45,403 nt of DNA. It comes from Armatimonadota bacterium. GTDB lineage: Bacteria; Armatimonadota; JAAZEB01. The notes below the pieces were generated by a model that did no database searches, was not told the DNA's origin, and worked only from the letters and a program-made list of their open reading frames with translations. Below, piece after piece: positions 1 through 45,403 of this stretch; the stretch's first letter is position 1, and every line of letters starts with the position of its first letter. The stretch lies in assembly GCA_012512505.1 (NCBI GenBank), contig JAAZEB010000051.1:1-45403 (forward strand), in the 5' to 3' direction. Position numbers and translations under genes: made by a program.

Positions 1-283
1 CACGTTACTATTGCCTGGATAGCGCGTGTAGCGCCCGGCTTCACCGCCGGGCGAGGATTGAAACCACAATCCCCGCGTCACTGATCGTTCGCGGGGAGAG
101 TAGCGCCCGGCTTCACCGCCGGGCGAGGATTGAAACGTGGGGAGGCAGGCTAATCGGGGGAACCCCTAACAAGGTAGCGCCCGGCTTCACCGCCGGGCGG
201 GGGATGAAACAAGGGTGAGGGCTGCACCCAAGTGGAGCAATCCTGGGTTGCGCCTGGGTTCACCGTTGGGCGGGGGATCGCGG
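1..283 (+). CRISPR. Trailer end of a CRISPR array (four repeats, last one decayed)
   Basis: Three 37-nt repeats lie at 28-64, 100-136 and 174-210. Each contains an 8-bp stem (CGCCCGGC/GCCGGGCG) around TTCACC. The first two are identical and end in ATTGAAAC, a common 3' end of type I and III repeats. The third has three substitutions near its 3' end. A fourth copy at 247-283 matches the third at about 27 of 37 positions, shares its three substitutions and has lost the terminal GAAAC. Spacers are 35, 37 and 36 nt (65-99, 137-173, 211-246), and bases 1-27 look like part of another spacer. The decay at the right and the 3' handle both say the leader and any cas genes lie to the left, outside the window. 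Confidence 0.93.
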
Positions 284-333
284 GCAGCTCCTTGGCCCCG
301 GTCCGGCTGGCTTTGGCGGCGCGGCCTACTCGC

Positions 334-2532
334 TCACCCACCGGACTGGCGCACGCGGAAGGTGATGCGCCGCGTGGGTTCCACGTTGCCGGGGGCATCC
401 AGCCCGCGGGTGCGTCCGCCCTGGGTTTCGTAGAAGAACCGACCGCAGCGGTCCACCGAGCGAAACTGCAGGACGTGCTCACCAGGCAGCGCCACTCGAA
501 TCGGGCCGGTATACTCGGTCCAGGCGCCGCCGTCCAGGGCATACTCGGTGCGCGCCACGCCAAAGCCGCCCGGCCGATCCTCGGCAACAAGGGCGATCTC
601 CACCGGCGCCGGGTAGGCATCCCCTACCGGCTCGGCGCTGAAGAAGGGCGTGGTGGCCGGTGGGTCGTCATCCAGGCGCCACTCGTCGTCGAAGTAGCCG
701 GCCTCCAGGTAAGTCTCGGGGAGGTAGACGAACGGCGCCTGCACCGTGCGCGCCGGCTCGCGGGCGGAGTTCCAGACCACGTAGTCCGGCCAGTAGAACG
801 GCAGCGCCTCCAGGTCTTTCCCCACCGCGCCGCCCGGGTGTCGGTAGGGATCGATGCGGCTGGAGAGGTAGCCGCGGCTCACCACCACGTAGCGCTGCGG
901 GTTCAGCGGGTTGGGGGCGATGAACACGTAGTTCACCGTCGGGCCGGTGTAAAGCCGGCTCCCCAGGCGCACGCCGTTCTCCTGCAGGCGGATCGGCAGC
1001 GCGTCGGCGATCTGGGCGATGAGGTGGTGCGTCTGGGCGTCGCCGAAAAGGACCAGGTTGGCGCCGGAAAGCTGCTCGTCGGTCACCGTGGTGTCCGGGA
1101 TCGGGGTCAGCAGCGGCTGGGTCTCGGGGATGTAGGCGCCTGCTTTTGCCGGGTAGGGCGGCTCCCACCAGTTGTCGCGGCGCTCCTTGGGCGTCTGCCA
1201 GCTCCAGTGCGCCACCATCCAGTGGTTCCACTCGGCACAGAAGCGGAGGGCATCGCGCCGGTTGCGCTCCGTCTCCGCGCGGCTGCCGGCCGTGCCGTAG
1301 GTAACCACGAAACGCGAGAGGAAGGCATCGTGAAGCGGCCCCTGGAGGCCGTGCCGCTTACGCACCGCCGGGAGCGCGGCGTCATCCGCCGGCTGCCAGC
1401 CCACAATCCGATAGCCGGCGTCCATCTGCGCCGCGATCGTCAAGTCGCCGCCAGGCACCCCTTGGTAGGAGAGGAGGCCATTGGTGTAGACGGTCACCGG
1501 CCCGGAGAGGTCCACCGGGTTCTCCTCAGCCAGCAAGGTGTAGCGCGCGACGTTGCTGGCCTCCACCTCGATCGTGCTCCCCACCGCGCGCGCCGCCAGC
1601 CGCGCCCACTGCAGGTTCGAGCGCAGGGCATCGAGACGCAGCCAGTAGCCACGGTTGTACTTCAGCGTGTTCGTGACGTAGACGGGAGCGGGCGGTCGGC
1701 GCACGCGCACCTTCGTCCGAAAGTAGTTGTAGACCTCCTCGATGTCGTAGCCGGCCCCGTGCCCGCCCCAGTCGCCCCGGGCGGTGTAGCCGGTGTAGCC
1801 AAACTCCTGCAGGCGCTGCACGATCTGCTCGGCGTTGGAGGGCGGGTTGACGTAATCCCAAGTGCCGTAGCCGATGAGCAGCCAGACGTACTTCGCGTTC
1901 TCCACCTGCCAGAGGGAGGAAGCCGTCTCCAGGAGCGGCCGGCGGGAGGGATCCACGTACTCCGGCAGGCGCGGCGGGTCGGCCTGCTCGTAGAAGTGGC
2001 CGTAGAACTCGCGGTAGTCGGTCCAGCCGGCAATCGGGGCGCCGGCGGTGAAGACGTGGGGAAAGCGCAGCGGCATGCGGAAGGAGCCGTGCCCGCCCAT
2101 CGAGCCGCCGGTCAGGTAGATCCGATCCTCGTCAACGTGGTAGCGCAGCTTCAGGTCGTCCAGAACGCGGAAGAGGTCGTCCTCGCCGATGCCGTCGTAG
2201 TTGTTGCTGCCGCGCCCATCCGGGTGGGCGAGGATCCAGCCGTGGGCGTCCGCCCAGTCCATCTGCCAGGCGCTGAAGCCTGACAGGCGCCCGCCGAACC
2301 CGTGCAGGTGCAGCACCACCGGGTGCAGCACGCCCGGGTCATAAGGGTCGGGCAGGTAGACGCCGTAAGGCTGGTAGGTGCCGTCGATGTCGGAAAGGTA
2401 GTAGTTCACGGCGAAGCCAGGCGTGATGAGCGGCTCCGCGCGCGAGAGGTGGGCGAAGAGCAGCACCGACAGCACCAGCGGTGGGATCCCAGCCAGATAG
2501 CGCATGTGACGATATGGCGACCGCTTCCTCAC
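334..2532 (-). CDS. Secreted alpha/beta-hydrolase esterase (PHB-depolymerase/feruloyl-esterase-like)
   Basis: A 732-residue secreted hydrolase. An N-terminal hydrophobic signal (about 11-32) precedes an alpha/beta-hydrolase domain with an oxyanion-type HGFG (77-80) and a nucleophile elbow GGSMGG with Ser144. Families with this arrangement (PHB depolymerase, LpqC, esterase D-like) hydrolyse carboxylic esters outside the cell. The C-terminal ~80 residues (YALDGGAWTEYTGPI and following) look like the beta-sandwich seen in OmpL47 or chitobiase C-terminal domains, probably for binding a surface or polymer. The central 300 residues are unassigned. GTG at 2532 has GGTGAG 11 nt upstream; an in-frame ATG at 2505 has no well-placed ribosome site but would also leave a signal peptide. 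The gene points toward the CRISPR trailer and ends 50 nt from the decayed repeat. The substrate is unknown. Confidence 0.8.
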   Translation of the reverse strand: MRKRSPYRHMRYLAGIPPLVLSVLLFAHLSRAEPLITPGFAVNYYLSDIDGTYQPYGVYLPDPYDPGVLHPVVLHLHGFGGRLSGFSAWQMDWADAHGWILAHPDGRGSNNYDGIGEDDLFRVLDDLKLRYHVDEDRIYLTGGSMGGHGSFRMPLRFPHVFTAGAPIAGWTDYREFYGHFYEQADPPRLPEYVDPSRRPLLETASSLWQVENAKYVWLLIGYGTWDYVNPPSNAEQIVQRLQEFGYTGYTARGDWGGHGAGYDIEEVYNYFRTKVRVRRPPAPVYVTNTLKYNRGYWLRLDALRSNLQWARLAARAVGSTIEVEASNVARYTLLAEENPVDLSGPVTVYTNGLLSYQGVPGGDLTIAAQMDAGYRIVGWQPADDAALPAVRKRHGLQGPLHDAFLSRFVVTYGTAGSRAETERNRRDALRFCAEWNHWMVAHWSWQTPKERRDNWWEPPYPAKAGAYIPETQPLLTPIPDTTVTDEQLSGANLVLFGDAQTHHLIAQIADALPIRLQENGVRLGSRLYTGPTVNYVFIAPNPLNPQRYVVVSRGYLSSRIDPYRHPGGAVGKDLEALPFYWPDYVVWNSAREPARTVQAPFVYLPETYLEAGYFDDEWRLDDDPPATTPFFSAEPVGDAYPAPVEIALVAEDRPGGFGVARTEYALDGGAWTEYTGPIRVALPGEHVLQFRSVDRCGRFFYETQGGRTRGLDAPGNVEPTRRITFRVRQSGG

Positions 2533-2629
2533 GGCACGTTCATCTCACCAAGCCGGCACCGCCGGCCGGTGCTCCCACCGGATTACCCGGCGCGTCACCC
2601 CATAGTCACCCGCCGCGGCGCGCGCTGGC

Positions 2630-3511
2630 CTACGCCACGCCGCCTTGCAGGCCGCGCAGCTCGCGGTAGAGGATCACATAGCCGATGTGGTAGATCGGGG
2701 CGGTGACCACGATGCCGACGCCGCAGGCGAGGATGCCCAGGCTGGAAAGCAGGGCCAGCACCAGGAGGCACGCAAAGAGCATCAGGCGGTGCCCTTTGGT
2801 GCTTTCCCAGCTCGACCGCACCGCATCCAGCGCGCCATAGCCGCGGTCGACAATCTCCATCCAGGTGAGGCTGAGCGCCGCGGCGGCGACAAACGCCCCG
2901 ATGATCAGCACGAACACCCCGACGAACACCGCCAGGTAGACCAGGAGCGTGGCCCCCACGAAGGTGAAGTAGTGCCGGTAGCCGCGGAACAAGGCCCCCA
3001 GATCAGAGCTTCCCCGCGTCATCAGCTCGTGGGTAACGTAGAGCGGGCCCCAGTAAAGGGGCAGCAGGACCAGGTTGGCGATCTGAATCGCCACCTTGAA
3101 GCCCGGCGGCGGCTCCGTGGGCAGTGGCCAGCGGCCGCTGGCCACCAGGCTCCCGGCCATGGTGAAGAAGAGCGTGGCGTATACCAAACCCAGGATCAGC
3201 AGCGTCACCGTGCTGCTGCCGATCAGCAGGCCCGCGTTCGCCTTCATCACGTTCCAGGACTCGGTGAGGACCGCCCCCAGGTCCAGTTGGCCGCTGGGCA
3301 GTGCCAGCAGGCCCCCCTCCCCTGTCTCAGGGAATTTGGCCGCGGCGGCCGGCCCCGCCTCTCCCGACGCCGCTACTGTCGCCGGCTCGCCCGGCACGGC
3401 GGGCGCGGTGATCGGGGTCCGGCAATAGGGGCACGGTCCCGTGGTGTCCCGCGCCGTATCCGGTGCCGAGACACGCTGACCACAGGCGGGGCAATCAAAC
3501 TCTATTGGCAT
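2630..3511 (-). CDS. Zinc-ribbon multi-pass membrane protein
   Basis: A 293-residue protein. The N-terminus carries a short zinc ribbon: two CxxC pairs at Cys7/Cys10 and Cys27/Cys30. An Ala/Pro-rich linker (about 35-70) follows, then an integral membrane region with roughly five or six hydrophobic helices between residues 95 and 280. This is the layout of DUF975/YciC-like or GYF/zinc-ribbon membrane proteins whose function is not known. ATG at 3511 has GGGAGGT six bases upstream, a strong ribosome site. It is divergent from the sugar isomerase-like gene, with 106 nt between the two starts, and the preceding esterase lies 97 nt downstream on the same strand. I infer an inner-membrane location and cannot propose a substrate. 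Confidence 0.72.
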   Translation of the reverse strand: MPIEFDCPACGQRVSAPDTARDTTGPCPYCRTPITAPAVPGEPATVAASGEAGPAAAAKFPETGEGGLLALPSGQLDLGAVLTESWNVMKANAGLLIGSSTVTLLILGLVYATLFFTMAGSLVASGRWPLPTEPPPGFKVAIQIANLVLLPLYWGPLYVTHELMTRGSSDLGALFRGYRHYFTFVGATLLVYLAVFVGVFVLIIGAFVAAAALSLTWMEIVDRGYGALDAVRSSWESTKGHRLMLFACLLVLALLSSLGILACGVGIVVTAPIYHIGYVILYRELRGLQGGVA

Positions 3512-3537
3512 GCGGTACCTCCCGGCCGTTCAGGCAC

Positions 3538-3566
3538 AGGATTCCCCGGCCCGGCAGCGGAATCCT
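3538..3566. promoter_or_regulatory. Inverted repeat in the divergent spacer
   Basis: AGGATTCC (3538-3545) and GGAATCCT (3559-3566) form an 8-bp inverted repeat separated by 13 nt. It sits between the divergent starts at 3511 and 3618. It could be an operator for a dimeric regulator or a short RNA hairpin; nothing in the window names the regulator. Confidence 0.3.
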
Positions 3567-3617
3567 CCTGATGGGTGGCGAGCGCGGCACCGCGAGGCCG
3601 CCGAGGAAGGCTTCTGG

Positions 3618-4445
3618 ATGAAAACAAGCATCGGCTGCAACACGCTCTATCCTGCCGGCCGGCTGACCAGCGAGGGGCAGTTCACGCTGCCGCACCAGCT
3701 CCGCGCCCTGGAGGTGATCGCCGAGGCGGGGTTCGACGCCGTCGAGTTCTCGCACGCCGGGCACCTGACGCCGGAGGAGCTGCAGCAGGTCGCGGCGCAC
3801 GCGCGCGCCCTCGGGTTGGTGCCGTGGTCAGTTCACGCCTGGCGGCCACTGGCAGCCACCGCGGCCGATGTCGAGACCACCCTCGCCGATTACCGCGTCG
3901 CCGCGCAGACGGCGCACCTCCTCGGCGTGCGCGTGGTGGTGGTCCACAGCGGCGGAACGATGGCGCCGGCCGGCCTGTCGGAACGCCGGAGCGCCAACAG
4001 TGAGTGCTTGCGGGCGCTGGCGGAGTGGGTGGGTCCGAAGGTGGTGGTCGCGGTGGAGAACATGAGCGCGCGCGCCGACTGGGAGTTCATCATCGAACTG
4101 GTAGACGCCTGCCCGCTGCCGAACGTCGGCCTGAACCTCGATACCGGGCACGCCCACCTGGGTGACCTCGGCGTCGTCAACGCGATCCGGATGGCCGGCG
4201 GCCGCCTGCGCACCACGCACCTGCAAGACAACCTCGGGCAGCAAGACAACCACCTGCCGCCGGGCCAGGGCACGATCCGCTGGGAGGAGGCCCTGGCCGC
4301 CTTCCGCGAGGTCGGCTACACCGGGTGTTACCTGGTGGAGCTCTCCGACTGCCCGATCGGCCGCGAGCCGGACACCGTGGGCGACACGCGCCGTGCCGCG
4401 GAGAACCTGCGGGCGCTGCTCGCGCAGGCGGGGATAGACCGCTGA
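3618..4445 (+). CDS. Sugar phosphate isomerase/epimerase-like TIM-barrel protein
   Basis: A 275-residue xylose-isomerase-like (AP endonuclease 2 fold) TIM barrel. The family's metal-ligand pattern is visible in order: the Glu of VAVENMSA, Asp and His of NLDTGHAHLGD, His of TTHLQDN, and the Glu of YLVELSDC near the end. Members isomerise or epimerise sugars, keto-sugars or inosose-type compounds in the cytoplasm. There is no signal peptide. I chose ATG at 3618 over the upstream in-frame ATG at 3510 because AGGAAGG sits eight bases upstream and homology begins here; the longer reading would overlap the divergent gene's start codon. The PHP-domain gene follows after 31 nt, so the two are probably co-transcribed. 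The exact substrate cannot be assigned. Confidence 0.85.
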   Translation: MKTSIGCNTLYPAGRLTSEGQFTLPHQLRALEVIAEAGFDAVEFSHAGHLTPEELQQVAAHARALGLVPWSVHAWRPLAATAADVETTLADYRVAAQTAHLLGVRVVVVHSGGTMAPAGLSERRSANSECLRALAEWVGPKVVVAVENMSARADWEFIIELVDACPLPNVGLNLDTGHAHLGDLGVVNAIRMAGGRLRTTHLQDNLGQQDNHLPPGQGTIRWEEALAAFREVGYTGCYLVELSDCPIGREPDTVGDTRRAAENLRALLAQAGIDR

Positions 4446-4476
4446 CAACACCTGCTACCGTGGGAAAGGCCATGGA

Positions 4477-5817
4477 ATGAATGATCAGAACGCCCTGGAG
4501 CTGAAGCTGGATGCTTTCGCGGCGCCGGAGCGGCGCGAGGCGCTGCAGGCCCTGGCGGCGCTGCCACTGCCTGCCCCCCCGCCAGTGGAGAACGTCAACC
4601 TCCACTTCCACTCCTTCTTCTCTTACAACGCCGCGGGGTGGTCGCCATCGCACATCGCCTGGGCCGCGCACCGCGCCGGCCTCTATGCCGCCGGCCTGTG
4701 CGACTTCGACGTGCTCGACGGCCTGGAGGAGTTCCTGCAGGCGGGCGAGCTCCTGGGCCTGCGCTGCACGGTGAACCTGGAGACGCGCGTCTACCTGAAG
4801 GAGTACGCCGAGGCGGAGATCACCTCGCCGGGCGAGCCGGGCGTCACCTACATCATGGGGGCCGGCTTCGCCCACCTGCCCGCGGCGGGGACGGAGCAGG
4901 CCGCCGGCCTGGCGGACTACCGCGCCCGCGCCCAGGCGCGCAACCTGGACCTGGTGGCGCGCATCAACCCGCACGTGCCGGCCATCGCCCTGGAGTACGA
5001 GCGCGACGTGCTGCCGCTGACGCCGCAGGGCGCGCCCACGGAGCGCCATATCGTGAAGGCTTACCTGAACCGCTCACAGGCGGTCTACGGCACCCCCGAG
5101 CGCGTGGCGGCGTTTTGGGCGGAGATCCTGGGCAAGCCGGCCGCCGACGTGCAGGCGATGCTGGGCACGCCGAAGATGGAGGAGGCGGTTCGCAGCAGGC
5201 TGGTGAAGCGGGGCGGCCTCGGCTACGTGCAGCCCTCGGTGGACACTTTCCCGCCGGCGGATGACTTCATCGCCTGGGTGACCGCCTGCGGGGCGATCCC
5301 GATGATCACCTGGTTGGACGGCACCACCGACGGGGAGAAGGATGGTCGGGCGCTGCTGGAGTGCCTGTGCGCCAAGGGCGCCCGGGCGCTGAACATCATC
5401 CCGGACCGCAACTGGAACCTCGCCGACGCGGACGCCCGGGCGGTGAAGGTGGCGAACCTGCGCGCCATCGTCGCCGCGGCCGACGACCTGGGCCTGCCGA
5501 TCAACATTGGCACCGAGATGAACCGCGACGGGCTTCCGTTCGTAGACGACCTCTCCGGGCCGGTGCTGCGCGAGTTCAAGGAGAGCTTCCTGCGCGGGGC
5601 GCAGATCCTGGTCGGGCACTCGATCTTGCTGCGCTACGCCGGCGTCTCCTACACCACCTCCGAGGAGCCCCTGCCGGCCCGAAACGCCTTCTTCGCGTCG
5701 GTGGGCGCCCTGCCGCCGCTGACCGCTCCCGTCGCCGCGAAGCTGCGTGCCCTGGGCCCCGAGAAGGCCCTGACGGCGATCCACGACGCGGCAGCCCGGG
5801 GAAGCTGGCAAGCCTGA
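4477..5817 (+). CDS. PHP-domain metal-dependent hydrolase-like protein
   Basis: A 446-residue protein. After about 38 residues it opens a PHP domain: NLHFHSFFSY gives His43 and His45 of the HxH metal motif. CDFDVLDGLEEF follows where PHP phosphoesterases usually have an Asp-His pair, so the site looks modified. Further potential ligands include the Glu of NLETRVY and the His of VGHSILLRY. PHP proteins are usually phosphoesterases (histidinol phosphatase, polymerase-associated domains), but this long form is not one I can name. There is no signal peptide. ATG at 4477 follows GGGAAAGG. It lies 31 nt downstream of the isomerase-like gene on the same strand, which suggests a shared sugar or polyol pathway (inference). 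Confidence 0.72.
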   Translation: MNDQNALELKLDAFAAPERREALQALAALPLPAPPPVENVNLHFHSFFSYNAAGWSPSHIAWAAHRAGLYAAGLCDFDVLDGLEEFLQAGELLGLRCTVNLETRVYLKEYAEAEITSPGEPGVTYIMGAGFAHLPAAGTEQAAGLADYRARAQARNLDLVARINPHVPAIALEYERDVLPLTPQGAPTERHIVKAYLNRSQAVYGTPERVAAFWAEILGKPAADVQAMLGTPKMEEAVRSRLVKRGGLGYVQPSVDTFPPADDFIAWVTACGAIPMITWLDGTTDGEKDGRALLECLCAKGARALNIIPDRNWNLADADARAVKVANLRAIVAAADDLGLPINIGTEMNRDGLPFVDDLSGPVLREFKESFLRGAQILVGHSILLRYAGVSYTTSEEPLPARNAFFASVGALPPLTAPVAAKLRALGPEKALTAIHDAAARGSWQA

Positions 5818-5951
5818 ACCATCAACGAATGCCCGACCGCTGGCGCGATTGCCAACCGGCTCGTTGGGAGGGCGGCAAGGCGGCAAGAGAGCCGCCGAGC
5901 CGCTCTTCCTGATCCGGGGTGGTGCCCTCCGCCAGGCCAGAGGTGGACCGC

Positions 5952-6032
5952 ATGCACCAGGCGTGGTTCAAGTCGGTACCGCTGCAGGTCACACTGTGGA
6001 CCTACCCCTACGTCAAGGAGGGCAACTTCTGA
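5952..6032 (+). CDS. Possible 26-residue small protein or 3' remnant of a lost gene
   Basis: A short reading frame from ATG 5952 to TGA 6032 encodes a 26-residue peptide beginning MHQAWFKSV and ending YPYVKEGNF. It has AGAGGTGG just upstream. Nearly every codon in the frame, and in the ten codons before it, ends in G or C, as in the neighbouring real genes. A 15-bp hairpin follows 37 nt after the stop. The frame is closed by TGA at 5910-5912, so if this is a gene relic only the last ~39 codons survive. The aromatic-rich end looks like a protein C-terminus. I do not recognise a family. Confidence 0.3.
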   Translation: MHQAWFKSVPLQVTLWTYPYVKEGNF

Positions 6033-6068
6033 GAGCGCGGTGGGCGAGCAGCCATGCCCGCCACACAC

Positions 6069-6104
6069 AGGCCGCGGGGCGCATCGCCGTGCGCTCCGCG
6101 GCCT
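6069..6104. terminator. 15-bp GC hairpin between converging genes
   Basis: Bases 6069-6083 pair with 6090-6104 (15 bp, one G-U) around a 6-nt loop. The hairpin lies between the plus-strand PHP gene (and the mini-ORF) and the 3' end of the minus-strand SGNH gene. No T-run follows on either strand. The rest of 5818-6130 holds only a weaker 6-bp hairpin at 5879-5896. Confidence 0.55.
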
Positions 6105-6130
6105 TGGGCGGAACACCCTGGTGATTCGCG

Positions 6131-7543
6131 CTACTCAAAGCACTTCCAGAGCTCCTCGGCGAAGAGGCGGTGGCCCCGGTCATCCGGGTGGTTGATGGTG
6201 TTGTGCAGCAGCGTCATGTAGGGAAGCCCCTCCTTCCAGAGGTGCTCCCAGCGCGCGGAGGCGTCTGCCAGCGCCACGCGGTGCGTCTGGGCGAAGGCGT
6301 GCAGGCCCTTCACGTAGGGGCGACACTCCTGCCCGCGCAGATCCGTCAGGCCCATCCAGTCGGGCCGAACGAAGTGCGGGGTGATCAGGATCACCTCGGC
6401 GCCAAGCGGCGCCAGGCGCTGCAGGATGTCGCTGTAGTGCTGCTCCACCTGCGCCTCGTTGTAGTAGGCGTCGTTGACGAACTCGATGGTCACCAGGTCC
6501 GGCTTGGCGTCGAGGATGCGCTGGAACTTGCAGATCGGCACCCAGGCCTCGGGGAGGGCGCTCTTCTCCGGGTAGCACCACTGGTAGCTGGCGGAGCCGC
6601 CGATGCTGATGTTTTCCACCTCAATCGGCGCGTTGGGGAAGCGCTCGCGCAGGCCGGCGGCGAAGACCTCCACGTAGCACAACTCCGGCTTGCTGGCGGT
6701 GCCGCCGGCGGTCACCGAGTCGCCCCAGCAGACGATCTTCACCGGCTGGCCGGCGCGCAGCTTGGCCATCGTCTTTGGGATGCGTCCCGGGGTGGTGCGC
6801 GTCACCGCCTGCTGTGGGGTCTCCAGGATCGGGTAGATGTCCTCCGGCGCCACCCGAGCGGCGTGGTAGGGCACGAAGACGTGGGCCAGCGTGGCGCAGC
6901 CGGGATCGGCCGGCGGGGGCACCGGCACGCTGATGTGCGGCTCTCCCTGCTTCAACGACACTCGTCCCTTTGGCGAGACCTGGATCGTATCCATCCGCAG
7001 CAGCGAGTAGCGGTAGTCGGCATACACCGTGTCGTCGGCGGTCACGCGGCTCTTCGGCCCCAGGCCGACGTGTGCCCCACCCTGGTCGAGGAGGTAATCT
7101 TCCCCTTCCTGGAGGAGCGCGCCGCCCTTCTCGCGTCGGATCTGCAGCGAGCCGGGCACCAGGGATCCATGCGCCGTCAGCTCCCCGGTGAACGGCCCCC
7201 GCAGGCGGGTGCCCTGGTTCCACCACTTGGGGGCCTCCGGCGACAGTTTCAATGCCTCGTCCTGCACGGTGATGATCGGTGCTGGCGCCACCGGCAGCGT
7301 AACCGCCCGCGTCACTCGCACCAACTGCCGGCCCACGCGGCACTCGCCCGGCGCCACCACCACCGCGGCTCCCTCAGCCGTGATCTCCATCCCCTTAGTC
7401 ACCTGTACCCTCCTGACCCCACCGTCGCGGCGAACGCCGTCCTCGGCAGCGGCCGCCTCTCCCCCGCCGGCCAACACCGGCAGCAGCACGAACAGGGCAG
7501 GCGCCACGTCCCACCCCAAAAACGAACGACGTTGGCTTCTCAT
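6131..7543 (-). CDS. Secreted SGNH/GDSL-type hydrolase
   Basis: A 470-residue secreted esterase-like protein. ATG at 7543 is preceded by GAGGT ten bases upstream and starts a signal peptide (about 1-33); an upstream in-frame GTG at 7582 adds 13 residues without a better ribosome site. The C-terminal half carries the SGNH blocks: GDSVTAGG with the nucleophile Ser, NISIGGSAS, EFVND, and the late DDRGH supplying the Asp and His. SGNH enzymes deacylate carbohydrates, lipids or peptidoglycan. The N-terminal ~240 residues look like a beta-rich accessory domain (VTKGMEITAEGAAVVV...). The aldo/keto reductase gene lies 79 nt upstream on the same strand. Removal of acyl groups from a glycan is plausible but not shown. 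Confidence 0.82.
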   Translation of the reverse strand: MRSQRRSFLGWDVAPALFVLLPVLAGGGEAAAAEDGVRRDGGVRRVQVTKGMEITAEGAAVVVAPGECRVGRQLVRVTRAVTLPVAPAPIITVQDEALKLSPEAPKWWNQGTRLRGPFTGELTAHGSLVPGSLQIRREKGGALLQEGEDYLLDQGGAHVGLGPKSRVTADDTVYADYRYSLLRMDTIQVSPKGRVSLKQGEPHISVPVPPPADPGCATLAHVFVPYHAARVAPEDIYPILETPQQAVTRTTPGRIPKTMAKLRAGQPVKIVCWGDSVTAGGTASKPELCYVEVFAAGLRERFPNAPIEVENISIGGSASYQWCYPEKSALPEAWVPICKFQRILDAKPDLVTIEFVNDAYYNEAQVEQHYSDILQRLAPLGAEVILITPHFVRPDWMGLTDLRGQECRPYVKGLHAFAQTHRVALADASARWEHLWKEGLPYMTLLHNTINHPDDRGHRLFAEELWKCFE

Positions 7544-7622
7544 CGATAGCGATACCTCACCCGCTGCAGTTCGGCCCTCCACGGGACACGCAACACCCCG
7601 TGGATGGTTGATCAGAACACGT

Positions 7623-8648
7623 CTACGACAGGACGCGGGCCGCGTAGACCTCGCGGTAGTCGTTCAGCATCCGCTTCAGCAGCGCCGGCACATCGAGGCC
7701 ATAGGGGCAGCGCGACCGGCACTCGCCGCACTCGCGGCATCGCTCGATGCGCTCCATCTGCTCGCGCCACTCCTCGGTCAGGAACTGCTCGGCGGGCATG
7801 CGCCGCAGGCAAAGGCCCATGCGCGCTGCCATCGGGATCGGGATCTCCTCCGGGCAGGGCAGGCAGTAGCCACAAGCCCGGCAAAAGCTGCCCGACAGCG
7901 CCGCCTTATCCGCCTCGATCTGGGCGCGCGTCGCCGCGTCCAGCACCGGCGGGTGGGCATCAAGCGCCAGGATCTCCTCCAACTCCTCCATCCGCTGGAT
8001 GCCCCAGATCGGCACCACGTTTTCGAACTGATGGAGGAAGGCAAAGGCGGTGCGCGCGTTCGTCAGCAGCCCGCCGGAAAGCGGCTTCATCGCGATCAGG
8101 CCGACGTCGTGCGCCCGGCAGTGGCCGATCAGCGCCAGGTCCTCCATCGTCGAGATAGCGCACAAGGGAAACTGCAGCGTATCGAAGAGGCCGCTCGCCA
8201 CTGCCTGCCAGGCACGCTCGCGGCTGTGGTTGGTGTAGCCGATGAAGCGCACTAGCCCCCGCTCGCGCGCCTCCAAAAGGCCGGCATAGGCCGAGTGCCG
8301 GTCATTGGGGTCCGGCACCGTCGCCGGGTTGTGAAGCTGCAGCAGGTCCACGTAGTCGGTGCGCAGGGCGCGCAGGCTGGTGTGGAGGTCGGCCAGCAAA
8401 CCCTCGCGGGTGGTGGCGCCGCTCTTGGTGGCGATCACCACCTGGTCGCGCACGTCGGCCAGGGCGCTGCCGATCTTCTCCTCGCTGTCGGTGTAGGCTC
8501 TGGCCGTGTCATAGAAGGTGATCCCGGCCTCGTAGGCGCGGCGCAAGATGCGCGCTGCCTCCTCCCGCGTCACGCGCTGCAGCGGCAGCACCCCGAACGC
8601 GGTTCGGGTGACCTCCAGCCCCGTTCGCCCCAGACGTGTTTTCTCCAT
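7623..8648 (-). CDS. Aldo/keto reductase with C-terminal 4Fe-4S domain
   Basis: A 341-residue NAD(P)H-type aldo/keto reductase. The AKR tetrad is present: Asp47 and Tyr52 (FYDTARAY), Lys75 (IATKSG) and His106 (LQLHNP). The C-terminal ~90 residues add two ferredoxin-like clusters, CRACGYCLPC (Cys256, 259, 262, 265) and CRECGECRSRCP (Cys304, 307, 310, 314), typical of the predicted Fe-S oxidoreductase branch of the family. It should act in the cytoplasm on a carbonyl or alcohol; the extra clusters suggest electron transfer to a partner. ATG at 8648 has GGAGAGG about six bases upstream; the TTG at 8663 is not needed. The sulfatase gene ends 33 nt upstream, so the pair is likely one operon. Confidence 0.9.
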   Translation of the reverse strand: MEKTRLGRTGLEVTRTAFGVLPLQRVTREEAARILRRAYEAGITFYDTARAYTDSEEKIGSALADVRDQVVIATKSGATTREGLLADLHTSLRALRTDYVDLLQLHNPATVPDPNDRHSAYAGLLEARERGLVRFIGYTNHSRERAWQAVASGLFDTLQFPLCAISTMEDLALIGHCRAHDVGLIAMKPLSGGLLTNARTAFAFLHQFENVVPIWGIQRMEELEEILALDAHPPVLDAATRAQIEADKAALSGSFCRACGYCLPCPEEIPIPMAARMGLCLRRMPAEQFLTEEWREQMERIERCRECGECRSRCPYGLDVPALLKRMLNDYREVYAARVLS

Positions 8649-8681
8649 GCGTGTCCTCTCCAAACAGGCCAGAGTGAGCTA

Positions 8682-10151
8682 TCACTCCGTCACTTCACCG
8701 AGCGCGTCGCCGGGCCCCCAGGGGCAAAGCGCGACGGTGGCGTAGGGGTTCATCGCCGTGTCCTCCTCGCGGCAGGCGAAGCGCCACAGGCGACGCACCA
8801 TCTCGCGCTTGACCCCGTCGTAGCACGGGTCGCCGACAAGGTTGCGCAGCTCGTGGGGGTCCTCAGCCAGGTGGTACAACTCGTCGTCGTCAAAGCCGTT
8901 GTAGACGTAATGCCACTCGCGGGTGCGCACCGAACGCTGGGTGTAGTACAGCTCCACGCCGTTGCACTGAGTGTGGATCTCGTCCGGCCAATCGGCGGGC
9001 TGCTCCCCTCGCAGGAACGGCGCCAGGCTGCGGCCGGTGGGGCGCTGCGGGATGGTGGCGCCACCCAACTCCACGAACGTCGGCGCCAGGTCGGCCAGGG
9101 AGACCAGCGCCTCCACCTGCCGGCCGGGGTGGGCAATCCCGTTCGGCCAGCGCATCACGCACGGCACGTGGTAGGCGCCACGGTAGCAGGGGATCCCCTT
9201 CAGGAAAAGACCGTGGTCGCCCAGATAGTCGCCGTGGTCGGCCACGTAGAGAACCAGCGTGTCCTCCGCCTGGCCGGTAGCGTCCAGCGCCTGCAGCACC
9301 TCGCCGAACAGCGCGTCGAGGTAGGTGCAGTAGGCCCAGAAGTGGCGGATCGCATCGCGCACCTCGCGCTCGGAGAGCTGGCTCCAGTACTGCCGGCGCA
9401 GGCGCTGCACCACCCGCGGCTTGTCCGCGAGGTCGTCGGCGAAACTAGGCGGCAGGGGCACCTCCTCCAGGCGGTACTGCTCCACGTAGCGCCGGGGCAC
9501 GTTGTAAGGGTCGTGCGGGCCAACAAGGCCCACGTAAAGGCACCACGGCTCGCCGCCCTGGGCCAGCGCCGGCAGCGCCTCCACGGCACGGGCGACGACG
9601 CGCTCGTCGTGGCCGGCCGGGGCGTCGTCCGGCAGGGTGCGGTAGAGCCGGTAGTCGCCCCAGCCCGGGCGCCGCACCTGTCCGGGGGCACGCTCGCCCG
9701 TCTCCTTCGGCTCGCGGAAACGCCGCCACTGCTCCCAGTCAACTCCGTGGTGGTCGCCCTTCGCCGAGGTGACGATCAGCTCTTCCCAGCCGTAGTCGGC
9801 CGGGCGCTGTTCAATGCTGACGTGCCACTTGCCGTCGAAGGCCAGGCGATAGCCAGCCGCCCGCAGCTCCTGGGAGAAGAGGCGCACGCCCTCGCGAGGA
9901 CCAGCGCTCAACGCCTGCGCGTTGCAGATGTTGTTCCACACGCCGTGGCGGCTGGGGTAGAGCCCGGTGAAGAAGGTAGCCCGCGAGGGGCAGCAGTGCG
10001 GCGCGGGGCAATACGCCTCGGTGAAGGAGACCCCCTCCCGCGCCAGCCGGTCCACGTTCGGCGTCTGGCAAGGGTGCGCCGGCAGAACCGTGTCGCCCCG
10101 TTGATGGTCGGTCATGAAGAGGAGGAGGTTTGGTCGTTTCGCCATTGGCAT
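8682..10151 (-). CDS. Arylsulfatase-family sulfatase (Cys-type)
   Basis: A 489-residue sulfatase. The signature CCPSRATFFTG puts the residue to be converted to formylglycine at Cys53 (C-x-P-S-R). The N-terminal metal motif TDHQRGD (Asp15) and the later ADHGDYLGDHG supply further calcium or active-site residues. These enzymes cleave sulfate esters from carbohydrates or phenols. There is no signal peptide: the protein starts MPMAKRPNLLLF and goes directly into the first strand, so a cytoplasmic location is implied. No formylglycine-generating enzyme or anSME maturase is in the window. It is divergent from uvrC and followed after 33 nt by the Fe-S aldo/keto reductase. The second Met (10145) is an equally possible start. 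Confidence 0.92.
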   Translation of the reverse strand: MPMAKRPNLLLFMTDHQRGDTVLPAHPCQTPNVDRLAREGVSFTEAYCPAPHCCPSRATFFTGLYPSRHGVWNNICNAQALSAGPREGVRLFSQELRAAGYRLAFDGKWHVSIEQRPADYGWEELIVTSAKGDHHGVDWEQWRRFREPKETGERAPGQVRRPGWGDYRLYRTLPDDAPAGHDERVVARAVEALPALAQGGEPWCLYVGLVGPHDPYNVPRRYVEQYRLEEVPLPPSFADDLADKPRVVQRLRRQYWSQLSEREVRDAIRHFWAYCTYLDALFGEVLQALDATGQAEDTLVLYVADHGDYLGDHGLFLKGIPCYRGAYHVPCVMRWPNGIAHPGRQVEALVSLADLAPTFVELGGATIPQRPTGRSLAPFLRGEQPADWPDEIHTQCNGVELYYTQRSVRTREWHYVYNGFDDDELYHLAEDPHELRNLVGDPCYDGVKREMVRRLWRFACREEDTAMNPYATVALCPWGPGDALGEVTE

Positions 10152-10242
10152 CCATCCATTCCGTGGTGCGGTGCCACCGCGTCCCTATGCAGTTCGGGAT
10201 TCGCCGCGCCGGCCCTGCTGCCGCCTGCCCGCAAACGCTCGT

Positions 10243-10272
10243 TTGACAATGCATGGGCCCCTTTGCTATCAT
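10243..10272 (+). promoter_or_regulatory. Sigma70-type promoter of uvrC
   Basis: TTGACA at 10243-10248 and TATCAT at 10267-10272 are separated by 18 nt. Transcription would start near 10279. The in-frame ATGs at 10253 and 10271 lie inside this promoter, so they cannot be used from this transcript. The element therefore fixes the uvrC start at 10298. Confidence 0.75.
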
Positions 10273-10297
10273 GGAGGTGTTCGGAGAAAACGCCAAG

Positions 10298-12190
10298 ATG
10301 ACGCTGCAGGAGAAACTCGCGACGCTGCCCGACCGGCCCGGCACCTATCTGATGAAGAACGCCGGCGGCCACGTCATCTACGTGGGCAAGGCAGTCTCGC
10401 TGAGGAACCGGGTGCGCTCGTACTTCCACGCCTCGGCCGACCACACGCCGAAGACCCGCCGCCTGGTGTCGGAGATCGCCGACATCGAGTGGATCCTCAC
10501 CGACACCGAGCTCGAAGCACTGATCCTTGAGTGCAACCTGATCAAGAAGCTGCGGCCGCGCTTCAACGTGCGCCTGCGTGACGACAAGCACTACCCCTAC
10601 CTCTGCGTCACCCTCAACGAGTCGTTTCCGCGCCTCACCCTTGTCCGCTCGGCGAAGAAGGACGGCAACCGCTATTTCGGCCCTTACACCAACGCGCGCG
10701 CCGTGCGCCACAGCATCGCGCTGCTCAGCCGCATCTTCCGCCTGCGCCCCTGCAGCTACCAGATCACCGGCAACGAGCCGGAGAAGCTGTGCCTCTACTA
10801 CCACATCAAGGAGTGCAGCGGGCCCTGCGCCGCCCGGATCGACCAGGAGGAGTACCGCAAGACGGTCGAGCAGGCCTGCCTGTTCCTGGAGGGCCACCAG
10901 GATGCCCTCCTCAAACGCCTCAAGCGCGAGATGGAAGCCGCCGCGGAGCGCCTCAACTTCGAGCGCGCCGCCCGCCTGCGCGACCAGATCCACGCCCTGG
11001 AGACGATCCTGGAGCGCCAGAAGGTCCTCTCCGCCGCGATGGTCGACCAGGACGTGGTCGCCCTGGTGAGCGACGACGGCAACGCCTGCGCCCAGCTCTT
11101 CTTCATTCGCAACGGCAAGCTGGTGGGGCAGGAGCACTTCTACCTGGAGGGCACCACCGACGAGGCGATGAGCCAGGCGCTGGGGCAGTTCCTGGCGCAG
11201 TACTACCAGGACGCGCCCTACGTGCCGCCGGAGATCCTGGTGGAGCGTGACATTGCCGAGCACGACATCATCGAAGCGTTCCTGCGCCAGAAGCGGGGCC
11301 GCAAGGTCCACGTGGGTGCACCCTCGCGCGGCGAGAAGAAGCGCCTGGTGGAGATGGCCGCCACCAACGCCCTGGAGGCGCTGCGCCAACTGCGGCTGAA
11401 GCTGGATACCGACAAGGAGCTAACCCAGGAATCGCTGGTGGCGCTGAAGGAGGCGCTGGGCCTGGAGAAGCTGCCGCTGCGGATCGAAGCCTACGACATC
11501 TCACATATCCAGGGTGCCGAGACGGTGGGGGCGATGGTCGTGCTCTACGCCGGCGCCCCCCGCAAGTCGGACTACCGCCGCTTCCGGATCAAGAGCCTCG
11601 GCCCTTCCCCGGACGACTTCGCCGCGATGAAGGAGGTCATCTCCCGCCGCCTGGCCCGGGGCATCCAGGGTGATGCCAAGTTCCGCGAAATGCCCGATCT
11701 GCTGCTGATCGACGGCGGCCAGGGGCAGCTCAACGCCGCCCTGGAAGCACTGCGGGAGGCCGGGATCGACCTGCCCGCGGTCGGCCTCGCCAAGCAGTTT
11801 GAAGAGATCTACCGCCCCGGCGAGAGCCTGCCCCTGGTGCTGCCGCGCCACTCGAAGGCGCTGCACGTGCTGCAGCGCGTGCGCGACGAGGCCCACCGCT
11901 TCGCGGTCAGCTATCACCGCCACCTCCGCTCCAAACGGGTAGTCGGCTCGGTGCTTGATGGCGCGCCCGGGATCGGCCCGAAGCGCAAGCGCGAGCTGCT
12001 GAAGCACTTCGGCTCGGTGGAGCGCATTCGCCAGGCCGGGCTGGAGGATCTGGCCGCCTGCCCCGGCATGAATCGGCACGCCGCGGAATCTCTCTTCCAC
12101 TACCTGGCGGAGGGAGAAGCCTCGCCCGCCACACCCTCACTCCTTTCCGTCTCCTCCGCCTCCTCTGGCACGGAATCTGCCGGGCGGTAG
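10298..12190 (+). CDS. uvrC: Excinuclease ABC subunit C
   Basis: A 630-residue UvrC, the nuclease that makes both incisions around UvrB-bound DNA damage in nucleotide excision repair. Domains in order: GIY-YIG nuclease (RPGTYLM ... VIYVGKA, about 10-95); a cysteine-rich region with RPCSY, KLCLYY and KECSGPC, matching the four cysteines reported to bind a 4Fe-4S cluster in UvrC; a UVR motif (FERAARLRDQI) that binds UvrB; the RNase H-like endonuclease with the Asp of YDISHIQG; and tandem helix-hairpin-helix motifs at the end (GIGPKRKRELLKHFGS). The length is normal. ATG 10298 has GGAG 11 bases upstream and lies about 20 nt downstream of the promoter. It stands alone, unlinked to uvrA or uvrB here. 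Confidence 0.97.
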   Translation: MTLQEKLATLPDRPGTYLMKNAGGHVIYVGKAVSLRNRVRSYFHASADHTPKTRRLVSEIADIEWILTDTELEALILECNLIKKLRPRFNVRLRDDKHYPYLCVTLNESFPRLTLVRSAKKDGNRYFGPYTNARAVRHSIALLSRIFRLRPCSYQITGNEPEKLCLYYHIKECSGPCAARIDQEEYRKTVEQACLFLEGHQDALLKRLKREMEAAAERLNFERAARLRDQIHALETILERQKVLSAAMVDQDVVALVSDDGNACAQLFFIRNGKLVGQEHFYLEGTTDEAMSQALGQFLAQYYQDAPYVPPEILVERDIAEHDIIEAFLRQKRGRKVHVGAPSRGEKKRLVEMAATNALEALRQLRLKLDTDKELTQESLVALKEALGLEKLPLRIEAYDISHIQGAETVGAMVVLYAGAPRKSDYRRFRIKSLGPSPDDFAAMKEVISRRLARGIQGDAKFREMPDLLLIDGGQGQLNAALEALREAGIDLPAVGLAKQFEEIYRPGESLPLVLPRHSKALHVLQRVRDEAHRFAVSYHRHLRSKRVVGSVLDGAPGIGPKRKRELLKHFGSVERIRQAGLEDLAACPGMNRHAAESLFHYLAEGEASPATPSLLSVSSASSGTESAGR

Positions 12191-12194
12191 CACA

Positions 12195-12234
12195 CCCACC
12201 GGCGCCGGTGGGGCTCTCCGCGAACTCGCGGAGA
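12195..12234 (+). terminator. Tandem hairpins after uvrC
   Basis: CCCACCGGCGCCGGTGGG (12195-12212) is an 18-bp perfect palindrome starting five bases after the uvrC stop. A second hairpin follows at once: 12215-12222 pairs with 12227-12234 (8 bp, AACT loop). There is no T-run. The remaining sequence to 12482 shows no further signal. Confidence 0.5.
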
Positions 12235-12482
12235 CGAAGCACCGTGTCACCCGTCGGCAGGGCAGCGCCGGGGAAACGACCCGGTGTTCTGCCTCCGGTC
12301 CCGAAGCGTTCGCCCAACACCGCCCCGGTTCCGCGCCCGCTGGGAGCGCCGGCGTCCCGCCGGCCACGGCTCAAGGCGCTCTGGCGATCACTGGCTCGGC
12401 GGCGCCGGCCGGCGGCCGGAACGCGATCCCGCTTCTGGAACGCATCCCGTCGGGGGGACCACGGAGAGGAGAAGCCCAAGCG

Positions 12483-13832
12483 ATGCACGGCAAGTCAGGA
12501 TCCCGCGACAACGCCCGAACTGAGAGCCTGGTCACGGCCGCCCGCGGCCCCACTCCCGTCGCCGCCGGCGAGACGGATCAGCAGCTTTTGGAACGGGTCG
12601 AGCAGGAATCGCCCCAGCCGGGCGGCCGCCGGGCGCCAGAGCCAGGGGGGCGCTATGCCCCGCCGGAGCTTGGTTGCAGCCTGGATCGCGACGAAGTCCT
12701 CCGAACGGTGGCCGAGACGATGGTAGAGACGCTGCCCGCGCCTGTCTGCCTGGTCATCCTGTTTGGTGATGATGAGGCGCCGACGTTCCAGGTGCAGGCC
12801 GCCTACGCCCCCGGCATCCACGCGATGGAAGCGGCGACCAGCCTGACGCCGCACAGCCTGGTGGGCCGCGCCATCGCGTCTGGCCGGGCGGCATGGACGG
12901 AGGATGGCGCCGAGCCGCCGCGTCTGGTGCCGCGCGACGCCGGGGCGCGGCTGCCGATCCGTTCCGGCATCGCGGCACCCCTGTCGGTCGACGGCGAGGT
13001 GACCGGGGCCTTGGTGGCCTACCACTCGACGCCGCGAGCCTACGGCCCGCGCGAGGCGGAGCTGCTGGCGACGCTGGCGGCCCGGGCCGGTGCCGCCTTG
13101 CGCAACTGCGCGCTCTACGAGCGCCAGCGGGAGATCGCCGATACCCTCCAGCGTTCCTTCGCCCCCAGCCTCCCGGGCACCATCGCCGGCGTCGAGGTGG
13201 GGCACACCTGCCTGCCGCACGCCGGACAGGCCGGCGGTGACTTCTATGACCTCGCTCCCCTTCCCGATGGCCGGCTGGCCATCCTGGTGGGCGACGTGTC
13301 CGGCAGTGGCGTGCGGGCCGCCGTCCATACCGCCATGGGGAAGTACATGGCCCGCGCGTTCGCGTTCGAGGCCCACCCGCCAGGCGTGGTTCTGCGCCAG
13401 TTGAACGACGCCATGTGTGCCCACGGCACGGGAGATTGCTTCCTGACGCTGTTCGCCGGCGAGCTGCACCCCGGCGGGCGCCTCCGCTACGCCAACGGCG
13501 CCCACCCCTCCCCGATCCTGCGCCGGGCGCGGGGCAGCCTCTCCCTGCTGGGCACCACCGGCACGGTGGTGGGCCTCTTGCCCGAGCAGCAGTACACGGA
13601 GCGTCAGGTCCAACTGGAACCGGGCGACACGCTGCTGCTCTACACCGATGGCGTCATTGAGGCCGCGCGGCGGGGCGAGCTGTTCGGGCCGGCGCGGCTG
13701 CAGGCGGTTCTGCGCCAGTGGAACGGCGGCCACCCCCAGGAGTTGGTGGACCACCTCCTGGATGCCGTGCGCCGGTTCACCGGGGGGCACCTCGCCGACG
13801 ACGCCGCGGCGCTGGCATTGCGCTTTGGGTAG
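12483..13832 (+). CDS. GAF-domain PP2C/SpoIIE-type serine phosphatase (RsbU-like)
   Basis: A 449-residue signalling phosphatase. An unstructured N-terminus (1-60) leads to a GAF sensor domain (about 66-210), then a short helix LYERQREIADTLQRSF and a SpoIIE/PPM phosphatase domain (about 225-448). The metal-binding acidic motifs are visible: GGDFYDL, LVGDVSGSG, LYTDGVIEA and DDAAALAL. Proteins of this type dephosphorylate an anti-sigma-factor antagonist (STAS domain) in partner-switching control of sigma factors. No STAS protein, anti-sigma kinase or sigma factor is in the window, so the target is elsewhere. ATG 12483 follows GGAGAGGAG by 12 bases. It converges on hpnE with an 8-nt gap. No membrane segment is seen, so it is probably cytosolic. 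Confidence 0.9.
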   Translation: MHGKSGSRDNARTESLVTAARGPTPVAAGETDQQLLERVEQESPQPGGRRAPEPGGRYAPPELGCSLDRDEVLRTVAETMVETLPAPVCLVILFGDDEAPTFQVQAAYAPGIHAMEAATSLTPHSLVGRAIASGRAAWTEDGAEPPRLVPRDAGARLPIRSGIAAPLSVDGEVTGALVAYHSTPRAYGPREAELLATLAARAGAALRNCALYERQREIADTLQRSFAPSLPGTIAGVEVGHTCLPHAGQAGGDFYDLAPLPDGRLAILVGDVSGSGVRAAVHTAMGKYMARAFAFEAHPPGVVLRQLNDAMCAHGTGDCFLTLFAGELHPGGRLRYANGAHPSPILRRARGSLSLLGTTGTVVGLLPEQQYTERQVQLEPGDTLLLYTDGVIEAARRGELFGPARLQAVLRQWNGGHPQELVDHLLDAVRRFTGGHLADDAAALALRFG

Positions 13833-13840
13833 CCCCGGCG

Positions 13841-15238
13841 CTACCAACCGCCGAGGAGACGAGCCAGAGGTGCCGGCGGCGGCTCCGACGGGGCCAGGCG
13901 CCGGGGGCAGCCAGCCGCTTTGAGGATCGCTTCGGCGGCCCGGGTGCCGCTGCGTACGGCGCTCTCCATGGTGGCCGGCCAGCCGGTGCGCGTCCAATCT
14001 CCCGCCAGGAAGAGTCCTGGCAACGGTGTCTCCGCCAGGGGGCGGCAGCCGTCACAGCCGGGCGCCGGGGAGAAGGTGGCCGCCGGCGCGTGCAACACGG
14101 CCGAGCGCCGCAGGTGCGCCTCACGGGCAGCCGGGAAGGCCTCGCGGATCTCCGCCAGCGCCCGACCGAGCACCTCCGCGCGCGGGCGGCCAACGAGGCT
14201 GCACGACGCGCTGATCACCAGGCTGAGACGGGAACCCCCGTCCTGGACGAACACCCACTGCACGGTCCGGTCTACCAGCGCCGCGTGGTCGAGCGGTGTC
14301 ACCGGGCGGTCGAACCACAGGTGGAGGGCAGTGATCGGCGAGGGCCGCAGGTGGCGGGCAGCGGCAAACGGCTCGGCCGCGGCAAGCGCCGGAGGAAGCA
14401 GGTCCGGCAGCACGGCCGCCGGCACGGCGGCAATCACCCAATCGGCGCGGAGGGAAGTCCCATCTTCCAGGCGGACGCCGGTGGCGCGGTCTCCTTCCAC
14501 CAGCACCTGGCGGACAGGCGCTTTGAGGAGCACGCGCGCGCCACGACGGGCAAGGTAGTCGCGGCAAGGTGGCCCGTGCAGCACCGACAGCGGCACGGTG
14601 GGGATCCCGACCTGGTAGGCAGCATGGTGGCGCAGGAAGCCGTCGCGGAAGACGAGGAAGGCATAACGGGTCGAGACGCGCTCCGGCTCCTCGTTGAGGG
14701 CGCTCACCACCAGCGGGCGCCAGAACGCCTCGATGGCCCGCGGCGTTTGGCGCTGCCGGGCGAGCCACGCGGCGAACGGGGCATCGGCCGCCTCGGGGCC
14801 GCGCAGCATTGCCACCAGGGCACGGGCAACGCCGCGCTTGTCGGCAGCGCCCAGGAAGGGCAGGCGCGCAAAGGCGGGCAGCAGGTGCAGCGGCGCTGGC
14901 AGCCGGCCGGCACCCAACCAGGAGAGGCGGCCCTGGCGGTCGAGGAACCCCACTCGGGACAGGAAGCGGACGCGATCGGTGATGCCGAGGCGTCGGTAGA
15001 AGTCGAGGAGGTGGGTGCAGCAGCGCAGGAGGACGTGCGGGCAGAGATCCACCGGCTCCTCGATCCCCCGGAGCAGCAGCGAGGAGGCACGCCCGCCCAG
15101 GAGGCGCCGGCACTCGCAAAGGGTCACCGCGAAGCCGCTGTCGGCCAGGGCACAGGCGGCAGAGAGGCCGGCCAGACCGCCACCGATAATGACTACGGAG
15201 CGGATGGCGGCTCTCCCCCACGGTCGCGATAGCGCCAC
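13841..15238 (-). CDS. hpnE: Hydroxysqualene dehydroxylase (squalene-associated FAD-dependent oxidoreductase)
   Basis: A 465-residue FAD enzyme. It opens with a Rossmann dinucleotide fold (VVIIGGGLAGLSAACALADS, residues 15-34) and the amine-oxidase/phytoene-desaturase motif LLGGRA. The C-terminal FAD motif LFLAGDWTRTGWPATMESAV is also present. In the three-enzyme bacterial route HpnE reduces hydroxysqualene to squalene. The start must be GTG at 15238, because no later in-frame start precedes the FAD fold and a TAG lies three codons upstream. The gene therefore overlaps hpnD by 46 nt, which suggests translational coupling. It is the last gene of the hpn operon and converges on the phosphatase gene. 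Confidence 0.93.
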   Translation of the reverse strand: MALSRPWGRAAIRSVVIIGGGLAGLSAACALADSGFAVTLCECRRLLGGRASSLLLRGIEEPVDLCPHVLLRCCTHLLDFYRRLGITDRVRFLSRVGFLDRQGRLSWLGAGRLPAPLHLLPAFARLPFLGAADKRGVARALVAMLRGPEAADAPFAAWLARQRQTPRAIEAFWRPLVVSALNEEPERVSTRYAFLVFRDGFLRHHAAYQVGIPTVPLSVLHGPPCRDYLARRGARVLLKAPVRQVLVEGDRATGVRLEDGTSLRADWVIAAVPAAVLPDLLPPALAAAEPFAAARHLRPSPITALHLWFDRPVTPLDHAALVDRTVQWVFVQDGGSRLSLVISASCSLVGRPRAEVLGRALAEIREAFPAAREAHLRRSAVLHAPAATFSPAPGCDGCRPLAETPLPGLFLAGDWTRTGWPATMESAVRSGTRAAEAILKAAGCPRRLAPSEPPPAPLARLLGGW

Positions 15239-16086
15239 CAGGCCCTAAGGGCGATTGCCAGCTTGCGGCCGGTGGACAGGCGAGCGCGACTGCCTTGCAC
15301 CGGAAAGCGGGCGCGCTCCAGGTGGTCGAGAAGGCCCTCGTAGATGCCAGCCATGGCGGCCAGGCAGGGACGACTGTCCGGCGAGATGAGTGAGAGGAGG
15401 CCCCGGGCCTGGTGGTAGTAGTCGCGCGCGCGCGCCGCCTCAAAGCGCATCAGTGCCAGCCGGCGCTCGTTGTGCCGGCCGTCAAGGAGGTCGGCCTCGC
15501 TGCAGCCGAAGCGCTCCAGGTCTTCCTGGGGCAGGTAGACGCGGCCGCGGTCGGCGTCCTCGCGCACGTCGCGCAGGATATTAGTGAGCTGGAAGGCGAT
15601 GCCGCAGGCCTCGGCCTGGCGGCAGGCGGCCTCTCCCTGGAAGCCCCAGACATGGATGCACACCAAGCCCACCGCGGAGGCCACCCGGTAGCAGTACTCG
15701 CGCAGCGCCGCGAAAGTAGGGTAGCGGGTGGTGCGCAGGTCCATCTCTGCCCCATCGATCACCGCGTGCAGGTACTCGCCGGGGATGCGGTAGCGGGTCA
15801 CAGCATCGTGGAAGGCGGGAAGCACCGGGGCGGCGGTGGTAATCCCTTGCAGGGCATCTTCCAGGTGGCGGCGGAGGATCCACAGCCCCTCGGCGCGGCG
15901 CTCCAGGGGCGCCTCGTCGGCCAAATCGTCACAGCCGCGCATGAAGGTGTAGATGGCGTAGAGGGCACGGCGCTTCTCGGGCGGCAGCAGGCGCAGGCCA
16001 TAGTGGAAGTTGCGCGCGCGGGTGCGCGTCACGTACGCGCAGTAACGGTACGAGTCTTCCAATAGCAGCGCGGTTGAGTTCAGCAT
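15193..16086 (-). CDS. hpnD: Presqualene diphosphate synthase
   Basis: A 297-residue trans-isoprenyl diphosphate synthase of the squalene/phytoene synthase fold. Both Mg-binding Asp motifs are present: DDLAD at residues 53-57 and DVREDADRGR from Asp173. In the HpnCDE pathway HpnD condenses two farnesyl diphosphates to presqualene diphosphate. Assignment as HpnD rather than HpnC rests on similarity of the N-terminus (YRYCAYVTRTRARNFHYGL) and on the gene order hpnC-hpnD-hpnE. ATG 16086 has no good ribosome site; it starts 60 nt after hpnC and may rely on readthrough coupling. Its 3' end overlaps hpnE. Confidence 0.93.
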   Translation of the reverse strand: MLNSTALLLEDSYRYCAYVTRTRARNFHYGLRLLPPEKRRALYAIYTFMRGCDDLADEAPLERRAEGLWILRRHLEDALQGITTAAPVLPAFHDAVTRYRIPGEYLHAVIDGAEMDLRTTRYPTFAALREYCYRVASAVGLVCIHVWGFQGEAACRQAEACGIAFQLTNILRDVREDADRGRVYLPQEDLERFGCSEADLLDGRHNERRLALMRFEAARARDYYHQARGLLSLISPDSRPCLAAMAGIYEGLLDHLERARFPVQGSRARLSTGRKLAIALRAWWRYRDRGGEPPSAP

Positions 16087-16146
16087 GATCGGCTGGCGGC
16101 TTGTCTCTCGGCGGGCGGCACGTCGGGCTGCCGCGCACCGCCGCCC

Positions 16147-17094
16147 TCATCCCCGACGAGAGACCAGGCAGCCTAGCAGGCCGCCGCCGGCGAGCATCGC
16201 CTTGCGCAGGCGCGACAGCGCGGGCCGGCGCGTCAGCACATCGCAGCCCTGCCGTTCGATGGCGCGCAGCACTTCCTGGCCGCCGCGGGCCAGCAGCCCA
16301 ACGTAGACGCGCGCCCATCCGTCCAGCCGGTGTTCCAGCAAGGCTCCTTGCTGGAACAAAGCCCAGGTGCGCTCCACCTCGAAGCGGATCAGCGCGCCAA
16401 ACTGGGGCGTGAAGTGGCGCCGCGCGATCTGCTCCTCGGTGCAGCCAAACCGCTCCCGATCCTCCCGCGGCAGGTATATCCTCCCTTTCTCCGCGTCGCG
16501 GGCCACGTCCTGCCAGAAGTTGGTGAGCTGCAGCGCCGTGCAGACGCAGTCGGAGAGGTGCTGGCGCTCCGGGTCGCGGTAGCCGCAGAGGAGGAGCACC
16601 AGCCGCCCCACCGGGTTGGCCGAGTAGCGGCAGTAGCCAAGCAGCGCCTCGTAGGTGTCGTAGCGGGTCACCCGCTGGTCCTGTCGGAACGCCACCAGCA
16701 GGTCGTGGAACGGCTCGCTGGGGATAGCGAACGTGGCAATCGTCTCGCGCAGGGCCACAAAGACCGGGTGCTCGGCATCGCCAGCGTAGCAGCGCTCTAG
16801 CTCCCGCTCCCAGTGGTCTAGCCGCCGCAAGGCTTCCGCCGGGTCGCCCGTCTCGTCGGCCAGGTCGTCGGCGCAGCGGCAGTAGGCGTAGAGGGTGGCG
16901 ACGTGCGGGCGCAAGTAGCGCGGCAGCAGCCAGGAGAGAACGGTGAAGTTCTCGTAGTGCGCGCGGGCCAGCCGCTCGCACCAGCGGCGCGCCTCGGCCA
17001 CACTGAGCGGGGCTGGCGGCGTGGCGAGCGGCGAGGGATCGAACCAGCCAGGGCCCGAAGCCGCCCCGGTCACGGGTGCGCGTCCTCGCCGCAT
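16147..17094 (-). CDS. hpnC: Hydroxysqualene synthase
   Basis: A 315-residue member of the squalene/phytoene synthase fold. It has the first aspartate motif CADDLADE (Asp76, Asp77, Asp80) and the second motif NFWQDVARDAEKGRIYLP. The sequence around YENFTVLSWLLPRYLRPHV is the typical HpnC N-terminal pattern. HpnC converts presqualene diphosphate to hydroxysqualene, using HpnD's product and feeding HpnE. ATG 17094 lies 10 nt after the stop of the zinc-dependent dehydrogenase, with AGG just upstream, so it is clearly co-transcribed with that gene. The first ~30 residues are Pro/Ala-rich and variable. No squalene-hopene cyclase is in this window, so the final hopanoid step is encoded elsewhere. 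Confidence 0.93.
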   Translation of the reverse strand: MRRGRAPVTGAASGPGWFDPSPLATPPAPLSVAEARRWCERLARAHYENFTVLSWLLPRYLRPHVATLYAYCRCADDLADETGDPAEALRRLDHWERELERCYAGDAEHPVFVALRETIATFAIPSEPFHDLLVAFRQDQRVTRYDTYEALLGYCRYSANPVGRLVLLLCGYRDPERQHLSDCVCTALQLTNFWQDVARDAEKGRIYLPREDRERFGCTEEQIARRHFTPQFGALIRFEVERTWALFQQGALLEHRLDGWARVYVGLLARGGQEVLRAIERQGCDVLTRRPALSRLRKAMLAGGGLLGCLVSRRG

Positions 17095-17104
17095 CCTGCC
17101 CGCC

Positions 17105-18145
17105 TCACGGCACGATGACGGTCTTCATCAGACCGTCACGGGAGGCCATCCGTTCGAGGACTGCCGGCAACCGTTCCAGCGGCTCCTCGCCGCGCACCAG
17201 CGCCTCCACGGCGATAGCGCCCTGGGAGATGAGGTCGAGCGCCTGGCGCACGTGGCGCGGGGTGTGGTGGAAGCTGGAACGAAGGGAGATCTCGCAGTAG
17301 TGCAGCAGGTGCGTGTCCAGCTTCGCCTTGGTATTGGCCGGGCAACCGCCGAAGAGCTGGACGATGCCCGCCTTGCGGGCCATCGCTACCGCCATCTCCC
17401 ACGCCTCCGGCTGGCCCACGCACTCGATCACCCGGTCGGCCCCGCGGCCCCCTTCGGTGAGGGCGCGCACGGCGGCCACCGGGTCGTCCTGGGAGGCATC
17501 CACCACGTAGTCGGCACCGAGGCGGGCGGCTGCCTCCAGGCGATTCGCCCGGCGGCCGGCGACGATCACGCGGGCGCCGTGCCAGCGCGCCAACTGGATG
17601 AACATCAAGCCGATCGGCCCGGCGCCCAGCACGGCCACCGTATCGCCGGGGTGAATGTCTGTCTCATCAAAGCCGCGCACCACGCACGCCAGCGGCTCGA
17701 CGAGGGCCGCCTCGTGGAACGAGAGGTGGGAGGGGATCTCCAGGACGTTCTTGGCGACGATGCGCGCCGGCACGCGCACGTACTCCGCGTAGGCGCCGTT
17801 GAGGAAGAGGAGGTCTTCGCACACCGTCTCCGCGCCGCGCCGGCAGTAGAAGCACTCACCGCACGGCGCCGAGTTCGCCGCCACCACCCGCATGCCGGGC
17901 TGGAAAGCGGTCACCCCAGGGCCAACCGCGGCCACAGTGCCCGCGAACTCGTGCCCAAACACCGAGGGGGGCACGATCATGCGCGCGTGGTAGCCGCGCC
18001 GCCACACCTTCAAGTCGGTACCACACGTCAGCGCCGTCCGGACGCGGACGAGCAACTCTCCTTCACCGAGGCGCGGCACCGGCACGCGCTCGACACGCAC
18101 ATCCTCGCGGCCGTGCAGGACTGCCGCCGTCATCTCCTGGATCAC
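17105..18145 (-). CDS. Zinc-dependent medium-chain alcohol dehydrogenase
   Basis: A 346-residue MDR dehydrogenase. The catalytic zinc ligands are Cys41 (LTCGTD) and the His65-Glu66 pair (FGHEFAGTV). The structural zinc loop has Cys95, Cys98, Cys101 and Cys109. The NAD(P) fold is marked by VAVLGAGPIG. It resembles threonine- or sorbitol-dehydrogenase-like enzymes that oxidise secondary alcohols, but the substrate is not evident. It is the first gene of the operon leading to hpnC-hpnD-hpnE, from the promoter at 18278-18306 with a ~125-nt leader. GTG 18145 is the longest start; ATG 18133 (four codons in) is an alternative, and its GGAG sits too close. A direct role in isoprenoid or hopanoid chemistry is only inference from the operon. 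Confidence 0.85.
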   Translation of the reverse strand: MIQEMTAAVLHGREDVRVERVPVPRLGEGELLVRVRTALTCGTDLKVWRRGYHARMIVPPSVFGHEFAGTVAAVGPGVTAFQPGMRVVAANSAPCGECFYCRRGAETVCEDLLFLNGAYAEYVRVPARIVAKNVLEIPSHLSFHEAALVEPLACVVRGFDETDIHPGDTVAVLGAGPIGLMFIQLARWHGARVIVAGRRANRLEAAARLGADYVVDASQDDPVAAVRALTEGGRGADRVIECVGQPEAWEMAVAMARKAGIVQLFGGCPANTKAKLDTHLLHYCEISLRSSFHHTPRHVRQALDLISQGAIAVEALVRGEEPLERLPAVLERMASRDGLMKTVIVP

Positions 18146-18277
18146 TACCCCAACCCAATCTATGCAGGCAAGCGGCGCTTTGCCGTTCGGTGGCTGCTTC
18201 CGGGGTGGTACGCCCGCGAGGCCGCAAGGCCACTGGGCAAGGAAGCGGCGGCAGCCGAAAGGGAATCGCCTAAACGT

Positions 18278-18306
18278 AGTGTACCATCGGCCCGCCCCGC
18301 TGTCAA
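18278..18306 (-). promoter_or_regulatory. Sigma70-type promoter of the dehydrogenase-hpnCDE operon
   Basis: Read on the minus strand: TTGACA (18306-18301), 17 nt, TACACT (18283-18278). Transcription would begin near 18271, about 125 nt before the dehydrogenase start. The match to consensus is 6/6 and 4/6 with ideal spacing. Confidence 0.72.
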
Positions 18307-18345
18307 TACGCCTGCCGCCTGGCCGCCTGCCGCTGGCCCCACAGA

Positions 18346-18430
18346 ACAGGTAGCCCTAAAAGGACTACCCTGTCTAGGGGACAAGCCGGCTCACCTCGGC
18401 CCGCGCCGGCTCCGAAGCATCCTACAAGGC
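18346..18430 (+). repeat. Dispersed intergenic repeat, copy A
   Basis: The copy starts with an imperfect hairpin (18346-18373, ACAGGTAG ... CTACCCTGT), then AGGGGACAAGCCGGCT, a variable insert, GCCGGCTCCGAAGCATCC and TACAAGGC. The same order of blocks occurs at 30118-30194. In this copy GGGACAAGC (18378-18386) can also pair with GCTTGTCCC (18431-18439), making a larger folded unit. It lies between the hpn operon promoter and the lactonase 3' end, in the 460-nt gap 18146-18605. Confidence 0.65.
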
Positions 18431-18540
18431 GCTTGTCCCTTGGGTCAGGGGCATCGTTGACGGCGTCCCGAACCGGCACCCCACACACGGCGCCGACACG
18501 CGGCTGGCGTGTCGTTCACGGCGCCCGAAACTCGCGCCTG

Positions 18541-18603
18541 ACACCTGCCACCTGACACCTAACACCTGTCACCTATCACCTGTCACCTATCACCTGCCAC
18601 CTA
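18541..18603. repeat. Tandem heptamer tract NCACCTR, nine units
   Basis: Nine uninterrupted 7-nt units with the pattern N-CACCT-R: ACACCTG, CCACCTG, ACACCTA, ACACCTG, TCACCTA, TCACCTG, TCACCTA, TCACCTG, CCACCTA. A and G alternate at the last base through most of the tract. It ends two bases before the lactonase stop codon. Read on the minus strand each unit contains AGGTG. A shorter tract of the same unit follows copy B of the dispersed repeat. Confidence 0.85.
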
Positions 18604-18605
18604 CC

Positions 18606-19676
18606 CTACCAGCCGGCGAACTTCAGGCAGACCGGCATCGGCACCGAGACGACCTGGCCGGTGGGCGTCAGGGCCCCGGTGTCCGGGTCGATGCGGAAGG
18701 TGACGATGTTGTCGGTGTCCTGGTTTGCCACCAGCAGGAAGGTGCCGCTGGGGTCAATCACGAAGCCGCGGGGATTCTTCCCGCCGGTGGGCTGATGGCC
18801 GAGCGGGCGCGGCCGGCCCGGCTCCTCGGCAATGGCGTAGAGGGCGATGCTGTCGTGCCCGCGGTTGGAGCCGTAGAGGAACCGTCCCGAGGGATGGACG
18901 TGGACATCGGCGGGGTAGTTGGTGCCGCTGAAACCTTCGGGGAGGGTAGGAACGGCCTCTAGTGGCGTCAGGGTGCCGGTAGCCCCGTCGTAGGCGAAGG
19001 GGGTCAGGGTCGAATCGAGCTCGTTGATGGCGTAGGCGTAGCGGCCGTTCGGGTGAAAGGCGATGTGGCGCGGACCGGCGCCCGGGTGCGTCTGCGCCCA
19101 CGGTCGCGGCGCCGGATGGAGCGTGCCCGAGGCTGCGTCGAGCGTGTAGACCAGCACTTTGTCCAGCCCGAGGTCCACCGCGAAGACGAAGCGGCCGGCG
19201 CCATCAAAGGTAACGCAGTGGGCGTGCGGCCCTTCCTGCCGGCTGGGGTCGCCACCCTGGCCCTCGTGTTGGACGACGTGACTGGGAGGCGCCAGCCGGC
19301 CGTCGTCCTCGATGGGGAGCACGGTGACGCTGCCGGAAGTGTAGTTGGCCGCCAGCACATAGCGCCCGCTTGGGTCCACGCTGACATAGCAAGGGGCAGC
19401 GCCGCGCGAGGGTTGCTGGTTCAGCAGCGAGAGCGCGCCGGTGTCGGGATCGAGGGTGAAGGCGCTGATCCCTCCCCCGGGCTGGCCGGCAAACTGGGCC
19501 ACCTCGTTAGTGGCGTAGAGGAGGCGCCCCTCGGGATGCAGCGCCAGGTAGGAGGGGTTCTCCACCCACGCCGTGTGCCCGGTAGCGCGCAGCGCCCCTG
19601 TCTCCGGATCAAAGCGGAAGGCGTAGATTCCTTCCGACCCTCTCTGCGTGTACGTGCCAACAAAGACCAGCGGCAT
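18606..19676 (-). CDS. Lactonase-family beta-propeller (6-phosphogluconolactonase-like)
   Basis: A 356-residue seven-bladed beta-propeller of the lactonase family (Pfam PF10282). Blade signatures recur: FVGTYTQRGSEGIYAF, NPSYLALHPEGRLLYATNE, PCYVSVDPSGRYVLAANY, GPRHIAFHPNGRYAYAINE and PRGFVIDPSGTFLLVANQD. Characterised relatives hydrolyse 6-phosphogluconolactone, but many members act on other lactones or are uncharacterised. No signal peptide is seen, so a cytoplasmic role is likely. ATG 19676 is preceded by AGGGAGAAGG at good spacing. It is divergent from the subtilase gene, and its stop abuts the heptamer tract. Without other pentose-phosphate genes nearby the exact substrate is open. Confidence 0.88.
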   Translation of the reverse strand: MPLVFVGTYTQRGSEGIYAFRFDPETGALRATGHTAWVENPSYLALHPEGRLLYATNEVAQFAGQPGGGISAFTLDPDTGALSLLNQQPSRGAAPCYVSVDPSGRYVLAANYTSGSVTVLPIEDDGRLAPPSHVVQHEGQGGDPSRQEGPHAHCVTFDGAGRFVFAVDLGLDKVLVYTLDAASGTLHPAPRPWAQTHPGAGPRHIAFHPNGRYAYAINELDSTLTPFAYDGATGTLTPLEAVPTLPEGFSGTNYPADVHVHPSGRFLYGSNRGHDSIALYAIAEEPGRPRPLGHQPTGGKNPRGFVIDPSGTFLLVANQDTDNIVTFRIDPDTGALTPTGQVVSVPMPVCLKFAGW

Positions 19677-19728
19677 GGCATCCTTCTCCCTTCAGCAGGC
19701 AACCGCACTTGGTGCGCTATTCCGCCGC

Positions 19729-19742
19729 GAGGGCGCGCCCTC
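19729..19742. promoter_or_regulatory. 14-bp perfect palindrome in a divergent promoter region
   Basis: GAGGGCGCGCCCTC is a perfect 14-bp palindrome 53 nt upstream of the lactonase start and 137 nt upstream of the subtilase start. It shares GAGGG/CCCTC arms with the dyad at 19831-19847, which would fit a dimeric repressor or activator. This is a candidate only. Confidence 0.35.
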
Positions 19743-19830
19743 CTGCCGGAAACGGCGCACCGGCGTGAGGAGCGCCCCAGGGATCGGCGCCGCCGGGGGT
19801 GAACTGAGAGAGAAAGCCCCGCGTTCGCCG

Positions 19831-19847
19831 GAGGGTGCCTCACCCTC
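19831..19847. promoter_or_regulatory. Second GAGGG/CCCTC dyad near the subtilase start
   Basis: GAGGGTG-CCT-CACCCTC, a 7-bp dyad with a 3-nt centre, 31 nt upstream of the subtilase ATG. It may be a second operator or a hairpin in the mRNA leader ahead of the ribosome site. Confidence 0.35.
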
Positions 19848-19878
19848 TCCGGACGGCGGGGAGGAAAGGAACGGGCCG

Positions 19879-22476
19879 ATGAGCAAACGCTGGCGGGCAC
19901 TGCTGGGCGTGGTGGCAGTCCTCGCGGCCCTGGGGGGGGCCCGGCCGGGGCCCGCCAGGGCCGCTGACGAGACCTACCTCGTCCGGCTCCGCGAGCGCGC
20001 CCCCCTGGGCACCGCGCAGGGCAACCCGCCGGCGGCAAAGCGCGCGCTCCTTGCCACCGCCCGCCGCGCTCAGGCACCGCTTCTGGCCCGGCTGGAACAC
20101 TGGCGGCGCGCTGGGAAGGTGCGGGCCTACCAGCCCCTCTGGATTATCAACGCGATCAGCGTGCGGGCTGACGACGACGTGCTGCGTGCCCTACGCCAGC
20201 ATCCCGCCGTGGCGGCAGTAACCCCCTCACTCCCGGTGCGGGTGGCTCCCACCCGGCGCACCCGCGTCGCCGCACTGGCCGACACGCATGCCTGGAACCT
20301 CCGCCGCATCGCCGCGCCGTTGGTCTGGACCGAGTACGGCACCCGCGGCGATGGCATCCGCATCGGCGTGCTCGATACCGGCGTGGATCCCACCCATCCC
20401 GCCCTGGCGGGCGGCAAGGTGGTCGCCTGGAACGACTTCGTGGATCCCACCAACACCACGCCGCTGGACCCACACGGGCACGGCACGATGGTGTGCGGCA
20501 CCCTGGTCGGCGGCAACGCCGGCGGAACCGCGATCGGGGTGGCCCCGGACGCCCACCTGATTGTTGCCCGGATGCTGGACGTTGCCGGCAACGGCGGCAC
20601 CGCCGAGACCCTGGCGGCAATGCAGTGGGTGATGGACCCCGATGGAGATCCGAACACCGACGATGGCGCCGAGGTCGTCAACTGCTCCTGGGGTGGGCCG
20701 TCCAACTCCCCGGTGATGAACGCCGGCTTCCGCGACGCTATTGACGCCTGGCGCGCCGCCGGCATCTTCGCCGCGTTCGCCGTAGGCAACAACGGCCCCG
20801 CGCCCCGCAGCACCTACTCCCCCGGCGACTACCCGAACGCCTTCAGCGTCGGCGCCGTGGATCGCGCTGACGTGGTGGCGAGCATGAGCAGCCGCGGGCC
20901 GACCACCTGGAGCGGATGGGGCGATATCGCCAAGCCGGACGTGTCGGCGCCCGGCGAGCAGGTCCTCACCGCCGGCCCGGGTGGCTACGTCCTCGGCACC
21001 GGCAGCTCCCACGCCTGCCCGCACGTCACCGGCACCGCCGCGCTGATCCTCGCCGCTGCCCGCGCCGTCGGCCTGCGCCCCACCGTGGACCAGATTGCCA
21101 CCGCCCTGAAGCGCACCGCCACCGACCTGGGCGCGCCCGGCACCGACAACGACTACGGCGTGGGTCTGGTGAACGCCCGCGAGGCGGTGCGCTTCCTGGT
21201 GGGTGACCGTGACGTGAGCACCCCGGTGACGCTGCGTGGGCTGGGCACTTTCGCGGTGAGCCTCCGCGCTCCGGTCAGCCGACGGGCGCTGGGGCTGGCG
21301 CAAGTGCCAATGAAGCGTTGGGATGCCGCCACGCAGACGTACGCCGAGGCGGCCGACACCCTGACGCCCGGCGAGGGCTACTGGGCGCTGGCGGAGACCG
21401 CCACCGCGGCGGGCGTCTCCGGGCGGGCCCAGGGGGATGCGGCGCGGATCGCCCTGCAGCCAGGCTGGAACCTGATCAGCTCGCCCTTCCTCCAGCCGGT
21501 AGCGTGGGACCTGGATCAGATTCAGGTGCAGCCGGCCGGGCAGGCGCCCCGTCCACTGGGGCAGGCTGGGGCGCTGATCCACAGCTATGCCTGGGGCTGG
21601 CGGCAGGACGAGGCGAACTTCCGGCAGGGAAGCTACGTCTTAATCTACGACAGCGCTGTTCTCCCCGGGGTTGCCCACGAACTGGCCCCGTGGGAAGGCT
21701 ATTGGGTGAAAGCAAAGAGCGCCTGCTCGCTGATTCTCCCCGTACCGGGTCGAAACGCCGTCTCCAGGGCACGCCGGGGCACCGCGCGCGGCTGGAGCCT
21801 CCGCATCCAGGCCCAGGACCGGCACGCTTCGCGGTCGGTGGTGATTGGTGCCCTCAGCAGCCAAGGCCTGGCCGTGCCACCGCCGCCGGAGCCGCCGGCC
21901 AGCCATGGCCGCCTCTCGGTGGGGCTGGAGCGTGCCGGGATGCCGCTGGGGGTAGACGTGCGCGCGGGCGGCGCCGGCCGCTGGGAGTGGGGTCTGCGGG
22001 TGAGCACCGCGGATCCAGCCGACACGGTCACCCTCACCTGGCCCGATCTGCGCGCCGTGCCCGCGGAGATCACCCTTACTCTGGAGGACACGGCGACGGG
22101 GCGACGGCGCTTGCTGCGGAACACGCCCGGCTACACCTTCCAGGCCGCGGCGGCGGTGAGGCGCTTCCGGCTGATAGCCGAGCCCCAGGTGACCGCTCCC
22201 GTGCGGATCACCCACCTGCAGGTGGTGACACTCCGCTCTGGCGCGCGGGCGCTGCGGTTCGTCCTCTCCAGCCCCGCAGCGGTGGACGTGGCGGTGCTGA
22301 CCCCCACGGGCCGCGTGCTGGCGGTGCTGGCCCAGGGGCGGGCGATGACCGCCGGAACGAATCAAGTGATCTGGATGGGAGCGGTGCGTCCAGGCATCTA
22401 CCTGGTGCGCGTCACTGCCACCACCGAGGACGGCCGCGTCTTCCAGGCCCTCGCGCCGGGAGTGGTGGCCCGCTGA
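19879..22476 (+). CDS. Secreted subtilisin-like serine protease (S8) with beta-sandwich C-terminus
   Basis: An 865-residue exported protease. The signal peptide (1-28) is followed by an inhibitor-I9-like propeptide (about 30-120) and the S8 catalytic domain. The triad is Asp166 (VLDTGVD), His201 (HGHGT) and Ser377 (GSSHACPHVTG), with oxyanion Asn304 (AVGNNG). The region 405-640 has repeated beta-rich segments with GEGYWAL, PGWNLISSPF and WEGYWVKA, a domain often found in secreted proteins of these phyla. The C-terminus (NQVIWMGAVRPGIYLVRVTA) resembles FlgD-Ig or sorting-type domains. ATG 19879 follows GAGGAAAGGA; the longer frame to 19648 has no signal peptide. A lipoprotein gene follows after 36 nt. 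The likely role is extracellular protein breakdown. Confidence 0.92.
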   Translation: MSKRWRALLGVVAVLAALGGARPGPARAADETYLVRLRERAPLGTAQGNPPAAKRALLATARRAQAPLLARLEHWRRAGKVRAYQPLWIINAISVRADDDVLRALRQHPAVAAVTPSLPVRVAPTRRTRVAALADTHAWNLRRIAAPLVWTEYGTRGDGIRIGVLDTGVDPTHPALAGGKVVAWNDFVDPTNTTPLDPHGHGTMVCGTLVGGNAGGTAIGVAPDAHLIVARMLDVAGNGGTAETLAAMQWVMDPDGDPNTDDGAEVVNCSWGGPSNSPVMNAGFRDAIDAWRAAGIFAAFAVGNNGPAPRSTYSPGDYPNAFSVGAVDRADVVASMSSRGPTTWSGWGDIAKPDVSAPGEQVLTAGPGGYVLGTGSSHACPHVTGTAALILAAARAVGLRPTVDQIATALKRTATDLGAPGTDNDYGVGLVNAREAVRFLVGDRDVSTPVTLRGLGTFAVSLRAPVSRRALGLAQVPMKRWDAATQTYAEAADTLTPGEGYWALAETATAAGVSGRAQGDAARIALQPGWNLISSPFLQPVAWDLDQIQVQPAGQAPRPLGQAGALIHSYAWGWRQDEANFRQGSYVLIYDSAVLPGVAHELAPWEGYWVKAKSACSLILPVPGRNAVSRARRGTARGWSLRIQAQDRHASRSVVIGALSSQGLAVPPPPEPPASHGRLSVGLERAGMPLGVDVRAGGAGRWEWGLRVSTADPADTVTLTWPDLRAVPAEITLTLEDTATGRRRLLRNTPGYTFQAAAAVRRFRLIAEPQVTAPVRITHLQVVTLRSGARALRFVLSSPAAVDVAVLTPTGRVLAVLAQGRAMTAGTNQVIWMGAVRPGIYLVRVTATTEDGRVFQALAPGVVAR

Positions 22477-22512
22477 AACGTCGTGCGTGCAGCACGCGGA
22501 TAGGAGCAACGG

Positions 22513-22989
22513 ATGAGACTGCGGATCGGATCAGAGCTTGGCGCGGCCGCCGCGTTGGCGCTGGCGCTCTTCCTGGCCGGCTGCGGTGGCGGCGGCGGAG
22601 ACACCCCCGGCCCCGGAGGCGGAGGCAGCGGCGGCGGAGACACCACGGCCCCCACGATCACCAGCGCGTCGGTCAACCCGGCCACGGTGGGCTTCTACGG
22701 GGGCAGCGTCACCATTAGCGCGCGGGTGACTGACAACCAAAGCGTCGCCGCGGTGTGGGCCGACATCACCAAGGCTGGCGGCGCCCCGGTGCGCGTGAAC
22801 CTCGCCCTGACAACCGCGCCCACCTACCAGGTCACCTGGACCGTGCCCTCCAACGCCGCGGGCACCTCCAGCGCGGTCTACACGGTGCGCATCTCCGCGC
22901 GCGACGCCGCCAACAACACCGCCGTGAGCGGCCCGCTTACGGTGACCGCGGAGGCGAACGACGCGCCCCCGCCCCCGCCCAGCTTCTGA
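22513..22989 (+). CDS. Lipoprotein with Gly-rich linker and Ig-like domain
   Basis: A 158-residue lipoprotein. A lipobox LAGC at residues 21-24 follows a hydrophobic signal, so Cys24 should be lipidated. A Gly-rich spacer (to about 43) leads to one Ig-like or cadherin-like beta-sandwich (TITSASVNPATVGFYGGSVT ... YTVRISARDAANNTAV). The tail is Pro-rich. The start has AGGAG six bases upstream. It follows the subtilase by 36 nt and is probably co-expressed; it may bind a surface component or the protease, but no activity can be read. It converges on the 23114 gene. Confidence 0.78.
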   Translation: MRLRIGSELGAAAALALALFLAGCGGGGGDTPGPGGGGSGGGDTTAPTITSASVNPATVGFYGGSVTISARVTDNQSVAAVWADITKAGGAPVRVNLALTTAPTYQVTWTVPSNAAGTSSAVYTVRISARDAANNTAVSGPLTVTAEANDAPPPPPSF

Positions 22990-23068
22990 GCGAACGGCCA
23001 ACGTGGACTAAGGCAGCGGGCGCGGTGCCAGGCGCCGCGTCCACTGCCTGACGCTGCGTGTCGTTGTC

Positions 23069-23105
23069 GGCCGGACCCTAGCCCACCCCCAACTCGCGTC
23101 CGGCC
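23069..23105. terminator. Hairpin between converging genes
   Basis: GGCCGGAC (23069-23076) pairs with GTCCGGCC (23098-23105) across a 21-nt loop. It lies in the 124-nt gap between the lipoprotein and the converging 23114 gene and could end transcription from both sides. There is no T-run. Confidence 0.4.
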
Positions 23106-23113
23106 GGCGGGAA

Positions 23114-23974
23114 CTACGGGGCCGCCACGGGAACGACCTTCTCCAGGGCAGGCGTGACTTCAAACGTCACCCAGTCGCTGTACGTTAGCGGCGGCGGGCC
23201 CATCCTCCGCCGTGCTCGCACGCGGTAGTGGCCCGGGGCGATCGGCATGCCGCTGCTCCACGTTTCGACGCCATCGACCGGTGAGGTGTCCCCTTCCGCC
23301 ACAAAGACCCAGTTACCTCCCACCAACTGCTCCCTCTGACAGTGAGCGGGAGTCGTCCCGGTGGTCACCTTGAGATTCAGAAGCCCCGCCAGGGTACTCC
23401 GCAGGGTGACCGTCGAATGGTTGGGAACCTCAGCCACTACCGGGGCGGGCGCCATATACCCCATCGGGGTAGGTGTGCCACTGATGGTCCACTTCCATCC
23501 TTTGCCCAGGTTCACGATGGCGGTGCCATTGCCGGGGAACGTCCACTGCTCCAGGCCGACCGGCACAGGAGGTGCCGGATCCGTGAGCGCCTCCCCCCGG
23601 ACCGCGCGGCCATTGCCGGGCAGCGGGCCCTCCGCACCCGGGGGCGGTGGGGCAATGTTGCCCCGCAGGTTCACGGTAACCTCGGCCGTGAGGTTCTGCA
23701 GGGCCACTGCCGAGGGCGGCGCGATCGGCTCTACGCGCAGGCCCCACACCTGTCCCGCGGGCAGGCAGGCGGTGACCTGGGCGCGCTTTCTGACCTGATC
23801 GTTGGCCGCCTGGGCAGCAGCAGCCACAGGCACCGACGGGTTGGCCGATCCTTCGCCCGCGCCACGGTGTGCCTGCGCAAAGGCGTTCAAGAGGTCACTC
23901 ACCGCCGCGACCCAGGATTGCTTCCCCCTGTAAGGGAAGTACACGACGGCCTTGCACTCCGGGAACAACCTCAT
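23114..23974 (-). CDS. Unrecognised beta-rich protein
   Basis: A 286-residue protein with no family that I recognise. An Ala-rich helical stretch (about 20-70) is followed by beta-strand-rich sequence with Pro-rich linkers (NIAPPPPGAEGPLPGN). Near the end there is a fibronectin- or Ig-like pattern (SSGMPIAPGHYRVRARRR ... YSDWVTFEVTP). Its ATG overlaps the stop of the upstream gene as ATGA, which argues for coupled translation. It has no signal peptide of its own, yet the composition looks extracellular. The reading frame stays open for at least 18 codons upstream of the ATG, so it could also be the 3' part of one larger secreted protein joined to the 24.9 kb gene by a second frameshift. A role cannot be proposed. 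Confidence 0.6.
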   Translation of the reverse strand: MRLFPECKAVVYFPYRGKQSWVAAVSDLLNAFAQAHRGAGEGSANPSVPVAAAAQAANDQVRKRAQVTACLPAGQVWGLRVEPIAPPSAVALQNLTAEVTVNLRGNIAPPPPGAEGPLPGNGRAVRGEALTDPAPPVPVGLEQWTFPGNGTAIVNLGKGWKWTISGTPTPMGYMAPAPVVAEVPNHSTVTLRSTLAGLLNLKVTTGTTPAHCQREQLVGGNWVFVAEGDTSPVDGVETWSSGMPIAPGHYRVRARRRMGPPPLTYSDWVTFEVTPALEKVVPVAAP

Positions 23975-24925
23975 TGGCCAGTGCGCGGTACCTTTACTGA
24001 AGGGGGCGCCTGGTAGTCCGCGAGGACGCCAGTGCCATCCCGGAACGGGGCCCGCGCTTCGTCGATCTTCGCGTGGACGGCGTGCCGAGCAGCCAGGGGG
24101 AGGATGGCCGCGACGCCGGGCATGTCACGGCAGAGGTGCTTGTTCACCACTGGGTAGACCGGCGTGAACGGCCCAACGGTCGGCGAATCGTTCTCGAAGG
24201 CGCGGGGGCCATAGCAAACGAGATGCACCGTTGGGCCAGTCGTCGCCGGGTGGCCGTCCCACACGGTGGGGTTGCCGTAGGGGAGATCGTCGGGATGCTG
24301 CTTGCACGAACAGGGGGGCACGTACGGACAGGCGTGCTGAAGACCATGGTTGGGGATCCAGGTGAGTGAGGCGATCGCGGCGACCGCGGTATCAGTAGTG
24401 GGGTCGATGGCTGCGGCCTGGACGAGAGTCGTTCCCCCGGCATCCATGACGTTCAGGTTCACTTGCACTACCGCGGTCGCCACCTTCACGGCTCCCTTGA
24501 TCTCGCTCCCCTGCTGGTTGGCCTTGATCGTGCCGATCCGGGCTCCCGTCTCCGCGTTGGTGACGACCACGCTGCCAAGCCGGTTCCGCGTATCCCGCAC
24601 GATGACGTGCAGTCGCATGGGATTGTCCGGGTTGGCCGGCTCGTAGAACGTCCATCCGGCGGGCGGCACCGGGTCGTTGATCTGGTGGGCACCGAAATCG
24701 GCCGCGGTGTCCACCATGGTCTCGCCGGGCTGGTAGGCCGCCAGCGCGTCCTCGATCTCCGCGACCCGCTCCTCTTGCGTGGTATGGTTGAACCAGAGAC
24801 CGCTGTGGGAGACACCCATCGAGAGGGTGTTATCCCACGGAAGGGGCGTCGGGGTTGCCGCGCGCGGCGGCGCTCGGCACCAGGGTAGCTCCCAGGACCA
24901 GGAGGCAAAGCGTTCGGGACAGCAT
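23971..24925 (-). CDS. Unrecognised secreted protein, signal peptide in a different frame from the body
   Basis: The ribosome site GGAAAGGAG and ATG at 24925 start a good Sec signal peptide (MLSRTLCLLVLGATLV...SAAARG), but this frame stops at TAA after 31 codons. The body continues in the +1 frame from about DNTLSMGVSHSGLWF to the stop at 23971, with coding-like base use. The body's own longer frame, reaching back to 25071, would start inside the promoter at 25042-25071 and lacks a signal. So one extra base (or two missing) between about 24890 and 24835, possibly in the CCCC runs there, separates leader and body. An internal ATG at 24819 has a poor ribosome site. The body has a cysteine cluster CPYVPPCSCK but no family that I recognise. 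The stop overlaps the next gene (ATGA). Confidence 0.6.
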
Positions 24926-25041
24926 TGCACTGCTCCTTTCCGGTCTGGTGCTATAGGTACGGAGGGGTTGCTACAGGCAGGACCATGGGGCGCCAACGCC
25001 GGGGGGGGCAAGCAGTTGGTATCCCACGGCTCGCCGAACAT

Positions 25042-25071
25042 ATTGTACACGGATAGCGGACGAACCGTCAA
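25042..25071 (-). promoter_or_regulatory. Sigma70-type promoter of the 24925 gene
   Basis: Minus strand: TTGACG (25071-25066), 18 nt, TACAAT (25047-25042), each 5/6 to consensus. Transcription would start near 25035, about 110 nt before the signal-peptide ATG. It rules out translation starts at or above 25042. Confidence 0.68.
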
Positions 25072-25107
25072 GGACCACCCGCGCGGCCGGATGGCCCCCA
25101 GGAGAGC

Positions 25108-25144
25108 GGGGCAGGCACGCTTGCCACGCGGCCGTGCCTGCCCC
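25108..25144 (-). terminator. 12-bp hairpin after the Gfo/Idh/MocA gene
   Basis: GGGGCAGGCACG (25108-25119) pairs perfectly with CGTGCCTGCCCC (25133-25144) across 13 nt. It begins six bases beyond the stop at 25151. No T-run follows on the minus strand. Confidence 0.6.
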
Positions 25145-25150
25145 TTGAGG

Positions 25151-26125
25151 TTACCAGGAGAAGTAGGTTTCGACTGGCCGGCGCTCCTTGGCCGACAGGT
25201 TGGCCGCCAGGGTAACGTCGAGGGTCTTCAGGGCGTCGAGGTAGGGCGACTTGATGCGCGAGCCGTCGCCGGTGCGCACCGCCTCCACGAAGACGGCATC
25301 AATCGACTCCGCCGGACGCGGCTCCTTATCGAGCGGGGCAGCATCCTCTGGAGTGAGCGTGGGGGCGCCGCCGTCGGTGGTCAGCTTCATTCCTTCGAGG
25401 TAGAACTCGAAGCCGCGGCCGCCGGGGCAGCCGGTGCAACTGGTGACGAACTGCCCAATGGCGCCGTTGGCGAACTCCAACTGGATCGCCTGCAGGTCGG
25501 GGATGGTGATCCCGGGCACGTTTCCATGCACCTTGCGCGCGTAGGTGGCGTAGACGCTGCGCACCTCGCCTGCCCAGTAGCGGATCAGGTCCACCTCGTG
25601 GGTCGCCTGCTCCACCAACTGCCCGCCGGAGAGTTCGAGCTTCTGCCACCAGGGCCCGCCCACCAGGGCGCCCCAGCGGCGCGCGGTGACCATCAGCAGG
25701 TTCTTGTCGGCCAGAAACTCGCGGATCGGGTCGGTGTAAGGGGTGTAGCGGAGCTGGTAGCCAACGCAAGAGAGCACGCCGGCGCGCTCGATCGCTTCCC
25801 ACACCTCCAGGCCCTTCTCCAGGGTGAGCGCCACCGGCTTCTCGATGAAGAGGTGGACGCCGCGCTCAGCGGCCAGGATCTCGGCGTCGTAGTGCGCGAA
25901 GGGGGGCACGCTCACGTAGAGGGCGTCCATCTCCGCTTCGTTGATCAGGTCTCGGTAGTCGGTGTAGGCGCGCGCCCCATACTGCCGGGCGGCCGCCTCG
26001 GCGCGCTCGGCGGATAGGTCGCACACGGCGGTAATGCGCGTGCCTTCCAGCGCCGCCACCGCCTGCATGTGCCCCGAGGCGTTGCCCCCGGCACCCACAA
26101 ACGCTATCTTCACTTCGCTGCTCAT
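25151..26125 (-). CDS. Gfo/Idh/MocA-family NAD(P)-dependent oxidoreductase
   Basis: A 324-residue oxidoreductase. The N-terminal Rossmann fold starts IAFVGAGGNASGH, and the family motif LFIEKPVALT carries the conserved Glu-Lys-Pro catalytic region. The C-terminal alpha/beta domain includes the likely active-site His of EQATHEVDLIRYW. These enzymes oxidise or reduce sugars, inositols and amino-sugars with a bound or free nicotinamide. The start is ATG 26125, with GGAGGGAG six bases upstream; the frame stays open further upstream but shows no homology there. No signal peptide, so it acts in the cytoplasm. It is divergent from the large glycoside-hydrolase-like gene and may process sugars released by that cluster (inference). 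A strong hairpin follows its stop. Confidence 0.93.
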   Translation of the reverse strand: MSSEVKIAFVGAGGNASGHMQAVAALEGTRITAVCDLSAERAEAAARQYGARAYTDYRDLINEAEMDALYVSVPPFAHYDAEILAAERGVHLFIEKPVALTLEKGLEVWEAIERAGVLSCVGYQLRYTPYTDPIREFLADKNLLMVTARRWGALVGGPWWQKLELSGGQLVEQATHEVDLIRYWAGEVRSVYATYARKVHGNVPGITIPDLQAIQLEFANGAIGQFVTSCTGCPGGRGFEFYLEGMKLTTDGGAPTLTPEDAAPLDKEPRPAESIDAVFVEAVRTGDGSRIKSPYLDALKTLDVTLAANLSAKERRPVETYFSW

Positions 26126-26480
26126 CAATCGCTCCCTCCGGCATCGCGGATCGCGGACTGCCGCTCGCCGGGAAAGGGCGCGGTTCCCTCGGCCGCGCAC
26201 TCCCCCATCCGGTCCTCCACGCCCCCGGTCCGCCGGTGCCCATGGCGCTATCGCCCGCCATCTGGTGGCGGGCACTCGGCCCTCAGTTGGCCCATCGCAC
26301 CCCGGATTCCTGCCCATCCAGCGGGCCGTGGCAGGGGAACCCCCGCCCACCGGGGAACAGTGAGGCAGCGAGGCGTGCCCTGGCGCCGCCCGCCAGGAAA
26401 ATCGACCGCCGCCCACCGAACCACGAAGGAAACGGCTCGGGCGAACCGGTGCCCGACTGCACTGCCGAGAGGTATCCGCC
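26126..26480. other. Divergent intergenic region, no gene seen
   Basis: This 355-nt stretch separates the divergent oxidoreductase and glycoside-hydrolase-like genes. Several frames stay open only because the G+C is high. The only clear structure is an 8-bp hairpin at 26253-26273 (GCCCGCCA/TGGCGGGC, 5-nt loop). I see no convincing -35/-10 pair. Confidence 0.5.
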
Positions 26481-29400
26481 ATGCGATTCCGCACGCTCTT
26501 CGTCGCCGCCGCGGTGGCGGCTGTGTTTGCCGATGGAGGTTCCCGCGTGAGTGCCCAGAGTGTTCCCTACCGCGTTGCCCCGCAAGCCTGGGAGGAGGGT
26601 CTGGGCAGCCATCGCGCCCGGGTACGGGTGGAAGCGCCCGCCGAGGCCGTGCGGCTGCACCTGCCCTGGCGCCGGCGTGACCGCGACCCACAGCGCAAGC
26701 GCATTATCGTTCACGCCGCCGATGGGCGCGTGGTGCGCAACGTGGTGCCGGTGCGCGTCGAGCGCGAGTCTGGCGACCTGGTCTTCCAGCCGGAGGCCGG
26801 CCCGGGCGAGTACTACGTCTACTACCTGCCGTATCGCCCCCAAGACAACTGGGGTTGGTACGGCGGTGACTATCTCCCGCCGGAGGAGACCGCCGATGCC
26901 GCCTGGCGGGAGCGCCACGGTCTGGTGGCCGACCGGCTGGCCGAAGAGCGGTGGCGCGACCTCCCCAGCGCCGAGCTGCTGGGAATCGAGGCCCGCACCG
27001 AGTTCAGCCGCAGCGACCCGATGGAGGTGATCGCCACCGCCGCGGAGCTGCGGCAGCTCCTGGAAGCGCACCCGGATCCGTACCTCCTTTTCCCTGAAGA
27101 CCGTCGCTACCCGATCCGCATGCCGGACGAGCTGCCACTGCGCTGGATCGAGCGCGGGCCAGGCGGCACCTTCCAAGGTGAGGCCGAGCGCGACGAGTTC
27201 TACTGCTTCCAGATCGGAGTCTACGCCGCCCGGCAGGCGCTGGATGACCTGGCGGTGGAGTTTAGTGACCTGCAGCCAGCGGGCGAGGGCAAGGCGATCC
27301 CGGCGTCGGCGTTCCGCTGCTTCAATCTGGGCGGCATCGACTGGACCGGCGAGCCGCTGGTGAAGCGCATTTCCGTGGCGCAAGGGAAGGTGCAGGCACT
27401 CTGGTGTGGGGTGGCGATCCCGCGCAACGCCACGCCCGGCACCTACACCGGCCAGGTTACCATCCGCCCGCGCAACGCCGAGGCGCGGCGGGTGCCCCTC
27501 TCGCTGACGGTGCTGCCGCAGGTGGCCGTGGAGCACGGTGACAACGAGCTGTGGCGCCACTCGCGCCTGCGCTGGCTCGATTCGACCATCGCCATTGACG
27601 ACGAACTGGTGCGCCCCTACACCCCGCTGAAGGTGAGCGGGCGCTCGATTGCCTGCCTGGGGCGCGCCCTGCGCTTCGGCGCCACCGGCCTGCCAGAGCG
27701 CATCCGCGCCGGCCGGCAGGAGATCCTCGCCGCCCCCATGACGCTGGCGGTGGAAACGGACGCCGGCCGGGTAGGATGGACTGGCCAGCCGCCCCGGATC
27801 ACCAAGCAGTCGCCGGGCGTGGTGGCCTGGGAATGGAACGCCACCGCGGCCGGGCTGGAGCAGAGCGGCCAGGCGCGGATGGAGTTTGATGGGCACGTCC
27901 TCTTTGAGGTGACGCTCAAGGCGAACGAGACGGTGGCGCTGAAAGACGTGGCGCTGGAGCTGCCGTTCCGCCGGGAGACGGCCACTTACCTGATGGGGAT
28001 TGGGCGCAAGGGAGGGCTGCGCCCGAAGGAGCATGCCTGGAAGTGGGGCGGGCCGGTTTACTACGACAGCTTCTGGATGGGCGACGTGCACGCCGGCTTG
28101 CAGTGCGAGCTGCGCGGCGCCAGCTACTGCGGCCCGATGGTGAACCTCTACTGGAACCTGAAGCAGCTAGAGCCGCCGGCATCGTGGCACAACGAGGGGA
28201 AGGGCGGCTGCACCGTCGCCGACGCCGAGGGGGGCCAGGTGCTGGCGCGCGCCTACAGCGGCGCGCGCACGTTGAAGGCAGGCGAGGAGATCCGCTTCGA
28301 GTTCGCTCTCCTGATCACGCCGGTGAAGCCGCTGGACACGGCGAAGCATTTCCGCACCCGCTACTACCACGACTACAAGCCGCTCGATGAGATCGAGCCG
28401 ACCGGCGCCAACGTGGTGAACATCCACCATGCCAACGAGCTGAACCCCTACATCAACTACCCGTTCCTCACCCTGGACAAGCTCTCCGCCTACATTCGCG
28501 ACGCGCACCGCCGCGACATGAAGGTGAAGATCTACTACACCATGCGCGAGATCACCAACCACGTCGCGGAGATGTGGGCGCTGCGCAGCCTCGGGCACGA
28601 GGTGCTGGCGCCGGGCAGCGGCGGCGGTTACCCCTGGCTGCGCGAGCACCTCGGCGAGGATTACAGCCCCGCCTGGTTCCAGCCACAGCCGGACGGCGAC
28701 GCCTGCGCGGCGATCGTCAACAGCGGCGCCTCGCGCTGGTACAACTACTACCTGGAGGGGCTCGCCTGGCTGGTCAAGCACGCCGAGATCGACGGCCTCT
28801 ACAACGACGATGTCTCCTACGACCGGCGGATCATGAAGCGAGTGCGCAAGATCCTCGACCGCGGCCGCCCCGGGTGCCTGATCGATCTCCACTCCAACAC
28901 CGCCTTCTCGCACGGCCCCGCCAATCAGTACATGGAGTTCTTCCCCTTCATCGACAGCCTCTGGTTTGGCGAGAGCTTCAACTACGACGACCCGCCCGAC
29001 TACTGGCTGACCGAGATCTCCGGCATCCCCTACGGGCTGATGGGCGAGATGCTCCAGAACGGCGGCAACCCCTGGCGCGGAATGCTCTACGGCATGGTCT
29101 CGCGCATGCCCTGGTCCGGCGACCCCAGCGGCATGTGGAAGGTATGGGATGCGTTCGGCATCGACCGGGCGAAGATGATCGGCTATTGGGAGCCAGACTG
29201 CCCGGTGCGCACCAACCATGAGGAGGTGCTCGCCACCGCCTACGTCCGCAAGGGCAAAACGCTCCTCTCCGTGGCAAGCTGGGCGCGTACCCCGGTCAAG
29301 TGCCGCCTGCAGATCGACTGGAAAGCGCTTGGCCTGGACCCGAAGCGCGCGCACCTCTACGCCCCGGCGATCAAGGACTTTCAGGACGCGGCGCTCTTCA

Positions 29401-30098
29401 AGCCGGACGACGAGATCCCGGTGATGCCCCGGCGCGGCTGGGTGCTGATCGTGGACCACGAGCCGCACGACGCCCCGCCCTACGTGGCGCCCAGAGACCA
29501 GGCCTACGACTCGCGGCGCCTGCTGCTGGAGCGGCACTTCACCGGCGACCGCCTCGACCCGGAGTGGCGCCCATTCCTCTCGCCGACCCCAGGCACCCGC
29601 CTGGAGGTGAAGGATGACCGCCTGCTGATCCATGGCGAGGGGCACGTCTACGCCTACGCGGAGCTGCCCCTGCCGGCCGGCGTCACCCTGGCCCAGTGCC
29701 GTCTGCACACCGGCAATGACCAGGGGATGACCTGGGGCCCGGGGATCGCCCTGATGTGGCCAGACCACTTCCTGCGCATCAACGTCCGGCCTACCGAGGG
29801 TCGGGTGGGCGTGGATAACGGCAAGGAGCAGTGGCTGCTGCCCTGCTTCGTGGGGCCGGACATGGAGTGCCGCCTGCGCCTGCGTCTGGAGGCGGATCAG
29901 GTGCTGGCGGAGGTCTCCACCGACGGCGAGTGGTGGGAGACGGTCCACACTCTGCCGCGCAGCGCCTTCCCAGGCGACCCGGTGGCGCTGCGCGTAGGGA
30001 AGATGGCCAGCACCGGCAAGCCGATGGATGCCGGCCAGGCCAGCGCGGTGGGCACCTGCGCCATCCTGGGCGTGCGCGCCTACGCCAACAAACCGTAG
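26481..30098 (+). CDS. Large secreted glycoside-hydrolase-like protein (DUF6067/GH123-like)
   Basis: A 1205-residue exported protein starting with a signal peptide (1-25). A beta-rich N-terminal half (about 30-620) carries a GH123-type N-terminal pattern: YYVYYLPYRP, ASAFRCFNLGG and GTYTGQVTIRPRNAEA. A TIM-barrel-like region (about 635-875) follows, with NVVNIHHANELNPY, MKVKIYYTMREITNH and an acidic motif DGLYNDDVSYD (Asp771 onwards) where catalytic acids would be expected. The last ~190 residues form a concanavalin-like sandwich (HVYAYAELPLPAGVTLAQC). I infer glycan cleavage; the substrate is unknown. ATG 26481 has GAGAGG nine bases upstream. It heads the plus-strand cluster and is followed by repeat copy B. 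Confidence 0.75.
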   Translation: MRFRTLFVAAAVAAVFADGGSRVSAQSVPYRVAPQAWEEGLGSHRARVRVEAPAEAVRLHLPWRRRDRDPQRKRIIVHAADGRVVRNVVPVRVERESGDLVFQPEAGPGEYYVYYLPYRPQDNWGWYGGDYLPPEETADAAWRERHGLVADRLAEERWRDLPSAELLGIEARTEFSRSDPMEVIATAAELRQLLEAHPDPYLLFPEDRRYPIRMPDELPLRWIERGPGGTFQGEAERDEFYCFQIGVYAARQALDDLAVEFSDLQPAGEGKAIPASAFRCFNLGGIDWTGEPLVKRISVAQGKVQALWCGVAIPRNATPGTYTGQVTIRPRNAEARRVPLSLTVLPQVAVEHGDNELWRHSRLRWLDSTIAIDDELVRPYTPLKVSGRSIACLGRALRFGATGLPERIRAGRQEILAAPMTLAVETDAGRVGWTGQPPRITKQSPGVVAWEWNATAAGLEQSGQARMEFDGHVLFEVTLKANETVALKDVALELPFRRETATYLMGIGRKGGLRPKEHAWKWGGPVYYDSFWMGDVHAGLQCELRGASYCGPMVNLYWNLKQLEPPASWHNEGKGGCTVADAEGGQVLARAYSGARTLKAGEEIRFEFALLITPVKPLDTAKHFRTRYYHDYKPLDEIEPTGANVVNIHHANELNPYINYPFLTLDKLSAYIRDAHRRDMKVKIYYTMREITNHVAEMWALRSLGHEVLAPGSGGGYPWLREHLGEDYSPAWFQPQPDGDACAAIVNSGASRWYNYYLEGLAWLVKHAEIDGLYNDDVSYDRRIMKRVRKILDRGRPGCLIDLHSNTAFSHGPANQYMEFFPFIDSLWFGESFNYDDPPDYWLTEISGIPYGLMGEMLQNGGNPWRGMLYGMVSRMPWSGDPSGMWKVWDAFGIDRAKMIGYWEPDCPVRTNHEEVLATAYVRKGKTLLSVASWARTPVKCRLQIDWKALGLDPKRAHLYAPAIKDFQDAALFKPDDEIPVMPRRGWVLIVDHEPHDAPPYVAPRDQAYDSRRLLLERHFTGDRLDPEWRPFLSPTPGTRLEVKDDRLLIHGEGHVYAYAELPLPAGVTLAQCRLHTGNDQGMTWGPGIALMWPDHFLRINVRPTEGRVGVDNGKEQWLLPCFVGPDMECRLRLRLEADQVLAEVSTDGEWWETVHTLPRSAFPGDPVALRVGKMASTGKPMDAGQASAVGTCAILGVRAYANKP

Positions 30099-30117
30099 CG
30101 CCCCCACCGGCCGCATA

Positions 30118-30149
30118 GGGCAGGGTAGTCGTCAACGACTACCCTGCCC
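30118..30149 (+). terminator. 14-bp perfect hairpin (5' end of repeat copy B)
   Basis: GGGCAGGGTAGTCG (30118-30131) pairs perfectly with 30136-30149 around a TCAA loop. It lies 20 nt after the stop of the large GH-like gene and probably ends or trims that transcript. It is also the left block of the dispersed repeat. Confidence 0.6.
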
Positions 30150-30194
30150 AAGGGACAAGCCGACTAAAGCCGGCTCCACAGCGTCCTGCAAGGC
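30118..30194 (+). repeat. Dispersed intergenic repeat, copy B
   Basis: The block order matches copy A at 18346-18430: a GGGTAGT/ACTACCC hairpin, AAGGGACAAGCCGACT, GCCGGCTCC, CAGCGTCCTGCAAGGC. The insert between the GACT and GCCGGC blocks is only a few bases here, against about 13 in copy A. It has the same orientation as copy A and is likewise followed by NCACCTR heptamers. Confidence 0.65.
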
Positions 30195-30232
30195 CTCGTC
30201 GGGCACCCGGCACGTGGCTTCGGAGCACCCTG

Positions 30233-30260
30233 GCACCTGGCACCTGACACCTGACACCTG
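30233..30260. repeat. Tandem heptamer tract NCACCTG, four units
   Basis: GCACCTG, GCACCTG, ACACCTG, ACACCTG in tandem, preceded by an imperfect GCACCCTG. It is the same unit as the nine-copy tract at 18541-18603 and lies 36 nt before the creatininase-family start. Confidence 0.8.
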
Positions 30261-30295
30261 GCCAGCAGGCAAGGGGTGAGAGAGGAGTGATCCTC

Positions 30296-31201
30296 ATGCG
30301 TGAAGTGCGCTGGGAGCGCATGTTCCCGGATCAACTGGAGCGGGCCTTCGCGGAGTGCCCGGTGGTCTACTTTCCCTACGGACTGTGCGAGCCGCACGGC
30401 CCGCACAACACGCTGGGCCTGGATGCCCTGAAGGCCCACGGCATCGCCTGCGCGGCGGCCCGCGCCCACGGCGGCATCGTGGCGCCCCCCGACTACTGGC
30501 ACATTCACGAACTGAGCGGCTACGCCGCCTGGTCGCACCGGGCGGTTGGTCAGGTGGAGCGCACCTGGCTCACCGCGATGCCCCCCTGGCAGCACTTTCG
30601 TAACGTCTGCTACCACGTGCGCACCGCCGACGCCCACCAGTTTGAGGCCGCCATCTTCCTCACCGGGCACTACGGCCCCAACTGGGAAGACCTGAACACC
30701 CTCCTCGCCCTGCTGCAGCCGCACGTTGGCACCCGCCTCTACGGCCTCCCCGACTTCGAGGCGAACCAACCCGGTTTCGACGGCGACGGCCACAGCGGCG
30801 GCGACCATGCCGGCAAGGTGGAAACCTCCCTGCTTATGGCGCTGGCGCCAGAGTGCGTCGACCTCTCGCGCCTGCCGGCACCGGGCACGCCGGGCGAGCA
30901 CTTTGCCATGGGCCCCAACGCCTACCAATCGGACCGCCGCGTGGGCGAGCGCATGGTGGCCGATGAAGTACGCTGGCTGGGCGCGAAAGCCCGGGAGCTG
31001 CGGGCGGAGTACGCGCGACTGAAGCCAGCCCACACCTTCCGTACCTTCGCCGATGTCGAGCGCGTTTGGGAGCATGTGGTTCGCCCGGCGCTGAAGGAGT
31101 TCCGCACGATGCAGCTCCGCTGGTCGGACGGCCCGGAGGCCGAGGTGCCGGCAGATTCCTGCTGGTATGCCAACTGGGCCGTGCCCGACCTGGAGGCGTA
31201 G
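30296..31201 (+). CDS. Creatininase-family amidohydrolase-like protein
   Basis: A 301-residue protein of the creatininase family (PF02633), metal-dependent enzymes that open lactams or cleave formamide-type bonds. Three family metal regions are visible: PYGLCEPHGPHNTLGLDA (Glu, His and Asp ligands), TGHYGPN in place of the usual NGHGGN, and GDHAGKVETS. The altered middle motif marks a divergent subgroup. There is no signal peptide. I chose ATG 30296, which has AGAGGAG eight bases upstream, over the GTG at 30287 that overlaps that site. It sits between two secreted glycoside-hydrolase-like giants, so it may act on an imported product such as a sugar lactam or amide; this is inference. Confidence 0.87.
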   Translation: MREVRWERMFPDQLERAFAECPVVYFPYGLCEPHGPHNTLGLDALKAHGIACAAARAHGGIVAPPDYWHIHELSGYAAWSHRAVGQVERTWLTAMPPWQHFRNVCYHVRTADAHQFEAAIFLTGHYGPNWEDLNTLLALLQPHVGTRLYGLPDFEANQPGFDGDGHSGGDHAGKVETSLLMALAPECVDLSRLPAPGTPGEHFAMGPNAYQSDRRVGERMVADEVRWLGAKARELRAEYARLKPAHTFRTFADVERVWEHVVRPALKEFRTMQLRWSDGPEAEVPADSCWYANWAVPDLEA

Positions 31202-31209
31202 CGCGGTCT

Positions 31210-31250
31210 GCCGGGCGGGGGCTGCGCCAGGGAGAGCGCCCCTGCCCGGC
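31210..31250 (+). terminator. 13-bp hairpin after the creatininase-family gene
   Basis: Bases 31210-31222 (GCCGGGCGGGGGC) pair with 31238-31250 (GCCCCTGCCCGGC), with one G-U, around a 15-nt loop. It starts nine bases after the stop and ends 29 nt before the next start. No T-run; it may reduce rather than stop readthrough. Confidence 0.5.
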
Positions 31251-31279
31251 GAGCCACATTCCCACTGGAGGATCCAGCG

Positions 31280-34200
31280 ATGCGCAGTCCGCAGTCTGCC
31301 TGCCGCCTTTGGCCGCTCCCCCTTCGCCTGCTGCCTCTTGCCCTGGGCCTGCTGACGGGCGCCCCCGCCCTGGCGGCGCCGGTGGTGCTGGAGAATAGTG
31401 CCCTGCGCGTCGAGATCGCGCCGGATAGCGGCCGTATCCGCGTGCGCGAGAAGCGCGGCGGCCACGTTTGGGAGCAACCAGCCGCGCCTCCCGTGGCCGC
31501 GCGGACAGTGCTGCGCCGGGCAAGCGCCCCCCAGCGCCAGGGACCGGCGATCCGCCTCAGCGCCGCCATGGTAGCCGATGCTCGCTCCGTGGACGGGGAC
31601 CGCGACTGCTCCGGGCGGGTCTGGCTTTCGTGGGACGACACGCACCTCTACCTCGCCGCCGACATCACCGACGACGCGCGCGCCTTCGGCCCCTCCGAGC
31701 AGCCGGTATGGGAGCGCGACTCGCTGGAGGTGTGGATCGACACCCAGCAGGTGCTGCTGGCGCTATCGCCCCAGGGGTCGGCCGCCTTCGCCCGGGGCAC
31801 GCAGCGTCTGGAGGGCGGACGCATTGAGCTGCAGCCCACGCCAGACGGTTACCGCGTGGAGGCCGCCCTTCCCTGGGCCTGGGCGCCCACGGTGCCCCGC
31901 CCTGCCGTCGGTACCACCCTGCGCCTGGCGGTCGGCATCAACGACGCCGACCAGGCGAACCGTGAGGGCCAACTCTACTGGCCGCGCGGGTGGCGGCACT
32001 CGCAGCCGGATACCTTCGCCGAGGCCACGCTGGGCGATGCCCGGGGAGCCGCGCCCGCGTCCGCGCGCCACGCGGCACCGGTCTACCGCGTGGTTCGCCC
32101 TGCCGCCGGCCGCTCGGTGGAGTTGGAACGCACCTTCACCGCTGGCGCCGACCCGCTGCCGCTGCGCCTGCGCTTCTCGCTGCCCACGCCGGATGGAGCC
32201 GACCTGCGCGTGGAGGCCCGTCCGGCCGCCGGGTCGCCCGCCCTCGCCGGTTCAATCCGCTTCCTCGAGCCATTTCTGCTCGATGCCCCGCGCGGCGTGC
32301 TCGCCGTCGCCGACTACTGTGACGGCCACCTCTACCCGCTGGACCGGCAGCCGTTCCCAGCCGGCTGGTTCAGCGGCGACCGCCTGGACATGCCCTGGGT
32401 GGGGATGTGCGACCTCGACTCCGGCCGCGGCTACCTCCTGCTGCTGGAGACGAGCGATGATGCCGCCGTTGCCATGCAACCGGTCGCCGGCAAAGGAGGA
32501 CGGCGGCTGGTCGCCCCGGTGGTGCATTGGCAGCCGGAGAAGGGCGCCTTCGGCTACCCGCGCTCGCTGCTCTACCACTTCGCCGCGCGAGGTGGCTACG
32601 TCTCCCTCTGCCAGCGCTATCGCGCCTACGCCAAAGCACAGGGCCTGGTCGTGCCCTTCACCGAGAAGCTGAAGAAGACGCCGCACCTGACGCGCCTCTT
32701 CGGGGCACCCGACGTGTGGGGAGACGCCTCCCTGGCCTTCGCCCGCGAGGCGCGCGCCCTCGGCGTGGAGAAGATGCTGATCAACGGCCGCCCTGGCTCG
32801 CCAGCCGACATGCGCGCCATCAACGAGCTCGGCTACCTCACCAGCGAGTACGACAACTACACCGATATCCTCCAGGCGGAGGACGGAAAGATCGACGCGC
32901 AGCATGCCCCCCTGCCCGACCACGCCGTGCTCCAGGCCGACGGCAAGCGGATGGGCGCCTGGCTCACCTTCGATGGCAAGACCCAGTTCATGAAGCGCTG
33001 CCCTGCCCTCTGGGTGCCCACCGCCCGGCAAGTGGCCGACCAGGTCCTTTCCGAGTGGCCGTTCCTGGCCCGGTTCATCGACGTGACCACCGCCGAGTCG
33101 CTCTACGAGTGCCACGATCCCGCACATCCGCTCACCAAACGGGAGAAGCGCGCCTGTGGGCCGGCGCTGATCCGCACCTTCCGCGAGCGCAACCTGGTGA
33201 TGGGCGGCGAGCACGGCATCTGGTGGGCCGTGCCCGTGCTCGATTACATCGAGGGGATGCAAAGCGGCGGCAGCTACTTCTGGCCCGCCGGCCACCTCAT
33301 CCATCCAAAGAGCAAGACGGAGCAGTTTGAGACCCCCTGGGGCGGCACGCTCCCGGACTGGGAGAGCTACGCAACCTGGGGCATCGGTCACCAATGGCGC
33401 GCCCCCCTGTGGCAGCTCGTGTTTCATGACTGCATCGTCTCCACCTGGTACTGGGGTGACGCCAGCGACTTCCTCCTCGATGCCGCGCCGGAGGTGACCG
33501 CGAAGAAGGACGCCTTCAACATCCTGCACGGCACCATCCCGCTCCTCTGGGCCGATGCCGGCGGCTCCTGGCATAAGGACCGCGCCGTCTTCCTGCGCAC
33601 CTACCGCAACACCTGCAAGCTGCACGAGGTGATCGCCACCGCCGCGATGCGCTCGCACGAGTTCCTCACCTCCGACCACGCCGTGCAGCGCACCCGCTTC
33701 AGCGACGGCACCACCTGCGTGGTGAACTTCGGCGCCAAGCCCTACCGCGTCACCGTTGGCGGCAAGAGCTACCTCCTGCCGCAGAACGGATGGGCGGTGA
33801 ACGGCCCTCGCATTACCCAGTCACTGGCCCTGGAACAAGGCCGGCCAGTGACCACCATCCGCGCGCCCGGCTACACCTTCTGCGACCGCGGTGGGGTGCC
33901 GGTCACCCTCCGCGCTGAGGCCCCTGGCCGCCTGCGCATCGTCGTGGAGAAGGCGGCCGCTCCCAAGCCGACGGTCACCATCCACCCCTCTCACGCCGAT
34001 CGTTCCTGGCAATCGGCCACCGCCGCCGAGGCCCGCCTCTACCGGCTGGACGCCAGGGGCGAGCGTATCGACCTGCTGACCCTCCGTCGTGCCGCGGATG
34101 GGAGCTTCCGGGTGCCGGCCCAGCCCGGCTCGCTGCAGCTACTGTGGGGCAAGGAGGCGCGCCGACCCGATCTGCAGGCCGGCCGGCTGACCTGCACGCC

Positions 34201-35449
34201 CGGCAGCCCACGGCAAGGCACGCCGCTGAGGGCGACCGTTGCCCTCACCAACGTGGGCGGCGCCGTCGCCCGGGGGGTGCGTGTCCACTTCCTGCTGGAC
34301 GGCACGGTGGTCCACCGCACTGCCCTGGACGTGCTCCCCGGGGCGCGCAAGCAGGTGGTGGCCACCCTCGATACCCGCCGTGTCGATGGCCCGCGCCGTC
34401 TCCAGGTGGTGATCGATCCGGCCAACCGCGTGGCGGAGCTGTCGGAGCAGAACAACCGCCGCGAGCAGTCGCTGACGATCACTCCCGACTGGCAGCACTG
34501 GGCGCGGCAGCGGGTGCTGCGCCTCGACGCGGGCGCCCTGGACCGCGAGCGAGAGACGGTGGTGGTTCCCTTCGCGCTGCCGGCAGGAGCGGACCCCGCC
34601 TCGGTGCGCGTTGCCACCCTCGACGCCTCGGGAGCCCCCGACCGGGCCGTGCCCGCCCAGCTCGACGGCGGGGAGCTTTGCTTCGTCCTGCCAGACACCC
34701 TGGCGGCCGGCGAAACGCGGCGGCTGGCGGTCCTCTGGAACGACGCCGGCAGCCGCCTGCTGCCACCGGGTGGCTCCTTCTGGCATGACGACCGCCAGGC
34801 GGTGGTGACGCCTCGCTACGAGGCGCGCTTCGCCGAGGGCACGCTGGTGTTCCTCGCACCCCGGCAGCGCGGCGTGACGGGCCGAAACTTCCTGAAAAGC
34901 CTGATCCTCTCCTCCGCGGCGACCGGCTGGGCGGAGGAGCCGGGCGAGGTGCAGGCGATGCGCGTGGAGCACGCCGGCCCGGCGCGTACCGTGCTCTCCG
35001 TTCGCAAGGCATTGAAGGCCGATGTGGTCTACGAGAAGCGGTACACCTTCTACGCCGACCGGTTCGATCTGGAGATCGCGGTGAACAAGCCGGCGGGCGG
35101 CCTCTACTCGCGCGCCCACTACACTGAACCGTGCCGCTACACCGACAGCGGTGGTGCCGAGGCGCAGGTGGACGGCAAGGGGGACGGTGAGGATGTCTAC
35201 GGGAAGAGCACCGACCCAAAGTGGTATGCCGTCTACACCCCCGAGTGGGCGCACTCCTGCGTGGCGCTGACGCCGTTCGAGCACCTGGCCTACTGGGACG
35301 GCGGTCCTCTGGGCGCCATCGGCTTTGTCACCAACCGCACCGCCGGCATCCGCATGAGCTACGTGATCCACCCCGGGGCCGCCGATGCGTCCTTCGCCAC
35401 GGCCGACTACCGCCGCCTCACCACGCCGGTCGCCATCGCGTGGGAGTAA
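31280..35449 (+). CDS. Giant secreted protein: CBM9-like, GH-like barrel, CARDB
   Basis: A 1389-residue exported protein. The signal peptide (1-33) is followed by a CBM9-like carbohydrate-binding module (about 100-255; VDGDRDCSGRVWLSWDDTHL, YLAADITDDAR). A beta-rich region leads to a barrel (about 470-800) with RFIDVTTAESLYECHDP and VMGGEHGIWW, a pattern like the GH101/DUF5696 group, where an Asp (near 601) and Glu (near 643) could be catalytic. A CARDB adhesion-type domain follows (about 968-1067; TNVGGAVARGVRVHFLLDG), then a ~300-residue beta-rich C-terminus. The start has GGAGG nine bases upstream. Likely role: binding and cleaving an extracellular glycan or glycoprotein sugar. Specificity is not deducible. 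Confidence 0.75.
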   Translation: MRSPQSACRLWPLPLRLLPLALGLLTGAPALAAPVVLENSALRVEIAPDSGRIRVREKRGGHVWEQPAAPPVAARTVLRRASAPQRQGPAIRLSAAMVADARSVDGDRDCSGRVWLSWDDTHLYLAADITDDARAFGPSEQPVWERDSLEVWIDTQQVLLALSPQGSAAFARGTQRLEGGRIELQPTPDGYRVEAALPWAWAPTVPRPAVGTTLRLAVGINDADQANREGQLYWPRGWRHSQPDTFAEATLGDARGAAPASARHAAPVYRVVRPAAGRSVELERTFTAGADPLPLRLRFSLPTPDGADLRVEARPAAGSPALAGSIRFLEPFLLDAPRGVLAVADYCDGHLYPLDRQPFPAGWFSGDRLDMPWVGMCDLDSGRGYLLLLETSDDAAVAMQPVAGKGGRRLVAPVVHWQPEKGAFGYPRSLLYHFAARGGYVSLCQRYRAYAKAQGLVVPFTEKLKKTPHLTRLFGAPDVWGDASLAFAREARALGVEKMLINGRPGSPADMRAINELGYLTSEYDNYTDILQAEDGKIDAQHAPLPDHAVLQADGKRMGAWLTFDGKTQFMKRCPALWVPTARQVADQVLSEWPFLARFIDVTTAESLYECHDPAHPLTKREKRACGPALIRTFRERNLVMGGEHGIWWAVPVLDYIEGMQSGGSYFWPAGHLIHPKSKTEQFETPWGGTLPDWESYATWGIGHQWRAPLWQLVFHDCIVSTWYWGDASDFLLDAAPEVTAKKDAFNILHGTIPLLWADAGGSWHKDRAVFLRTYRNTCKLHEVIATAAMRSHEFLTSDHAVQRTRFSDGTTCVVNFGAKPYRVTVGGKSYLLPQNGWAVNGPRITQSLALEQGRPVTTIRAPGYTFCDRGGVPVTLRAEAPGRLRIVVEKAAAPKPTVTIHPSHADRSWQSATAAEARLYRLDARGERIDLLTLRRAADGSFRVPAQPGSLQLLWGKEARRPDLQAGRLTCTPGSPRQGTPLRATVALTNVGGAVARGVRVHFLLDGTVVHRTALDVLPGARKQVVATLDTRRVDGPRRLQVVIDPANRVAELSEQNNRREQSLTITPDWQHWARQRVLRLDAGALDRERETVVVPFALPAGADPASVRVATLDASGAPDRAVPAQLDGGELCFVLPDTLAAGETRRLAVLWNDAGSRLLPPGGSFWHDDRQAVVTPRYEARFAEGTLVFLAPRQRGVTGRNFLKSLILSSAATGWAEEPGEVQAMRVEHAGPARTVLSVRKALKADVVYEKRYTFYADRFDLEIAVNKPAGGLYSRAHYTEPCRYTDSGGAEAQVDGKGDGEDVYGKSTDPKWYAVYTPEWAHSCVALTPFEHLAYWDGGPLGAIGFVTNRTAGIRMSYVIHPGAADASFATADYRRLTTPVAIAWE

Positions 35450-35462
35450 AATCGGGCGTTTG

Positions 35463-35491
35463 GGCTGGACCGGCACGCCGCTGGTCCAGCC
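35463..35491 (+). terminator. 9-bp hairpin between the giant gene and the M28 peptidase
   Basis: GGCTGGACC (35463-35471) pairs with GGTCCAGCC (35483-35491) around 11 nt, 13 nt after the stop at 35449. It ends only 24 nt before the next start, so an attenuator or processing role is as likely as termination. Confidence 0.45.
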
Positions 35492-35515
35492 AAGTTCTGG
35501 AGGGAGAGAGCGCGA

Positions 35516-37510
35516 GTGTTCCAGCGCGTGTTTGCCGCCGTGATCGAGGAGTTGAACGTGGGGTTGGTCCGGCGTGACATCGCCAACCACTGGGCCTGCC
35601 GCTGTACCGTGCCTGGCCCGGGGATGCGCCGGGCCGGGGAGATCCTGGTGCGCCGCTACCGGGAGAGCGGCGCCGCCGCCGAACTGCTCGCTTACCCGGC
35701 GGATGACCGCACCGAGTTCCTCGGCGGGCACCGCAACCCGCTGGAGTGGCGGCCCCGCGACGCCTCGTTGGCCGTCGCCAGCCCCCAGAAGGCCGCCGGG
35801 GTGATCTGCCGCTACGGCGACGAGCCGCTCTGCCTGGTGAGCAACAGCACCGGCACCCCGCCTGGGGGGGTGACTGCCCCGCTCGTGCTGCGTTGCGGTC
35901 CGCTGGGAGAAGCCGACGTGGCTCCGGGAGAGTGGGCCGGCAAGCTCCTTTTCAGTGACCAGCCGCCCGGCATGGTGGAGGCCGCGGCACGCAAGGCGGG
36001 GGCGGTAGGCGTCATCTCCGACTGCGTCAGCCCGCCCTGGCTGGTGCAGTACCCGCCGGTGCGCGAGCCGGAAGACGCACCCGATCTGGTGATGTGGACG
36101 ATCTTCAGCGGCCGGCGGGATCAGGCGCCACTCTTCGGCTTCAACCTGTCGCCTCGCCAGGGCCGGCGCCTGCGTCGGTTGATCGCCGAGGCCGACGAGC
36201 CGGTGTTGCTGAAGGCGGTGGTGGACGCGGAGCTAGTTGAGGGCAGCTCCGACCTGGTGCAGGCGGTACTGCCCGGCACCGACCGCGCCGCGGAGGAGCT
36301 CTGGGTGCTGGCGCACCTCTCCGAGCCGGGCGCCCGCGACAACGCCTCCGGGTGCTGCCTGAGCGTGGAACTGGCGCGCACGCTGGCGACACTCACCACC
36401 CGGGGCGTGCTTCCGCCGCTGCGCCGCACCCTTCGCTTCTTGCACGCCACCGAAGTGAGTGGCTTCCTGCCCTACCTGGAGGAGAACAGCGCCCGCCTTC
36501 CCCAGGTGCTGGCCGGGCTGTGCCTCGACTCGGTGGGGCAGGATTTCGCTCTCTGTGGCGGGGAGCTGCTCCTCTTCCGCGCGCCGGAGGAGAACCCCTC
36601 CTTCGTGGACGCGCTGATGGAGAAGCTGCTGACCGCGGCGGCCGCCGAACCGGCCGAACGGTTCGGCAACGAGCGTTATACCATGCTGCCCTGGCGCTGC
36701 GAGCGCTTCTGGGGCAACGACGCCTTTGTGTCGGACGGCTTCTTCGACGTGCCGGCCCCGCAGTTGAGCGGCTGGCCCGACCGCTTCTACCACAGCTCGC
36801 AAGACACCCCCGACCAGATGAGCGACGTGACCCTGGGCCGCGTCGGGGCAGTCACCGGCACCTACCTCTACCTGTTGGCAACCGCCGGCGAGCGAGAGGC
36901 ACGCTGGCTGGGCCGCCTGGCCGCGAGCGACTGGAAGCGTCGGATTTTGCACGCGGTGGAGAATCACCTCACCGACGCCCTGGCCAATGCGCCCGAGCCA
37001 GAAGCAGCGGCGCGGGCGGCGTCGCACGTTTACCACCTGGGGCTGCAGGGGCAGGACGCCGTGACCCAGGCGGCGCGGTTCGCCCCGGACCACGCCCCGG
37101 TGGAGGCCGAGTTGGCCGCCATCGCCCAAGAGGTGCGCGCGTTCGCCGAAGGGGAGGCCCAACGCCTGGCGGCCGTGCTGCACCCCGGCCAGAGCCGGCC
37201 GGAGCTTTCGCCCCCACCAGCGGCCGCGGTGCCCGGCGCCGAACTGGTGGCCCGCAGGCTCCGCTGGACGCCACCGCCGCCCGAGGCACTCTCCCCTGCC
37301 ACCCGCGAGCGCCTGGCCGTCCTGAGCCGGTCGGGCGAGGGCGAGATCGACCTCGCCCGCATCTGGGCCTGGGTGAACGGCCGGCGAACGGCGCGGCAGA
37401 TCGGCGAGCGGCTGTGCCATGGGGGCGTGGTGCCGCTGGCTTCGATTGTGGAGTATCTGCGGCTGATGGCCGCGGAGGGAGCGGTGGAACTCCGCGAGCC
37501 GGGCGCGTAG
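35516..37510 (+). CDS. M28-type metallopeptidase (DUF4910-like) with C-terminal helical domain
   Basis: A 664-residue peptidase-like protein. A region around 90-240, with GEWAGKLLFSDQPPGMVEAAARKAG, resembles a protease-associated insert. The M28 metal site is AHLSEPGARDNASG (His267, Asp275), with Glu313 (ATEVSG), Asp338 (LDSVGQ) and a late His in FYHSSQDTPDQM. The compact His-to-Asp spacing is that of DUF4910 aminopeptidases. The C-terminal ~90 residues (ARIWAWVNGRRTARQIGERL) look like a small helical or winged-helix domain. There is no signal peptide, so it probably trims peptides in the cytoplasm. GTG 35516 has GGAGGGAGAG about eight bases upstream. Its place among glycan enzymes suggests glycopeptide breakdown (inference). 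Confidence 0.82.
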   Translation: MFQRVFAAVIEELNVGLVRRDIANHWACRCTVPGPGMRRAGEILVRRYRESGAAAELLAYPADDRTEFLGGHRNPLEWRPRDASLAVASPQKAAGVICRYGDEPLCLVSNSTGTPPGGVTAPLVLRCGPLGEADVAPGEWAGKLLFSDQPPGMVEAAARKAGAVGVISDCVSPPWLVQYPPVREPEDAPDLVMWTIFSGRRDQAPLFGFNLSPRQGRRLRRLIAEADEPVLLKAVVDAELVEGSSDLVQAVLPGTDRAAEELWVLAHLSEPGARDNASGCCLSVELARTLATLTTRGVLPPLRRTLRFLHATEVSGFLPYLEENSARLPQVLAGLCLDSVGQDFALCGGELLLFRAPEENPSFVDALMEKLLTAAAAEPAERFGNERYTMLPWRCERFWGNDAFVSDGFFDVPAPQLSGWPDRFYHSSQDTPDQMSDVTLGRVGAVTGTYLYLLATAGEREARWLGRLAASDWKRRILHAVENHLTDALANAPEPEAAARAASHVYHLGLQGQDAVTQAARFAPDHAPVEAELAAIAQEVRAFAEGEAQRLAAVLHPGQSRPELSPPPAAAVPGAELVARRLRWTPPPPEALSPATRERLAVLSRSGEGEIDLARIWAWVNGRRTARQIGERLCHGGVVPLASIVEYLRLMAAEGAVELREPGA

Positions 37511-37631
37511 CCAGCAGCGGGAAGCCCACGCCGCAGATCAGCAGCATCCCGGGGCATTCGCTTGCTGGCCGCGTGGCAGGCTGCCGCCGACACCCCGGGC
37601 AGCCCGACGCCAGCAGGGGAGAAGAGGACCG

Positions 37632-39788
37632 ATGACGCCGAGGGAAAGCGTTCGCCTGCTGCTCGCCCTCACGATGCTGTTGGGAGGGAGCATGGGAGAG
37701 AGTGCCATCGCCGCGCTGACGGCCGAGGTGCGGCAGACGCCGGCCGGGCCGAAGCTGTTCCTCAACGGCCAGGCAACGCCGCCGACGGTGCTCTTCGTCA
37801 ACTTGTACGACGCGGCGGACCCGGTCCGCACACCGGTGCAGTTGGGTGAGGTGGCGGCCGCTGGTCGCCAGGGAGTGCATCTGGTCTCGCTGACTATCGG
37901 CACGCCGTGGCCGCGCGCGGGGGAAACGCCCGACTACACCCGGCTGGTTGATCACACGGTGGAGGCGGCACTGCAGGCGAATCCGAAGGCGCTGCTGATC
38001 CCGCGCATCGCCCTCACCTACCCTCCCGACTGGTGGTACCAGGAGCACCCGGACGAGCGGATGTGGTATGACGATGGGAAGCCGGGCATCCCCAGCATCC
38101 ACTCGGCGGTGTGGCGGCGCGACGCGGCGCGGCACCTCGGGGAGTTGGTGGCGCACCTGGAGGTGAAATACAGCGACCACATCCTGGGCTACCATCCCAG
38201 CGGCCAGACCAGCGGCGAGTGGTTCTACGACCGGGTGCTGGAGGGCTGCCTCGCGAGCCTGGAACCGCCGGCGCGCGACAGCTTCCGCCGCTTCCTGAAG
38301 GCGAAGTACCGTACCGACGCGGCGCTGCGGCGCGCCTGGCGCGACCCCACCGTCACCCTGGCCACGGCGGAACCGCCCGCGGTGGAGAAGCGCCGACAGG
38401 CCCGCCGCGGCGCTTTCCGCGATCCCGCCGCCGAGCGCCCGGTGATCGACTTCGATGAGTTTCGCAATCACGACATGGCGGACGCGGTGCTCCACCTCTG
38501 CCGGACGGTGAAGCAGGTGGCGCCGAGGAAGCTGTGTGTCACCTTTTTCGGCTATCCCTTCGAACTGGCGCCGGTGCGGCCGGGCCTGCAGGCAACCGGC
38601 CACCTGGCGCTGCGGCGCGTCTTGCAGTCGCCATACGTGGATGTCCTCTGCTCGCCGGTGAGTTACCTGGACCGGGGGATTGGCGGGGGCGGCTACTTCA
38701 TGGCGCCGGTCGACTCCGTCCTCCAACACGGGAAGCTGTGGCTGGTGGAGGATGACACCCGCACCCACCTGTCACCCCCCGATTCCGGCTACGGTCGCAC
38801 CAGCGACTTCCGCGGCACGCGCGGGGTGCTGGCACGCAACTTCGGGCACGTCCTCTCCCGTGGCACCGCCATCTGGTGGATGGATCTGCCGGGCGAAGGG
38901 TGGTTTGCCGGCGACGAGATCTGGGAGTACCTCTCCCGCCTGCACCAGGCGTATGCCACCTCGCTGGCCGACCGCACGCCCTACCGTCCGGAGATTGCGG
39001 TGATTTACGACGAGCGCAGCCCCCTCTACGGCGCGCCGAACCCACAGGTGACGGCTCCCCTGCTCTACCGCTTCCGCGCTCAGTGGTACCGCATCGGCGC
39101 TCCCACCGGCATCTACCTGCTCGATGACCTGGTGGCCGGCAAGGTGCCCCCGGCAAAGCTGTACATCTTCCTGAACGCCTTCCGGCTGGAGGAGTCGCAA
39201 CTCCGGGCGATCCGCCGGCACACCGGGCGCCCGGGCCGCGTGGCCCTCTGGATCTACGCGCCGGGCTACGTGCGCGGCGACACGCTGTCGCCGGAGCATC
39301 TGCGCGCGGTGACCGGCATTGCCGTGCGGGAGGTGACGCCGTGCCCAGGCCGCATCGTCACGGTGGATGGCGAGACGTTCGCCGGTGACTACGAGGCGCT
39401 CTCCCCCACCTTTGCCGTTGACGACGCGGCGGTGACGGTGGTCGCCCGCTATGCCGAAGGGGGCGCGGTGGCCGTGGCCGCCAAGCGCGTGGGCGAGAGC
39501 ACGAGCGTCTACTCGGGGGTGCTGCAGCTTCCCGCCGCGCTGCTGCGTGAGTTTGCCCGGCGCGCGGGCGTACACCTCTACAACGAGCAGAACAACGTGG
39601 TGATGGCCGGCAGCGGCTGGGTGGCGCTGCACGCCTCGACGACAGGAACGCACACCCTGCGCCTGCCTTGCGCCGCGGCCGTTCAGGACGCCGTCACCGG
39701 TGAGGTGCTCGGCCCGGCGCAGAGCTATCCGTTCGCCCTGCAGCAGGGCGATACCAAACTGCTGCGCGTGCTGCCGGCCCGCCGTTGA
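37632..39788 (+). CDS. Secreted GH42-like glycoside hydrolase
   Basis: A 718-residue exported protein. After a signal peptide (1-28) comes a TIM barrel (about 50-430) with ALLIPRIALTYPPDWWYQEHP and GYHPSGQTSGEWFYD, where Glu196 is a good candidate for the acid/base; LWLVEDDTRTHLS contributes a possible nucleophile Glu. A flavodoxin-like middle domain (PEIAVIYDERSPLYG ... GIYLLDDLVAG) is typical of the GH42 trimerisation domain. The C-terminus is a small beta domain. GH42 enzymes are mostly beta-galactosidases, but this secreted, divergent form may have another specificity. ATG 37632 has GAGG just upstream. The stop overlaps the -35 box of the next gene's promoter. The 121 nt before it show no signal. 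Confidence 0.78.
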   Translation: MTPRESVRLLLALTMLLGGSMGESAIAALTAEVRQTPAGPKLFLNGQATPPTVLFVNLYDAADPVRTPVQLGEVAAAGRQGVHLVSLTIGTPWPRAGETPDYTRLVDHTVEAALQANPKALLIPRIALTYPPDWWYQEHPDERMWYDDGKPGIPSIHSAVWRRDAARHLGELVAHLEVKYSDHILGYHPSGQTSGEWFYDRVLEGCLASLEPPARDSFRRFLKAKYRTDAALRRAWRDPTVTLATAEPPAVEKRRQARRGAFRDPAAERPVIDFDEFRNHDMADAVLHLCRTVKQVAPRKLCVTFFGYPFELAPVRPGLQATGHLALRRVLQSPYVDVLCSPVSYLDRGIGGGGYFMAPVDSVLQHGKLWLVEDDTRTHLSPPDSGYGRTSDFRGTRGVLARNFGHVLSRGTAIWWMDLPGEGWFAGDEIWEYLSRLHQAYATSLADRTPYRPEIAVIYDERSPLYGAPNPQVTAPLLYRFRAQWYRIGAPTGIYLLDDLVAGKVPPAKLYIFLNAFRLEESQLRAIRRHTGRPGRVALWIYAPGYVRGDTLSPEHLRAVTGIAVREVTPCPGRIVTVDGETFAGDYEALSPTFAVDDAAVTVVARYAEGGAVAVAAKRVGESTSVYSGVLQLPAALLREFARRAGVHLYNEQNNVVMAGSGWVALHASTTGTHTLRLPCAAAVQDAVTGEVLGPAQSYPFALQQGDTKLLRVLPARR

Positions 39789-39813
39789 CAGGCGGCCCAG
39801 GCCCTGGTAGACT
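39785..39813 (+). promoter_or_regulatory. Sigma70-type promoter overlapping the GH42-like stop codon
   Basis: TTGACA (39785-39790), 17 nt, TAGACT (39808-39813). The TGA of the -35 box is the stop codon of the upstream gene. A start near 39820 gives a ~60-nt leader containing a weak CCCACG/CGTGGG hairpin just before the ribosome site. Confidence 0.6.
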
Positions 39814-39880
39814 CACGGTGGATGAGGTTCCGTGTCCCACGGCGCTCCCGCTCGCGTGGGTCTCTGGAGGTAGCTGCAGG

Positions 39881-42800
39881 ATGATCACCAAACGCATCAC
39901 GATCGTCGGGGTGTTTGTGCTCTGTTCGCTGCTCGCGGGCGGGCGCAGCCAGACCGCCCCGGCGCCACTCACCAACATCGCCGGGCCGGCCTACGGCACC
40001 CGCGTGGTGGCCGACACGCAGTTTAGCGAGAAGCACTCCGCCGCCAACGCCGTGGACGGGCGTCTGGAGCCGGGGGAAGGTTGCTGGTACTCACAGGATT
40101 GGACCCAGCTCCCCTGCGCGCTCACCTTTACCCTGGACGGCGAGGAGGAGATCCGGCAGGTGGTGCTGCACCAGGCGCGCTGGAACGGCAACATGTACCA
40201 CACCAAGGAGTTCGCCCTGGAGACCTCCGCGGACGGCAAAACGTGGACGCGCGTGGCAACCGGCGAGCTGGCCGATGACAACGAGGCGAAGGCGGTCCTG
40301 GACGTGAACCTGCGCACGCGCTGGCTGCGGGTGGTGGTGCTCTCCTCCTACAACCCGTTCCAGACCTGCGGTCTCACCGAGGTGGAGATCCTGGCGGCAG
40401 GGCACCTTGGCTTTGGCGCCTCGCAGGTCCGGCTGAACGGCCGCCCGACCCCGGCGACCGCCCCGGTCTGCGGCCTCTCTTTCGTAGCGGCGGACTCGGG
40501 GCCGCAGGTGGCGGTGTATGACCGTCCGGCGGGCCTGCTGGCTTGCGTGCGCCCAGGGGAGAACGCGACGCTAGAGATCCCGGTCCACTCGGTGGCGGAG
40601 CCGCTGACGCTGTGCGCCGACGTGGTCCTCAAATCTGGCCGGACGGCGGTGGTGCAGGTGTCGGCGGGCGAGGAGCGCCTGCGGCGGACGCTGACCGGCC
40701 CGGGCAAGGTGGCCCTGTCGGCACCGCTGGGGCGTCCGGCGGACGGCACCGCGATCACGCTGGAAACGCAAGCCGATACGGATGAGGCGGCGGTGGAGTG
40801 GCGCAACGTGCGCCTAGTGGTGGGCCAACGCACACGGCGGCTGCCGCTGGCGGTGCAGGCGCCCGACTACGGCCGCGGGGCGCCGCCGACCACGCCAGAG
40901 CTGCGGGCGCCGCTGCGGCGTGCCCTCCTGGAGTGGGATTGGAAGATGCAGGATGGCATCGGCACCGAGCGCAACCCCAGCAGCTACCAGGACGCCCTTG
41001 CCCAGGTGCTGGAGCGCGGGCAGCGCCTGATTGATGACCTGCGCGCGCACGGGCACACCGCCCGCCTGGGAGACCGCCCGGCGCGCTGGGCCGCCCTGAA
41101 GCAGGAGTACGCCGACCTGGCCGCCAGCAACAGCGAGGACGCCGACGCCTGGGAGGCGCTCTACCTGCGCGTGCACTCCCTGCGCCGGGAGATCGCCCTG
41201 CGCAACCCGCTGTTCCCGAAGGTGCCCATCCTGTTCGTCAAGCAGGTGCCAGGGGCGTTCAGCCACCAGCTCACCCAGGTGTACGGGCGCTACGCCCGCC
41301 CGGGCGGCGGCCTCTTCGTGCTCGACAAGCCAGGCGCCTCGATGGTTGCCCGGCCGCTAGCCCCCGGCGCGCTCCCGCTCGGCAGCTACGCCTACCCGGA
41401 GATCTCCTTCGAGGGGGATCGCCTCCTCTTCGCCTACTGCCAGACCGACAGCACCCCGCAAGACACCATCCAGGGGCAGCCTGGCCGCTACTACCATCTC
41501 TACGAGATGAAGGTGGACGGCACCGGCCTGACACGCCTCACCGACGGCCCCTACGACGACTTCTCGCCGCGCTACCTGCCGGACGGCCGGATCCTCTGCA
41601 TTTCCACCCGGCGGGGCGGCTGGCATCGCTGCGGCTCGCCCGGCTGCGAGAACTACACCCTGGCGGTGATGGCGCGCGACGGCAGCATGCCCCGCCCGAT
41701 CTCGTACCACGAGACGCAGGAGTGGGACCCCGCCGTGCTGCACGACGGCCGGATCATCTATACCCGCTGGGATTACGTGGACCGGCACCCGGTCTTCTAC
41801 GAGCATCTCTGGTTCACCTTCCCGGATGGCACCCGACCCTCGGTCTTCTTTGGGAACAACACGTTCAACCCGGTGGGGATCTGGGAGCCGAAGCCGGTGC
41901 CGAACTCTCACCGGGTGATGGCGACGGCGGCGGCACACCACGCGATGACCGCTGGCTCGATTGTCCTGGTGGACGTGGGCAACGGCGTGGATGGGCTGCA
42001 GTGCCTCATCCGCCTGACGCCCGACGCGCCGTTCCCCGAAAGCGAGACGCCCGTTGGCGGCTGGTTCAACCCGAAGCCGGACGTGAAGCCGTTTGAGACG
42101 GCGGAGTCGCGGCGCTGGCCGGGCCACTGCTACCGCACCCCCCACCCGTTTTCCGACAACTACTTCCTGGCCGCCTACAGCTTCCAGGGGTTGATCGGCG
42201 AGCCACACGGCAACCCGGCCAACATGTTCGGAATCTACTGGATGGACGCGTTCGGCAACAAGGAGCTGCTCTATCGCGACCCAAACATCGCCAGCCTATG
42301 GCCGGTGCCGATCCAGGCGCGCCGGCGGCCCCCCGTCATCCCCTCCCAACTTGACCCGAGCCTGGGAAACGAGGGCACCTTCGTCGTCCAGAACGTGTAT
42401 GCCAGTGACCCGGCGATCCCGCGCGGCACGGTGAAGGCGCTGCGCGTGGTGCAGGTGCTCCCCAAGTCGACCCCCGGCATCGACAACCCGCCGGTGGGCC
42501 GGCCGCGCGGCGCTCCTGGTAAGCAGGTGCTGGGCACAGTGCCGGTGGAGCCAGACGGCTCGGCACACTTCCGCGTGCCGGCCGGGATTGAGGTCGCCTT
42601 CCAGGCGCTGGACGAGCGCGGCATGGCGGTGCAGGTGATGCGCAGCGGCACCTACCTGCAGCCGGGCGAGCGCGCCACCTGCGTTGGCTGCCACGAACCC
42701 CGCACCTCGGTGCCCCAGCGCACCCGCCTGATGGCGACGGCGCGCCCGCCCTCAGTGATTGAGCCCGGGCCAGACGGCTCGAAGCCGTTCAGCTATCCGA

Positions 42801-43171
42801 TCCTGGTCCAACCGGTGCTGGACAAGCACTGCGTCTCTTGCCACAGCGGCGAGGAGCCGGCCGGCGGCGTGGAGCTCACCGGGCGGCCGGAGGGGCGCTA
42901 CACCGCGTCCTACAACGCTCTCTCGGCGCGCGTGCCGTTCTCTGACCTGGACAACGGCGACGCGGTGAGCCGCCCAGGCCGCTTTGGCGCCTACGGCAGC
43001 CCGGTGATGAAGCAACTGCTGGAGGGCCACAACAACGTGAAGCTGAGCGACGCCGAACTGCGCCGCCTGGCCACCTGGATGGATATTGCCCTTTTCTACG
43101 GCACGTTCGACCCGGAGGACCAGGCCCGCCAGCAGCGCGGCGAGCGCATTGCCGGCCCCGCCTTGCAGTAG
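39881..43171 (+). CDS. Secreted discoidin/PD40 propeller/di-heme c-type protein (HzsA-like)
   Basis: A 1096-residue exported protein. The signal peptide (1-24) is followed by a discoidin (F5/8 type C, CBM32) module (about 35-165; SAANAVDGRLEPGEGCWYSQ). A large propeller region (about 460-870) has TolB/PD40 signatures (YEMKVDGTGLTRLTDGPYDD, SPRYLPDGRILCIST) and the DGRIIYTRWDYVDR block found in hydrazine-synthase-alpha-like proteins. Two CxxCH heme c sites follow: Cys934-His938 (CVGCH) and Cys984-His988 (CVSCH). It needs Sec export and the cytochrome c maturation system. ATG 39881 has GGAGGT ten bases upstream; the frame from 39785 would start inside the promoter. It is not evidence for anammox: this family is common in non-anammox bacteria. 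Its role is unknown. Confidence 0.88.
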   Translation: MITKRITIVGVFVLCSLLAGGRSQTAPAPLTNIAGPAYGTRVVADTQFSEKHSAANAVDGRLEPGEGCWYSQDWTQLPCALTFTLDGEEEIRQVVLHQARWNGNMYHTKEFALETSADGKTWTRVATGELADDNEAKAVLDVNLRTRWLRVVVLSSYNPFQTCGLTEVEILAAGHLGFGASQVRLNGRPTPATAPVCGLSFVAADSGPQVAVYDRPAGLLACVRPGENATLEIPVHSVAEPLTLCADVVLKSGRTAVVQVSAGEERLRRTLTGPGKVALSAPLGRPADGTAITLETQADTDEAAVEWRNVRLVVGQRTRRLPLAVQAPDYGRGAPPTTPELRAPLRRALLEWDWKMQDGIGTERNPSSYQDALAQVLERGQRLIDDLRAHGHTARLGDRPARWAALKQEYADLAASNSEDADAWEALYLRVHSLRREIALRNPLFPKVPILFVKQVPGAFSHQLTQVYGRYARPGGGLFVLDKPGASMVARPLAPGALPLGSYAYPEISFEGDRLLFAYCQTDSTPQDTIQGQPGRYYHLYEMKVDGTGLTRLTDGPYDDFSPRYLPDGRILCISTRRGGWHRCGSPGCENYTLAVMARDGSMPRPISYHETQEWDPAVLHDGRIIYTRWDYVDRHPVFYEHLWFTFPDGTRPSVFFGNNTFNPVGIWEPKPVPNSHRVMATAAAHHAMTAGSIVLVDVGNGVDGLQCLIRLTPDAPFPESETPVGGWFNPKPDVKPFETAESRRWPGHCYRTPHPFSDNYFLAAYSFQGLIGEPHGNPANMFGIYWMDAFGNKELLYRDPNIASLWPVPIQARRRPPVIPSQLDPSLGNEGTFVVQNVYASDPAIPRGTVKALRVVQVLPKSTPGIDNPPVGRPRGAPGKQVLGTVPVEPDGSAHFRVPAGIEVAFQALDERGMAVQVMRSGTYLQPGERATCVGCHEPRTSVPQRTRLMATARPPSVIEPGPDGSKPFSYPILVQPVLDKHCVSCHSGEEPAGGVELTGRPEGRYTASYNALSARVPFSDLDNGDAVSRPGRFGAYGSPVMKQLLEGHNNVKLSDAELRRLATWMDIALFYGTFDPEDQARQQRGERIAGPALQ

Positions 43172-43196
43172 CGCCCGCGGGAGAGGACGAGGGAGG

Positions 43197-45403
43197 ATGG
43201 CAACACCAACACTGCACCTGATCTGCAACGCGCACCTGGATCCGGTCTGGCTGTGGGAATGGGAAGAGGGCGCCGCCGCGGCGATCTCCACCTTCCGCAC
43301 CGCCGCCGACCTGTGCGAGGAGTTCGACGGCTTCGTCTTCAACCACAACGAGGCGCTCCTCTACCAGTGGGTGGAAGAGTACGAGCCGGAGCTGTTCCAA
43401 CGCATCCAGCGGCTGGTGCGCGCCGGCAAGTGGCATGTCATGGGCGGCTGGCACCTGCAGCCGGACTGCAACATGCCCAGCGGCGAGTCGTTCGTTCGCC
43501 AGGCGCTCACCGGGCGGCGCTACTTCCGGGAGAAACTGGGGGTGGAGCCCACCACCGCGATCAACCTGGACCCGTTCGGGCATACCCGCGGCCTGGTGCA
43601 GATCCTGGCCAAGTGCGGCTACGACTCCTACCTCTTCTGCCGGCCGGCGCAGCACGATTGCGCCCTCCCCGCCGATGAGTTCGTCTGGGTGGGTTACGAT
43701 GGCTCGGAGATCCTCTGCACCCGGGTGCCGGTGGGCTACAACTCGCCGCTCGGCCGGGCGCGCGAGAAGGTAGAAGCCTGGATCCAGGCCAACCCGGGGC
43801 GGCCCGTGGCCACCGTGCTGTGGGGCGTGGGCAATCACGGCGGCGGCCCCTCGCGCACCGACCTGCAGCGCCTGCGCGCCTTCATGGCTGAATGCACCAC
43901 CTACCGCGTGGTCCACTCCACCCCGGAGGCCTACTTCGCCGAACTGAAGGCGCAGGCGGCCACCCTGCCCCGCCACGCTGGCGATCTGAACCCCTGGGCG
44001 GTCGGGTGCTATACCTCCCAGGTGCACCTCAAGCAGCGCCACCGCCTGCTGGAGAACGAGCTGTACGCCCTGGAGAAGATGGCCACCACCGCCGCCATCC
44101 AAGGGTTGATGCCCTACCCGCGAGCCGATCTGAACGCGGCGCTGCGCGACCTGCTGACCAGCGAGTTTCACGACATCCTGCCCGGCACCTCCATCCAACC
44201 GGTGGAAGAGAGCTCGCTGCGCCTGATGGACCACGCCCTGGAGATCCTCTCGCGGCTGAAGGCGCGGGCCTTCTTCGCGCTTTCCGCCGGCCAGCCCAAG
44301 GCCGCCGAGGGCGAGATCCCGATCCTCGTCTACAACCCGCACCCCTACCCGGTGCGCACGACCATCGAGTGTGAGTTCCAGCTTCAGGACCAGAACTGGA
44401 CAGACACCTTCACCCTCCCGACCGTCTACCAGCACGGGCAGCCACTGCCCTGCCAGGTGGAGCGGGAGCAGAGCAACGTCGCGCTCGACTGGCGCAAGCG
44501 CGTCGTCTTTGCCGCGGAGCTGGCGCCGTCTCAGATGAGCCGCTTCGACTGCCGCCTGGAAACACGGCCGGCGAAGCCCGCGGTGACCCTCACCGAGGCC
44601 GACGGCGCGATCCGCTTCGTGACCAACGACCTGGAGGTGGTCATCAACACCCACACGGGGCTGGTGGACCGCTACCGCGTGCGGGGCGTCGACTGCGTGG
44701 AGCCCGGGGCGTTTGCGCCGGTGGTGCTGCGCGACGACGAGGATCCCTGGGGGATGCGCGTGCGCCGCTTCGACCAGGTGGAGGGCGCGTTCACGCTGAT
44801 GTCTCCCGAGGAGAGCACCCGCTTCTCCGGGGTGACCGCCGGCACGCTTCCCTCGGTGCGGGTGGTGGAGGACGGCGCGGTACGCAGCGTAGTGGAGGCG
44901 GTGCTGCGCTATGGAAACTCCTTCATCTGCCAGCGCTACAAGCTGCCGAAGGAGGGCACCGAGATCGAGGTGGAGACGCGCGTCCACTGGAACGAGAAGG
45001 ACCGCCTGCTGAAGCTGGTGATCCCGACGCCCTTCGCCGAGGGCGCCTACCTGGGCCAAGTGGCCTACGGCACCGATGCACTGCCCGCCAACGGGGACGA
45101 AGCGGTGGCACAGAAATGGGTGGCCTGCGTCTGCCGGCAGCGCGACCTGGCGCTCACCTGCATCAACGATGGCGTCTACGGCTCTGACTACCACCAGGGG
45201 CGGCTGCGGCTGACGCTGCTGCGCTCGCCCGCTTATTCCGGCCACCCGATTGGCGACCGACCGGTGGTGCCGCAGGATCGCTACACCCCGCGCATCGACC
45301 AGGGCGAGCGGCTCTTCCGCTTCTGGATCAACGCTGGCCCGGCCGCCGCGCGCCTGGCCGTGGTGGACCGTGAGGCACTGGCCCACAACGAAAAGCCGTT
45401 CGC
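43197..45403 (+). CDS. GH38 alpha-mannosidase (3' end outside window)
   Basis: At least 735 residues, still open at the window end. The N-terminus CNAHLDPVWLWEWEEG gives zinc ligands His13 and Asp15. NLDPFGHT supplies the nucleophile Asp125, GVGNHGGGPSRTD supplies His214, and EFHDILPGTS supplies His325. These are the complete GH38 metal and catalytic residues. GH38 enzymes remove alpha-linked mannose, with retention. A central three-helix region and the start of the large C-terminal beta domain follow. No signal peptide, so it is cytoplasmic. ATG 43197 has GAGAGG upstream; the stop of the di-heme gene is 25 nt before. It suggests that the cluster handles mannose-containing glycans. Confidence 0.95.
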   Translation, partial: MATPTLHLICNAHLDPVWLWEWEEGAAAAISTFRTAADLCEEFDGFVFNHNEALLYQWVEEYEPELFQRIQRLVRAGKWHVMGGWHLQPDCNMPSGESFVRQALTGRRYFREKLGVEPTTAINLDPFGHTRGLVQILAKCGYDSYLFCRPAQHDCALPADEFVWVGYDGSEILCTRVPVGYNSPLGRAREKVEAWIQANPGRPVATVLWGVGNHGGGPSRTDLQRLRAFMAECTTYRVVHSTPEAYFAELKAQAATLPRHAGDLNPWAVGCYTSQVHLKQRHRLLENELYALEKMATTAAIQGLMPYPRADLNAALRDLLTSEFHDILPGTSIQPVEESSLRLMDHALEILSRLKARAFFALSAGQPKAAEGEIPILVYNPHPYPVRTTIECEFQLQDQNWTDTFTLPTVYQHGQPLPCQVEREQSNVALDWRKRVVFAAELAPSQMSRFDCRLETRPAKPAVTLTEADGAIRFVTNDLEVVINTHTGLVDRYRVRGVDCVEPGAFAPVVLRDDEDPWGMRVRRFDQVEGAFTLMSPEESTRFSGVTAGTLPSVRVVEDGAVRSVVEAVLRYGNSFICQRYKLPKEGTEIEVETRVHWNEKDRLLKLVIPTPFAEGAYLGQVAYGTDALPANGDEAVAQKWVACVCRQRDLALTCINDGVYGSDYHQGRLRLTLLRSPAYSGHPIGDRPVVPQDRYTPRIDQGERLFRFWINAGPAAARLAVVDREALAHNEKPF

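Follow-up and report, generated by a model that had tools for sequence, protein, structure and literature searches.

A dispersed inverted-dimer repeat with two-hairpin arms in an Armatimonadota genome and its probable kinship with Y1 transposases

In the window (the whole stretch of DNA analysed, 45,403 nucleotides of contig JAAZEB010000051.1, assembly GCA_012512505.1), two intergenic repeats, hereafter copies A and B, belong to a dispersed family whose complete unit is an inverted dimer, with two hairpins in each of its two arms. We regard this element as probably being, when the explanation is taken as a whole, a mobile repeat that is non-autonomous and belongs to the world of Y1 (HUH, single-strand) transposases, its mobility being suggested by comparison with related genomes. 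The family looks like remnants of jumping DNA without an enzyme of their own, since the repeats of relatives match the ends of Y1 genes and no Y1 gene was detected in this genome.

Architecture of the element

Both copies carry the shared blocks, at the positions and in the order previously described, and both lie in gaps between genes: copy A is flanked by minus-strand genes for an ADH and a lactonase, copy B by plus-strand genes for a GH123 and a creatininase. Their local alignment, with a score of 33.5, is far above chance, as 500 dinucleotide shuffles yielded a mean of 9.7 and a maximum of 16, and random segments of the window a maximum of 16.5. Some points of the preliminary description had to be amended. 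The GGGTAGT/ACTACCC hairpin ascribed to both copies is inexact in copy A, the block order being nevertheless right, and copy A is longer than had been thought, because its mirror-image right arm (18418-18469) was overlooked (Table 1). The A/B alignment stops short of the right outer hairpin, the right arm of copy B being mostly gone.

Table 1. Positions of the two copies, their parts and the associated heptamers in the window
Feature	Position	Strand	Basis
Copy A, full-length inverted-dimer element	18343..18474	+	R1 covariance model, 108.5 bits, E 1.6e-23
Copy A, left arm outer hairpin AGGTAGCCCTAAAAGGACTACCC	18348..18370	+	Sequence; outer-hairpin covariation across the family
Copy A, left arm spacer motif GGGGACAAGC, can pair with GCTTGTCCC (18431-18439)	18377..18386	+	Sequence; helix paired in 97.6% of cells
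Copy A, left inner hairpin (GCCGG...CCGGC)	18386..18413	+	Sequence
Copy A, right inner hairpin GCATCCTACAAGGCGC plus GCTTGTCCC	18418..18439	+	Sequence
Copy A, right arm outer hairpin GGGGCATCGTTGACGGCGTCCC	18448..18469	+	Sequence; overlooked in the preliminary description
Copy B, left arm intact, right arm truncated or decayed	30118..30237	+	R1 covariance model, 50.4 bits, E 3.5e-9
Copy B, outer hairpin GGGCAGGGTAGTCGTCAACGACTACCCTGCCC, not followed by a T-run	30118..30149	+	Sequence; fold z -4.67 as DNA (30112-30200)
Copy B, spacer AAGGGACAAGC and inner hairpin AAGCCGACTAAAGCCGGCT	30150..30175	+	Sequence
Copy B, right inner hairpin remnant GCGTCCTGCAAGGC	30182..30195	+	Sequence; alignment to copy A
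Tandem CACCTRN heptamers 3' of copy A	18535..18603	+	Associated repeat, outside the element
Tandem CACCTRN heptamers 3' of copy B	30234..30260	+	Associated repeat, outside the element

The complete unit, of which copy A is an example and copy B a truncated form, spans roughly 120-190 bp and has terminal inverted repeats of about 40 nt; some copies hold additional sequence at one internal site. Each arm is made of an outer hairpin, a spacer ending in GGGACAAGC and an inner hairpin. In the outer hairpin, a stem of about 6 bp is followed by a conserved C-A mismatch, 2 more bp, usually a TAAA loop, and then CTG. When read in arm orientation, both halves follow the consensus GGGNNGCCGTAAACGACNNCCCTG, about 5-6 nt, GGGACAAGC and the inner hairpin; the left and right arms differ chiefly by two stem pairs (TA/TG versus GC) and by the inner hairpin.

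The hairpins are backed by covariation. In 30 arms, compensatory changes were found in the outer stem at pair 4/19 (GC:13, UA:13) and pair 9/14 (GC:23, CG:5), and likewise at the inner pairs 40/52 and 42/50, a pattern that is due in part to left and right arms differing from each other and not to numerous independent events. Covariation in the arms scored 0.284, that in shuffles 0.101 (0/500). In 29 of the 30 arms the seventh pair of the outer stem is mismatched, mostly as C-A. A further helix is possible between the spacer GGGACAAGC and GCTTGTCCC of the opposite arm, with 97.6% of the cells paired. A global RNAalifold structure, in which the outer arms pair with each other, was rejected: its pairing is good and almost devoid of covariation, which is carried by the local hairpins.

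Dispersal of the family and the neighbouring heptamers

The genome is represented by one draft assembly (5.66 Mb, 97% complete, 396 contigs). Copy B used as a BLAST query retrieved dozens of further loci, and the R1 covariance model, built from 23 copies, found 30 full-length copies above 100 bits and about 49 loci in total at E ~1e-4 or better (counted by hand after merging both strands). The existence of an element family, for which the preliminary description had called for more intergenic copies, is thus established. The mean pairwise identity is 0.76 among the 23 copies, and many members of the family are truncated, copy B among them. According to our own codon-usage gene caller, trained on seven genes of the window, 48 of the 49 copies lie outside predicted genes. 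The right flank beyond the outer hairpin commonly reads CGNACCGGCGCCC. Separately, a scan with a 23-nt pattern matched three contigs in unrelated organisms, which we read as chance.

The genes flanking the copies are arranged in tandem in 30 cases, convergently in 9 and divergently in 7 (n = 46). The earlier suggestion that the hairpin of copy B occupies the place of a terminator is not supported: the hairpin is followed by AAGGGACAAG, and by its sequence copy B is not an intrinsic terminator because this stretch is no T-run; moreover, convergent neighbours are the minority just mentioned. The broader proposal that the repeat is a structured RNA, or a transcription or mRNA-stability element, kept for its function rather than being mobile, can draw on the covariation of the hairpins, on the stable RNA folds and on the one-sided changes of the long-range stem, which are mostly G-U on the top strand. 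We nonetheless hold it to be very unlikely, as Rfam gave no match at copy A or copy B, the neighbouring genes are unrelated and devoid of a convergent bias, and the same design flanks Y1 genes as inverted pairs.

No target-site duplication was detected at the copies, the mean shared word being 1.9 as against 2.1 in the null. This result bears on whether the element could be a MITE derived from a DDE-type insertion sequence, with long imperfect terminal inverted repeats and a short core, as its small size, its copy number and its inverted ends of about 40 nt might lead one to think. To that origin we give hardly any credence, since besides the missing duplication each terminal repeat retains its own hairpins with the conserved mismatch, and the Y1 gene is the only gene linked to such arms.

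The tandem CACCTRN heptamers, which begin about 65 nt past the conserved blocks in copy A and about 40 nt past them in copy B, had been counted as a component of the element. Their association with it stands, but they lie outside it, also occur without it, and accompany only 23 of the 49 copies, always on the 3' side and in a single orientation (0 in each of the three other placements). CACCTRN arrays are plentiful in this genome, with 300 overlapping three-unit matches as compared with 0 for the reversed pattern. Elsewhere, many of them are preceded by a second, unrelated palindromic family (GTAGGGGCGAAGCAACCGGC...GCCGGTTGTTTCGCCCCTAC), 20 of 30 copies of which have heptamers 3' in the same orientation, and 3 of these 20 also 5'; the query of that search held three heptamers, which somewhat favoured heptamer-bearing copies. 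Because the arrays also follow this second family, we consider the heptamers to be a separate repeat. On one reading of this analysis they may be a strand-specific landing side, as for IS200/IS605-like insertion; on another, they may be a shared tail of the elements. It is unlikely that element and heptamers form one composite mobile unit with the heptamers as its variable tail: their strict side and orientation would suit such a unit, whereas heptamer arrays are also found alone or 3' of the second family, and the dimers observed in other genomes are without them.

Search for Y1 transposase genes in this genome and its relatives

The preliminary description expected a linked RAYT or transposase gene. 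None was found in this genome, either with Y1_Tnp (PF01797), which had no match, or with a custom profile of eight Y1 proteins of relatives, which returned nothing at E<=10, neither gene nor remnant. This absence could reflect an assembly gap. In the set of relatives, which includes two genomes of the same family, both of other genera, and none of the same genus, the PF01797 search found Y1 genes in 41 of 61 genomes.

The following observations link the architecture of the element to these genes. First, other families of the phylum also have dimers built on this design; by eye, those of G005, G072, G087, G095 and G236 keep the stem, the C-A mismatch, one or two further pairs, the TAAA loop and the CTG. 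Second, the Y1 genes are themselves flanked by inverted repeats, above the 99th percentile of the null, in 31 of the 36 genes classed by motif, and in 34 of the 39 members of a tree clade (support 99/92), 38 of which match the Y---Q--HH-type motif used for labelling. In many of these flanks the arm runs from an outer hairpin through a spacer to an inner one (at the loci L118, L115, L160, L112 and L117, among others). Third, the R2 arm model, built solely from the arms of this genome and run over 59 Y1 loci (214 kb), gave just two matches at E<1, and these are the upstream and downstream ends, in inverted orientation, of one Y1 gene (L120 of G027, from another family). Fourth, dispersed dimers match the Y1 flank of their own genome in G208 (92% over 52 nt, the whole arm, E 2e-14), the sole match that is strong by itself, and in two others whose matches are each weak by themselves: G095, at 83% over 46 nt (E 0.02), and G027, where the outer hairpin matches at 88% over 25 nt (E 0.01); the dispersed dimers of G005, G072, G076 and G087 do not match the Y1 flanks examined there. 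Fifth, when this genome is left out, such a Y1 gene is present in 11 of the 12 arm-positive genomes and in 79 of the 278 others (p=1.5e-5), a comparison that ignores shared ancestry and genome size.

Arm sequences diverge strongly from genome to genome. In other genomes, some arm matches are marginal, with E between 1e-3 and 1e-2; that of G022 looks like chance, that of G226 is probably chance as well, and G011 (match L085) gave no subclass-1.2-like Y1 match. Taken with the flanks, the dimers tie the architecture to Y1 enzymes, the movement itself being inferred.

The linked Y1 proteins of relatives carry the Y---Q--HH signature, that of the IS200-related TnpA_Y1 subclass 1.2 (PMC6006769), whose members are generally without typical terminal structures and come mostly from Cyanobacteria and Bacteroidetes (PMC6006769). 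All four proteins tested exceeded the cutoff of NF033573 (IS200); with NF047646 (REP-associated tyrosine transposase), two of them reached 35 bits (cutoff 80) and the other two had no match. One Y1 protein, compared with solved structures, matched transposases of the IS200/IS605 type. These proteins thus resemble subclass 1.2, the assignment being made by signature and not by the published profiles. Such data weigh against a true REPIN/BIME mobilised by a RAYT (Y---NP TnpA_REP) that would lie in a part of this 97%-complete genome missing from the assembly. The inverted, intergenic and multicopy palindromes, the hairpin mismatch similar to that of E. coli REP and the presence of NP-type Y1 genes in relatives speak for it; we find it highly improbable, as the GT[AG]G foot is missing, the genome has no Y1 match, and the linked proteins are Y---Q--HH with the IS200-type profile scores given above.

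Possible mobilisation and comparison with known systems

For the preferred reading, a non-autonomous repeat served by Y1 enzymes, we propose the following course of events. The replication fork or transcription would expose single strands, on which the arms may fold. A Y1 transposase acting in trans would recognise the mismatched outer hairpin, then cut and join single-stranded DNA, so that the dimer would be copied or moved without target duplication. Mobilisation by a cognate enzyme in the present genome, where no Y1 gene was detected, is a step that we infer; the genome's own enzyme may have been lost or never present, and hence the family would now be decaying, as its identity of 0.76 and its many truncated copies suggest. 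The 3' heptamers, a tandem repeat of their own, may mark the side of insertion or attract it.

More tentatively, and with somewhat less than even confidence, we suggest that the lifestyle of REPINs, in which a Y1 enzyme copies short inverted hairpin dimers in trans, has a second origin in the IS200-side Y---Q--HH clade, with two-hairpin arms, that two unrelated palindromic families both use tandem CACCTRN heptamers here as a strand-specific landing side, and that the double-hairpin family outlived its enzyme. Were the link between arms and Y1 enzymes to hold, the Y---Q--HH proteins of subclass 1.2 would have a partner repeat of precise and testable design, REPIN-like replication would not be confined to RAYTs, and the decay of such repeat populations could be studied in genomes that, like this one, have no enzyme. 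The one-sided heptamer association would offer a direct handle on target choice.

The cyanobacterial STRR are intergenic, tandem heptanucleotide repeats of 7 bp; CACCTRN is likewise an intergenic tandem 7-bp repeat, but differs from them in sequence and in standing beside palindromic elements, almost always on the 3' side. IS200/IS605 ends are formed by subterminal hairpins, neither of which is an inverted copy of the other; the two arms of the element, by contrast, are inverted copies. PATEs (of Haloquadratum, for example), reportedly non-autonomous relatives of IS200/IS605, share with the element their nature of small palindromic derivatives of Y1 insertion sequences.

Similarly to REPIN/BIME (PMC3116915, PMC8266576), the element is a dispersed, intergenic, multicopy and non-autonomous inverted pair of palindromes belonging to the Y1/HUH enzyme world, and E. 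coli REP also has a mismatch within its hairpin. A REPIN arm, however, has one hairpin and a GT[AG]G tetranucleotide at the 5' foot of the hairpin, whereas the arm of the element has two hairpins and, in GGGNNGCCGTAAACGACNNCCCTG, a CTG/CAG foot; the enzyme linked in relatives is Y---Q--HH, on the IS200 side, instead of the Y---NP RAYT. Having neither the GT[AG]G foot nor a RAYT in its genome, the element is REPIN-like in its working and yet not a REPIN by definition. The earlier proposal of a mobile or copied REPIN- or MITE-like element is partly supported: what is retained is an intergenic repeat of REPIN/MITE type, dispersed and copied now or formerly, built as an inverted dimer, without target-site duplication and linked to Y1 genes in relatives.

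The TIRtron/TIRYT systems (PMC3733652) share with the relatives, though not with this genome, a Y1 gene placed between inverted, partly double-palindromic repeats, which also occur as dispersed dimers. The spacer sequence GGGGACAA / GGGGAGAA resembles the TIRtron consensus GGGGWSAS, agreeing with it at 7 of 8 positions. Most TIRYT proteins belong to subclass 2.1, which is Y---NP with a C-terminal HTH (PMC6006769), whereas the linked proteins of relatives are Y---Q--HH. With TnpA_Y1 subclass 1.2 (PMC6006769), the enzymes of relatives have in common this signature, a short protein and an IS200 kinship; that subclass was reported to be generally without typical terminal structures, whereas here 34 of 39 members carry inverted repeats in their flanks, and dispersed partner repeats exist for some of them.

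Arms near a transposase gene and a probable contig-edge array

At L226, in a relative, several double-hairpin arms surround a Y1 (single-strand-DNA, HUH) transposase gene of the same subclade; one of them, CTGCAACGGCAAGGACAAGCC, closely resembles CTGTCCAAGGGACAAGCC of the own genome. Separately, the two CRISPR direct repeats at the contig edge match Rfam RF01322 (CRISPR-DR9); they are probably the terminal part of an array that was truncated in assembly.

Features and their locations (G000, own genome; C, contig)
Feature	Locus	Location
Main element adjoining second family		G000:C158:8824-9125
Main element adjoining second family		G000:C322:442-691
Second family, example	L273	G000:C80:1640-1743
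Second family, examples	L274, L276	
Variant palindrome	L019, L021, L023	G000:C360, C267
Opposed heptamer arrays	L269	G000:C126
Arms around Y1 gene	L226	G062:C102
Two CRISPR direct repeats		window 28-136

Palindromes and heptamer arrays

Another family of palindromic repeats, the second in the own genome, has the form GTAGGGGCGAAGCAACCGGC...GCCGGTTGTTTCGCCCCTAC and numbers about 30 copies, many of them 82-91% identical to the query. CACCTRN heptamers lie 3' of 20 of 30 copies, a count somewhat favoured by the three heptamers in that query. A variant palindrome, GTAGGGGCGAAGCATTGGCGGG...CGCCAATGCTTCGCCCCTAC, likewise occurs 5' of heptamer arrays. At L269, two oppositely oriented heptamer arrays lie about 130 nt apart, and neither palindromic family was recognised in the interval between them.

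Adjoining families

The main double-hairpin element and the second family adjoin in the same orientation at two sites, which suggests repeated insertion at the same side. The ends of the second family start with GTAG, as do those of classical REPs.
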